Below are positions 1 to 64,000 of a DNA stretch of 64,000 nucleotides, piece by piece. The translations under genes and the position numbers were made by a program. A model generated the notes under the pieces. The model was given only the letters and a program-made list of their open reading frames with translations, had not been told where the DNA came from and made no database searches. Position 1 is the stretch's first letter. Each line of letters starts with the position of its first letter. The DNA lies in NCBI RefSeq assembly GCF_008831285.2, contig NC_045141.1, forward strand, positions 3,427,224 through 3,491,223. Direction: 5' to 3'. Source of the stretch: Nymphaea colorata (lineage: Eukaryota > Streptophyta > Magnoliopsida > Nymphaeales > Nymphaeaceae).

Positions 1-118
1 TGTTCTTTTTTATGTCTGTTATTGTAAATGAATTGTGATCTAATATACGTTACTACGTGGACATCCAAAAACTCATATATTGCTTAGAAAGAATGCTTAT
101 GTGCAAAGACGTTTGAGT

Positions 119-122
<4 letters not shown>

Positions 123-170
<48 letters not shown>
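123..170. repeat. (AT)24 microsatellite
   Basis: Uninterrupted AT dinucleotide run of 48 bases in AT-rich spacer. Confidence 0.97.
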
Positions 171-172
<2 letters not shown>

Positions 173-410
173 CATATTATCATATTTAAAGAGATGAAAA
201 AAAATTACATTAATGGTGTTTTTCTGTTTGGGCGTGTTACAATTTCTTGAAAGTTTTATTATGAATATTTTTTGTTTACACACGTTAATGTTTTGAACAA
301 TTGAACCAAGAATGGCTCTTCAGCCCACCCACTTGGAGTGCAGGTGGTTACCATCACTATATATTTTGGAGAGTGGTTCATCTCCTTTGGTCCACCCAAC
401 CGGGATTCTT

Positions 411-700
411 AGAGGTCGTTTGATTGTTGTCCACTGAGACAGGACAGACAGGACGTCCTGTCCATTACACTGTTATCCTGTTCTCATGGACAATGGTGTT
501 TCTTGTCCACCATTTGATGATTTTAAGAACAGAACACTACGTTCTTCTTGTCTGGCATTTGTTTCGTGTGTGTCTGTTATGTCTGTCCTGTCTGACGTTT
601 GTTTTTCTCTTGTCCGATCTATCCGTTCTGTCGATGTTTGTGTCTTCCATGATTAGTTCAGTCTGTCCCGTCTGGTGTTTGTTGATATTTTTTTTTCTTT
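411..700. repeat. TGTCC/TGTCTG-rich block with a palindrome
   Basis: Words such as tgtcc, tgtctg and their complements recur many times. A perfect 16-base palindrome, gacaggacgtcctgtc, lies at 447-462. The left edge (aggtcgtttgattg) resembles the ends of plant MITEs by eye, but I found no matching right end. Low-complexity expansion is the alternative. Confidence 0.4.
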
Positions 701-1556
701 AATCAGTTTTGACTATTATATTTGTTTTGTCCACTATATGATATCTTATTTTTTGAACATGTTATATCAAAACAAGTATAAAATTCATAACATGTTATAT
801 GCAAATCAGTACATTCGATAACATGATCCATAATATTAAAGCAAAGTCAACTCTTTCAATACATTCACATATATATAACAAAACATTATTACTGTAACAT
901 GTTTAAACATCTCTATATAGTCACGAGTATCAACTAAAATTACAAAATACAAATTGTTTAAAATATTCAACTGTTGTAAGTCATAAAACAAAAACAACTA
1001 TGACAACTCGCTAGATAACTAGTTTTCTATCTTGCACACTACTCTTCTCATCAAAACCATGTGATATTTTAAAAGATGCATCACCATCTGGTTCTGCATT
1101 TCAGAAATTTAAAAGGCAAACAAATAATTAGATTATCATCATAAAATATTAAAATAATTAAATATAATTAAAACAATGACATATAATATAATGAGAATGT
1201 TAGACAACCAAATATAAAATAAATGTGAATCATTTTTAAATATACTTGGAACAAGATGAACACAGGACAACTAAGACAAAAACAAAGTTCACATAGAAAT
1301 CAAAGTTCACACAATGAAAGCTTTTTATATTTCAAGATGACATTTTGCAGCGAGTTTAACAATGATAGCTGGGAATGCCAGACAGGAATAAATTCACATG
1401 CTGACAGGATTCTTCAACATAGTCCAACATAGTATGAACAAGACCAAGGATAGCTAGGAGAATACAAAAGTTCACACAGTGACCAGGTTCTTCAACATAA
1501 ACCATGTCTGTTCAGACCTCGACATTGGTCATGGTCATGATAGATGATTAATCAAT

Positions 1557-1561
1557 ATCAC
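1557..1561. repeat. Target-site duplication, left copy (atcac)
   Basis: The five bases atcac precede the left LTR and recur directly after the right LTR at 7071-7075. A 5-bp duplication is what LTR retrotransposon integrases leave. Confidence 0.9.
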
Positions 1562-1796
1562 TGTTGATTATTGGAAGAAGAAGGGGCGAGAGAGATAGAG
1601 GGAGAAAGTGAGAGAACAAGAGAGAGAAACGTTTTTCTTATTCCAGCACGTAACCCTAATCTCCTATTAATATGAGACTAGGGTGTGTTACCAATTTTAC
1701 AAAAATAGTCCACTAAACATAAGACAATAATTAAGTGAACCTATTCTAACTTTCTAATAATTCAGAAAACCACCCGACTGCTATAAGTATTTAACA
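1562..1796 (-). repeat. Copia LTR (3' LTR of the element)
   Basis: 235 bases, beginning tgttgatta and ending tatttaaca, so it has the canonical TG...CA ends. It matches the copy at 6834-7070 almost base for base. It carries a purine-rich stretch (gagagagatagaggg) and the word ctcctattaatatgagac, which is identical in both copies. Confidence 0.95.
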
Positions 1797-1808
1797 CTCC
1801 CCCTCAAG
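1797..1808 (-). promoter_or_regulatory. Polypurine tract of the Copia element
   Basis: On the minus strand the sequence directly inside the 3' LTR reads CTTGAGGGGGAG, the typical plus-strand primer of plant Copia elements. The stop codon of the RNase H frame (TGA at 1804-1806) lies inside it. Confidence 0.88.
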
Positions 1809-4800
1809 CTGGAGCATAAATATCAATCATGCGTAGCTTGTTACATCCTCTCAAGAAATCACCATTGGGAAGAGCCTTAGTGAACATATCAGCAGCTTGA
1901 TCTTCAGAAGAGACATGAATGGTGTCAATAACTCCTTCTTGTACCAAGTTCCAAACATAATGACAATCTACTTCAATGTGTTTAGTCCTCTCATGAAAAA
2001 CAAGATTATTTGCAATGTAGGTTGCTGCTCTATTGTCACAGTACATCTTCATTGGGAGTGTCACAGAAATCCCCAATTCTAGAAGCACAGATTTGACCCA
2101 AGACATTTCAGCCGCAGTTTGGGCCATAGCTCTATATTCAGACTCAGCACTAGATCTAGCAACCACATTCTGTTTCTTGCTTCTCCAAGAAATAAGATTC
2201 CCACCAACAAAGACACAGAAACCCGTAGTCGATTTCCTGTCATCTACTGACCCTGCATAATCAGCGTCACTATATGCTTCTATGTCCACACATGATCCCT
2301 TTTTGAACCATAACTCCTTTCTCGGGGCTGATTTCAAGTATTTTACCACCATTAGAGCAGCCTCCCAATGAATTTTCTGAGGTTTTTCCATGAATTGACT
2401 TAACTTGTTCACAGGAAAACTGACATCAGGTCGAGTGATAGTCAAGTATAAAAGTTTCCCTATCAACGATCTGTAAGAACGGGAGTCAAAAGTTTCTGAG
2501 TCATCATCATGAATATGAATTCGAGGATTCATAGAAAGTGTAGCCGGTTTGGCTCCCAATAATCCTGTTTCCTACAAAAGATCAAGAACATATTTCCTCT
2601 GAGACATCACAAGTCCTTTATTACTACGAGCCACTTCAATGCCAAGAAAATAACGAAATAGACCAAGATCTTTTGTGACAAAGTCTTTCTGTAGAAACTC
2701 CTTTGCCTGAGCTAACTCGTGAATACTTTCTCCAGTGAGGACAATATCATCAACATATACAATCAATATCACTATACCAGAAGTCCCTTTTTTTATAAAC
2801 AACGAGTGATCACACTGGGACCTTTGAAATCCACACTTAGAAACAACCTCACTGAGCTTATGAAACCATGCACGAGGGCTTTGATTAAGCCCATAGATAG
2901 CCTTTTTGAGTTTGCATACCTTGGAACACTCCCTCTGTCGTTCAAAACCAGAGGGTTGTTGCATATAGACTGTTTCAGAGAGATCACCATACAAAAATGC
3001 ATTTTTTACATCAAGCTGAAAAAGGGGCCAATCCTGCTGAACTGCGAGAGATATAACAAGGCGAATAGTACCTAACCGTGCCACAGGCGAAAACGTCTCG
3101 AAGAAGTCCACACCATAAGTCTGTGTATAACCTTTAGCAACAAGACGAGCTTTGAAGCGCTCTATAGACCCATCAGAATGATATTTGATTGTGAAAACCC
3201 ATTTAAAGCCGACAACATCACAAGTCATCAGTGGGTCCACTAAGTCCCAAGTTTCTCGAGAAAGAAGAGCATCCATTTCCTCCTGCATGGCTTGCTTCCA
3301 TCGTGAATCTAGCAAGGCTTGGTAGTGAGAGGTCGGAATAGTATGACTATCCATAGCTCGGTCAAACTGTACTAAACTAATGCTCAAATGGTCCATAGAA
3401 ACCGAGTTAGAGATAGGATGTCTTGTGCACTGTCGCTGGCCCTTGCGAATAGCAATGGGTAGATCATCTGCAGAATAATCATCATTTCTTCCCGAGTCAG
3501 TCTTATCATTAGAACTTACCTCATGAGAAGATTCTGGTGGACGGGTAGGAGAGGGATCTTGACGCCAAGTATAGACTATTGGAGGTTTATGAAAACGATC
3601 AGAGGACCGTGGTTGAGAGGAAGGGATAGACTCAAGAGAGACTGGGGGAAGAGGGACAGATATGGGGAGTTCGTTCAAAGTGGTATGTGATGTGAAGTAA
3701 GGACGCGACTCAAAGAATGTAACATCTGCACTGATAACCTCTTTCATGTTCTCGGGATCAAAACATCGGTAGCCTTTTTGATTGGCAGGATATCCAATGA
3801 ACACACATTTAACAGCTTGGGCAGCAAGTTTATTTTTGTTTGGGCCCAAGATGTGTACAAAACAAGTGCATCCAAACACTTTGGGAGGGATATGAAATAA
3901 TGGTCGATCTGGATATAGTATTTGAATGGGAATGCGTTCTTGGATGGCAGACGAGGGTAATCGGTTGATGAGGTAGCAGACAGTGAGAATAGCATCACCC
4001 CAAAAATATGCAGGCATATGAATATGCAACATGGGAGTGCGGGCCACATTTAGAAGTTGTCGATGCTTGCGTTCAGCAACACCATTTTGTTGGGATGTGT
4101 GGAGACATGTATATTATGGGCGAATCCCATGATTGGCATAGAATTGAAGTAGAGCTGAGGATTTAAATTCAAGAGCATTATCAGTGCGAATATTTTTGAC
4201 AATAACACCAAACTGAGTTTTTATTTCATTGACAAATTTCTGAATAATACAGATGACTTCAGACCTGTCCCGTAACAAAAATACCCAACTGACTCTAGTA
4301 AAATCATCAACCAGAACAAGGTAATACCAGAAACGTGAGCGAAAGAGAACACGACTTGGACCCCAAACATCAACATGCAGAAGATCAAAGGGACTTTGAC
4401 TCGATAGACTCTGACTTGAAGGGAAACTACTACGTGTATGCTTGCCTAACTGGCATGCATCACATAAGAATGACTCTGATGCAAGAATATCTGAAAAAAT
4501 ACGACGAAGCTTGGACACAGAAGGATGACCTAGCCTGAGATGCCACTGCAAAGGAGAAGGCTTCGATGTGAAGGAGGATGTAGCAACATCGACAGGAACA
4601 AAGAGGAAATAGAGCCCTTCCCGTTCATGGCCACCACCAATCATCTTCCCAGTTTGTAAGTCTTGAAAAGAACATGAATCGGGATAAAAAATGACTCTAC
4701 ACTGTAGATCTCTAGCCAATTGCTTAACAGATAATAGATTAATAGGAAATCATGGAGCATATAACACATGTGTAATGGTGCCAAAAGACGTGAGATTGAT

Positions 4801-5217
4801 ATCACCACTGCCCAGAATAGGGGACAACTTGCCATCAACCAACTTGACATGTTGTGATGTAGTGAACCTGGTGAACAATAAAAACATTTGTGGCTGATTA
4901 CAACAATGCATGGATGCTCCTGAGTCAATCATCCATATCATACCTGGGTCCTGCGTGGGGGCACCAACAGAGAACGCCGAGTCTATGGTAGCTGTGTTGG
5001 ATGAAGCAGGGGTAAATCTCTGAGCAAGAACCAGATCATATTCTTCCTTGCTTAAGTTGAGAGAATATAATAGAGATATAGGAGTAGGAGACTCAACCAT
5101 AGAAGCAGTAACCTGTGGAGAAGTCACAGTAGAAGAAGAAGACCCTTTTCCTGCATTCGTCCTTCCTCCACCACGTCCTTGAGGACCAGCAGAACGTAGG
5201 TGGGGATGTTTATCCCA
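1804..5217 (-). pseudogene. Copia pol polyprotein: protease, integrase, RT, RNase H
   Basis: One reading frame carries all enzymatic domains, interrupted by three stops: TGA at 4750-4752, TAA at 4114-4116 and TAG at 2572-2574. The protease motif DSGAS starts at 4926 and runs down. The integrase region has the HHCC zinc-binding start (HLRLGHPSV ... CDACQLGKH) and acidic sites in HVDVWGPS and RTDNALEF. Reverse transcriptase has the catalytic YVDD at 2746-2757. RNase H includes SDADYAGS, the KSTTGF motif and SSAESEYRA, and ends within the polypurine tract. Two of the stops lie near domain borders, so each domain is individually long. The product would have been a polyprotein acting in a cytoplasmic virus-like particle. 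It is now non-functional unless the stops are suppressed. Confidence 0.93.
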
Positions 5218-5962
5218 GCATCGATCCTCTAAGTGTCCTAATTTACCACAATATGAGCACTGAAATCTGCCACATCCTGCACCACGACTTGTACCACGTC
5301 CCCTAATCCAATAAAGGAACTATGGCCACGTCCGCTTGACATCACAAGAGCAGAAACTGGGGTGTCATGTGTAGGCAGAGTAAGAGAGACTGCCAGGCGA
5401 CTCAGTCTATTATAAGTATCTGCTAGGTCTAGAAGATCACTGCCAGTAAGAATTTGAGACTTCGCCACAGAGTACTCAGAGATAATCCAGACAAAAACTT
5501 TGCTACCATACCAGTTTCAAAATGTGATGCATAACAGTGCTTGCACGGTGGGCAAAGAGCTTTTAATTGTTCATACGCAGCAGTTAATGTAGCAAAATAT
5601 TGTGTCAAATCTTGATCTCCTTGCCGTATATTACACAACTCTTCCAATTGTAAAATTTTAATGACATTCGTAGCATGAGAGTACGTCTTCTTCAAAAAAG
5701 ACCACATATCTTTGGCCTTGGTGTAGTATGCAATTGTTGGAGCTATACAAAACTCTACACTGTTCATAATCCAAGCCATTACAATGTTATTATCTTTATC
5801 CCATGTAGCATATTTCCCTTTTTTCTCAAGGGGTTCATCTTCTTCAATAACATATTTTTTTTTATGGCCAGCCACAGACATCATAAAATCTCTACACCAT
5901 ATCTCATAATTCGAACCATCGAGTTTGATTGTGGTTCCATACGAAAAAGAATTCCCAGCCAT
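5218..5962 (-). pseudogene. Copia gag with CCHC zinc knuckle, frameshifted
   Basis: The ATG is at 5960-5962 and the protein starts MAGNSFSYGTTIKLDGSNYE, the usual N-terminus of plant Copia gag (LDGxNYxxW). The frame is open for about 165 codons. It then shifts near 5470-5500 into a second frame and again near 5290-5310 into the pol frame. The zinc knuckle CSYCGKLGHLEDRC (CX2CX4HX4C) lies at 5218-5259 in the pol frame. Gag packages the element RNA. Both shifts look like mutational damage, since Copia elements normally keep gag and pol in one frame. Confidence 0.9.
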
Positions 5963-6833
5963 CTTGTATTCATTAGAACCCTTCTAATCTACTACTGTCA
6001 GCCATAGAAAACCAATGTGATAAAGCACAAAGACTACAGCCAAGGAACGTGCAGCAAGTTGAACACAAACCAGAAAACAAGTATCAACTTTTCATATGAC
6101 AGCAAGAACAGATTTGCAGACAACAGTTTTTCAGACGACAGCAGACAACAAATATTCAGCAAGCTATTTTCAGATAAAGGTAGCATGCATCAATTCAAGT
6201 ACACACAAATCTGACAGTAAATCTCACCACAACCAGTCAGCTCCACGCAACTTCGATTATTCATTAACTTCACCAAGACAACATACCTTTGTCTGTTATG
6301 ATCCACCAGGTACCAAGCAGATCTGATTATCCTAACTGATCAGACGATCACTGGTCTGACCTTTGTTCACGGCATCAGAGAGTTCAGGTCTGAAACATCT
6401 CATCTTCTTCCACGACAGCCACTAGGTGAGATCTGAAACGTTCTGGTCTGGTCCACTACTGGTCTGATCTTCGTCCACGCAGGCAATAGGTCAGATCTGA
6501 ACCATTCTGATCTGATTCACCATGCAGCCACATCATCTGGCCAAACACCATCATTATTTGGATCTGAACGACGATTTCAGATCTGCTTTATCTTCATTTT
6601 TCTTTTTTTTTTTTAACGACTCCAACGACAAAACAAGGAAGCTAATCACATTTCTACATGTTAAACATGATTAGCCCCTTTCCACCAACAAATTAACTTG
6701 CTTACTTTGTAATCAGCAGAAACCCTAGGCGTGAAACCCTAGTTGGGAGGAAGAGAAGAGAGGTGAGAGGAGGGAGGAACCCTAGACGTGAAACCCTAGA
6801 TTGTACAGCCCTAGGTTCACGGCTCTGATACCA
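5963..6833 (-). other. Copia 5' leader, untranslated
   Basis: 871 bases between the primer-binding site and the gag start. It is rich in gatctga/ggtctga words, with two imperfect copies of a ctggtctga-containing unit about 108 bases apart (6351 and 6459). Near the primer-binding site it has two copies of an aaccctag...cgtgaaaccctag motif. No coding potential is seen. Confidence 0.75.
6822..6833 (-). promoter_or_regulatory. Primer-binding site, tRNA-iMet type
   Basis: Read on the minus strand, the bases directly inside the 5' LTR are TGGTATCAGAGC. This is complementary to the 3' end of plant initiator tRNA-Met, the primer used by most plant Copia elements. Confidence 0.95.
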
Positions 6834-7070
6834 TGTTGATTATTGGAAAAAGAAGGGGCGAGAGAGATAGAGGGAGAAAGTGAGAGAACGAGAGAGAGAG
6901 AAACGTTTTTCTTATTCCAACACGTAACTGTAATCTCCTATTAATATGAGACTAGGGTGTGTTACCAATTTTACAAAAATAGTCCACTAAACATAAGACA
7001 ATAATTAAGTGAACCTATTCCAACTTTCTAATAATTCAGAAAACCACCCAACTGCTATAAGTATTTAACA
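6834..7070 (-). repeat. Copia LTR (5' LTR of the element)
   Basis: 237 bases with TG...CA ends. It is 2 bases longer than the other LTR because of one extra GA in the purine run. It should carry the element's promoter, but no TATA box could be assigned with confidence. Confidence 0.95.
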
Positions 7071-7075
7071 ATCAC
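7071..7075. repeat. Target-site duplication, right copy (atcac)
   Basis: Repeats the five bases at 1557-1561. Confidence 0.9.
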
Positions 7076-9285
7076 AAGACATGAAATCGATAACTAAGAA
7101 TCATTATTAACATTGTCAACAGCAAAATGGTTGGCCACAGGGAAAAAGCACAACCAACAGAATTTTCATGGAATTCTGTTATTGTATAACGACCAAGATC
7201 TAGCTTAGTTTTTTTGTCAGCTTTAATAAAGTGATTATAATTTTAAAAACCATCTAAGGGCCATAATAGGATGATAATTTCAGCAAAATATCCATTGATT
7301 AATAACGTTCCTCCTTGTATGATTGCATTTTTGGAAGTTTATGAAGCTAGAAATATAAGAATCTGGAAGGCGCAAGGATGATGGCGATCGTGAAGAGAGC
7401 ATACTGACCAACAAAGTTTGCAGTTTTAAGATCTCCTGTTCTTGGACCAGCAGATCTAGAAAGTAGGAAGGGGATGGACCAAGCTAGTTCCCTGCTGCAA
7501 CCCATGTGCCCCATAAATATGGTTTTCCAAAACCTAGTGATATTATGATATTATTGATAATTAATACTATTATTGCAGTCGACTGAGTGATGTTACTGTT
7601 GGCTCCCCATTATTGCCAGTTTACAATATTAAAAATTGTGTACATGAAATGCCAACAAATATGCACATCGGGCGTTCAACTCTCTAACTTAGTTTCTTCA
7701 ACTTCAAGATCAAAGATCCAATCCCCTAGCTAGATGGGTGACAATCTTTTCTTCCCATCATTCTTCAATTTTGTTATTTAATGAGAGGACATATTCCCTT
7801 CCCTATAGAAAATTGTAAGTTCTGCTTCTAGTGTTTTTTTTTTTTCTGTTGAATATAATACGTTGGAATATGCGTTATACAGGACTGCATTTGCTCATGA
7901 TTCTATATCATCCAGACCATCACGGTTCCTTTGAAGCCAGATCTCATTGTGAGAAGCTGGTTTGACCAAATCTGGCCAATATTTAAATGAGTGTAACATG
8001 GTTGGATTGATGGAAGGTTCCTCTTTCACAGGGAAAAAACTAATCAAGTATAAAGTTTTACTGGAGTTCTCTTCTGGAGCACTAGAAAAAGGCGCATCAA
8101 TTATCTTTGGACTTCCACCAATCTGATATTTAACTTCCTAACAGCACTCGGAGTCATAATTTGTGCACTTCTACAAATTTAACATAATCAGATCCGCTTG
8201 CAGTCTCACACACAATGTTTTTCAGTCAATTTCCTTAAAACAATAACAATCATGATTATGTACTGCAGTGTCATTCATGACCCATTATCTGCTTCCTAAC
8301 TGATTTATGCTTTAGCTTTTTAATTGAGTCGATGCTCCCTCCCCAAAGATCTATCTGCCAGAGACACAGCCAAAACAGATAAAGGTGGAAGTTACATGTG
8401 TTTTGGCAAGTTAAGTACTCAAATTAATGATATGGTACCAAATTTCAGCTTCAATCCTATTCTAGTCGTGACTATACAAAGCATAGGAAACAATTTAGAC
8501 ACATAAAACAAAGGTTTCTAAAATAGTAAATTATGAGAACAGACTTCCCTAGAGCGTCCTATTGCTAGAAACTGCTAATTTAGATTGCCATTACTTATAC
8601 ATCTTATGGTTGGTGAAATTTCTGTCAAATATTTGGGGAATTTAAGTGTTTCCATCGTTCTATAGGGCTCAACTAAGCCCCCCTCCATTTTACTGTTAAA
8701 ATGGAGAAACTGCATGCATTCCTATATACTCGACTTACCGTGCGTGGAATTGGAACTCATGCTGTACCTTTTGGCTTGACATGTAAGTAACTGGAGGTGA
8801 CTTTTTGTCAATCGCTAGCCACGAGTTGGGGAGAAGCAGTGTTCAACAGGTACCTATACCTCTGCTTCTCAACAGTGTAATGGAAAGAGAGCAATCTAGG
8901 ATGATCGGGGGCACTGTAGATTGCTTCTATCTGATTCATGAACCACTTCCTTCAACCATCATTTGTTTTTCTAATGGTTCAAATCTTTATAGCAGCTGCT
9001 CTTGCAGGTGGGCGAGAGAACAATGGTGTGGTTTCCAGGTGCAAAAGCAACAGAAAAGCAAATTAGCAATGGTACTAAAAATTATTTCTGTGATGAAATC
9101 CCAAGATATTTGATAACAACAGGAGTTGATTAATGCAGAAACAACATCATTCAAGTGAAGAAGTGTTGAGCATTTCATTGTCTCTTTTTATCTGAGAGAA
9201 GTCATGCATTGGACTACTTGGCCCCTCGATCGAGCATCAAGGATATGCACAACAGAAATTTTTGAAGGCAAGGTTCTACGCACTT
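7076..9285. other. Intergenic spacer, no recognisable gene
   Basis: AT-rich DNA without a frame resembling a known family. The longest frame (8805-9113, +, 102 codons) has no recognisable motif, no clear splice context and low-complexity composition. I do not call it a gene. Confidence 0.6.
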
Positions 9286-9287
9286 AA

Positions 9288-9352
9288 AGGGCGTTTGGTA
9301 GCAGAGAAGAACGCAGTGTTTCATGCATGGGTTTCCCCTCACCAAACACCCT
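9288..9352. repeat. Short inverted repeat with GGGYGTTTGGT arms
   Basis: The left arm agggcgtttggt (9288-9299) and right arm accaaacaccct (9341-9352) are complementary at 11 of 12 positions and enclose about 41 bases. GGGYGTTTGGT ends are common on plant MITEs. No target duplication was found, so this may be a decayed or internally deleted element. Confidence 0.5.
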
Positions 9353-9879
9353 CGATAAGATGAACCATTATCAGTATAAGAATTTTAATGAACTAAACGA
9401 GTATGAATCGTTTATCCAATTATAGCCATAAAATCGAATTAAATCACAAGAAAAAAACAATAGAGAAATGTTGCCTTAGCAGTAAAGCTAACCCGAGAGA
9501 GAGAGAAAGAAAAAGAGAAGACCATAAAAGGCGATTGGGAAAAGGGCAAAAAAGCGGATGCCGTTATCTCGACTAGAAGCTGCTTCTGGGCTGCAATGAA
9601 AGCTATGGTTGGTCTGCCGATGGCCTGCAAATGATAAATGGCAATGGGAAAAGGGCAAGAAAAATGAGTAGGGCTGCGGCCAGGGAAAAGGAAAACAACA
9701 GAGAGAGAGAAAGAGAGAAGCAGCCTGCGCCTAACCTCGACAGAGATGCGAAAGAGTCGCTGCTGGTGAAGAGTTGGCCATTTCAACCCTCAAGAGAAAA
9801 CCCTAGTAGAAGGGTTTCAAAGGAGGAGAGAGAGTAGTAAACGTGAAAATATAAAAGCAATTACGAACGGCCTCAAGCG

Positions 9880-10140
9880 CTGCTGCGGCAGTCGCCCTCC
9901 AGTGGAGACAGAGGAGAAAGAGTGAAGACAGGGGCAAAGACGGAGATGGAGGAGAAGGAGTGAAGACTGGGGCAGAGATGGAGATGAAGGAGAAGGAAGT
10001 GCTCGGGAGGACCTCCAGTGGAGACAAGGAGAAAGAGTGAAGACGGGGGGTGGACACAGAGATGGAGGAGAAGGAAGTGCTCGGGGGTGGAGACGGAGGA
10101 GGAGGAGAGGAAGAGATAGGTCGAGGGCAAGGAGAGCTGG
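9880..10140. repeat. Purine-rich tandem repeat, about 116-bp period
   Basis: The word cctccagtggagaca followed by ggagaaagagtgaagac occurs at 9896 and again at 10012. Shorter gagatggaggagaagga words are interspersed. The proline/serine/leucine-rich frames read across it on the minus strand are products of the repeat. Confidence 0.7.
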
Positions 10141-10199
10141 GGGTCGCGGTAGGCTGTTCTTAGGGTAACGAGACCAATCATGAATCTTAGGTGGTATGG

Positions 10200-11120
10200 T
10201 TTTCAACTTCTGGAGTAAGTGGTGAGATCTCATAATGTGTAAGACAAGCTAGTCGGACACTTCACAATTGAGAAAAAGAGATTTGAAATGTGCATACACA
10301 GATTATCGATTGAATGGTTTGATTGTGAATGCTCGCCATGTATTTTCTAAAATAAAATTTGATACTCTATCTTGTGCAAAAAACAAATAAAAGTTTGTAA
10401 ATTTTTTATTTACGTGACATTTTTTTACTACGTTATCGTGGTTGTGTTGGGGGAACATCATGGTTCTCGTCTCGTGCTGTCGTGCATGTTATTTTCTGTA
10501 AATAACAATGTGGATCAGATCGAGAGCTAATGACCTGGATCATCTCATCTATTGGACATCCGGGAATGCTTTATTATCTGTTGTATGAGTTTATGTCGTA
10601 AAAAGAAAGACTCAGAAATGAATAAAAGAAACTTTGCTTTACAACACCCAAAAGTCTTTTATTTTGAGAATTTCAAAAACAAAAAAAATTGGGGTTTTAA
10701 AAGAGAACAAAGTCTTAACTAATATTAAATAACAAAAATAATCATGATTTTTTATCATTGTTTTTCTCTCAACTATTCAAATGATTGGATGACCCTAATT
10801 AGTGAGTTGGATGATTCTAGATAGCCATATATATATTAGAGAGAAAAAAAAAAAAGGAAGAAAAAGAACGATGAATTTAACTATTTAAGTTACCCAACCA
10901 TCTAACTAAGATCATTCAATTAAAGTATATAGATTGAAAAAAAATAAACACAAAAAGTTGTGAACTAATACATAAAAATATCCATTATCTTTTCTTCTCT
11001 TTTTTTTTATATTAAGATTATCATGATGAATTTGATTATCTCGTTCGATAGTTGGGTGATATAGACATTATGAGGCGCTACACAATGCTCATGGCAGGTG
11101 CAGAGTATCATGAGCATCCT
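10200..11120. other. AT-rich spacer
   Basis: No gene or RNA recognised. Long runs of A and T, with poly-A near 10840-10865. Confidence 0.55.
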
Positions 11121-11128
11121 ATGTGTCT

Positions 11129-11560
11129 TTATTGGAAGTTGCCTTCTCCCGTAGCACCGGCGACACTCTGTCGGGCAATGCTGACACTCCCCATAGCCTG
11201 AAGAAACACATAAAATGCCATGTGAGGGGCAAATTTTTTTAGATTGGGGGAGGCAGTCACTGCCCCCGAATGCCTCCGTGGACAGCCCACCAGGGGACCG
11301 CCGCTGGTGCCCAACCTGGTGGCAGCCGGGGGCTCGACCACTCAGGCCTCAACCTAAAAAACTGGGGCAGCAGTGGCCTCCCCTATCCAAAGAAATTTGT
11401 GTCAAGGGTAAAAGGCCTTTTTCTTCTCTCTTTTTTCTTTTTTTTTTTTTTTTGCCGGGTGCCTTTCGTAGGGCAGCCTGACGGGGCATCATCGGTGGCA
11501 GCAAAACTTTTAAGGCAGCGACGGGCTACCACCTGATCTCCTTGGCACCGACAGAGGCTC
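11129..11560. other. GC-rich island, probable transposon or gene-fragment remnant
   Basis: GC content rises sharply compared with the flanks. The segment starts near gggcaaatttttttagattgg and contains a hairpin, ggcagt-c-actgcc, inside a gggggagg...ccccc context at about 11250-11275. Frames run through on both strands but none matches a family I recognise. Poly-T (11430-11455) follows. A decayed LTR element or a captured gene piece are both possible. Confidence 0.35.
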
Positions 11561-11838
11561 TGGCAGGCATCGTCATTGCCGAAGTGGGAGGCGATGGCTT
11601 CTCCCAAGGTGTGTCGAGGAACATCCCCATGTTTTTCTTTTTTTTCTTTTTTCATGAAAAGAGGCTGAGCATATATATATATAAAGAGAGAGAGAGAAGA
11701 GAGAGAAAAATATGCAGCCACGAAAGTTAGCACCAGATACAAGATTATCTGAACAAGAACGAGAATATGATCCTATCTGATTTCTTAAAGAAAACACCTG
11801 CCATTCTCCCCCTCCCTCTCCCGTCTCTCTTCATCTCT

Positions 11839-11853
11839 CCCCCCCCCCCCCCC
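11839..11853. repeat. Poly-C tract (15)
   Basis: Uninterrupted run of 15 C in a CT-rich context. Confidence 0.95.
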
Positions 11854-11917
11854 TCTCGTTCGGTATCTCCATGGAGATAGGCGCATGCCTGCTATCAGTT
11901 GTTGTCTCTCCCACTTT

Positions 11918-11921
<4 letters not shown>

Positions 11922-11958
<37 letters not shown>
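11922..11958. repeat. (TC)n microsatellite
   Basis: TC dinucleotide run of about 37 bases. Confidence 0.95.
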
Positions 11959-11961
<3 letters not shown>

Positions 11962-12208
11962 ATGAACGGCCATGGCCTGCGCCCTCACTGTGGGGGCAGC
12001 CATGGCCTTCTGTCCATTGCATGTAAGGAGGGGCTTGGGCTTCCTAAGGCCCTGGGCCGCGGCTGTAGGCAGCTCCTCTCTGGACTACAGATAGGGGCTG
12101 GCGTCTGCTGCTCCTGTTTGCGCTGGGAGAGGGCTACTGAATGGCATCTCTAGAGAGTAGAGAGGAATAGCTGACAGCATAAATGGGTGTGTCATTGATT
12201 GTGCCTTT

Positions 12209-12655
12209 TAGAGAGGTCATCCGATGGGATTCAAATCATATATACCATTTTAATTGTATCCATCTTTCTTTATATTCACTTTTTTGGATTTAAATTTAGA
12301 TTCAAATACAAACAAAGAAAAGTTATATCCAAATTTAAATCTGAAATCTGATTTCACAATCCGAATCCCATCTTCTACAAACAAAAACATATCTGAATTA
12401 GAATCTGAATTGACCAATTTGTAAAATGTAAGAGCATTGAATATAGGATATTTGTTTAAAAGTAAATTCTATCTGAATCTTATCAAATATGATAGGATAT
12501 TTATGTATATCCGAATTTGAATAAGATCAAATCTCAATTTTTAAATCCAAATTCAATTCAATTTCTTAATAAGATATTATTTTTTTTCCATATCTGATTT
12601 CTTTGAAACGGTTCAATCAAATATACTATTCAAATCGGAAGTGTTGACATCCCTA
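12209..12655. mobile_element. Candidate AT-rich non-autonomous hAT-like element
   Basis: The segment begins tagagaggtca and its reverse complement begins tagggatgtcaac. Between them lie many copies of aaatccaaatt, gaatctgaat and tatccgaat words on both strands, a composition typical of plant hAT-derived short elements. I did not find a convincing 8-bp duplication, so the borders are tentative. Confidence 0.35.
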
Positions 12656-12705
12656 ATCCATCGGTCTTGGAGCGTGCACACACACAAACACAGAGAGACA
12701 CTCTA

Positions 12706-12753
12706 TCGCTCTCGCTCTCGCTCTCGCTCTCGCTCTCGCTCTCGCTCTCGCTC
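12706..12753. repeat. (CTCTCG)n hexanucleotide microsatellite
   Basis: About eight perfect copies of the 6-base unit. The Arg-Ser-repeat peptide read from it is an artefact of the repeat. Confidence 0.95.
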
Positions 12754-12759
12754 TCCCTC

Positions 12760-13559
12760 TCTCCCTCCTATCTTATTACTATGCATTAATAACCCCCATA
12801 TAAATGGGTTGCTACTTGCTCTTATCACAACTTGATTATCTTTTTTTGTTAGAGTTTGATAATTTAAGTTTTCTGATTTCAGGTGTAGTTTCTATTTCTT
12901 TCTCTATTTTGCCTTAAGTAATTTTTATGATTTGAGTGGTCGATTTTTATGTGTATATTGCTGTACCCAAAAAGGGTGTCATGTTTTCTACCGGGGAAAT
13001 ACGAGATTAGTGTTTGCCAGTTGTAATCATTTTATTTTTTATTAATGGGATTCTTTTTTAGATGAATGAGCCCGGTTCAAGTCAACTTTGTCTTCATCAC
13101 ATGGTTCTTGGGTTGTATAATGTGCTTGAGTTATTAGTTTCTTCCTAGTCACTGGAGTGTGTTTCTATTTAGTGCTCCTGCCCTCCTTCAGGATATGTTG
13201 CGCTCATGGTCTTTTAAAATTTATTTTATAAAATTGACCTTCTATGTGTTGCTTTCTTCACTTGAGAGGCTCTTGCTTGAATATTTGTTGATAAAATAAA
13301 GTTTTGTTTTGTTGACACATGTTCGCTACTGAAGGATGTTTAAAAAAATGTCTATTTATCGTTGTGCAACTCCCTCAACTCATTTAAAACACCAGCTGGT
13401 AATCTCGTGTTTTTGTAATTCTTGCATATACCTTATTCCTGCCGATTTAACCATCAGCCAACTAGTTTTTGTTGTGTGCTCCTCATGTTTCTCTTTCTAC
13501 CTTTTGTTCTTTAATGCTTCTACCTTGGGGCTTAATGATCAGTACAACAAATACAATTA
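12760..13559. other. AT-rich spacer
   Basis: No supported gene. T-rich runs and one short frame (13336-13563) without recognisable motifs. Confidence 0.5.
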
Positions 13560-13799
13560 TTGACTAAGGCCATTGCCGTAGCCAATAATCAAATTGTAGT
13601 TGCCAAAAATATTTTTGGCAATACCCTTCGCATAACCTTTGTACCAAAAATAATAGAAGCTGTTGCCAAAAACTTTTTCACCACAACTCCACGTCAAATT
13701 GGCTGTGATCAAGCCTTTGCCAAAAGGTTTTCAGGCACAATTGAAATCTTTATTGGCTAAGGTGTTGAACGTAGCCTATATATATATATATATATATAT
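13560..13799. repeat. Possible MITE-like segment ending in a (TA)n run
   Basis: Two related words, ttgactaaggccattgccgtagcc near 13559 (given in two parts: ttgactaagg and gtagcc) and a similar one near 13752, lie in direct orientation about 190 bases apart. The space between them is rich in gccaaaa/ttggca words. A (TA)n run occupies 13777-13799. The interior resembles TTGCCAA-rich plant transposon ends, but no inverted ends were confirmed. Confidence 0.3.
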
Positions 13800-14704
13800 T
13801 CAAACAAAATTGAAAGGAAGTCTTCACAAATCAAAATTTCGTTACAAAATAAAAACTTGTATACAAAATTTATACAAAACAAAAAAAAAATCATTATCTC
13901 TATCTACCTAAAATTTTAATTCATCAGTATGACTAGTTCTAAAAAAACAAACTTTTTTAGAAAATAAGAGAATAATTTATCAGCAGCATCGAAAACGATT
14001 TTGGTGAGGTGTTGGAGCCTTTCTCTTCTAGTTACAGCAACCCCCGTCACCTTCAATGTCCTACAGTTTTTCTTTGTAAAGTGAAACTTGTAGGGTAATC
14101 CAGCTATGTGCCTCATTCCCCTAAGCATTGAATTTCTTTTAGCCTCCTAATGTTCACTGCAGTGAAATGCCTCTAAAAATCCCTTCAGCATCTTAGTATT
14201 CATTTTTGTGAAATACCTCTTAAAATTCATATTATTTGGCATCAATAAATTATCTCAAGGGCAAGACAACCATACGAACTGAACAAATCATGGTACAAAG
14301 TTTAAACAAAATTTATGTCATTCGATAGTTTTACTTACAACCTCTGCAAGTACTTTATCTTTGGTGTGTTCTCTATCTTCTGCCTCCTGAGCATGTCACA
14401 ATCACATTTGCATACTTTTTCTTTTATTTTTCCCTTTCCTATTCCCATTTGTTTTGGCTTCGCCATTTTTGCGAGTTTTTTAGTCAGGAGAGAGAGTTTT
14501 CTATTGCAATTTCTTTTGTTTGGTTTATGACTTCTGGTAAACCACTGGTGACGGATTTGGTCCCCTTTCCCTCACAAAAGCTTGCCAGTTTGGCTTTGTG
14601 TTGTCCACTACACTACATTTTCTATCCGTTCCTTCCTTTCTTCCTTTCATTCTGCTCACTCGGCCTCCATGTTTGGAATCCAAATTTGTTTCATCTATAT
14701 CTTC

Positions 14705-14857
14705 AGATTTAGTTTGTGTAGACACAAAAGCAGCAGTCAGAACCATTTTTAGTTGAGTTTACAAGAGATTTAGTTTGTGTAGACACGAAAGCAGCAGTAA
14801 GAACCATTTTCAGTTGAGTTTACAACAGATTTAGTTTGTGTAGACAGATTTAGTTTA
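14705..14857. repeat. 61-bp tandem repeat, about 2.4 copies
   Basis: Units start with agatttagtttgtgtagac at 14705, 14766 and 14827. The first two are full length and differ at a few positions; the third is cut after 19 bases and is followed by another truncated start at 14846. No coding role is seen. Confidence 0.9.
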
Positions 14858-14869
14858 TATTGTTTTTTG

Positions 14870-17800
14870 TAAGATTTCACTATTTTTTGAATCAGAATTT
14901 GTTTTTTGTGTGTATTGATATGTAACACTGAGCTTTTAATTTTGTTTTTGAAGACAAATCTGAGTACCTTCCATAATGTTTTTCTTAGCATGTTTTTTCA
15001 ATGTGTTTCCTTATTTTTATCTCTCAGATTCTCTAGAAAAAAAAACCTTGACTTCACAATTTGCTACTCAACTTTATTATGCCTAAATGAGTTTGGAAAA
15101 TGATTAGATTTCAGAAGTTTTAATTAGTAGTTGTGAGATAGATCATGAAAGCATGTGGACAGCTTATGATATGTTGTATGTGGACTCTCATTAGGACAAG
15201 TTCATTTCAAGGTTTGCTAGTTATGCCCAGCATTTATGAAAAGCCATCTAAAATCAGCTTGGGATGCTTTGATCATGCGTCCCACTGCACGACACATTTG
15301 ACAAGATACATTCATCAACTAGTTAACTTTCCCACTTGGACATATTAGATCCCAAATGCTTTCCTCCTCTTGATCTAATGAGTTGTAGTTTACTCGGACA
15401 TATGCCTTATGCAGCTTGCACACCCACTAAAAAAGACATGCAGTCCATAAGACAAATTTAGTCCTCTGCTGGCCCCTTGGCTCTGCCCTTGCATATTGCG
15501 CTTATGGTTCATACTACAAGGAAGATAAAAAGATATTTCAATAAAGCACTATCACTTGAACTTATAATAATACCAAAGTTAGGGCCTACAAAAGAAACTC
15601 TACTAAGGGTTGGAGAGAGGGAGATATTTGCACAGACAAGAGCTCCACTAAGAAGCTCAATTTCTTTTCTGGCTAATATGGGCCTCCATGTTCATTCTTA
15701 GAGATGACTAACATTGTAGGTAACCCTTTTACTCAATCAATCATCCATGCTCAAAACTGAAAGTTATCCTCTATACCTATACGATAAATGCATGTAGTAA
15801 GTTTCAAACTTGTCTGGAAAGCTTTGAGCAATAGTTGAAAATGAGAAAATGTATGCCACCATTGCTGGCACCTTATAGCATTTGCTTAAGGCTTCGCACA
15901 CATTCAACAAAAGGTTTCCAATGCCCTATATGCAAATCTTCACCACCTGTCCTACCTGGTCGAACAAAGAAGGAGCTGCTTAATTAGGAAATTACAAAAT
16001 AATCCACATTAAAAAGATCATTCAAGGAGCAAACCATGAAATATGTACAAAATTTCTAGCTCCGCCCATGCAACTTTGCAAGGGCCTGCCAATAAGTGAA
16101 CATAAGCAAGCTGAATAAAACAAATGGATAGATATATCCTAGAGTTAAAGAGCACAACAAGGTTTGAAGTCTATGATATGATGCTCGTGAGCAGGACAAG
16201 TAAATAACCACATGGACATATTGAGTTTCCAAACAAGGTAATTAACTTGATGACTAATTGAGGGATCAATCTCTCATCATGCTTGGTTAAACTTTTGCTA
16301 TCAATTTGCCTCATTTACGATGTCTAGAGAATAAAAACAACAACCAACATGTTTGATTTTTCAGTGTTCAAGTAAAATACATTTCTACTTTACAATCATT
16401 CTCTTATTTGGTTGAGTTATACTTATTACTAGAACTATCCAATGCTGCCTCACAAAAGCTATATAGCATCAAGAGTGTTTTCTTGATGTATGAGATTGTT
16501 ACATGAAAAAAGGAAAGAATGATGATGACTCAAAATTTGATGACCGGTTGATCTTTTTAATGGAAAATTCAGGTCCATGCTTCACAGTTTCGAGGGCATG
16601 AGAAAAAATCCAAAATTAAGTGTCACTTTATTGGGATTAAGAATAAGTTGAAAGAAAAATTATTGAAAATGTTCTTTGAGCTCGGATCAAATTAGGCATG
16701 TGATAAGTACTTGCACCAAATGCAAGATACAGCTCCAAATAAAACATGAGAATTCTTTCCCATGAATATCCTTACAATCTGCATGAACCAATTATAGAGA
16801 AAAGGTTAACATTCAATATCCAAGAAAGAGCAAAATAAAAATATCTCCCTTGTATTAAAGTTATAATGAGGATTTGATTGACATAGTAAAATATTCTAGG
16901 GTGACCAACTTGACGACAAGACCAGTCCTAAAGATAGATTAGCTCAATCAGCAGAAAAAGAAAAGGAAAAGGAAAATAATGGGAACCAACATTTCAGGTT
17001 GGTTCCTAGTTACATGCACAAGAGCCATGAACATTTAATGTTAAAATGCGGATGCTCCAAAGTACAGTGAACATCTTGCTCATCGTGGGTCCGATTTCAG
17101 TAAATATGTCAACTTATGGTCGTCTACTTTCATGGCTGATTGTCAGCTTGAATCTTCTTAGGGCAAGTTTCAAGGAAAGAGGCTTGAAGATTGCACTGAC
17201 ATTGACATCATTAAGCACTTGAGGTAGAAAGACACCAAAGTTAGAATGGTTTTGCACATGCAAACAAATTTAAGAAGAGAGACAAACTATTGGTTATAAT
17301 AGGAGAAGACATAGTACATACTATTGGTTCATAATACTGCTATATTGATAGGTACATAATTAATGTCAATATGATTAACTTAGAGAAATCATGGTTTAAT
17401 GGAGAATAGAAAACTCATAAAATAAAACTAACAGAATAGCAGTTCAACTATGTTTCTTAAACCTTGTATTGGAGATGCACTTCATTTGTTAAGTAATTTT
17501 ATCATTTCTTTTGATTCTTTAACAAATCTTGTTAATTTAATACTAGATTCTTAAAGAAGCTCTATCACATTATACTATTGGGTTAATTGGAATATTTACT
17601 TGTGCTCCCATCATTTTATTTATCAACAAATCAAAGAATTGCAAAGAACTTGGACACACAAAACACTCTTCAGAAGCTTGCAAGCCTTAAGCAAATAGGC
17701 AAATGGTTTCAACAAACAGGAACAAACCTTAGAACTAATACACAAAAAAATCAAAACTTCAGTCATGGAAGGAGTTCAAAAATAGAAATTACATAACCAA

Positions 17801-18940
17801 CACTGCAGAAAACTCTATCTAAACTCCACTAATCCATCTTTAGGTACCTCATTAGATTTCCTCCTCACATTGTCTACCCCTCATGAAAGGTAACAACATA
17901 AACCTCATAACCCTTTAAACCAAATAGGTCTTCATTCTTCAACAATCTGATAGATGGTCTCCAAAGTTGCACATCTCTGCCTCCAAAACATTGCTCAAAA
18001 GCTCCAAAACATCATTAGTAGGATTAGACTCTTTAGAGTTTTTCATGCCATTAATCAGATCAATACTAACACTGACACAAATTAGAGCAATGTCCACTGG
18101 ACATCAGAAATGTTGAATGAGCAAACATCTTTATCTCCTTTGAATTCCATTATTATTCGAAAAAGCTAATTCTGAACTTATCTAGAACTGAATTTAATGG
18201 AAGGTGCATGTAGAAGAAGCATAGTACCTTTGGTTTAGGGTCAACTATTCAAGCAATTCTATCAGGTTAATTTTCTATGTTTCAAATACAAAAAAAAAAA
18301 GTAATTCCAACTTTGTATGGACCTTACCTTTCGGTTGCCAACAACTGATTCCAACTCTTGAAAAAAACTGACTCCAATCAATGAGATGACCTAAACTTTC
18401 GACTGTAACAACAACTATTATCTAGTGGAAGATGACAAGCACCAAACCGTAGATCAAAAAGAAAGAAACCATTAAGATAACATCATTGCTACTAAAACCC
18501 AATGTTATTTATTCAATGAACATGGAAATGAGATCATCATTACACAATTGACCAATCAATGTTGCTAGCGAAATATCATTAGCAAAAACAACAACAGTAG
18601 TATAAAAAAATGAAACAAAAAAAAAATCCAAGACTATGGTCAATATACTATAGGAGGCACAAGAAGGGAAGGCAGAGGGGGAAATAGATAGATTGAATGA
18701 TGTGTGAGGGAGGGTTTTGGCAGTCACCGGTGAAAGAAAACAATGGCTAGCTATTTGTTTTCAAACCCTTTGCAACTAGATTTCTCTGGTTGTCGCCATA
18801 TTACAATGAGCACAAGAGTGGAAAGGGAAAGCTGGGGAAGAGAGAGAAAGAGAAGTAAGTTATGAACGCCACCTTCGTGTACACAACGAGCGTATGGCGA
18901 AAGTGGACTTCACTATCAATAGCACAATGAACATTCTTAA
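14870..18940. other. Long AT-rich spacer, no recognisable gene
   Basis: About 4 kb with only short frames lacking any motif I know. No tRNA, rRNA or conserved non-coding RNA was noticed on either strand. Confidence 0.55.
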
Positions 18941-18944
18941 GTCC

Positions 18945-19232
18945 ATTGTCACCTTATACCCTTGTTATTATCTCATACTCTTGTCATTATCTCATACTCC
19001 TGTCATTATCTCATACCCATAGCATCTGAGATAATGACAAGGGTGGCATGAGATAATGACATGAGTATGTGCTAACGATAGGGGGCATGAGATAATGACA
19101 GAGGAATGAGATAATGACAAAGGTATAAGATAATGTGTATGAGATAACAATAGGGATACGAGATAACGACAAGGGTATAGGATAATGAGTGAAAGATAAT
19201 GACAAATGTATGAGATAATGACATAAGTGGGA
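18945..19232. repeat. Inverted minisatellite built on GAGATAATGACA
   Basis: A unit of about 18-20 bases (gtatgagataatgacaagg and variants) is repeated in two orientations. The left arm, 18945-19018, carries about four copies as tgtcattatctcatac. The right arm, 19027-19232, carries about ten copies as gagataatgaca. The switch lies near 19022, so single strands could fold into a long imperfect hairpin. Unit length varies from 14 to about 36 because of small indels. It is not a CRISPR array: there are no unique spacers and the units are degenerate. Confidence 0.88.
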
Positions 19233-19800
19233 CCACAAAAAGTGAAGACTTTCCTTTGCTGCTCAGAGGGGTATATTGGTTATAAAGATTTGCACATATA
19301 GATTGACATAATCATTCAGTTTGAACTTTATCGAATCCCAAATCCTTATTTTTTTCTGTTTCTTTTTTGTCCCTACAAAAAGTTTTATTTTTCTATTAAC
19401 CACGAGCATTTTTTTGTCATTACTATGTTGGCACATGAAAATTTCATGCATGGGGTGCGTATATATCCTGCTTCGAGAGAGAACATGGACTATTCATGAA
19501 AGAGGGTTTCAGTAGTCAGCATCATTGGCTGACAAAATCATGGTTAGACACCCCTATTCTACCTCTAGCAGGTTGATTCCAGTGGCAATCATGAGAGAGG
19601 GACAGAGAAAGGGGAAAATGAGAAAGAGGGTTGATTGTATGAGGGAGGGGGAATTGGGCAACAACTTTTTTGTTTTCTTTTCTATTTTTTAACTCAAAAA
19701 ACAGGTTGTCTGATGTAAATAAATCAAACAGCCAGACTCATCCTACTAGGTAGGATGAGGGTAATGGGAGAGTCTCTATCACTGACTCTCTCCCCACTTA

Positions 19801-19818
19801 ATATATATATATATATAT
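19801..19818. repeat. (AT)n microsatellite
   Basis: Short AT run in a CT-rich neighbourhood. Confidence 0.9.
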
Positions 19819-19887
19819 GATATCTTCTCTCCCTCTCCCTCTCTTTTTATAATGAAAAAAAAACCTAACTTTCATGAATCTTAATAA

Positions 19888-19963
<76 letters not shown>
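19888..19963. repeat. Compound (CT)n-(TA)n microsatellite
   Basis: A CT run at 19888-19913 passes directly into a TA run to 19963. It is flanked by two copies of ctWRctttcatgaatcttaaYaac-type sequence (around 19865 and 20018), which look like a local duplication of about 150 bases. Confidence 0.92.
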
Positions 19964-19965
<2 letters not shown>

Positions 19966-20643
19966 ACATACTTACATACATACAAGGAGAAAAAATGGAA
20001 AAAAAAAAAACAGAACCTAGCTTTCATGAATCTTAACAACCTTGTCTTTTTAAAGTACTCAATAAATGATCAACAGTAACAAAGACTTTAATAAAAAGAG
20101 AAAGAACAATAAGTAATAAGTGGCTAATTTGAGCTGTTTATCCTAGAGTTACATTCGTAAGTACTCATGATTAACAGTCAACCTCAGCTTTTAAGCTTGT
20201 TGTTGCATGTGACTAATTGGAAAAGTTAGAAAGTGATACTAATTGGCAAAATTATGTTCATGCTAGTAATTACATGAAACTAATCAAACAATTTTTTATT
20301 CAAAAAATCAGATATGTTTGTAAGATTGATTGTGAATATTTGTCAAACCTTTTTTTATATATGGACACGATGAATGTGTATCAATTTGAAGCAATGAAAC
20401 AAAGTTTTAGGATAAGATGGGGAAAAAAATACCAAAACTAGTGACATATATTATGCATAAAAAGTTGTCCTAACAAAAAACAATAAATGAATTCAAACAA
20501 CATGAGAAATTAAATGTAGAATTCATGAAATTTAATGTGTTTGTAATTCTTCTTAAGAATGATTGTTTTATACTTTCCAGATTAATTAAACTCCTCCTCA
20601 TGGTCGGTCTGCCTGTCACCCTTCTTGAAAAGCTAATTAACTT

Positions 20644-21016
20644 TAGGAATGTGCAACGAGTGAGCTGAGCTTGAGCTCAGCCAAGTCACATATTGCTCGG
20701 CTCCAGTTTGACTCGAGCTCAAGCTAAGGCTTATGGGGTGATGGTAAACCGACTTTGAGCTTGAACTTGACTTGTTTAAGATTTTGTTACTTGATTCAGA
20801 TATTTTTTTTTAATGAAATTGAAAACCACCAAAGGATGGTAAAATTTATCAAACATTACTTACATGCCTTAGAAGATTAACAAACAGGGAAGACATGAGC
20901 TGAGTCGAGCTCATGTAACTCGGCTCATTTATAATTCGAGTTTTAACTTAAGCTTGAGCATGACACATGCAAGTTTGAATTGAGCGTGAGTTGGCTCGAC
21001 TCATTGTACATCCCTC
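20644..21016. mobile_element. 373-bp non-autonomous hAT-like element, GAGCTCG-rich
   Basis: The left end taggaatgtgcaacgagt and the reverse complement of the right end, gagggatgtacaatgagt, match at 14 of 18 positions, giving terminal inverted repeats. The arms inside are rich in gagctcgag/ctcggctc words and the centre is AT-rich. The flanks attaactt (20636-20643) and attaacca (21017-21024) agree at 6 of 8 bases, fitting a mutated 8-bp duplication as left by hAT transposases. There is no coding capacity. Confidence 0.65.
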
Positions 21017-21029
21017 ATTAACCACCTTC

Positions 21030-23280
21030 TCTTGACTTGCCAAACTAGCCAAGCTTACCTTGTTTCCACTTTCATCAAATGCCAAAGTAGACATCAATTG
21101 TGGGGACAACAGCAGATTCTCTTCTCTCTACCTAGTCATGCTTTAGTGCAATATCCAATTTGTTAGAATTATGTTCTCCACCGATGCTGCCGTTCATATA
21201 TGGATTCATCGTCATCACTTCCCTAGTATTGTGCTACTCTTCCTTGGTATGCTAGAAATGGTAGGTGACTAGGCCCTGGCTTCTGATGTTGATGCACATC
21301 TACCCTAAGTAGCCAATTAATGGAAGTGAGAACAACTCCCCTTGAAGCTACACTGACAAGCTCTACATCGATGGTTGCACCTACTTCACATTGTTGGCAG
21401 CTGCGACCATGGGAGAAGATGGTCTAAGGCACTAGCTAGAGAGTTGGCAATGCTCGGCTAACCACCATGCTCTAGGTGGTTATCCCACAGGCACAATCGG
21501 CGTGGTTAGCTAAGTAGCAGCATGAGGTGTAGCACAACAAGGCATGGGCGGAGTAGAGAGGAGAACTATAGGGAGGTGATCTTGCAAACATTGGGCCTCC
21601 AAATGATGTCATTGTTGTGATCGGAGGGGGGTAAGTGAAGCCACAGTGAGTTGCCATGAGTTGCCAATTGCACAGAACTTTTGGCAAGCAATGGAGGTTG
21701 TGGTGGTAGAGACATAGTTGTTGTTATCTATAATCATGGATGTAGGCAGTAGAGGTCGTGGTAGCAGAGATCATAGCCAACTGTCACCTAATTTGGTCCT
21801 TCCCTTTTGATGGATATTTAATAAATTCCTCAACGCAAAGTGAAAATATATTTGAAGACTCTCAAGAGTTTTTTTTCAAAACTTAACATATTTAATCTCT
21901 TTAGGAAGCATTTGATTGGACTTATTGATTTGGTGGGAAAACGCTTCTAGACAATGTTTCCCTAGAAGAAGGTGGAAGATGGGAAATTGAGCCTCATCTT
22001 AAAATCAAGGTCTGCTAGAGAATTAGAAAAAGGCAAAGCATAGGGCTTTGGACAAAGCACTAGCAACTTATCTCTCTGCTAGCAATGACATATGAGAAAA
22101 TTTTGGTTGTTTGATGAGTGAATGAGGGAAAGGGAGAAAAATAGTTACTTTTTGAAATAACAAACTGTTGGTAAGTTTTTTGTTTTTGGATCTTGCTCTT
22201 TAATAATCACCCAAAATTTTTTCCCACATGTTACCAAGTTCTTTATGTTAGATTTATTACAATGCATATTCACTAAAATATTGCCAAGTACTTATCACCT
22301 ACCTTTCTCTCATCAAATTGGAAGCTCTTATTATGTCAAACACAACCTTGTTATCATATTAACACATCCTCTAGTTTACCTTGCTCTCGTTCTATTAAAA
22401 GATCATGTTACCAAGAGAATGTTACATGTAATAAAAGCTTTAATAAATGAACCAACTAGCATTTCATTTCTAACAAAAATAACCAATACTTTGTAATAAT
22501 CCTAATTAGATAAGTTTAAGCAATGGCTTCCACAGCAAAGTCATATATCATCCATCAAAATATATCATCGATCAAGCAAAAGAATTTATCATTCATCATG
22601 CAAAACAATACATCATTCTTCAAAATAAAGGCAGACATAATCTTTCATGTTGAATCCAATGCATTAAATTTGACTGATTCATTTAAAAAAAAACTACTTA
22701 GATAATATCAACAATGTAAACAAAAACAGAGTGCATAGAGAGCAATTTCTCCTCCCATAGTAGAGAGAAGGAGGGGGGGGGAGGGGGAGAGTAATATAAA
22801 TACATCCTCACCAACAAGTGAGGTAGACAGAGAGACCTAGATGGAAGGAGATGCACACAACTCTATCTCCACCTACTAGTCTGCTCATCTCTCTCTTTCC
22901 CTCTCTCTCTCCCCCCACCCCCCCCCCCCCCCCACCACTACTGAGAGGGGAAGTCTTATTTATAAAAGGGTTTCCCTCTCACTAGTGAAGAGATGAAAGA
23001 GATGGGGAATGGAGATGGCACATTGGCGAAAGAGATGTGCATATGAGGGATTTCCCCTCTCATCATGGGCAAGGGGGGAAGGACAAAGACATCTTCACCA
23101 AAACACCACTTTTGTGGTTTAGGTGAGTCTTCCTATAGCCTCAAAGTTCAGGCAAGGTCAAATAAGGTGCTGCAATAGCAAACGGGGAACACTACAAAGC
23201 AATACCCTAATGGGAAGGAAGATAAATTTACCAAGCTAAAACTTCAACCAAACATGTTAAAAATCCTAAATCAGTCAAAT
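21030..23280. other. Spacer with low-complexity tracts
   Basis: No recognisable gene. Contains G-rich and C-rich runs (22768-22790 and 22911-22933) and a GC-richer patch at 21180-21780 whose frames have no known motif. Confidence 0.5.
22911..22933. repeat. C-rich tract
   Basis: Near-pure C run broken by one A, after a CT-rich stretch. Confidence 0.9.
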
Positions 23281-23284
23281 CAAA

Positions 23285-25606
23285 CAACTTTTTAGGAATG
23301 TTTTTAATTTCAACACCCCCTCATTTGTTTCTTCTAGTTATAACCATATCATTGACATATAATAATAGAATTACACTCCCCCTCGAGAAAACAAATAGTG
23401 CAGTATTGGCATAACCTGATTTAATATGATAGTGTTCTACAACTTAAATAAATTTGTCAAACCAGGTCTTATGAGCATGGTTTAAGCCACAAAGTGCTTT
23501 CTTAAGGCATAGAATTTTGTTTTTAGAGAGGTCATACTGGGTAGAGCTTTCATTGTTGACAATTTTGTCTAATTCCTCATTCAAAAAAGCATATTTAAAG
23601 TCCATTTGATCAACCTTTAATAGAAGAAACAGTGAGAGGAGTTCAAACAGATTGTAAATGAACAACATGGGCAACAATTTTTAGCATAGTTTTTAGCAAC
23701 TAATCTAGTCTTGTATCTTTCTATATTTCTATCACTTTTATATTTGATTTATATACTCATTTACATCTTATAGGTTTTTCATTTTTAGGAAGATCAATGA
23801 TTTCTTAGATTCTACGTTTTTGAAGTACATCTGATTCATTTATTGTATCTTCTACCCATTGTTGTTTGTCTTTGGCATCATGATAACAAGTTGAATTTTT
23901 CGAAAAGTAAATACTTATGAAACAAGTTCCATGGTTTGGTGAGAAAGGTTCATATGAAGCAAATTTTGTGGGTGGTCTTATGATTGTTGTGGACCTTCTT
24001 ACATTAGCCTATTCATTTCTATTAGGTATATCACGTTGGTGTGTTAACAATGAACAATTCATTACTTCCAATTTTATTTTCAAAATGGTCTCTTTATCAA
24101 TTGAACTAGGTTTAATATCTTCCTCATCATTATTTATAGTAGAAATGTAAGAAAAAAATCTTCCAATGATGAAGTTGAATTTCTTTTTCAGGAAAAGTTA
24201 CATTTTTAGATGCATATAACAAAAAACAAAGACACAAGGAATAGCATTGCTAGAAAGTTTGCATGGATATCAGTCGAAACAAAAAACTTGCATCCAAGTT
24301 TTTTTAGTCGATTATAGTTGGGTTCAATCTTTTAAAAGTTTATAAATAAGAGAAAAAATTGGAAGACATGAAGAGGGCATTTGTATTTATCAAACAGACA
24401 ATTGTAACGGTATTCTCAGCCCAAAATGTTTTCAGGACATTCTTTGAAATAAGAAGGATTCTAGTAGTTTCAATGATATGCTTTTCCTTTTTTTCCATTT
24501 TGTTGGAGTGTCTTAAGACATGCCTTCACTATATAATACCATAATCTTGTACTATTTTCTAAATTCATTGAATCAATTCTAATAATGTTAGAGTTGACTT
24601 AACTTGGGTTTGGATCAATTTATGGAAAATGTTGAAGCAGCTAAAACCTTTGTATTTAGATTTAAGCAAGTACATCCATGTATATTTAGTAAAGTCATCA
24701 ATGCATATAACATAATATGAAAAACCAACTTATGTGATTACAGGTGCTGGCCCCATACATCCAAATGAAATAATTCAAATGGTTTAAAAGAGGAATTTTT
24801 TCTTGAACCAAATGGATATGATATCAATTCCCCAAGATACAATATTTACAAATGTAGTCCTCTTTATAAAAATCCTTAACAAAGGATAGCAGAGTCAATT
24901 TTTTTATTCATTGTTTGTAAAGAAGTTCTATCTATTTTCTTCACAATATTACAAAACGGATTTTTTCTATGTCAAAAAAGTTCATGTAGTATAAGTCTCC
25001 TCTCATATAACCTTTCCAATCCACTTCCTGGACTAGTGATCCTGCACAATACAACTTTTTGATGAGAAGTGAACATCGTACCAATGGTCGGTTACTTGAA
25101 AAATGGATAGAAGATTTAAATTTAGCTTATGGATGTAGCAAACTTTAGGGATTTGAACATTTTGGAATTTTGAAGATTTTTTCAAATTTTCTACTATTTT
25201 TTATGTTTAAATTTGTTCCATCAACTGTAGAAACATAGTTATTTGAATAAATATGTTTACATTCATAAAGAAAAGTTTCATTTAAGGTCATATGAAAGGA
25301 AGCACCGGAGTTGAGAAACCACAAATTTGTTCCTTCATTACAGGAAGAAACAACTGTCCTAATAAAAGGATTCCCTTTGACCAAAGGATGTAGAGCTTGG
25401 ATAAAGTTGAGTAATTGAGGCTTGCATCCTACCATTGAATTTTAAGATCATTTAAAGAAGTTTTTCCTTTCTTTTTATAGTTGCAGCTCTTTCCTTCTCT
25501 TTCTTTAATTTGGGACATTTATGTCTTATGTTCCTCAGTTGCTTGAATGGTGACAAATCATGTCTCATAGAAGTCTTCATTATTTTGTTGATTGAAGTTT
25601 TGAGGT
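23285..25606 (-). pseudogene. Old Copia pol remnant (gag end, protease, integrase, partial RT)
   Basis: Read right to left. A gag-like basic tail after a CP residue pair lies near 25480-25520. A protease fragment, 25145-25435, has WFLNSGASFHMT, with the catalytic Asp of DSGAS changed to Asn. A badly interrupted integrase stretch at about 24350-24860 still shows a QQNG-type motif. A reverse-transcriptase fragment, 23444-23677, has VDQMDFKYAFLNEELD and CLKKALCGLN; further down the expected YVDD reads YVND. RNase H is not visible. Stops and frameshifts are everywhere. This element is much older than the one at 1562. It is interrupted at 25606 by a hAT insertion; its 5' part resumes at 29544. Confidence 0.85.
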
Positions 25607-25623
25607 CAATGTTGTAAGAAGCG
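25607..25623 (+). repeat. hAT left terminal inverted repeat
   Basis: Pairs with 29527-29543 at 15 of 17 positions. It begins with CA, as hAT ends usually do. Confidence 0.8.
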
Positions 25624-26465
25624 TACACCTAACACAAAAAAAAAAATGTGACTCAAATCATTTTTTAGAAAAACCGCCTTGAGGCAGGGCCATGAAACAC
25701 ACGCGTCCCTGAAGCATGTGCCTCATTTGGTAGAGGCGTGCCTCCATCGTGTATGCCTCAGGAACAAAGTCTGTTTAATGTTTTTAATTGTTGCCAAGTG
25801 TTGCAAGTGGTGTCTTAGTTTATTATATGTTTTGGCATATGTATTCTTACTATATGACTTGGCATTTAATGCATCTTTACTTTATTGTATTTTCTTTCAA
25901 ATTTTTTGCATGCCTTGGTTCATGCTGTTTTTTTGTGCTTCATGGTAGACAACTATGTTCGATCATTTACCGAATCAATTTAAGAGTATTTATTACATTT
26001 TTTATTTAAATAAATAAAAAAACATAAAAATTTACATTACTACAATTACCCTATTTATTATATATTTTTTTGTCGATGCTTTTTTTTTCTTTTTTTGTTT
26101 GGGTTATATTTTTTTCTTTTCTTTTTCTTTATTTCTAGATTAAACATGTTCTTGTTTTGGAAGAGTTGTATGTCTTCTTCTTTTTTGTTTAGTATGTATC
26201 GTATTAAAGAACATGGCAATGGTAATTGATGCATTGTAGTAGACAATCCGTCTATATTTTTATGTGTTTTTTCAATAGTTGTTTTGTATTAAGTTTGTAA
26301 TATGTTGTTACTTGTTAATAATTCAAATTTGTTGTATGGTGTCAATATTTGTTACATTATGTGTTGTTAATATTTCGGTATGTTTAGTAATTTGAGCTTT
26401 TGCATAAAATGTAATTGAACTTATTGGATGCTTACTGAATTGTTTTTTTTTGTATATTGTTTAGG

Positions 26466-29090
26466 TTTGACAAAAAATGCCAAAGGTCGGATCTAGCATG
26501 GGAACATTGTGTTGAAGAAAATCCTGATGATAAAAAAAAAAGGGGCAACTTGATATGCAATTATTGTATGGAAACTTATAGAGGTGGTGTTTGCAGAGTG
26601 AAACAACACTTGGCTGGAACTAAAAAAGATGCTAAAGCATGAGACAAAACACCACAAAGTGTTGTATAATTTTTCAATAATTATTTGCAGTTACAAAAAA
26701 GTGAAATACAAAAAAAGAAAGACAATATTGAATTGCATAAAAATGAATGTTTGGATGAAGGAATAATCCGTGGTGGCCTTACATCTCCCAATGTTCATAA
26801 ATTTGGAATTTCACGAGGTCCAATGAATCAATTTATAACTTCAGATATGAGACAACCAACAATCAACAATGCCTTCAAAAAAGAGAAAAGAAAGCAAGTA
26901 GATTCTACCATAGTTCAGTTTTTTTGTTTTTGCAAACACTTTATCTTTTAACTTATGTAACAGTCCATATTTTGAGCGAATTATTGAAGCGGTGGGAAAT
27001 TATGGTTGATGATTGAAACCACCAACCTATAATGATATGCGGGCTTCGATCTTAAAAGAAGAAGTTGACAAAGTGCAAATAAAATTAGAGGACTACAAGA
27101 AGACATAATTGAAGACTGGTTGTACCATAATGGAAGATGATTGGATTGATGGTAAAAGTAGAAATCCGATTGACTTTCTTGTAAATAATCCTTTACGTAC
27201 AGCTTTTTTTAAGTCTTATGATATTAATGGTGTAAAAGAGACAATTGATAATTTGGTAAAATTATTCATGGAGATAATTAAAGAAGTTGGAGAGAAGAAG
27301 GTAGTGCAAGTAGTTACTGGTAATGCTACTAACTACAAAGCTGTAGGTATGAAGTTAAAAGAAATTGATGGCTTTTAATATATCTTTTGGACACCTTGTG
27401 CAGCACATTGCCTAGATTTAATTCTTAAAGACATTGCTAAGATACGTTTGCATAAGGAAGTGATTGAAAGAGCAAAAGTTGTAAGTAACATTTATATATG
27501 GACATACCTGGGCAGTAAATTTGATGAGAAAATATATAAATGGTAAAGAACTTCTATGACCTACTATTACATGTTTTGCTACTTTGTATCTTATTTTACA
27601 GAGTATTCGTACAAATAAAATAGTATTGAAGTACATGTTTTTGTCTTCAGAATTTCAGGGCATTGATTATGTAAAAATCCCAAAGGTAAAGAGGTAAGTG
27701 AATTGTTACTCAAGATGAAAGGTTTTGGAAGACAATATCATATATTATTAAAGTTACAGTACCTCTAGTGAAGGTGTTGAGAGTTTTTGATTCAGAAGAA
27801 AAGCCAGTTATGGGATTCTTGTATAATCATATGAGAATGGCAAAATAAAAAATAGCATATAATGTAAATAATGATCTTAAAAGGTGTATGAAAATTTGGC
27901 AAGTAATTGATAATAGGTTGGGTAATCAAATCATCATTTACATGCTATAGGGTATTATCTGAACCCATATTTTCATTATGATAATGATGTCCTCAAAGAT
28001 AGAAGAATAAAGGCTAGGCTAATGGAATGTTTATAAATTATGGTGCCTATTATAGAAGAAAGATGTGATATTTTAGTTCAACTTGATTCATAAGAGAATA
28101 AATTTGGTGAGTTCGGCAAATCATTAGCAATTGGAACAAGAAAGAAAAAAACATCCTGGTATAATTTTTTTATTGATTGATTTATATTATGAACTTATGA
28201 GTGGATCAAATGAAATTATCTAAATGGATCAAATGAAATTATCTAAACTACTCTTCTTGTTTATTTTTGTCAGCTGCTTGGTGGAATACATTTGGCGATG
28301 GTACAAAAGAATTGAAGAATTTTGCTATGCCAATTCTCAATCTTATATGCAATGCATCAGGATGTGAGCCTAATTGGAGTTCATTCTCTATGCTAAATAA
28401 CTAAAACAGTCAAACTATTTATTGTTCTACCATTCAAATGTTTTTTTGTAATTGGTAGATGATTAACTTATGCAATTATATGATACGTACATACAAAAAG
28501 AAGAAATCACCTTGAGTATGAAAAACTTAATTTTTGGTTTTTGTCATGTATAATATGAAGTTGAATGAAAAATAAATGAGAAAGAAAAGTACTCAAGATC
28601 CATTATGTGTTGACATTATTGATTCAGATGATGAATGTGTTGTTGGCGGAAGAAGATTCTGTTATACCACTTTCATTGGATGATTCTAAGTTGCACTTGT
28701 CATTTGAGATAAAAGACATTAATATCCGCCCTTTCGAAGATATATCAAGGTCTACGAAAATGCGTAAAAGTGCTTCATCTTCTCAAAAGAAAAGTGTTGA
28801 CAAAGGTAATGTTATACGTTTGTAATTTTTTGAAATAAAGATAAGAACATGGTCTTTTTTCTTTACTAACTGTTACATTTTGTTATGTGTTATTGTTTTC
28901 ATATGAAGGTAAAGCAATAATAGAATATTTAGAATATGAGAGTTTTGATGATGAAACAATTGAAGACGAAGATGAACCTATTCAATATATGGACGGTTCA
29001 AATGAAGATGAACTATCATCCATTAAAGAAGTGACAATGATGAAGATACGATTAACCAATTGCCTACAAAAGTCATTTGAACTTTGTTAA
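26466..29090 (+). pseudogene. hAT transposase, decayed
   Basis: Order along the strand: a BED zinc finger at 26490-26640 (CNYC ... RVKQHLAG); a DUF659-type segment from about 26800 to 27380 (GPMNQFI, GCTIMEDDWIDGKSR, NYKAVG); a CAAHCLDL motif at about 27400-27420; and the hAT C-terminal dimerisation region at about 28275-28392 (WWNTFGDG ... SGCEPNWS). An acidic tail follows after a likely former intron. The conserved DNA(S/T)N aspartate is now glycine (TGNATNY, codon 27319-27321), and several stops interrupt the frame, so it is inactive. The family binds its own transposon ends and cuts and pastes them in the nucleus. Some gaps may be real introns rather than damage. Confidence 0.88.
28202..28247. 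repeat. Perfect 23-bp tandem duplication
   Basis: The unit tggatcaaatgaaattatct plus aaa occurs twice in succession within the hAT transposase relic. Confidence 0.95.
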
Positions 29091-29526
29091 ATATCACTTG
29101 ATAATTGCACAAAATTAGTTACATTTTGTAAATTTTGTACATATACATATTTCAATATGATTACATCATTGTTCACCAATACTTGTTATTTACTTATTCT
29201 CTTAATTGATATTATCGTATGAATCTTGGTTTTCCTAGTTTTGTATATTTGTTTGTCAATGATAGTTCTATAACATTTAACTGTTTAGGACAGGTCGTGC
29301 TATGCGCCAACTATGCAAGCAGTCTTTGTATTATGTATGTTATGACATTGTATTTGTTTGAATTTACAAATTATTGTGGTTTGCATATGTTGTGTATTGT
29401 TATTTATTGATATGCTTAGTATTGTAGTCATTTTTTTTAGTTTTGTTGTTATTTTTATAAATATTATATAATTCACAAATTTGTCCGCGAAGCTTACGCT
29501 TCAATTAACGTCTCACCTCACCTTAT

Positions 29527-29543
29527 CGCCTTTTACAACATTG
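29527..29543 (-). repeat. hAT right terminal inverted repeat
   Basis: Complement of 25607-25623 with two mismatches. Confidence 0.8.
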
Positions 29544-30110
29544 TGTGAAGGTTCGGACATGGCAATCATACTATCATTCTTGTGAGGCTGACCAGACAAT
29601 CTGGTTTTTTCCAGGGTTTGAAGAAAAGTTGTTTTAGAATCACTAAATTTTGGTCAGAGACTATTTATAAACTTGGGCAACTTCAACATTCATTTTGGCT
29701 CATATAAAATAAGTAGATCTTAAAGTTGCTTCATCTCACTATAGAATTGTCTAATAGTTTTCTTTCTATGCTCGACCAGCATAATATCTTTCGTAAATTA
29801 GCATTATGTGCAACATCTTTCAATGTCAAAGTTTCCTTTATGTAATCGCATGCTTCATAAGCTATCTAAAAGTTAGATATGTGTGCTTGTGTTTTGGAAT
29901 CAACTCCAATTTGAAGCCAATTGATGGGTTTATGATGTCTACATTTCCATACTCTCTACTTTTTATTGTATTCATTTTGAGCCTTCTCTTTCTCAGTATC
30001 GGGAATTCTACTTCTTTTCCATCTACCTGTTTTTGAGGAACAAGTTGAGACTCTTCTTTGTTACCATCTACAGAGCCCCAAAAATTTCTTCCCCAAAAAA
30101 TATGTTCCAT
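29544..30110 (-). pseudogene. Copia gag remnant, upstream half of the split element
   Basis: Minus-strand reading shows gag-like stretches such as FYSEMKQL and LKLPKFINSL, broken by several stops. An 82-codon frame at 29862-30110 lies further upstream. The sequence continues the Copia remnant that ends at 25606; the hAT element sits between the two pieces. No 5' LTR could be recognised, so the upstream limit is uncertain. Confidence 0.6.
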
Positions 30111-30662
30111 GGGTGAAGCTCATGTTTTATAGTTGGAGGAAGAAAGTATGGGACTGTTGACATCAAACCAAATTATTTGCCTTTCATTTTCTAAATGCAC
30201 ACCTTACAGAATGATGCAGGCCAAGACTTTCTTCATGATGATAAATCCATATGCTGAATTCAGTGTTCAGCACCAATCAAAGTTCAATAGTATCAGTGAA
30301 CCTTTTTCAATCAAGTGAGGAAAACGGCACTAAACTGCTCACAAGAAAATGATTCTCACCCACAGCATGACAATCTTCAAAGAAGTTCAATAACATTGTA
30401 GCAGCACCAACAACTTGGAGATCACTTCAACCATTTGATTGAGTAACCAAACATAGCTGATACTGTGTAATAAAATATCAAGTAGCAGCCAAAACAGACA
30501 AACAAGGGAATCTGAACTGAGAATCTTAATAAATAAAGTCAGAAATTTACAATGAAAAAATGCTGAACTCGGAGCAAAAAAAAAGTTGCAATGAATAAAT
30601 AGAGTCCTCTTTCTATAGAAGAAGCAAAGGATTTGACTATTGGACTAGTTCCAATGGCAAAT

Positions 30663-30692
30663 GCTAGCTGTTGGAACTAGTCAACAGCTAGC
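30663..30692. repeat. Perfect 11-bp inverted repeat, 8-base loop
   Basis: gctagctgttg (30663-30673) pairs with caacagctagc (30682-30692) around gaactagt. Confidence 0.9.
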
Positions 30693-31080
30693 TCAAACGC
30701 TACTTTAAGCAATAGAAAACAAAAGAAAAAATATAAAAATAAAAGAGAGAAAAATATACAAGATATATACAGAAATATGCACATATATGTGAATTGGAAG
30801 GTTGAAATTGCATGCCCCCCCTGCTACGATGAACTGGGTTCCTTCGATATTAGTTGATCGGGTGGCCCGTTGTCTTTCTAAAAAAAGGAAGGCATGCTTC
30901 ATTCTTCTATTCAGTTCGGCCTTCCACTCGAAAACAATCTCTGCTCCTCTCTCTCATTGTCCTACTCCCACCTCTGACGACTGTGGGCATCTTGACAAAT
31001 GCAAAGCCACCATGACCCACCAGATGGACCTGGCGGAGGAAGCGCCCACCAGAGAAAGTGAAGCTAATGCCTCGCCACCT

Positions 31081-31224
31081 TGCTCTCTCTCTCTCTCTCT
31101 TTCTCTTTCACATCTCTGTCGCTGTCCTTCCTTCTCCCCCACTGCTCCATTGGGTCGCAAGCTCCAGCGAGGCAAGGCGAGATAGCGACCACCCATAGCC
31201 CTCTCTCTCTCTCTCTTTTCTCTT
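31081..31224. repeat. (CT)n-rich tracts
   Basis: Two CT runs, at 31081-31102 and 31200-31220, separated by GC-rich DNA. Confidence 0.85.
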
Positions 31225-31959
31225 TAGTCAATCAGCTCACTAGCGCCGGTGAGATGCCGTCTGACCAGAACCCCTATCCTTCTGTTTCCCCTAATTGAAC
31301 ACTTATTGGGCGTGAGCTGCCGAGAGGAAGTCCAATGCTGGAGGGAGTAGTATGCATTTGCTCTCTCTCTTCCCTTTCCCTTCTCTCGTCCTCTATGTCC
31401 TAGTTGAATTAGTTAAATTAGATCTCGTCTATGCATGTTATCAATGAAAGTGGCAAAAGTCTTCATTTCTCAAGGGTGTAAGGTTTCACTTTTAGAATAT
31501 CTCGTTTGGAGTATATATTCAGCTTTGTGTATTATTTCTTTAACCTTTTCTAAGGCTACGCCATTAGAAGGTGGAACTTTTTTTCTGTCATGTTTATGGA
31601 GTGATGCTTTAGAATGATGCCTTTGAGTAACGAGCGAGTAGATCACTATTTGGAAGGGGTTTGGAGCTGTGACCCTTCCAGCTAAAAGCAGTCAATATTT
31701 GACCAATTCATACTTTATAAACTAAGCCTGCCATGTTAGACTACTACATTTCCACAATGTTCTTTGGCCTTTATTTGGAGTTATTCACTAACGGATCTGT
31801 ATTACTTACGTATCCAAAAAAATTGTATGAGTGGCTTTAATAGAACTGATTGCATAGATCTAAGATCCATGATTTACTTTTTCCTTTTTGTCAATTTGAC
31901 ATTTATGCATAATTGCAGAAATATCATTAAATATGTTACTTGGTTGCAACTACAGTGCT

Positions 31960-32850
31960 TCTAATGTTGCAAGAAAAGCTGAACATGTTTGTAAGGACAA
32001 GTGAGGATGCATGTTTAGAAATTGATAATGAATAGATGAATATGCATGGAGACTTGAATGTGGATGATGAGATTAACATGAGTGATGAGACATTTATGAA
32101 TGAAGAGATTGATGTGGATGAAGATATTAGTGTTGGTGATGAAGCAAACCATGGGAGTTTATGGGTGTTGTTTGCTACCATATGCTTATGGTGATAAGAG
32201 CAGAAGAAGTAAAAAAACTTCCAACAACATATGTACTCAAAAGATGGACATGACATGCCAAGAATGGTATAGGAAGGACGATTCTCCTGCAGCACCATTG
32301 CCAGAAGCAAGGTTGCCTTTGATTGTAAAAAAGAACTTTCTTCAAACGAGAGCAAACATGTGTGTCCACCAAGGATTGTTCAGCCACACATGTTACATCC
32401 ATGCATCAACTATGTTTGCTAAACTGATAGTAGATATGAGAGATCTTCTTACTAAGGAGGTGGAAACCTGTGAATGTAGTTACATTGTAGGTTTGTGAAA
32501 AATGCATATCAGCAATGTTGGTGAAACAGATTATGTTGCCAATGTAAAATCATGGACCTATTTAAACTAAGGGAACTGAAAAACAATTTGTATCAGGATC
32601 GAGCAAACCAAAGTGCACAGTTTGTGTGCAACTTGTCAGGGACATGGACATGAATCTCGCATGTGTTCGGTGTAGATGAAAGCAAGGTACAGTCATAGTG
32701 AATCAATTAGCAGTTATCTTCATAACTGGTATAACTAATAGCATGTGTCATTGTTTTTATGCAGGATCGCTTCAATGGACAGTGATGTAGCAGAACAAAG
32801 AATCTGCCATGAATGTCGAGAAACGAGTCATGATAAGCGAAACTGCCCAA
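31960..32850 (+). pseudogene. Relic exons with two CCHC zinc knuckles
   Basis: An acidic stretch (about 32040-32150: DLNVDDEINMSDE, EIDVDEDISVGDE) is followed by broken frames. Then come a knuckle CATCQGHGHESRMC at 32625-32666 and a second, CHECRETSHDKRNC, at 32805-32846. Both are CX2CX4HX4C and in the same frame class. A GT-AG intron of phase-compatible length fits between them (donor at 32687, acceptor ending 32764), but a TAG at 32673-32675 lies before the donor. Such knuckles bind single-stranded nucleic acid and occur in MULE-type transposases, their host derivatives and retroelement gag. I cannot assign the family. A lightly damaged host gene or transposon exon pair is the likeliest reading. 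Confidence 0.4.
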
Positions 32851-34427
32851 TGATGAAGCATGCCGTTATTTTTTTTTTTTGGTTTGTCTAATCTATGTGT
32901 TGTTATAATGTCAACCATGTCATTTACTTTAAAGATTTGCTTGATAGGATGTTGGACATTTTGTTCACATAAACATGGAATCATCACCTCCATAGCATGG
33001 TATGCTGGTGGAATGGACATTGTCATTACATTTACTTCAAGTTTGATTTTTCGCTTCACATTTACTTCACATCTCATTCGTCTCCTAATGTCGTGATCTA
33101 ATGCATTTCATTTCATTACTTGTTCCATTGTAGGTTTTGAATGGAAGGTACAAGTTGGGAAATGTATGTACTGCTTGTGGCAATGTTTGAGTTGGAGCTA
33201 ACGACTATGGAGCAAATGCACTTACCGTTTTTTGGCATATTTGTACACATTAGTCTTCTTTAGCATTTTATCAAGCAACATCTTGAAATCTTGGCACTGC
33301 ATGTATGCATTTTACATGAAAATATTGACTACATGGATTGAAGTAGGCATAATGGTAATTGATGGTACTGACTATTGAGACAACTGGCTCATATAATATA
33401 CCCACTTTACTTTTTACGAACTTTCATAATTTGTTGCTTTCTTGCAAATTTTCATAATGTTTCATAGTTAAAAAGTTCTAAAAGTTATAACTGGAAGATG
33501 GGACTAGTTGTGTAACGTTCAATTTGTCAAAAACAAGACAGTCAAATTGTTGGCTTTTCTTATCCTTGCATTTATTGAGTGCTTTTTGCCTTCTGTAAGT
33601 ATCTTTCTAGAACTTGAGCGGTCCCCCTTGTAGCGGCTTAAGTACTTCCATGGACCATAACATCTTTTCTGTCAGAAGAAGGTTGAGAATTTAATGCCCA
33701 AATGGGTCGTCAAATTATCTGATTAATTTCAGATGATGTGATTGAAATACAATGTACATTATGGATGAAGAAATAGATATAATGATGTTCTCCAATATCA
33801 AAACCTTTGAAGCTCACAACAAAAAATTCAAACGCCTACCTAATGTCATGAAACTTCAAAACCAATGAACATGGCAAGAAGTGTGACAAGGATGTGAGCT
33901 CTTACAAGAGATGTCAGCAATTAGTATATCAAATGTAAAAGTTCCCTAAAAAACAAGAAAATATTGTATATCTTTCCACATACAACAAAAATGGCACGTC
34001 AAGTACACTTCCAAATATATTGTCACATGCAAGGGGTGAAGGTGCCAAGTATTAATGATTTATATTAATGTTTATGTTGTTAATATGGCGGTGACTTATG
34101 CCATCAATCAGTTCTTGTTATCCTTTCCCCGAAAGCCTGGCTTCATCCAATGCTTCAATAACCTCTTTTAGATGTCCAATCTCTTTCCTTGCACGGTTTC
34201 GTTCACTGATAAAAGAATGAAAATTGTGTTCTTTCTCCACAGCTTAACCATCTTGTTTGTTGCACCATTGAAAGAAATGGCAATCTTTGCTACTTTCTCT
34301 CATAGTAATACAACAAAATTTTATGACAACAACAATTTGCTTCGTGAAAAAATCCATAGCTCAAGCCAGTAGAATTAACAAACCCAGTTTCAGCATCCAT
34401 AAAAGAGTTTTCCCACATATGGTCCAT
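32850..34427. other. AT-rich spacer
   Basis: No recognisable gene. Possible further exons of the zinc-knuckle relic could not be identified. Confidence 0.45.
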
Positions 34428-34435
34428 GTTGTACA
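34428..34435. repeat. 8-bp target duplication, left (gttgtaca)
   Basis: Identical to 34776-34783 on the other side of the GC-rich element. Confidence 0.85.
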
Positions 34436-34775
34436 TAGAGGTGGGCATCGGGCCGAGTACCCAACGGGTAGCCCGTACCCGTCCCAATCGGGCTTGGGCT
34501 CGGGCCCGGGCCCAGGCCTAAAAAAACAGTTCCAAGTCGACCCAGTAGGTACCCAGTTAAGCCCTATAGATTTTAAGTATTATTTTTTTAATTAATAATA
34601 TAAATTTTGTTATAAAAAATGTTTTTTATATTCAAAAAAATTATTTTATATTTTTAAAAATATTTTTTTATTGTAACCGGGCCGGGCTGGTGCCGGGCTC
34701 GGGTTTTGGACATCAGAGTGGCCCGAACCCGGCACTTATCTGGCCTGGCTGGGCCGGGCCGGGCCGGCAGGCCTA
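34436..34775. mobile_element. 340-bp non-autonomous hAT-like element with GGGCCGGGC arms
   Basis: Perfect 8-bp duplications (gttgtaca) border a segment that starts tagaggtgggcatcgggcc and ends gggccggcaggccta. Both arms are very GC-rich (gggcccgggccc, gggccgggccgg) and the middle (34565-34670) is nearly pure A/T. The arms could fold on each other. An 8-bp duplication and TAG...CTA ends fit hAT. There is no coding capacity. The left end resembles one end of the element at 36990-37879 (14 of 19 bases), so they are probably one family. Confidence 0.8.
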
Positions 34776-34783
34776 GTTGTACA
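34776..34783. repeat. 8-bp target duplication, right (gttgtaca)
   Basis: Identical to 34428-34435. Confidence 0.85.
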
Positions 34784-34789
34784 ATTCTG

Positions 34790-36980
34790 ACCAATGCTAC
34801 ATGTCCACATCTACAATGCAACAACTGGCATGTGGACGAGCTCGCATCACTAATACTTTCTCTTTCAAATAATGGAGATTGTGAACAATCACTATGCAAA
34901 CATTAGTAAAGAGTTTCAACACACAAATATATCCTTCAAATTGAATATTTCATATCACCCTTTTATGCTCATATATTACTACAACAAATAATGAATATAT
35001 GAACGATTCCCCAACACCGGTTTGGGAAACCAGTTCTAAATGTGTATAGGGTGTCAGCAACCGTTATAAGGTGGAAGCAAATGGTTTTTCGTCTCTAATC
35101 TCAATGTTGCTTGATCTCTTTCTGTCTCCCTCACTGCCTTTTATCTCTGCTCCTCATGGTCGATTGATCGATCAAACCTCTCATTGTCTTTTTTCTCTCT
35201 TGGTCAATTACTTTCTCTCACTCTCTTCTAACGATCTATGCTCTTTTTTTTTTTTTTTTTTTTTTATCTTTGCTCTCTCGATCGACCTACCTCTCTCTAT
35301 AGATTTTTAGGGTTCTCAATGTAGGCATCTCCCTGCCTCCCTCCTTCCCTCTCTCTCACGTAATTCTATTTGTGTTTGAATGTTTTTTCTCTTGATGCCT
35401 TTATTTCTCTTGATCTCGACCTCTCTTTCACTGTTGATCCATTGACATTCTCATTGCTGCCTACCTCACGTGCTTAACACCTGAACAAAGCAACTAAAAT
35501 TTAGGGTTTGGCATTCTCGAAATGTTTAATTAGAGAATCATCCATAGGTAGCCACTAAATTACAAAAATACTTGATACATATTGAAAATTTTGATTTCAA
35601 GGAAAATTAGTCATAGTATATTTCATTTTTAATCCTTTTTACTTGTAAATAGTTAATAAACTCATCTTCAAACTGCCATCTTGACCTTAATCTAAGTCTC
35701 AAATTTTTGTTCTCGTTATAGCATTTCCTACTCTTTAAGTTACAATATCAATATGGATATGGCAAAAATGATGGAACTAAAGGGGAACGTCATACTTGTC
35801 AAATGCCGTATGACAAGGATAAAATTGTTGGGGCAGCTGTCAACCGAGGGATTTATACTCTTAACATGCATGATGTATATATGTCTTCTAAGAAAAGATA
35901 GTGCACAGAGTTTGTGGGATATGATTACAGCAATCAAATTTGCAACACTCTTTCCTTCCGATTTCTTCTAAGCATGTAGTTTTGGTATTCGATTTTCTCA
36001 TGGTCCCCTATTCTTGATATATTATTTTGGTTGATTTTACTGTCATACCCGCATGCTTTTTGCCCATGTTTTTGTCCTATACTTTTTCAAGTTAGAACTC
36101 TAATGCAAGACTAGTACTATTGCTCAACTGATAGTAAACATAAGAGGGTTGTGATATGCTGTTTGTTTTCTCAATTGGCACTTTGTTCTCCATATTTACT
36201 GGAATTGTAATTGGCATTGATTACTCTGGTTCAATAGAGTGGCCTGGGTCAAAATGGCGAATGTTTAAGGTTCCCTTCTCTGTCACCATACAGACAGGCA
36301 CAACCACATATAAATGGCTGGTTATGTCATCTGGATAGCATTCCTTTGGAACATGTGCAATACAAGATTTATTGCAGATAGATGCATATTCTCCATTTGA
36401 AGTATTGCCTGTTACAACAAATCCAATAACAGATTATGTTATAACAAATTCAATAATAGGTGCAATGAGATCCTCTTTGTTTCAGTTCTGTGAAAGAACC
36501 ATCACAACCTAAAGCTTAGCGAGATAGTTAAATTATGAAAGTAGCTGTAGCTGTAGGACAAACTATGGTCATTATCCAAATTATTTATAGGGAACAATCT
36601 GTAGATCTACTATCTCTATTTAATTTTTTTAGTTGTAGGCCATCTCATTGACAAATATGATGAGCTAAGAAAAAGGTTGGGGTGGTGGCATTATGAAAGC
36701 ATTCATATAGTTCATAGCTAGTTTTGGGTTCTGGGTAAGTGAATCCAGTTTTTTTTTTTATTTCTCATGATAAATGTCCTTTTTCTACACTCGTATTGGT
36801 GGAAGTTAAGGTTCAATTCATGTTTTTGTATAGTGGATAATTAGCAGAAATAATCTTTAAAATTTTGATTGGAATTCACTTCAAGGTTATGTTGTTTGAA
36901 AGTCTTCTATGCTTTTAAAAGTTTCTTGTGATATCTCATCTTTTCTGGACAACATAACTAATGACAATATAATGTGCAGG
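34790..36980. other. Spacer with CT-rich tracts
   Basis: No gene assigned. Pyrimidine-rich DNA with a poly-T run occurs at 35090-35440. The segment 35755-35890 reads smoothly in one plus frame (NRGIYTLNMHDVY) but matches nothing I recognise. An ORF at 36156-36338 is also unassigned. Confidence 0.45.
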
Positions 36981-36981
36981 T

Positions 36982-36989
36982 GAATCAAG
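36982..36989. repeat. 8-bp target duplication, left (gaatcaag)
   Basis: Identical to 37880-37887. Confidence 0.87.
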
Positions 36990-37879
36990 CTGGCCTGGGC
37001 ATGGGGCCGGGCCGGGCTGGCCCGGCCGGGTAAGGGCCGGGCTGGCCCGGCCGGGTAAGGGCCGGCCCGATCCGGCCCGTCAGGCCGCTCAGCCCTGCCC
37101 GATAGCCCGGGTCTCGGCCCGGGCCAGGCCCGGCCCGGCCCGCCTTTTCCCCTCTGCCTCCTCGACCGCCTTTCTCCCCCGGCCTGGCGCGCTCCCTTTC
37201 CCGTCCCCCCCGCCCGACCATTTTCCTCCTCCCCTTCTCCGTCCCGTTGCAGCTGCTGCTGTTGGTCATCCTCCTCCTTCACACTAGGCCTCGTCGGCAG
37301 CAACCATGGATGCAGAAGACGACAGACGAACACTAGGGAATTTTTGGAACGTTGGGGTGTTGGGATTTGGGATGGCTGAAGGCAGAAGCCTGGTTTTCAG
37401 CAAAGGGAAAGGGGTAAACTACTGTGGTTTTGATGTTGCAGAAGAAAGAGAGAGAGAGAGGGAACAAAATGCAAGGTGTGAAGAGGATTACCCTCTATCT
37501 TCCCATTCTGACGATGTTGTCAACAGCGTCAAGAAGCTGCAGCGCCTGGAGATCTCCTCCAAGGACAGTCGGCTATTAAGCAAGAGCAACACTCAAGAGA
37601 GGTTTGGGAACATACAGTTACAGAGAGGGGGAGCAGAGAGGGGGAGCGGGAGCAGAGAGGGAGAGGAGAGGGGGAGTAGAGAGGGAGAGGGAGAGGGGGA
37701 GCGGAGAGGGAGAGCGGGAGCGGAGAGGGGGAAAGGAGGGCGGGAGTCGGGCCGGGCCGGGCCGCCACCGGGCCGGGCCGGGCCGCCACCGGGCCGGCCT
37801 ATCGGGCCCGGGCCCGGCCCGGGCCAGCCGGCTCGGAACCGGGTCCGATCGGGCCGGGCCGGCCCGACGCCCAGGCTTA
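36990..37879. mobile_element. 890-bp non-autonomous hAT-like element with GC-rich arms and a captured insert
   Basis: Perfect 8-bp duplications (gaatcaag) flank it. The left end ctggcctgggcatggggcc and the reverse complement of the right end, taagcctgggcgtcgggcc, share 14 of 19 bases. Both arms are arrays of gggccgg (36998-37145 and 37748-37870). The inside (about 37145-37620) is ordinary mixed-composition DNA with a coding-like frame, followed by a gggagcagagag-type purine repeat. It lacks any transposase, so a related autonomous hAT element must have moved it. The layout resembles Pack-type elements, which carry host gene pieces between transposon ends. Confidence 0.8.
37306..37620 (+). pseudogene. 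Coding-like segment captured inside the GC-rich hAT-like element
   Basis: From the ATG at 37306 a plus frame runs MDAEDDRRTLGNFWNVGVLG, later SHSDDVVNSVKKLQRLEISS. It has ordinary amino-acid composition until it enters the purine repeat near 37620. The frame then continues through the GGGCCG arm and past the transposon border to 38043, so the full-length frame is chimeric. I do not recognise the protein. It may be part of a host first exon taken up by the element. Nothing shows that it is expressed. Confidence 0.35.
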
Positions 37880-37887
37880 GAATCAAG
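37880..37887. repeat. 8-bp target duplication, right (gaatcaag)
   Basis: Identical to 36982-36989. Confidence 0.87.
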
Positions 37888-38131
37888 AATGATGTGGGGC
37901 TGAATCTATTAAAGTACTTTAGATTGTTTTGTAAAGTTATGCCCTTGGGTAATGATGTACGCATTTTAGAGTTCCTTTTTTACCATCATGTTGAGATGCC
38001 ACTCGTAGGAATAGAAGAAAAAGGATTCCCATTTTTCCCTTAGCGGCTATACATCTCTTCTTTAATCACGTGATTTTTCATCCTTTTCCAGCTTAGTGTG
38101 CTGCAATTTTTGAGTTTGAACTTATTAGTTG

Positions 38132-38189
38132 TAGTTTCTCGCTCTCACTGTATCACTCTGTAGTTTCTCGCTCTCACTGTATCACTCCC
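38132..38189. repeat. 29-bp tandem duplication
   Basis: tagtttctcgctctcactg followed by tatcactctg occurs at 38132 and again at 38161 with almost no change. Confidence 0.93.
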
Positions 38190-38280
38190 TTGCTCTTTGA
38201 TTTCATCCCTATTACTGCTTCCTTATTTCAAAATCCCTCGGCATTTTACAAAGGTCTCATCCCCAACTTTGGCTGTTTTG

Positions 38281-38810
38281 GCTCTTGCACTAGGGCATCA
38301 AGATAACACCTAACCACACCACTTTTCATGGCTCAAGCTTTGTTACACCCCTTTTTCATGTCCAAGTGCAACAGGTATCAAACTAACACTTGAGCACACC
38401 CATTTTTGTGTCTAGCGCACTAGAGCCTCATCTCATGCTTTGGGCACACCCATTCTCGTGTTTAAGTACAATAGGATACCAAGCTAACACCTACACACAC
38501 ACCCTTTCATGCCTGGATGCATCCTGGCCTTATCTCATGCTTAATCACACCCCTTTTTTGTACTTAAGTGCAACATGGCATCAAGGTAACACCTAAGCAC
38601 ACCCTTTTTTGTGTCTGGGCTTAACAAAGTTTCTTTTGATGCTTAATCACACCCCTTTTTCGTGTTTATGTACAACAGGGCATCAAGCTAACACCTAAGC
38701 ACACCCCTTTTGTGTCTAGAACACTAGAGCCTTGTCTCATGCTTAGGTGCAACATGGAATCTAGCTAACACCTAAGCACATCCCTTTTCATGTGTAAGCA
38801 TACACCAGCA
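38281..38810. repeat. Degenerate tandem repeat, about 102-bp unit, six copies
   Basis: The core catcaagctaacacctaagc plus acacc recurs at 38296, 38376, 38476, 38579, 38681 and 38758. Steps are 80, 100, 103, 102 and 77 bases. Between cores lie ccctttttcatg/gtgtct and ctagagcc...tctcatgctt words. The short steps look like internal deletions. No coding function. Confidence 0.88.
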
Positions 38811-38819
38811 TTTGAAAGT

Positions 38820-41410
38820 AAAACATGTGAATTTTGAACCTGAATATTTCAAGAGCACATGTTTATCAAATTTTGCTACCGTTTGAGCAAGAAACCATCT
38901 CTAATCATTGTTTGAAGGAGATTTGAGATAGAAGAGGCTCAACAAATTTGTGATATGAACAAGTAGGTCTAATCATTTTGAGAAAGTCAAAATTGAGTAA
39001 ATGTTATTGATTCAAATGGTCGAAAGGTATCATGGGAACCTAATGAAACTCATGTGAGAACAAAGATTCAAGTTGGTTCAAGCTGATCAAGCAAAATCAC
39101 TGCAAAATGTGTACTGAAAGATGGGCTCATGATAAGTATATTCATTCCTCTGAATCAATAATCAAGAGAACCACGTAGGTGTGAAGCTTGATTTGCATCT
39201 ATTCTGCAAAGTTATGTGATCCATGAATTTATGTCTAGTCGTAATTCTGCTAAAGTCAAACAAGTAAGTTTGAAGGGTGTTTCACATCTAGCACCCAAAG
39301 GCCAACTGGTTTGAAAGCTGAAAAATTGAAAGCTCACTAAAAGGGCTCAATAGAAAGCTCGATAGAAATGACATTGCACATGACAAAGCTATACATCAAC
39401 ACCAAGGTGGTGAGGTTCCATAGTAACTGGTGGGGTGGTAAGGTATTTCCTCCACATGGTGATGGTTGGCCAAAGCAAAAGCAAACAAGAGAGTTTAAAA
39501 GCAAAAGGAAAAACAAAAGATAAAGAAGATTGAGTGTTTGCTTGAAAGGTAGAAACTACTAAAAATCTAAAAAACTCTTCTGAACTATATAAAATTCCTT
39601 GTGGTCTGAAAGACATTAAATCAATAATTGATCATTTAATAGATTCTTCATGAAAATGAGAGTCTACCTTCTAGAAGTTCATAAAATGACAATGAAAAGG
39701 AATTTTTTCCAAGAATCTAAGAAGCTTTAATTAGAGTGAGTTTTTTAACCCTTCCAAAGCATAAAAGATTAAGACAAGTTGTCCAAAGGATATCAGAATC
39801 ACAATGAACATGATTTACTGAACATGTTGGATTTTGCAAGAGTTCGCCCTCCCCATATTTAGAACCTATCCATCACAAGCACACAATGTCAATGCTCACC
39901 CAGTTCATGAACTGGGCGCATTTGTTATCAAAATCATGAACTTTCACAATGTTCATCCATTTTGCAAAGTGGGACACTTTTTTTATCATGAACTTCATGA
40001 TGTCTACTCAGTTTTCAAACTAAAGTCATCCTTTCTTACAATGTTTAGACCAATAAAAACTTCACCATTCTCAAACTGGGATGTTTTTTATTCAAAACAT
40101 GAAATTTCACAATGATATCACCTAGTATTCACACAAGGCATCTTAAAGGACTCATTCCTCACATTGTGCATGAAACTTGTCACTGACCACTTACAATTTC
40201 TAACAATATCTTGAAAGTTTAATATATCAATAGATTAAATTTTTTCTACATCATTTAGCAAAGAACTGTTAATGAAGGTTGAAACAGATCAAGAAAGCAT
40301 AGCCACAGGACATGAAATTAAAAACCAAGAAAGATTCTGGTCCAAACTAACTGCAAATCAACACCAAGCAACCTCCAATGAAGCCTCCATCTTGCTAATG
40401 AAAACAAATGAAGCAACCTCCAAGGCAGTTACACTCTTGAAAAGCTATTCTACTATCAAAAAACTCTCTCATCTAGTTATCCAACCTCTTTGATTGAATA
40501 TTAAAATGATTGGCATGACATCGCTGCATGATTGGCACAAAACTTGTTCATGTAAGAAATTCTCCAAACGTCATAAACTTGGTCTAAGATATTAATTAAT
40601 TCTTTGAGTGTCAGAAACCCAATCTGAAATATTGTGGAGCAAGGATAAGTTTTTAAAAAAGTAACCCATTTAATACCATAAACAACAGATCTGGAATTGC
40701 CAGACCCTACAGACAAATTTGGATACAAATTTCATCATCCTTTGCTTGGTCAAGCATCAAGGATAGACCAACTTGAAACCCAGGGTATTCACTTACCCTG
40801 AAATCTGGCATAAGTTTGAAAGTCTTCCATTACATCCCAAAGTAATTTTTCATCAACAAGGTTCTACAACTTCCATCATTTTTTTGAAAGTGTCGAACAA
40901 GGATGCATCTTCTTTATCACAACTAAACAATGTATGAGAAAGACACAATTGCTATAAAGTGTCAAACTCCAACAAAAAAATCTGAATAGGATGTGATTGG
41001 CATTGCTTCTATAGCCATCGACCTCCATGACCTACAAAATAGTATTTAAAACCAAAGTTAAAGTAAATGCAACATAACAAAACAAACAACTTGATATGTA
41101 TAGTAACACTTAATGTTACCTAACAGTTAGTCATAGAAATTGTATTTTTATTGAATTAACTTCAAGCATCAATCTTGCAACTGAAATCTGTTACTAATTG
41201 CACTTTGCATTAATGAATCTTCATTCTTGAATGTTGTAAATGCTAGTTCCAATTCATTGTACTTTGCTTGCAAGATCCAATACTTTTCTTGTATAGTAGC
41301 TGGTCCTTTGGAGGCCTCATTTGCTACTCCCACATATTCAACATGTGTAGCATAAGGATTGAAATCAACTTTCGAAGAAAGGCTGAGTCCATAAGTGTGA
41401 ACACATCCAC
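38820..41410. other. AT-rich spacer with a weak repeat
   Basis: No recognisable gene. At 39889-40115 a degenerate unit of about 50-65 bases recurs (catgaactttcacaatgtt, cannttttgcaaactggga and variants), about four times. Confidence 0.5.
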
Positions 41411-41417
41411 GTTCCTC

Positions 41418-42421
41418 TAGGCCAGCTCAAGCTAGACTCGACAGTTTGTGTCAAGCTCGAGCTCGACTCAACAGTTTGTGTCAAAATTGAGCTCGACTCG
41501 TTTAAGCTAGTGTAACTCTGTTTTTCAAATGGAGTTTCCAAAAACCCTAGAGGAATGACCTCATTCAAGCTCGTGTTACTCTTAAATGGAGTTTCTGAAA
41601 ACCCTAAAAACAGTAACTCGAGTTCTTAAATGGAGTTTCTGAAAACCCTAAAACGGAGAGGAATGACATTTTAGGAAAAATGATTGGGCTCATCAGTGTA
41701 GGCTGGAACAACATGGAAGCTTATCATGGGTCATCTGTCATCATGTATGGTGGGTCGTCGATCTCAAAGCCGTTGGTGGCCTTGCCAGAGAAGGCAGATT
41801 TCGTCTCCATCCACCGGAACATTCAACCAAAAGAGGAAAACCTATTAAAAAATAAAAGAATAAATAAAATAATAAATAAACAATAAAGAAAACTCACCAT
41901 GGGTTAACCGATATCGTTCTGCTATGGTGGCTTGCAACCTCAAAATCATTGGTCGCATGCTAACCATTGGAGATGCTCGAAGGGTTATGGAGCTTGAGGT
42001 TTGGGAGAAGAGGAGTGAAAAGAGAGAGAAACAAGAGAAGAAAATGAAGGTTGCGGGTGAAGTGAGGCCTTTCTTACCATTTAATTTCAAAATGACCCAA
42101 ATCTTTGTCTTGTCTAAAAAAAACTGCTATAATTTTAAAATGTTAATGCCACACCATTTTTAAATAATATATTTATAGAAAGTGGTTCTCAGCTCTTCTT
42201 TTTTGCAAATTTGAAACTATTTTTTCATGCTTCGAAAATAACATAAACAAGCCGACTCAAGCTTATTTGAGCCAAGCTCGAGTTTTAATTTCAACTCTAG
42301 CTCGGCAAGTTTATACATTCGAATTTTAACTTCAACTCGAGGTCGGCTCATTTAAGAAAAAAGTTGGCTTGAACTTGACTATGAGTGGAGCTCGAGTTAC
42401 TCGGCTTGTTGTTTTGACCTA
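41418..42421. mobile_element. Candidate GAGCTCG-rich inverted-repeat element
   Basis: The left part (41421-41510) has agctcgagctcgactc and a 30-bp internal duplication around cagtttgtgtcaa. The right part (42250-42410) has gagctcgag and ctcggctc words in the opposite sense. Between them lie three tandem copies of an atggagtttctgaaaaccct unit (41527, 41584, 41628) and a GC-richer stretch at 41690-42080. Composition resembles the element at 20644. No 8-bp duplication was found, so the borders are provisional; it may be two separate insertions. Confidence 0.35.
41527..41660. repeat. Three irregular copies of a 44-57-bp unit
   Basis: aaatggagtttcYRaaaaccct recurs at 41527, 41584 and 41628. Confidence 0.8.
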
Positions 42422-42429
42422 ATATTTTG

Positions 42430-43015
42430 ACCTTTATGTATGTTGTTTTAGACATTAAAGGTCATTAAAAGCAAAATCATAAATGTACATACAAGTGTTT
42501 AAAAAAATGTAATATATAATTACATTACAACTATGTGTACCTCCATAAGAAATTGTAGTCTCACTATTTGTTTGACCTTGACCTCCTAGCAGGGACTGTG
42601 ATTGATTGGTACACCTAGGGATAGAAAGAAGCCTAACTAAATAAGGAAGTACAATGGAAGTAAATAGAAATGCACATAAAATAATGACAAGTATAAACAC
42701 TTGATCATAGTTGAACACATGGTAGAGAAGCAAAAATGCAAGTATATTCAAAATTCTACATAGAAGAAAATTGTTGAAAGAGTCGAACTACACAATTCTA
42801 TAGATGCCTCTCTAGGTTAGTGGTGAAGGTATCTTTTAACAATCATATTTCGTATAGAATATGTATATGTACTCTCTTATGTGCACATTGAAAACCATAT
42901 AATGTAACAATGAACAACATAAACTAAAAACTCAAACATAAATCATCATGGCAAAAAAGGAAAACCTTCATCCAAGCTGCTAAAACATTCAAACACGGTG
43001 GGTGAATATTTTTGA
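42430..43015. other. AT-rich spacer
   Basis: The minus-strand frame at 42455-42751 has a hydrophobic N-terminus but no recognisable family; not called. Confidence 0.4.
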
Positions 43016-43029
43016 AAATGAAGGTGAAA

Positions 43030-43640
43030 TGTCAAGTGACAAGTTTCCATGTCATCAATTCGACTTCTATGGCTGTTAGTCACTAAAAAGGAAATTCAAG
43101 GAGAAACTAGCTGGTTGGAAGACTAATACACTATCATATGATAGGAGAATGTGCCTACTTAGAACAAAGGTGAAATGTCAAATGGCAAGTGGGTTCAAGG
43201 TGAAGCTTTGGCTCGACAAGTGGTGCGGTCAGATGTTGATAGATGATCTCGATGGTGTTGATTATAGTAGGGTTTATCCTATCATAAACGGAAGCCTGAT
43301 TGATGCTACCAAAAAGTTGCAACAAGCCTCGGAAGACCTGCAAGGGTGCTGCAAGTGTTAATGATGTCGAATTTTCTAAGTGGTCAGGATAAAATAATCC
43401 CAGTGTCTAACCAAAATAGTTCTTTTAGAGCTGGTGAAGTCTATAAGATAATAAGACAACATAGGGTGACTGAAAAGGGAGATTGCAGCTGTGGAGAACA
43501 AAGCCCCAGTTAAAGCCCTCTGGTTTACCTTGCTTATGAAAGTAGGCTGCCTACTCTGGACCAATTATAAAAGCAAGGGATCCCCTATTGAACAGGTGAA
43601 CAATTTGCAGGTAGGAGGAAGAATCCAACAAACACTTGAT
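43030..43640 (+). pseudogene. LINE (L1-like) fragment, post-RT region
   Basis: At about 43085-43145 the plus strand reads KFKEKLAGWKTNTLSYDRR, the segment after the reverse transcriptase in plant L1-like elements (KLxxWKxxxLSxxGR). The frame at 43149-43361 continues with GFKVKLWLDKWCG, the GxxIxFWxDxWCG motif ahead of the zf-RVT domain. The usual sequence between these two motifs is missing, so the piece is internally deleted. The reading beyond 43370 is broken. It is opposite in strand to the larger LINE relic at 47.6-50.5 kb. Confidence 0.7.
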
Positions 43641-43644
43641 CATC

Positions 43645-44880
43645 ATTTGTAAGCTTGTTACAGCAGTATGAAGTAGAGTAATTCCAACTTTTGGTATGAA
43701 AATACTACCTTGGTTGGGCATCCATGAGGAATTCTAGGCCTGGTTGAATGTCAAATTCAATTGCAAGTGACTCACAGAATGTTGGAGAGTGATGTTTCAC
43801 ATTGTCTCTTGGAAAAATTGGTGGCATGTAATATGCCTATTAATGATAGTTGGCAGGAAAGCAAGATCAAGGGATTCCCAGACGTCGTTGGACGTATAAT
43901 TGTGCAAGAAATCAACTCAAATCCATGCAAATAGACTTTTAGAGAAACTCTATCCTAGTTTGTTTGCAACTCTACTAAGTAAGCATAAGGATCCTAAAGT
44001 TTTTGCTACACGCTAGAATAAGTGACAATAGAATGCATCATTTCTTTGATAACAACAGATCCTAAGTTGAGGTCAGTACTAGCAAGTCAGAAATATAAAT
44101 GCTATCTGATATTTAAACACAAAATCAGAAAATCAGAAAATCAGTACTAGCCCAGGAACTACTAACCTGAACTTTTGATTTTGAAGGGATGTTAAGGAGG
44201 CAACGAGAAACAAAAAAAGGAAAAAAAAAAAAACCATGCCAAATGTTCACTAAGAATGACAAAACAAGGAGCATTGAAGTAAGTTCTCAAATATAGAATC
44301 AGGAAACCATAGGAAAATATTGATTCAAGTGAATTGTATCTTAATGAAGTTGATCATGTACACAGAAAAAATGAACCAGCTACAATTTTGCAAGAAAAGA
44401 AAGCAGAAAAGTTAACCATGAGACTCTTTGCAATCTGCTAACAACTAGAGGACACCTATCACTCCTAACAAAAATTGAAATTTGTGGACAAAGATAATAA
44501 AAACCAATGAGAAACTATATATTTTTTTTCAAATAGTGAGATCTTCATAAAAAACTATCAGGTCTTTCCCAATATAATTTCATCAATTCTTAATCAAGCA
44601 ATGTAAAGACAATTAAGGAAAGTAGATTAATAGTATACCTACCCAAGCACAACAATTGTTTCAGTTACTCTCACAAGTTCCAACACTCTGTTTCCTTTCT
44701 GTTCACTATTGAAAAAACAAACAAAATGAAAGTATATCTTATATGTAAAGGGCACAAACACACCATTTTGGAGATTTAAAATGAAGAAGAAAGCAAGAAT
44801 ATATAGTTGTTTGCATATGTGAACATTGACAAGACGAACATAGTAAAAAAAGTGAAAGTCTACATATAGTCAACTATCAA
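43645..44880. other. AT-rich spacer
   Basis: No gene recognised; probably contains the 3' side of the CACTA element, but no CACTA terminal repeat was confirmed. Confidence 0.45.
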
Positions 44881-44889
44881 CTTTATCTT

Positions 44890-47560
44890 CATCTTTTGGT
44901 CTTTGCCTCTAAAGCGCATTCATGCTAATTGTAGCCACAATCATACCCATTCTAACCCAACCTATGTTCTTCATAAGTTCTGTCACTATCTTCAAAGTCC
45001 CAGCATATTTTAAAATCATCAACATTCATGTCTTTGCATTCTTCATTTGTGTTCTTCATAAGTTCTGTCACTAGTTTCAAAGTTCCAGCATATTTTAAAA
45101 TCATCAACATTCATGTCTTTGCATTCTTCATTTGTAACAAACAAATGTATTGGTTTTGTCTTGATGACAACTTTTCAACTATTACCTAAAATATATTCAA
45201 CGTAAAAGACTTGTCAAACTTGGGATGCCAAGACAAAAGGCTCATCTTGCATGCATCTATGATTATAATTAATGAGTGACAAACCAAACTCATCCTTTTT
45301 TAGACCTTGTAGCCCAAGAACATAGAACCATTCACATTTGAACACATATATGAATTCTCCATAATATTGCGGCTCTAATATTTTCAATAACACCATAATA
45401 AGTGAGACATACTCTTATAAGCCAAGTATCTCTAACACTTGAGAAACTCAATGTAAGCACATCTACAACATTGCTGTTTTTTATTTTTCTATTACTATTT
45501 CTCTTTTTGTACGAAAGTGGCCCACTTATAAAATATCCTTTGAACCTTCTTGTCAATCATGAGGGCCATGTGATAGTCATTTAATTTTTTCTCTCATTTC
45601 CTAAATAGATTGAACATTTGCATTGAAAATAAATAAATGCTAAAAAACCTTTCAATACAAAAAAAAAGTACAATAACGCAACATCGTCAAATATTTACGT
45701 GTTTCCTAAACCAATCTTAAAATTGGATTTTACGAATGTTTTCAACTTCACCAATGGAGACTTTCTGATGTTGACTTTTTATTTCTCTAATATGTTCTCT
45801 GCATCAACCATTAAAAATATATAGACACAAAAGAATAACATCTACTATAACCTGATATATTAAGACATTTACTTGTGAAATGGGTTGAGAGATTTGAAGT
45901 TAAATAATATATATTGATATGTCTACCGCAATGTATTGTCATTCAAAAGAAAAACATCAATCTTTCACAGAATTGAACCCTTTCTCAATTTTGTAATTAT
46001 TCCTTCCTCCATTTACTTTTATAGTAATATCACCATTTTTGTACGAATGATTCAAACATATTTTTACATTGTAAGTAATGAACACAAAATTCCATGCACT
46101 TTTCTGCTAGGTAACCTTTGGCAGTAGAACCTTTTGTGCTACTTTTATTTCAAACACAACTTTTCAACCTACTTAAAAATCCATCATCATGCAAGATCAT
46201 GATTATCAGCTATAAGCAATTTATGAAGCCATGAAATTACACTTTTAGAGTACCACTAGTAACTCCCAATAGGGTGCATCCATCAATATTGTACTGGACC
46301 ACCTAGTAATGCCTCCATTGTTAGGTGAATAGGTAAATGCAACATGATATTAAAAGATGCAAAGGAAAAGATTCTTTCTAGTAGCACAATGTAAGGGCAA
46401 TTTTTTTTTCTAACTCTTGCAATTCAGTCTCATGTAAAACTTTTGAACATAATTTCTTGAAGAAATTGCATAACATAATCACTAAACTCACATTTTTTTT
46501 TTTGGCAGTGATCTATGTAGGACAAGAAGAAGAAGTTGATGTATCAAAACATGACAGTCATGAGAGTTAAGCCCTGAAAAGTTTGTTTTCTTTAATACAC
46601 TCTGAGATATTTGAAGCGTAACCATCTGAAACTTTGATATTTTTCAACATTTTACAAAAAAACATCTTTCTCACTTTTGTGCATTGAAAAGCAAGCTCAA
46701 GGCAAATATATTATCATAGCCTTCAACTTGCACAGGTGAATGGAATATCTTATCTACATAGATTGCATATCAAGTAGGGCATATACTGTGCCTTTTGATT
46801 TTTCATTAATATTCAACAATGTCCCAATTAAGTAATCACATATATTCCTTTTGATGTGCATTATATCCAAATTATGTTGCAATATGTTATGCTCCTAAGA
46901 CATTCTAAAGTAAATACTCTTCTTCCTCCAATTATAAGGCAAATGCCATATTGGAATCTTTTGTACAAATGAACTCATAATATTTTCAACTTCATGCAGT
47001 ACCTCAGATCTAGAAAGAACAATAGGAGCATGTCTCACCTCGACAGTACCATCAATAGAGTGCATCTCAACAATATCGATGAGATATTGGCAGCCACCGT
47101 CTATGTGTCATATAACACTGCTTATTGGAGCCAATCAAACGATAAGAATTAGTTTCCATATGACTATAAGGGCAAGCTAGGTAACATTTAGTACTGCATG
47201 TATTATGTATCCTTCGATGTGTTGTATGTGTTCACAACCAACTTCCCACAATTTTTTCAACTTAACTATCAACGGTTGTAAATACTATCTCAGATTGTCA
47301 TAAATAATGAAAGCAGGAGAAAATGTTGTTTCATACACATCCAAGGATGCAAATTATCAGAACTAAAACAAATTGCTACATGCTAGTCATTGTCTTGGAA
47401 GCCATCACTTGGTAGTCTGAGTCTAACATTCCGAGGCTCTAAGGCAAACTACATGTGACGCTCATCAGAAGATTTTCATGCCAATGAATTAGCTTGATGC
47501 CTCAAATAGTTGTCTTTGTTGTGACCCTCGTCATGCCATTTCATATAAGATGTCGTCTTA
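44890..47560 (-). pseudogene. CACTA (En/Spm) TNP2-type transposase, decayed
   Basis: Read right to left, fragments follow the order of plant TNP2 proteins: a YMKWHDEGHNKDN-like start and LRHQANSLAWK near 47480-47550; EPRNVRLRLPSDGF near 47410; LHPWMCMKQ at about 47329-47355; HNLDIMHIKRNICDYLIGTL at about 46800-46880; LERIFSFASFNIMLHLPIHL and GGPVQY in the DUF4218-like part at about 46270-46390; TYYGVIENI near 45390; VFKCEWF and EPFVLASQV at 45214-45350. Many stops and frameshifts separate them. The protein would have cut and moved CACTA elements in the nucleus; this copy cannot. Its 5' end abuts LINE sequence near 47560. Confidence 0.85.
44966..45135. repeat. 85-bp tandem duplication
   Basis: gttcttcataagttctgtc starts at 44966 and 45051. 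The two copies differ at about 3-4 positions and lie over the C-terminal part of the TNP2 relic. Confidence 0.95.
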
Positions 47561-47569
47561 GATGACATA

Positions 47570-50510
47570 AAAAGTCTTTAAAGCCTTGGTATTAAAGGAT
47601 AATGCCACACCACACAGATTATACAATCTGGAGCGATGAATAGCATGCCCTTCCAAAATTCTACGCAGCCAAACAAGCCAAAATTTGTGGTTAGAAGCCG
47701 AAAAGATGTTCAGGTTAGTTTTTGGCAATATAAGGACATAAGACTTCATCTAGCATGTCAAAACCAGCTTTAGGAACGTCACCCTGAATCATTCTATGTG
47801 TGTATAAAACATCATCACTACTGCCTTGCCTAATAGCAAAGACCACCACCTAACCTCCCCTTCTACACCGAAAGGCCACCAAATGACATATATCCTTATG
47901 TGGGATCCTTGGCCAATCATCCACCACAACACACCCAAAAAATTAGTCATGCCTCAAGCTCCTTGCGGTCCCTAAAGTTTTCTTTAAACCTAAGCAGGAA
48001 ACGCTCGACACAATTTGCCCAAATTTGTCTAGCAGTGTGCTTAATCTGAACTATCTCGTTGTTATGGACCCGAGCATTTCTGGCCATCTAAAGATTCCAG
48101 ATTGCGGTTTGGAAGCAAACCCACCAGCATCGCATCAACCAACCTCTTTTAAAACTAGAGTAGTACCACCACTTGAGCTCCATAATGAAATTCCAATGAG
48201 GAATTCTCCTTTTACCAAACTTACTGCAGATTGTCAACACCTTAACCACAACATGACAATCGAAGAGCACATGAGCTGCATCCTCGACATGTTTGTGGCG
48301 ACATATACTGACCACAGTGAACCCTCTTGCATAAAGCCTGCCCTGATTTTGGAGTTTGCCATGGCTAACAATATAACAAAACCAGCTCGCAAGGGGGCAC
48401 AATCCGTGTTCCGCACCCAAGACCTCCACCTATCCTCTGGGCACTTATCCCTAACATACTCCCATATCTGAGCACATTTAATTTGGCCTGTCGGCCTCCC
48501 TTGAACAAGCAGAAAGTCCGACTATTAGTTAGACTCATGACAACACGACCGAGTCAATGCATCCTGGTTTGAACGAATTTTTGAGTTGTAGGTGTCGAAA
48601 GCGCCATATCCTGAATGGAATGATTGAATAAAGGGTGGAATAGGTCAAACTCTTATGCAGTCAGGTGGTTTTTGATGCAGATGGACCTGTCCGACCAAAA
48701 AATGATGTTCCCCTCTCCTACCCTCCAAGTCACTTGATTCTGAATAGCAGCACTCCATCCTGCGAGAAGGCCCTTCATGAACTAGGAGCTACATCGGATG
48801 CTCTTTTTTTACCGCAAGGAATTATTGTCATTTAAATACTTGCTCCTACTAAATTTCACCCATTTCCCCTTCTTTCTACAAATCAAGGCTAGATGAGCCA
48901 AATGAGCTTTGCCCATCATATGGAAGTCCTTGATGCCAACACCCCTTCCGTAAGAGAACAACATATTATGCTCCAAGCAAGAAGATGGTTCGCTTTGGCC
49001 TTTGTCCACGTTTTCCATGGAAATTTGGCCATCAAAGATTGATTTGGTTCGACATCTCCGCAGGCAACTGGAACACTGAGACGCAATATCTCACCAAACT
49101 AACAATGGCATGATTTAGAAGGTAGAGTCGTCTTCAATAGGATAGAAGTTTAGTCTTTCAACCTGCAAGCCTCTTGGTAATTTTTTTTTCACCAAGTCTA
49201 CGTAGCTCACTAATGTTAGCCGCCCGATGAAAATGGGCAATCCAAGATATCGTTCTGGGAGTTCACTGACCTGCAAACCAAGGAAGGACCTAACTCTCTG
49301 CGTTTGTTACTTGTCCAAATTTAAAGGGATGATGGAACACTTATGGGCATTAATTCTGAGTCTCGCGTGCCAGCCCAGGTTAGTTAAGAGCTCTCCTGAA
49401 TTGAGATCGATAAGAGAATGTCATCAGCAAAACGGTGCATATACCTAGGCATTGAGTACCTCTAGCAAACCAAGCAGTAAGGATACTCTGCCTAGTTTTG
49501 TTCACCAAGCCTCTAAACACCATCTCCATGATAGTGTTAAAAAGATAGGATCATAGGAGGTGAGGGGATCCCCTTACCATAGGACCCTTTTAAGGTCAAA
49601 TAGCTACCAACTCGCCCATTGATTATAATAGTGGCTGAGGTTGAGGATACACATTTCAAATTTTGTTTTAACAAAGTACAATCAAACCCCAACTGGAGCA
49701 AGGATTTTTTTTTTCAGGAATCTCCAGTTAACCCGATCATCAGCCTTGGAAAGATCGAGTTCCAGGCAAACTGCACCTCTATTATAGGACTGTAGACTGT
49801 GCATAACTTCATGGGCAAAAATAAGATTCTCCCGAATGTGACGATTGGGTAAGAAACCAACCTGCTCAGGCCCAATGATTCTGCCAAGGATACCCTTCAT
49901 GCGGTAGACAATGATCTTAGTAATAAACTTGAAAATTCTGTTGCAGAGAGCAACAGACTTATACTCCCCAAAGGAGTGGACTCCATCTCCTTTGGGGATA
50001 GGTGTGATGATAGTTCTGTTAACCTTCTTGAGAAGTTTACATGTACGGAAGAAGTATTTGACTACTAAGCACACTGACTGCCTCACAATATCCTAATTAA
50101 GTTGAAAAAGGAAGTCAGGAAGCCGTCGACTGCTGGTGGACTGTAACCATTATCGGTAGAAACTGCTTCTTGGATCTACTCATTTGTGACGGGTCTATGG
50201 AGAGCAGTGTTCTCTTCCTCCAATACACACAGCCCATCAGCAAGGTCGTTGAAGAGAGTCCTGTCTCCTTCGACTCCAAGAAGGTATTGGAAGAATTGTT
50301 CACCGGCCTCTAGAATCCAATCTTGGTCCCTGATTGTACTACCATTCACATCCACCTTAGAAATGAAATTCTTTATGCGAAGAGTGTGAGCAATAACTTG
50401 GAAATAAGCGGTAATCTGGTCTTTTTCTTTGAGCCAGTGTACTCTCGACTTCTGCCTCCACCTGCACTCTTCTTCAAGGGTATCATTGAATTCCTCTCTA
50501 AGCATTCTTT
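47570..50510 (-). pseudogene. LINE (L1-like) retrotransposon ORF2 relic
   Basis: Read right to left: the linker before the RT at 50176-50505 (EEECRWRQKSRVHWLKEKD, matching the WRQKSRxxWLKxGD motif of plant L1 elements); reverse transcriptase at about 49400-50086 (TPIPKGDGV, GPEQVGFLPNRHIREN, ELDLSKADD); the catalytic FADD at 49420-49431; a post-RT segment around 48809-49018 (GRGVGIKDFHMMGKAHLA); a zf-RVT region at about 48230-48430 (EDAAHVLFDCH); and RNase H-like traces (VVVFAIRQGSS) near 47850. The endonuclease part is not seen, so the relic is 5'-truncated, as is common for LINEs. Frames change many times, so it is inactive. No poly-A tail was found at its 3' side. Confidence 0.85.
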
Positions 50511-50740
50511 CAATTTGCTCGTTGATAATGCCCCCAAAGTCCTGAACCTACTGAAGATTGTTAATTTTCTCAATAAGATTGATTGTGTGCTACACCATTC
50601 GGCCCAGATGGTGCATCTGCCCTATGAGAGAGCGCTTCTAGTGAGCTCCAGCTTCCTGACTAGTTGGATCATGGGACACCCGGTCACCATATTGTGATAA
50701 TATTGAGTTATTACCCTGTGAAATATTTTCTTATATTTCG

Positions 50741-51330
50741 AAAATATTGTTGGCAAGCTCAGCTAGTTGACTCAAGAATCACCCGAATCGGCTCGAATCA
50801 TTCTCTCACTGGGTCACGAGTCAAGACCCAATCAAGTTTGCACCAAAGCTTGAGCCACTCGGCCAAAAATTTGCCGACTCACTGGATCGATGACTCGGAT
50901 CGGGATTGCTCGAGTTTGGCTCTAATCGCTTTATGGTGTAAAAATCCATTTTAATTCATATGTTCTTAACCATCTTTTGCTTGTTTCTTTCTTTCTTGAG
51001 AGCTTTTATCTGGTATGTGAAATGAATACTAGCCAAACCATCCAGACACCCTCGAAGAATTAGGTGGTTGGTATATATATATATATATATAGAAAAGCTA
51101 AGCAAGTGTTCTTAGATTCATGACCACTTTCATAATTAGAGTTGGTACCAAATCATAATCACGATCATGCTGTTCCATGCTGTGTGTGGAGGGAATAGAC
51201 TACACAACATGATTGTAGGAAAAATACACTATAAAAACTTACAACCCGACACAACCGAGTTGCCGAGTCATCTCATTGACCTGGTCGTCTACTGGTCTGA
51301 GTCTAATTCCTAGGCTTGTCAACTACGGAA
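50741..51330. other. ACTCG-rich repeat-like patches
   Basis: 50755-50930 and 51245-51305 are rich in gactcg, ctcggc and gagtc words on both strands, like degenerate non-autonomous elements, with an (AT)n run at 51072-51090 between them. No clear ends or duplication. Confidence 0.35.
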
Positions 51331-51622
51331 AATATCATGAGATTCTCTCACTAAAGACATTCTATCTTGTTTTGGCTAAATAGCTACAATATTTTCAAAA
51401 TACTATTAATATCTATTATTACGTTTTGGCTATGTTATAGTTGCAGTGTTTACAAGTGCAGTTCCGAAGATTGTTGGATACTTTGAACATGAAGTTGCTT
51501 TTTCAAGACAAATTTCTTGTTTTCTCCATTAGACTTAAATTCTTATATTGATGTAGCATAGTTGATGATCCAGACAAACATTACTCTCTCATTGGTTTTT
51601 GTTACGTTTAGATGACATTTAA

Positions 51623-51643
51623 CCCCCCCCCCCCCCCCCCCCC
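51623..51643. repeat. Poly-C tract (21)
   Basis: Uninterrupted run of 21 C. Confidence 0.96.
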
Positions 51644-51649
51644 TTTTGT

Positions 51650-53150
51650 GCAAATGCATGAAAGTATAGCATTTTCATTAATAAAGACAAAACACATTGC
51701 CTATGATGATATTTGTAGAGATAATTTGGACGATGTGTTTCCTTGAAGACATGAAAATTCACCCCATGCTAAGTCGAAGCTTAGGTGAAAACAAAAGCAT
51801 AATTTGCCATATAGAGGACCTTCTTTCATGAACAATCTAAACATATGAGATAGACTGGCATTCCATTTTGAAAAGTTGATGAGGAAGAATACTAAATTGC
51901 CCCATTTGTACATGAATATCAGTTTCCTGATTTTTTATAAAAGCTTAGGGAGCATTCTGATTGGCCTTCATCTATTCTGTTCTAAGATCATCAAGATTTG
52001 AGATCCACGTGTAGTGTGTGGCATGTGTGTCTACAAATATTGCTATTTCTTCTTTTGTCATAAATTTATTTTTCATTTAAAGTTTTTTTGCCTAAAGGCA
52101 TTATCTTCATCATAGGATGACTTTCTTCCAATGATATAAGTCGTTACCGTGAGTTTCCTAACAGCTAGAATGGCCCCTCGCTTTTATACGTTAGGGGCAT
52201 TTTGCACATTCTTTGTTATGCTTGTTTTTAGCGTTCCACCAATAATTTGTGTGATCTAAATGTTCTGCTTTATAGATATGATAGTCACAAATGTCGTTTG
52301 CACGTTTTGAAACGGTTAGGTTTTTCTCGGGTATAATACAGCTAACTTAAAAAAATATGGTAAAATTTAAAACAAAAATCTTAAAATTAGGAAAAAATAA
52401 AATAAATGAGAAACTGACAAGACAACATAAAAAATAAAGATATAAGAAACAAATAAAAATTAGAAAATAAAAACAACAGTTTGACATTAAAAAAACATAA
52501 AAAAATGCCTAAAATGAAACAAACTGGGAAAAACGTGTTCCAAACACACTTTTTTTTTGGTGCTCTTTAAAAAAAAAAACGGTGTGTTTCGCCATTTTAT
52601 GTTCTTTTCCGAAACAACACATTTTTTTGTGACTATGGACTATATACCTTGTCAATAGTATTTGCCTTGTGTGTGAGAGTTTTCTTTTTAACTTGAGTTA
52701 CCTGAGAGGCTGTCACCTTATTCTTGAAGAACCAACTATCGTCATCCTCTTAGAGCATTACATTGATCACATCTGTAAGGTTAGCTTTGTGAAAATCATA
52801 TGCAAAAAATGAAGTTCATCAAAAGATGTCTAGGTGTCATGGCAGGTATATCGATGAAATGAGTTTCAATCAGCAATATCAGTTCTTCATTCTTGACTCC
52901 TTGAAAGATGATAGGGTGTGAAAGGTAAGCACTAGCTGCTTAAGCTTCCGTGATTTAGTCCAGCGGTATCTTGAAGGTTTGCTGTATGTGGATATTGTCT
53001 TTTTAAGCTTAGTCAAAGATTCATTACTTGATTTGGTAAACTACTGTACCACAAACAAGAAAATGACCAAGCAAGACCCAAAGGGCAACGCATAGAAAAA
53101 AAAAACAATGAAAAGAAAAAAAAATCCTAATGCAAATCAAGAGGACCAAA
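51650..53150. other. AT-rich spacer upstream of the FRS gene
   Basis: No recognisable gene; A-rich runs at 52330-52520 and 53095-53135. Confidence 0.5.
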
Positions 53151-53550
53151 AGATGCTATAAGGTTATTCTAGGAGAACCTTACATGCGTGTGTGTGCTTA
53201 TTATCCAAGTGCATACTTTTTCAAGAGCCACCATGCTGTGCATCTCATACTTGCCTCCACACGGAAATCCCGGTTATTGTCCTCTTAACATAAGTTTTAA
53301 AGGGAAACATCACCTTTTTCTTCTCTTTCTCATATTTGGATGAATCAACATGTGGAAGAAAAGAAGCACAGAGAAGAAAAAAGTTAGCAATGGAAATTGG
53401 AACGATCGAAAGATGCCTGAGGGCCATTGCAGGAGAACCCTATATGGGTCCGTGTGTCACAGGATATAGTTTTTCGAGATTAAACTTGTTCGGCATGACA
53501 TACTTGTCTCCATTATTGAAATCCGTGCTATATCGGTGTTATTGTGCATT
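53140..53550. repeat. Diverged direct duplication, about 260-bp spacing
   Basis: The string aaaagatgctataagg...aggagaaccttacatg...catacttgcctcca...aaatcccggttattgt at 53148-53280 recurs in diverged form (gaaagatgcctgaggg...aggagaaccctatatg...catacttgtctcca...aaatccgtgctatatc) at 53408-53545. Confidence 0.7.
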
Positions 53551-53569
53551 TTGCCCGACCAAAAGCCAA

Positions 53570-54109
53570 AGGTTGTTTTGATAACCCCAGACCTAAGACC
53601 CGAGGCTGATTTCAGATCCTTGGATCTTAGATCCGTGGTTCTGAAATTGGAGGTTTTGCGAAATCGCGTTTGATATTGGTTTTCTCCCTCTCTCTCCCCC
53701 TCTCTCTCTCACACCCGAAAGAGCAGGTCCGGTATCGCGACTCTCTCCGGTGAACTCCAGCGGGCCATGGCGTCCCTTATAAGGTCTCTCTCTCTCTCTC
53801 TCTCTTACACAACCGGTAGAAAACGAGTTCTCGGAGACCATCGATCTTGCTGGGAAAAGAGGGTTTCAGAGCCTTCTCTGTCCAGCTAGAAAAGGGCTTC
53901 GAAGCCCTTTTTTACAGCCCCTCTTTATCTGCTGCTGGGGAAGGAGAAAAACGACAGCTCAAAGCCCTCCGGTTCTCGCCGGAAAAGAGGGCACTTTTTC
54001 CGGCGCAAATCAGAAATCGACGGATTTTTATGATTATAAGTTTGATAGAGTTAAGGATTGCTCATCAGATCCGAGGTTGGACCTGATATTCTCAGCTATC
54101 AAACGCAAC
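53570..54109. mobile_element. Candidate MITE-like inverted-repeat segment upstream of the FRS gene
   Basis: Left aggttgttttgataac (about 53570) and the reverse complement of the right end, aggttgcgtttgatagc (about 54094-54110), are similar. Further inside, the left side has a second gcgtttgata word near 53665. The interior is unusually GC- and CT-rich, with a (TC)n run at 53786-53804 and a perfect 22-base palindrome at 53890-53911. No target duplication was found. Alternatively this is simply the GC-rich promoter and first exon of the FRS gene. Confidence 0.35.
53786..53804. repeat. (TC)n microsatellite
   Basis: CT-rich run in the putative FRS promoter/5'-UTR region. Confidence 0.9.
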
Positions 54110-54450
54110 CTAAGTTCTAGGAGAACACCAGCTCTTGCTTCTCTTTCTCACATTTGGACATTGTGGTTCGTGATGTTTGTTTCTTTCATGTTACTGTTCC
54201 TTTTATCTTTCGAAAGTTATTCTGGCTATCCTTTTCTTGACAGTTCTATTCTTGCTATCTTTTATTGCATTGGGGATTAGTGATTTTTGTTTAGCAATTT
54301 CATGGAAGAAGTCTGCATGGGTTTGCTGAGCTTGTTAACTATTTTATTTTCTATATCCATATGTCAAAATCAAGCTGTATATTGATATATTTTTGAAATT
54401 TCCCGAACTTGTAGACTATTAAATGAAGGATAAAAAGAGGTTTTTTGATT
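54110..54450 (+). other. Probable 5'-UTR or 5'-UTR intron of the FRS gene
   Basis: T-rich DNA between the GC-rich segment and the ATG. A cttgtag at about 54407-54413 could be a splice acceptor, but no donor can be fixed without transcripts. No in-frame coding sequence joins the main frame. Confidence 0.4.
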
Positions 54451-57171
54451 ATGGAATGCGATGAAATGGACCAAATTATTGTTGAGGAAGGGGAAAATGC
54501 ACCTTGCTTATCGGGCTTGGAATCTCATATGGAGGAAGCAGAAGGCATGGAGCCTCATATAGATGAAGCAGCCAAGGATGCTACCATGGACCTCAATATG
54601 GTTGAAGGAACCAAATCCACCAATATGAACCCTAGTGCAGATCAAACAGCTGTTGGTAATATGAACGATGACCCTGCTAGCAAAGAGCTTGTTACAGCAG
54701 GAGAAGATGCCACTATGGAGCCTGTTCTTGGAATGAGCTTTGACAGTTACGCTGAGGCAGAAAAGTTTTACTATGATTATGCTAAACATGTGGGATTTGG
54801 CACTAGAATAAAATCAACTAGCCGTTCAAAGAAAACAAAAGAGATTAATCATGTGGTGATATGCTGCAATAAAGAAGGTTTTAAGGCACCAAAAAGATTT
54901 ACAGCCTATTCAAAGCCAATAACAAGGATTGGTTGCGATGCAATGGTGAGAGTTAAGCAAAACTCTTCAAAGAAGTGGGTAGTGACCGAACTCCACCTTC
55001 CCCACAATCATGTTTGTTACCCAAACATGGCAAGACGGTACAAATCGCATCATCACTACTTGGACTCTGGAGGTAAAAAATTTAAGATGAGGGGAAAGAA
55101 GGATCAGAAATCGGGGAAGAAGGCAAATCAGTCTGTTAATACACTATTCATAGCTCCAAGATTTTATCCACAATTTCCCTTTGTTCAACAGGTTCTAATG
55201 CAACAGCAACAGTTAGCTTTTGCTCAACAGCATCAGCCACAACAGCAACAGATGATGTTTGGGCAGCAAGAGAGCTTACCTTCTGAACAGCAAGGCCCAA
55301 GGCATCTGAAGCTTGGGAAAGGAGATCTGGAAATGGTTCATCTATTTTTTGAGCGTATGCAGTTGAAAAACAAATGCTTTCATTACATGGTGGATGTGGA
55401 CAGCGAAGGAAAATTAAGAAATGTGTTCTGGGCAGATGCCAAGTCCAGAGCAGCATTTGAGTATTTTGGAGATGTTATTATGCTAGATACGACGAGTTTG
55501 GTAAGTAGATATGACTTGCCTCTTGTTACATTTGTTGGAGCTAACCACCATGGTCAGTCTGTCTTGCTGGGCTGCGGCCTGCTTGCAGATGAGTCAGTTG
55601 AGTCATTTACTTGGCTTTTAAAATCTTGGGTTGAGTGTATGTCAGGGCGTTTCCCAAATGCCATTGTCACCGATGAGTGTCAGGCTATACAAGCAGCAGT
55701 TGGTGAGGTCTTTCCAAAAGCGCACCATCGTCTATGTTTGTGGCACATCATGGAAAAGATCCCAACAAAGTTGAGAGGATTAAGTGACTATAAAGCCATT
55801 AAGAAAGCACTTAAGAAGGCAGTTTATGATTCTTTAAGATCTGACGAATTTGAGAGATCTTGGAAAGAGGTAATTGACACATATAAGCTTGAGGATAATC
55901 AATGGCTCAGTTCATTGTATGAACTCCGTCATCAATGGGCTCCAGTTTTCATAAAGGATATTTTCTATGCTGGAATGTCTACTTCCCGGCGTGGTGAGAA
56001 GTTCAATGCTTTCTTTGATGGATATGTGTATTCAAACACTTCTTTCAAGGAGTTTGCTGAGAAGTATGAGATGGTTCTTAAGAAGAAATACAATGAGGAG
56101 GCTCAAGCTGATTTTGACTCATACAATAAGGTGCCAGTCATGAGGACTCATCTTTGTTATGAAAGTCAACTTGCTAAGGTGTATTCTGGAGAAATATTTG
56201 TACTATTCCAGGAGGAGGTCTATGGAACATTTGATTGTTACAACATTGAACGTACTAAAATAGATGGGCATTGTTCTACTTATATCCTTAAAGAGCGTGT
56301 TTTTGACAAGGATGGCAATATCGTGGGTTCAAAGGAGTTTGAAGTTATGGCAAGTGAGCCTGCAGCTGAAGTTCAATGCCTCTGTCGTCTGTTTCAATAT
56401 AAAGGTTTCTTATGCAGGCATGCATTGTATGTTCTTAACCATATAGGTGTGCATGAGATCCCAAACCATTATATTCTGCCTCGCTGGAGGAAGGACTTCA
56501 AACGGATACATGCTTTACAAAATCATTCTGACATTGTGGTGCCCATTAGTGAAGCACAACGGTATGACAACTTGTATCAGATGTTTATTCATCTTGTGGA
56601 GGAGGGTTCTTTATCAGTGGACCACTATAAAGTTGCAGTTAGAGGAATTGCAGAACTTGTGGAAAAGATTCTGTATGGGGCAGAGAGTCATAATGGATTT
56701 GTTGGCAACTATACTGACAATTCTATTGATGGGAATCAATACAATGAAGTCAATCTGACATTTACACCCATGATGAATTCATGTGTTATGAATGATCCTT
56801 TGAGGGTTTCATGGCCATTTCACCTGGATGATGGAATCTATGGTTCTGTGGAGACCAACACAAGCAATAAAAAGAGATGCAGCAAATGTGGGAAGCTTGG
56901 TCACAACAAAAAGACATGCAAAGAGGTTGGTTTACTAATTTCACTTCTACTGAATATCTAGTGATTAAACATGAGACTGACGTAAGGTGCATTTATTGTC
57001 ATCGTGTAGATAAAACAAGAAATTAGGTGTTGATTACTTTATTCTCAATGATCAGTAATTTTTTCCTGACGATGCCATTACAGTATTTTGCTCTAAAAAG
57101 TTAATGGTGTTTACATTTTTGAGCAGGTAACCGAATCTCCTTTGTCTGAAGGTTTCCTATCACAAGGTTAG
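54451..57171 (+). CDS. FAR1-RELATED SEQUENCE (FRS/FHY3) family transcription factor
   Basis: A domesticated MULE transposase acting as a nuclear DNA-binding regulator; in Arabidopsis FHY3 and FAR1 drive phytochrome-A light signalling. The start is the ATG at 54451 (MECDEMDQ). Exon 1 runs to 56925 (825 codons). A GT-AG intron, 56926-57126, joins in frame to a short exon ending TAG at 57169-57171, for 839 residues, normal for the family. Domains: acidic N-terminus; FAR1 zinc-binding domain at about 93-190 with C138, C162, H185, H187; Gln-rich linker at about 246-290; MULE transposase-like domain with D346, D408 and probably E468; SWIM finger C643-x-C645-x9-C655-x-H657; C-terminal CCHC knuckle C810, C813, H818, C823. 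If the intron is retained, the protein ends at 56961 with 11 different residues. The coding frame is uninterrupted, unlike every transposase nearby. The precise FRS member cannot be decided here. Confidence 0.95.
56926..57126 (+). other. Intron of the FRS gene
   Basis: Begins gttggt after aaagag and ends ttgagcag. Removing it keeps the frame and extends the protein by 14 residues (VTESPLSEGFLSQG). Confidence 0.75.
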
Positions 57172-57420
57172 ATGTAGAATGATTCATTTTATTAGCCAGG
57201 TATGTATCATCAAATCTCTCTCTTCTAGTAGGGAAATTTTTTGCAGGTTCTAAAATTGAAGCTTGTTTGTTCATGCTAATTTTTCTCTTGCATTAATGAC
57301 ATTTCTCCTTTTGCTTTTTTTCTTATCAGGTTGGTGGTGTTGATGGACTTTTTAACATATTGAATTACTTGGGGTTAGCATGTCTAAGTCATGGAGCACA
57401 TCGTCTTGCCTATTAGCCAT
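57172..57420 (+). other. 3'-UTR of the FRS gene with probable second intron
   Basis: After the stop, gccag|gtatgt at 57199/57200 and tcttatcag ending at 57329 form a good GT-AG pair (130 bases), followed by exon-like sequence. The 3' end was not located. Confidence 0.5.
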
Positions 57421-60400
57421 GCAGCATTCGACTCTGGTTTCCATACTTTCAGTTTTGTTGGCAGGGAGCTTTAGAATTTATCATTACCCAGTGTTTAATG
57501 TGAGGATAAGAGGGTCCCACTACTGGTGGAATGGTAACTTAAGCCAAAGAAATGTTTGGAGGGGATTTCTCCATTTGACAGGAATAATTGTTCCTTTAGG
57601 TGTCATTGCTGCAAAATGTGAATTTTCTGACTCTTACTTTTCCTCACAATTGAACAGAGATTTGCAAGTTTAATGGTACATTTTAGGTGACTTGGGGTTC
57701 ATAACTTTCTTCTATCTGCTGTTTTCCCAAATACAATTACCGGTGCATGGCAAGCTGAGCTAAACTTCCGAGAAAAGAGGTGCTTCTGGAATTGGTTCGA
57801 CAAGTATCTACATCACTAGGGCCGAAACGCTGCATCAAGGCGAGTGAGGGCATATTGAAAGTGCTCCTTTTTGTACTTGGCTATTTTACATTTCCATTAC
57901 TGGCTCTTGTTTCTATTGTTGGTAATGGAAGTAGATGCATTATAGAATGTATAGACTACACAAGAAGCAAATATCTTAATTCAATTGATCAGTATCAATC
58001 TTTTCTCAAATATTGCTAAGCTTTGGACAAGCTTCAATTAGCACATTTTCACGGTATGGACAAAGGCAATGCAGTGATCTACCGTTTCCTCCTCTGCTGC
58101 TGGACCATCGGACAGTTGTGAACTTGTTGGTTCATGTTCATTGCAAGTCATGGTGCACACACATGGATAGAACAGTGAAACCTTTCCAGACAAACAAAAG
58201 TTTCAGGTGAGTAATATATGGATACCTGGTTGCCTTTTTTCCTTTTTTTTTTTTTAAATTATTTGTTTAATGTCTGAACACCTGATCAAGTTGGATTCTT
58301 GGTATCTCTTTTTCCTGGATAACCCTGTTACTTCTAGGCACTGGCACGTTGAGACTTTCACTAGTGCTGAACAGTTGTATCGCTGAAATGGAAGGTTGGT
58401 AGGTTTGCTCTTTTTCATGGTATTCTAACTATTGCGTTGGTTGCCCGCAAGGGTAGCCTCGTTTGGGAGGATCTTTACCATGTTAATTACAAGATGGACT
58501 TTGATTTTGATCTCTGTCTATCTGTGTTTCTCTCTCTCTCTGATAAGTTTATCACTGGGAGATTTCACATCATGAGCATGCTCACAAGTAGTGTGATATT
58601 GACCATCTGTCTTTTTCATGTTCTCTATAAAAATATGGGCCACACCTCTCTTGTTTATTTGTGCTTGTGTCAGGATCAATAAGCTCCCTTCATTTTGTGT
58701 AACAGGGAGTTCTTCTAAGAAAATGATCGGTTATGTATGTCAGGGTGCTCAGTTATTAACCTAGTTTTGCTCAATTATGTATCCACAGATAAGGCTACAA
58801 AATGGGAAAACTGCTTGTGACTCAGTTTCCATCTGTGAAATAGGTTTCAGTGGCCTGTAAGTATTTTGTTCAGTTGCTTGCAATTTAAGGCTTGTTATCT
58901 TGTAATTATTTGTCTTATACATTTTAAGTGGTTTAGTTTGAATTAAAAGTCTCAAGATCTGATTCTGTTGCCATTTCACTAGAAAGATTTCTACGCACTA
59001 GCGTTCTTGTTTTCTTTGGCAACCAGCATAGATGGGTTAGCAGATTTAAGTATGTAATTTTGTTATCTTGGAATTAAAGAGTTTGAAGGAGCCAGATTGA
59101 ATTAACCGTATATATTTTGCTTTTTCCATGAACACCAACTCGAACTTAAACTTGATTGCCACAAGAAGGCATCAAGGTTGAAGATTTGGTTAATTCAGGC
59201 TGCTTGCAAGCTCTACAGCAGTTTTTTAAAATGTCATTGCATTTCATTTCATGGACAGTTTCTTGTAGATGACAGAGCCAATAAGCTATTGATTTGGGAA
59301 GTTTGTCAGTGAGTTGAAATTTGAATCTTGGGATTAGGGTATTTGGTGGCAAGGATGAAATTCCCTGCTTTTTAACTCCTTTCTAAGGATTTCTCTCAGT
59401 ATCCTAAATTAAGAACGGTATCGATGCCAAAGAACTAATTCTTTATTGCTTATCTTAAATGATATTTTTTTGCAAATGCATCACTTTTGTCTCTATGTGC
59501 GTCTTGGATGTGTGTGTGTGTATAGACAAACTTATGTTTCTATCTTGAGGAAAGTTGCATGGCATGTTCCTCACTATTATGCAAGTCTCCGACATTACTA
59601 TAGCTGTCTATGTGCTTATGTTTACCATTTTGGATATGCTATAATGTCCAATGGCGATACTCAAAAGAGCATTAGGTGCTATTGTGTGCAATTTTCTGTT
59701 TGAAGTAGTGGGACATGTCACCAACACAAGTTGAAGTATGCTTGTTATGTGTTTCAAAGTTAAAATAGATAGTGCGTGATCCATCTAGGTCCCGAGGAGT
59801 TTCTTGTAATCGGATAATGACTTGGCTCTCAAACAGGTGGTTGAGGACCGCGGTGTGGTATTCTGCTTGAAATCAATTCACTGTTGGGTTGTGGTTTTTC
59901 TTGGTAATATGGAAAAGGGAAAATGGAACTAGCTATATTACTTGTTATATTGAAGAAAAGCCAAAAAGGTTTTGGACAATTTCTGGATACCTTGCATTTA
60001 CCCATTTTTGTTGTATACGAGTTCTTATATTTTAACCTCTTCACTTGGTCCAGTCATGCAACCGTTCTTGATTAGTAAGGGATAACTGTAGCATTGCCTT
60101 ATTGACCAGTCTGAAGACTAGCTTTTTCTATCATCAATGTGTTTTTGCATTTCTACTAGTTGAATATTAGGTTCACCGTAGTGAACACATTTGCATGGTG
60201 AAAGCACATTAAGATGACAGTTGTTCTCAAGGTTAGGTAGCTGTCTATCTAAAGGTAACATACATAGAAGAAAACAAACCACAAGACAATTATTTAAAAA
60301 GATTCACTCTTAAGTGAAATTGACACACACACGAATCTCTTGGCTGAGAAAAAGGAGTTTTATATTGTTTCCTTTCAACTGGTTGATTTATTGTTTCCTT

Positions 60401-62740
60401 TGCTATAAGGTATCCTGTTAGCATATTTCCTTTCCTTGCTGGTTATCTCTTTATTTGATAATAAACTATTTCTGCGTGTAATTCTTATCTCGTGTCTTCA
60501 TTTGGGTTTAGATCATGATAACAAGTCATCTTTAACAGCCCCATGCAAACTCAATAACTAGAGGAAGGGTGTTGAGCTTGTTACAAAAGGTATGGAATTA
60601 GGATGTTGTGATTGCCTTGGTCATGTGGTCAACAAGTAGCCAGTTTTGATGTATTTGAGGTGATTGTTGTGAACATGGTCCAACATGAAATGTACATTGA
60701 TTTCAACGTACTTAGTGCAAAGATTAAAGTGAGGCTTAGTAGACAAATAGGTATAGCTAATCCTGTCACACCATATGCAATGTAACCCTTGTCATTTTGC
60801 ATAGATTTTTATAATTATTTTAGTTGATTTTGGGCAACTGCTAATGGTTTTGAGCTAAAACAATTATCTTATAGCTGGTTTGTTTGCATATTGATTCGCA
60901 ATCTGAAGCTGGGTTCTGGTTAATGCAGTGTTATGACAGGTCAGGAGTAAGAGCAGAATATACATAGCATGTTAGTGTATTCTGTGCAAAGTATAGGTGA
61001 CGGAAGTAGATTGAAGTGTCTTTGTTACATGTGTTTCTTATTTTTCAAATATTTCACATAATGTGAGGTATGAAGCTGAAAAGAGGGTCTGGATGTGTTA
61101 GAATTAGAAAATTCTATGTTTGGTGATGCCTTTATTGTCAGTTTTGGCAAAATTGAGCAAATTTCTAAAAACAGTGTAAGTGTGCTCTTCGTAATAGCTC
61201 TAAATTCATTTGGTGACTTAATGTTGCATATTGTTTTGATTGTTTATGAACTTGTTGAAGTATTTAATGTGTGAGTGAATTAGGCAAATGACTAAAACTA
61301 ATTTAGAAGTTATAAAATCAAAGGTTGTGAAATGGGATTTTTAAGGATGCTTCTTGGATGTTACTCATGGATGGGTCCCAACACTTCGTTTGCAGCTATA
61401 CCTTCTAATTCAGTCTTAGTATGTGAAAACTATGCTGACAGAGGCCAAGAGAAAACTAAAGAAACCCTCGCTACTTGCTTTAATTCAAGTGAAAACGAAA
61501 GGCAACAAGAGTAGGTTTTGCAAGTTTGCATTAAGTATGGGTTTTGAGTTTCTTATTAAACGGAAGAAGAGGGGCGTGTTTTGAGGGGCCATTTTTGAGC
61601 TGCCGCCAACCGGTGAGATAGGCAACCAGTTTTCCTGAATTGGGGTTTCCTTTCTTGGTTTTTTTATCGTCTTCGTTTTTGGTGGATCTTCTTTCTCCAT
61701 TCTCCCATACTTATTACCTCAATGACACGAAGCTACGTGCTTTACAAACCTAAAACCAACAGGTTTTCAATTATGTTGAATTCTCATTCAAGTTGATTTT
61801 TAAGGCCACATAAGGGCTACATCCACTGTGGGAAGCCATCTCGAGCCCCCTAGAGGTTTGTGTGTTTGGCTTATAATTTGTTGTAGTAATAATGGTGAAC
61901 AAGATTGTTGAACAGCAAGTCCTTGAAGGTTGATCTTTGCCTAATCCATCTTAGTTTTCAAGCAGGTTTCATCCAGCTAGGTTAATATATTCCTGAATTG
62001 TGACTCTTCCTTGGATAGGTGAATTGGGATTTGAATTGTTTTTTCCCTAGGTGATTTAATGGGTGCCAAAGAAGAATTTGACTTGACGTAGCCTTGATCA
62101 TGTGGAAAAAAAAGAAAAAAACAAAATAAAAGAGAGACGGGTGGACGAAGGTGAAGGCGGCCAGCCCAAGAACCAATTCATATGGGCCCAGTTTAACTCC
62201 TATTATCCTCTTCTAGAAGTAACATTGAAGTCTTTGGAGGAACTTCCTTCTGTGTCAATGTAAGATGTCAATGCAAAATTATCTTAGTGAAATTAATATC
62301 TTACATAAACTCATCATGAAGTAAACATCTTTACACACACACATCCTTAGGCGAGTCACTGTATATATGGCAACTTAGTGGTTTCTTATTTGGGTATTGA
62401 ATTAAAATTGTTAAAAAGTGTGATAGATCCGGAGCATGTAGTCCATGCGAATTCCGCAAGTGAGAAAACTTCTCACGAAGAAGTAACCTTGAAGACTTTT
62501 TGGCTTCGTATACTAGATACCTGAAATATGACAATTTGTTCACTGTTGTCAATGTTTGACCCGACTATTGGGTTTAATGTTGAGTTGTTGTGGATACCTA
62601 TTTTTGTTAAATTTCATAAACGACCTTTCTTGTTTCGTACTCTTTTGATATATGCCTTAAAACTCCTCACTAACGGTCTGTAATAGTTTATCAATTTCTG
62701 CAAAATGCTATTGTTCTAGGAATGACCTTATAAAAGTGAT
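57421..62740. other. Downstream spacer, no recognisable gene
   Basis: Mixed-composition DNA with short frames (for example 57380-57673, 57780-58019, 61332-61514) and scattered splice-like sites (58206: cag|gtgagt). None shows a motif I know. It may include long 3'-UTR exons of the FRS gene or an unrecognised non-coding transcript. Confidence 0.45.
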
Positions 62741-62749
62741 GGTCTCTTT

Positions 62750-62907
62750 TTGGCCCAAATGTGTTCATCACTTCTTGGGTGAGACATTCTCTTCTCTCCT
62801 TGGTCGAAATGTGCTCTGCAAATCTTCATCAAGAAAGAGGACATGCTTTTCTCTCCTTTGTCGAAATGTGTTTTGGAAACTTTCGTCGGAAAGGGAAAAA
62901 TCACCAG
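62750..62907. repeat. Degenerate tandem repeat, about 50-57-bp unit, three copies
   Basis: ttggYcRaaatgtg recurs at 62750 and 62800, and as tttgtcgaaatgtg at 62857, each followed by ttc.tc..gaaag and ctctcctt words. The frames on both strands at 62728-63044 are products of this repeat. Confidence 0.7.
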
Positions 62908-62959
62908 CATTTTCTTTGTTCGTAGTGGCAAGTAAAGATGCTCCATGCTCATGTTCATT

Positions 62960-64000
62960 TTCTCAACAATACAATATTATGGCATTGATGAAGCTTACTT
63001 TAGATGGTGCAAAAAATGTACAGATAGGTTACATGTGCACTTGAATATACGCAAAACAATATCATTTAGAAGTAAAGATGAAAGGTAAACTATGGTTTAT
63101 CAACATTATCTTCTTTGGAATCAATTTAAATACTTGCAAGTGACCTCTTTATAAGAATGGTTGGTGTCAATTGGTGGGTCGTAAAAACTATATTAGCTGC
63201 TAGCTAACAACATAACTGACAAGTAACGATCCTCATATAGGAATCTGTGTGGCATATGAAAACGTTGTTTTAGTAGGACATATCGTTAAGTGTGGATGCT
63301 ATTTATAATAGTAATATAGGTACCGTAGGCGCTTCCTTGGTATCAAACCGTTGATTGTAGGATTTTGTGGCATAAGATGCTTGGTTAATGTCTAAATATC
63401 ATAATGCCAGTCCATTACCTTTGAGTTTTCAACTGTCAACAACAAAGTTTTAAAAACTAGTGACTAGTGACTAGTGACTTGTTGGGTCAACTCAATTACT
63501 CGGCCTAGTTTTGGTTAGTTCTTTTTTTTATATGTAAAACATAGTGTCTTTGATTCACAGTAAGATTGATATGTTTCCATAATAGGTATAATAATGTATA
63601 TGCATACATGAAAGACAAATTTTAGTAATAGATTTAGTACAAATCAAACATCAAATAGTTAATAGCAATTATGCCAATCATTTATTTCTAATATGATTTT
63701 TTTATCCATTTAACCAGAACCTCGCATTATATTTGCTAGAAAGTGATGAATATCATCCCAAAACATAACTGTAAGATAAAGGTAGGTAAAATTTTGGACT
63801 AGTTTCCATATTTAAACTAGCATGCATATAGAAAGTTCCACAAATCATGAGATTTTGAAGTTCATATTTTGATGAAGTGCAACTTCTGTTCTACATAAAA
63901 TCTTCATTGGTGCTTCATTATAATCATTTTAATGTATGGTAAGTTTGAATAAAGTCATATCCGTCTTCTTCAACTTCAATAGTACATTCATCGTGTACAT
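62960..64000. other. AT-rich spacer to window end
   Basis: No gene recognised. Three tandem copies of actagtg lie at 63456-63476, next to a gggtcaactcaattactcggc patch like those at 50.7-51.3 kb. Confidence 0.5.

Follow-up and report, generated by a model that had tools for sequence, protein, structure and literature searches.

An 890-bp GC-rich element, very probably a non-autonomous hAT-type insertion, and a close neighbour of similar make in plant DNA

The 890 bp at positions 36990–37879 of the window (by which we mean the whole stretch of 64,000 nucleotides analysed here, 37% GC and inferred to be plant nuclear DNA) can be assigned with good confidence to a plant non-autonomous, GC-rich hAT-type DNA transposon, here called E1 (66% GC overall), that would have been cut from elsewhere and inserted with an 8-bp duplication. 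A hAT-like origin had been proposed in an earlier note on this DNA, and it is backed by the exact 8-bp duplication, by the inverted ends and, above all, by a second element (E2) with a duplication of its own. Two elements, each with an exact 8-bp duplication, make hAT-type insertion the best reading. E1 and its parts are as follows.

36982–36989, no strand: left target-site duplication (TSD) GAATCAAG of E1, an exact copy of 37880–37887
36990–37879, no strand: E1, very probably a non-autonomous hAT-type element of 890 bp, with exact TSD, inverted ends identical at 16 of 22 bases, long inverted arms and a fold z of -9.2
36993–37245, plus strand: left arm of E1, with a GGGCCG-type array (to about 37143) and, inward of it, a pyrimidine-rich tract, in colinear inverted-repeat alignment with 37629–37876
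37246–37628, no strand: core of E1, about 383 bp, 50% GC, the remainder between the aligned arms and candidate captured DNA
37306–37628, plus strand: section, within the core, of the frame that opens at ATG 37306; this frame has no stop through the right arm and is open to 38043
37629–37876, minus strand: right arm of E1, a GA-rich tract followed by a GGGCCG-type array, the inverted partner of the left arm in the colinear alignment
37880–37887, no strand: right TSD GAATCAAG of E1, an exact copy of the left one

The perfect 8-bp flanking repeats described earlier are present, with GAATCAAG exact on both sides and the limits of the element as first given; the match is exactly 8 bp and cannot be extended to 9. 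Taken singly, this repeat is suggestive and short of overwhelming: in the window, random pairs of 23-bp stretches 300–3000 bp apart have an exact 8-mer in common with a frequency of 0.0069, which falls to 5e-5 at one fixed register. The two ends of E1, CTGGCCTGGGCATGGGGCCGGG and (reverse-complemented) TAAGCCTGGGCGTCGGGCCGGC, are identical at 16 of 22 bases and at 8 of the first 12; of all the offsets that the two arms allow, 1.87% reach 16/22. The claim of similar inverted ends thus holds, though the first three bases mismatch and the ends start with C and T, respectively. Each end deviates at 2 of 12 bases from an end consensus of about TAGGCCTGGGCA, for which the window contains 25 matches with at most three mismatches against 26 expected; this is chance level, and the short end by itself therefore has no diagnostic value. 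The end pattern was also sought in viral contigs, where it found no match.

More of the structure of E1 lies in its arms. The GC-only arrays span about 36990–37143 and about 37745–37879 (edges placed by eye) and therefore enclose about 600 bases, rather than the 475 or so given before. As a whole the arms form one imperfect colinear inverted repeat, with a local alignment score of 94, while no more than 47 was attained in 500 whole-region shuffles; the GC arrays alone score 66 against a maximum of 52 (500 shuffles). The CT-rich and GA-rich tracts aligned alone are not significant (P 0.104), and a score of 94 was reached in 1 of 1000 trials when only the tracts were shuffled and the GC arrays kept fixed. 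The tracts thus extend the inverted repeat, which leaves only about 383 bp of “ordinary DNA” in the element. It follows from the same alignment that the “purine repeat”, formerly listed as interior DNA, is part of the right arm and not cargo: this GA-rich tract pairs with the CT-rich tract on the left as a continuation of the arms. The single-strand fold of E1 has a z of -9.2 relative to 20 shuffles. Arms of about 250 bp are seemingly long for hAT elements. No titles on long-armed plant hAT elements were found in literature listings, which does not prove that none has been described, and a literature search with sequence strings gave, among the matches listed, only papers with unrelated titles, so the arms may still be described.

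A second element of similar make, E2, is found 2.2 kb upstream of E1.

34428–34435, no strand: left TSD GTTGTACA of E2, an exact copy of 34776–34783
34436–34775, no strand: E2, 340 bp, similar in make to E1, with CGGGC/GGGCC-rich arms, its own exact 8-bp TSD and a fold z of -4.7
34509–34520, minus strand: terminus TAGGCCTGGGCC resembling a right end, on the inner margin of the left arm of E2, matching the end consensus at 11 of 12 bases
34776–34783, no strand: right TSD GTTGTACA of E2, an exact copy of the left one

The arms of E2 have 72–73% GC and enclose an AT-rich core of 18% GC, and its flanking match is again exactly 8 bp with no extension to 9. Its ends, TAGAGGTGGGCATCGGG and (reverse complement) TAGGCCTGCCGGCCCGG, are identical at only 5 of 12 bases, both beginning with TAG; the left end starts with TAGAGGTGG, which we take to be the start of nDart1 as well. 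Complementarity between the two arms of E2 is no more than expected by chance (P 0.314). The arms of E2 nevertheless resemble those of E1, with shuffle P values of 0.068, 0.014, 0.002 and 0.006 in the four comparisons, the first of which is not significant. The single-strand fold of E2 has a z of -4.7 relative to 100 shuffles, each arm being predicted to pair mainly with itself. A consensus match with at most one mismatch, as seen at the inner edge of its left arm, occurs with a frequency of 0.0012 when the mononucleotides of that arm are shuffled, using a consensus that was derived from these same E1 and E2 ends. No clear inner terminus was seen within E1.

The 64 kb contain three clusters of GGCCGG-type motifs, namely the two arms of E1 (32 and 33 sites) and 34450–34762 (16 sites); the five sites outside these clusters are all single. 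We filtered the window for exact 8-mers 100–3000 bp apart whose inner 60-bp ends both have 60% GC or more, which 120 pairs passed: 106 with both copies inside E1 or E2, 10 two-letter simple repeats and four of mixed sequence. E1 and E2 are the only two of the mixed pairs with internal GGCCGG-type clusters. The other two, at 9.9–11.4 kb, were rejected, being free of such clusters and having poor ends (1/12 and 4/12). A third candidate, TAGGCCAGCTCAAGC at 41418–41500 followed by GAGCTCGAG-type motifs, is possibly an end of another hAT-like family; its presumed 8-bp flank has no exact second copy within 8 kb downstream, and for this reason it was not counted. The earlier note would have given up the hAT reading had no other copy with 8-bp flanks existed; within this one window, E2 with its GTTGTACA duplication is one further element of similar make with such flanks.

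Other features of the window include copia-type polyprotein open reading frames (ORFs) at about 2.6–5.3 kb on the minus strand, on either side of which lie direct 217-bp copies (1583–1799 and 6857–7073, 90% identical) that are probably copia-type LTRs or portions thereof. A reverse-transcriptase fragment is located at 49685–50092 (minus strand) and a FAR1/MULE-type ORF at 54427–56958 (plus strand). Tandem repeats were found at 38345–38788, 0.5 kb downstream of E1 (repeat length about 102 bp, copies 66–89% like the reference copy), and at 44965–45134 (two 85-bp copies, 96% identical). Of the 79 open frames at 30–46 kb with a length of 58 aa or more, 61 were scanned against Pfam (E up to 0.05), the 18 omitted being 17 that overlap E1 or E2 and the frame at 41368–41625 on the minus strand. 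Eight families were returned, one frame each: ARF_AD, DUF4216 and a weak Glyco_trans_2_3 could be placed on frames, and the remaining five, with E values from 0.0051 to 0.049, are known by family rather than by frame. The ARF_AD fragment (auxin response factor ancillary domain), located 0.7 kb upstream of E1 at 36195–36281 (plus strand), lies exactly at the Pfam cut-off (E 4.1e-06, 27 bits). Motif patterns of the remaining parts of an ARF gave no match in its vicinity, and the fragment may therefore be a gene remnant. DUF4216, matched at 45217–45414 on the minus strand (E 6.3e-11), is common in plant CACTA elements.

The interior of E1 had been described as coding-like, with an open frame from 37306. 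The frame is there: from ATG 37306 it runs without a stop to the end of E1 and continues into the host flank to 38043. Its length is close to what shuffling produces, the longest open frame in the core being 113 aa compared with a shuffled mean of 82 (P 0.073); the corresponding P values are 0.188 for 37145–37745, 0.21 for the whole element and 0.026 for 37300–37620, a 321-bp stretch picked after inspection. By codon-usage log-odds over 37306–37608 the open frame ranks third of six (-13.5 vs. -10.8 and -11.8); the FAR1-type control ORF had itself been part of the training data, which makes the positive control circular, and the test was used only against a coding reading. There is also a local periodicity. 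Over the 81 bp of 37510–37590, GC at codon positions 1/2/3 of the open frame is 0.48/0.30/0.81, and the best GC3-periodicity value of the core is matched by 2.3% of core shuffles (P 0.023). A GC3–GC2 difference of at least 0.5 occurs in 12 of the 30,042 stop-free 81-bp frames of the window, at four places. Another of these four is 37196–37303, mostly in the left arm of E1, and the FAR1-type gene of the window peaks at only 0.41, from which we conclude that the measure is poorly calibrated. The coding signs of the core are thus weak, with GC3 periodicity in favour and frame length and codon usage against.

Searches with the interior returned little. The stop-to-stop frames of 30 aa or more that overlap E1, 19 in number, were all compared with Pfam at E up to 10 without a credible match or a recognisable transposase; two weak matches had E values of 8.1 and 0.73, the better one being to Atrophin-1 in low-complexity sequence. 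A PDB search gave nothing significant (two weak matches, E 1.8 and 4). Against the rest of the window, the core produced short matches only (best E 0.24), and tblastn with the translation of 37306–37641 produced none. The interior protein gave four pattern stretches in IMG/VR, none of which was confirmed, and 51 in prokaryote genomes, two of which passed tblastn; these two, in a Defluviitaleaceae MAG (41% identity, query residues 59–105) and a Bacteroidales MAG (query residues 19–35), were judged to be chance, the segment from the former having been inspected. E1 had no match among plasmids.

For composition and size, the closest comparison is rice nDart1-0, which an excerpt of PMC10199049 describes as a non-autonomous hAT element of 607 bp with about 72% GC, a 19-bp TIR and an 8-bp TSD. 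By description only, E1 is like nDart1 in being a short, non-autonomous, very GC-rich hAT element with an 8-bp TSD. It differs in its 890 bp, its 66% GC overall with a core of 50% GC, its arms of about 250 bp and its duplications: those of nDart1-0 are described as high-GC in the same excerpt, whereas those of E1 and E2 have 3 of 8 GC each. The earlier note held that GC-array arms may mark an under-described family; GC-richness as such is nothing new among hAT elements, nDart1-0 having about 72% GC (PMC10199049, in excerpt).

Published work on Ac offers an analogy for the arms. Its terminal sequence is reported as C/TAGGGATGAAA, a hexamer recurs several times within 200 bp of each end, and the transposase binds these subterminal hexamers together with the TIR (PMC3260210, in excerpt); the ends of E1 begin with C and T. 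If the arms of E1 and E2 work in the same way, their CGGGC/GGGCC motifs are putative binding sites of a hAT transposase. A hAT transposase encoded at another locus would have acted on E1 by binding its short ends (consensus about TAGGCCTGGGCA) and these repeated arm motifs; E1 would then have been excised elsewhere and integrated here, giving rise to the 8-bp duplication, and the core of about 383 bp would be filler DNA gained between the ends, possibly a gene fragment.

For content, the closest comparisons are maize Ds2 and Ds-l4, grapevine Hatvine-6 and the maize Pack-hATs. Like E1, Ds2 and Ds-l4 are non-autonomous hAT elements with 8-bp TSDs, subterminal repeats and variable filler, Ds-l4 measuring about 1 kb; two Ds2 and nine Ds-l4 carry gene fragments, and capture is called a rare feature of hAT elements (PMC3260210, in excerpt). 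Ac/Ds have C/TAGGGATGAAA ends and AAACGG hexamers, whereas E1 and E2 have ends of about TAGGCCTGGGCA and CGGGC/GGGCC motifs. In the maize Pack-hATs (PMC8903248, in excerpt) and Hatvine-6 (PMC2528002, in excerpt), which are also hAT elements, the inner DNA was found to match the genome of the host. Hatvine-6 elements have transposase coding sequence in common; none was seen in E1. The idea that gene capture is mainly a matter of MULEs is therefore outdated, hAT capture having been published for maize (PMC3260210, PMC8903248) and grapevine (PMC2528002) in the excerpts cited; GC-rich non-autonomous hAT elements and hAT elements that carry host sequence are both already published kinds.

Two readings of the core have to be weighed. 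The core may derive from a host gene, of which the beginning, with ATG 37306, and a portion of an exon would have been taken up between hAT ends, e.g. by joint mobilisation of two neighbouring elements, a possibility that we take seriously while placing it somewhat below an even chance. The frame open across the entire core and the codon-position pattern at 37510–37590, equalled by few core shuffles, speak for such a Pack-hAT. So do the 2.2 kb between two related elements, as the fusion model requires, in which two nearby elements mobilised as one are a proposed route for gaining inner DNA (PMC8903248, in excerpt), and the inner right-end-like terminus that closes the left arm of E2. Against it are the poor calibration of the GC3–GC2 measure, the frame length (P 0.073), the codon-usage rank of third among six, the failure of all 19 frames to find a credible Pfam match, the lack of a significant PDB match, and the fact that a clear inner terminus was not seen in E1. 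The other reading, which we hold to be about evenly poised between true and false, is that filler of non-genic origin, or the decayed remains of an element, makes up the core, as it does in most maize Ds-l4, with the frame arising by chance in GC-rich DNA. It accords with ORF and codon statistics close to chance and with Ds-l4, in which the length has its mode at about 1 kb, the filler varies and gene-fragment matches are few (PMC3260210, in excerpt), and is opposed by the in-frame local GC3 periodicity. The inner terminus of E2, its self-pairing arms and the spacing of the two elements are compatible with fusion. A bolder proposal, improbable in our estimation, would place E1 and E2 in a GC-rich hAT family whose arms can each be a fold-back module bearing a terminus at either edge. 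Adjacent copies would then fuse easily and enclose whatever DNA separates them, and E1 would be a product of this process, a Pack-hAT whose core holds a gene-fragment frame that runs through the arm into the host.

As for the class of the element, MULE target-site duplications measure 9–11 bp, and no such duplication is found at E1 or E2, where the matches stop at 8 bp. A Mutator-like element with long inverted arms and capture is therefore given only a slight chance: the arms of about 250 bp would suit it, as most plant MULEs have long TIRs (PMC3310237, in excerpt), but grapevine MULEs have 9-nt duplications (PMC2528002, in excerpt) compared with exactly 8 in both elements here. Still slighter is the chance that E1 belongs to an ordinary gene, as its CpG-island-like promoter plus first exon, and that the 8-bp repeats are coincidental, for which the GC-rich stretch, the CT-rich leader and the ATG in AACCATGG context could be cited; this is countered by the long inverted arms, the exact TSD right at the edges of the GC blocks and the second case 2.2 kb away. 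The hAT reading has points against it as well. A transposase gene or an empty site could not be tied to E1, whose ends each depart from the consensus at 2 of 12 bases, with consensus matches at chance level in the window; the ends of E2 agree at 5/12, its arm complementarity has a P of 0.314, and one E1/E2 arm comparison has a P of 0.068.

E1 is very probably a real non-autonomous hAT-type insertion, and it offers a well-delimited GC-rich example with long inverted arms, a close neighbour in E2 and a core unmatched elsewhere in the window. If the core is not a gene fragment, E1 amounts to a routine transposon annotation; if it proves to be one, the E1/E2 pair would be a convenient test case for the fusion model of hAT capture.
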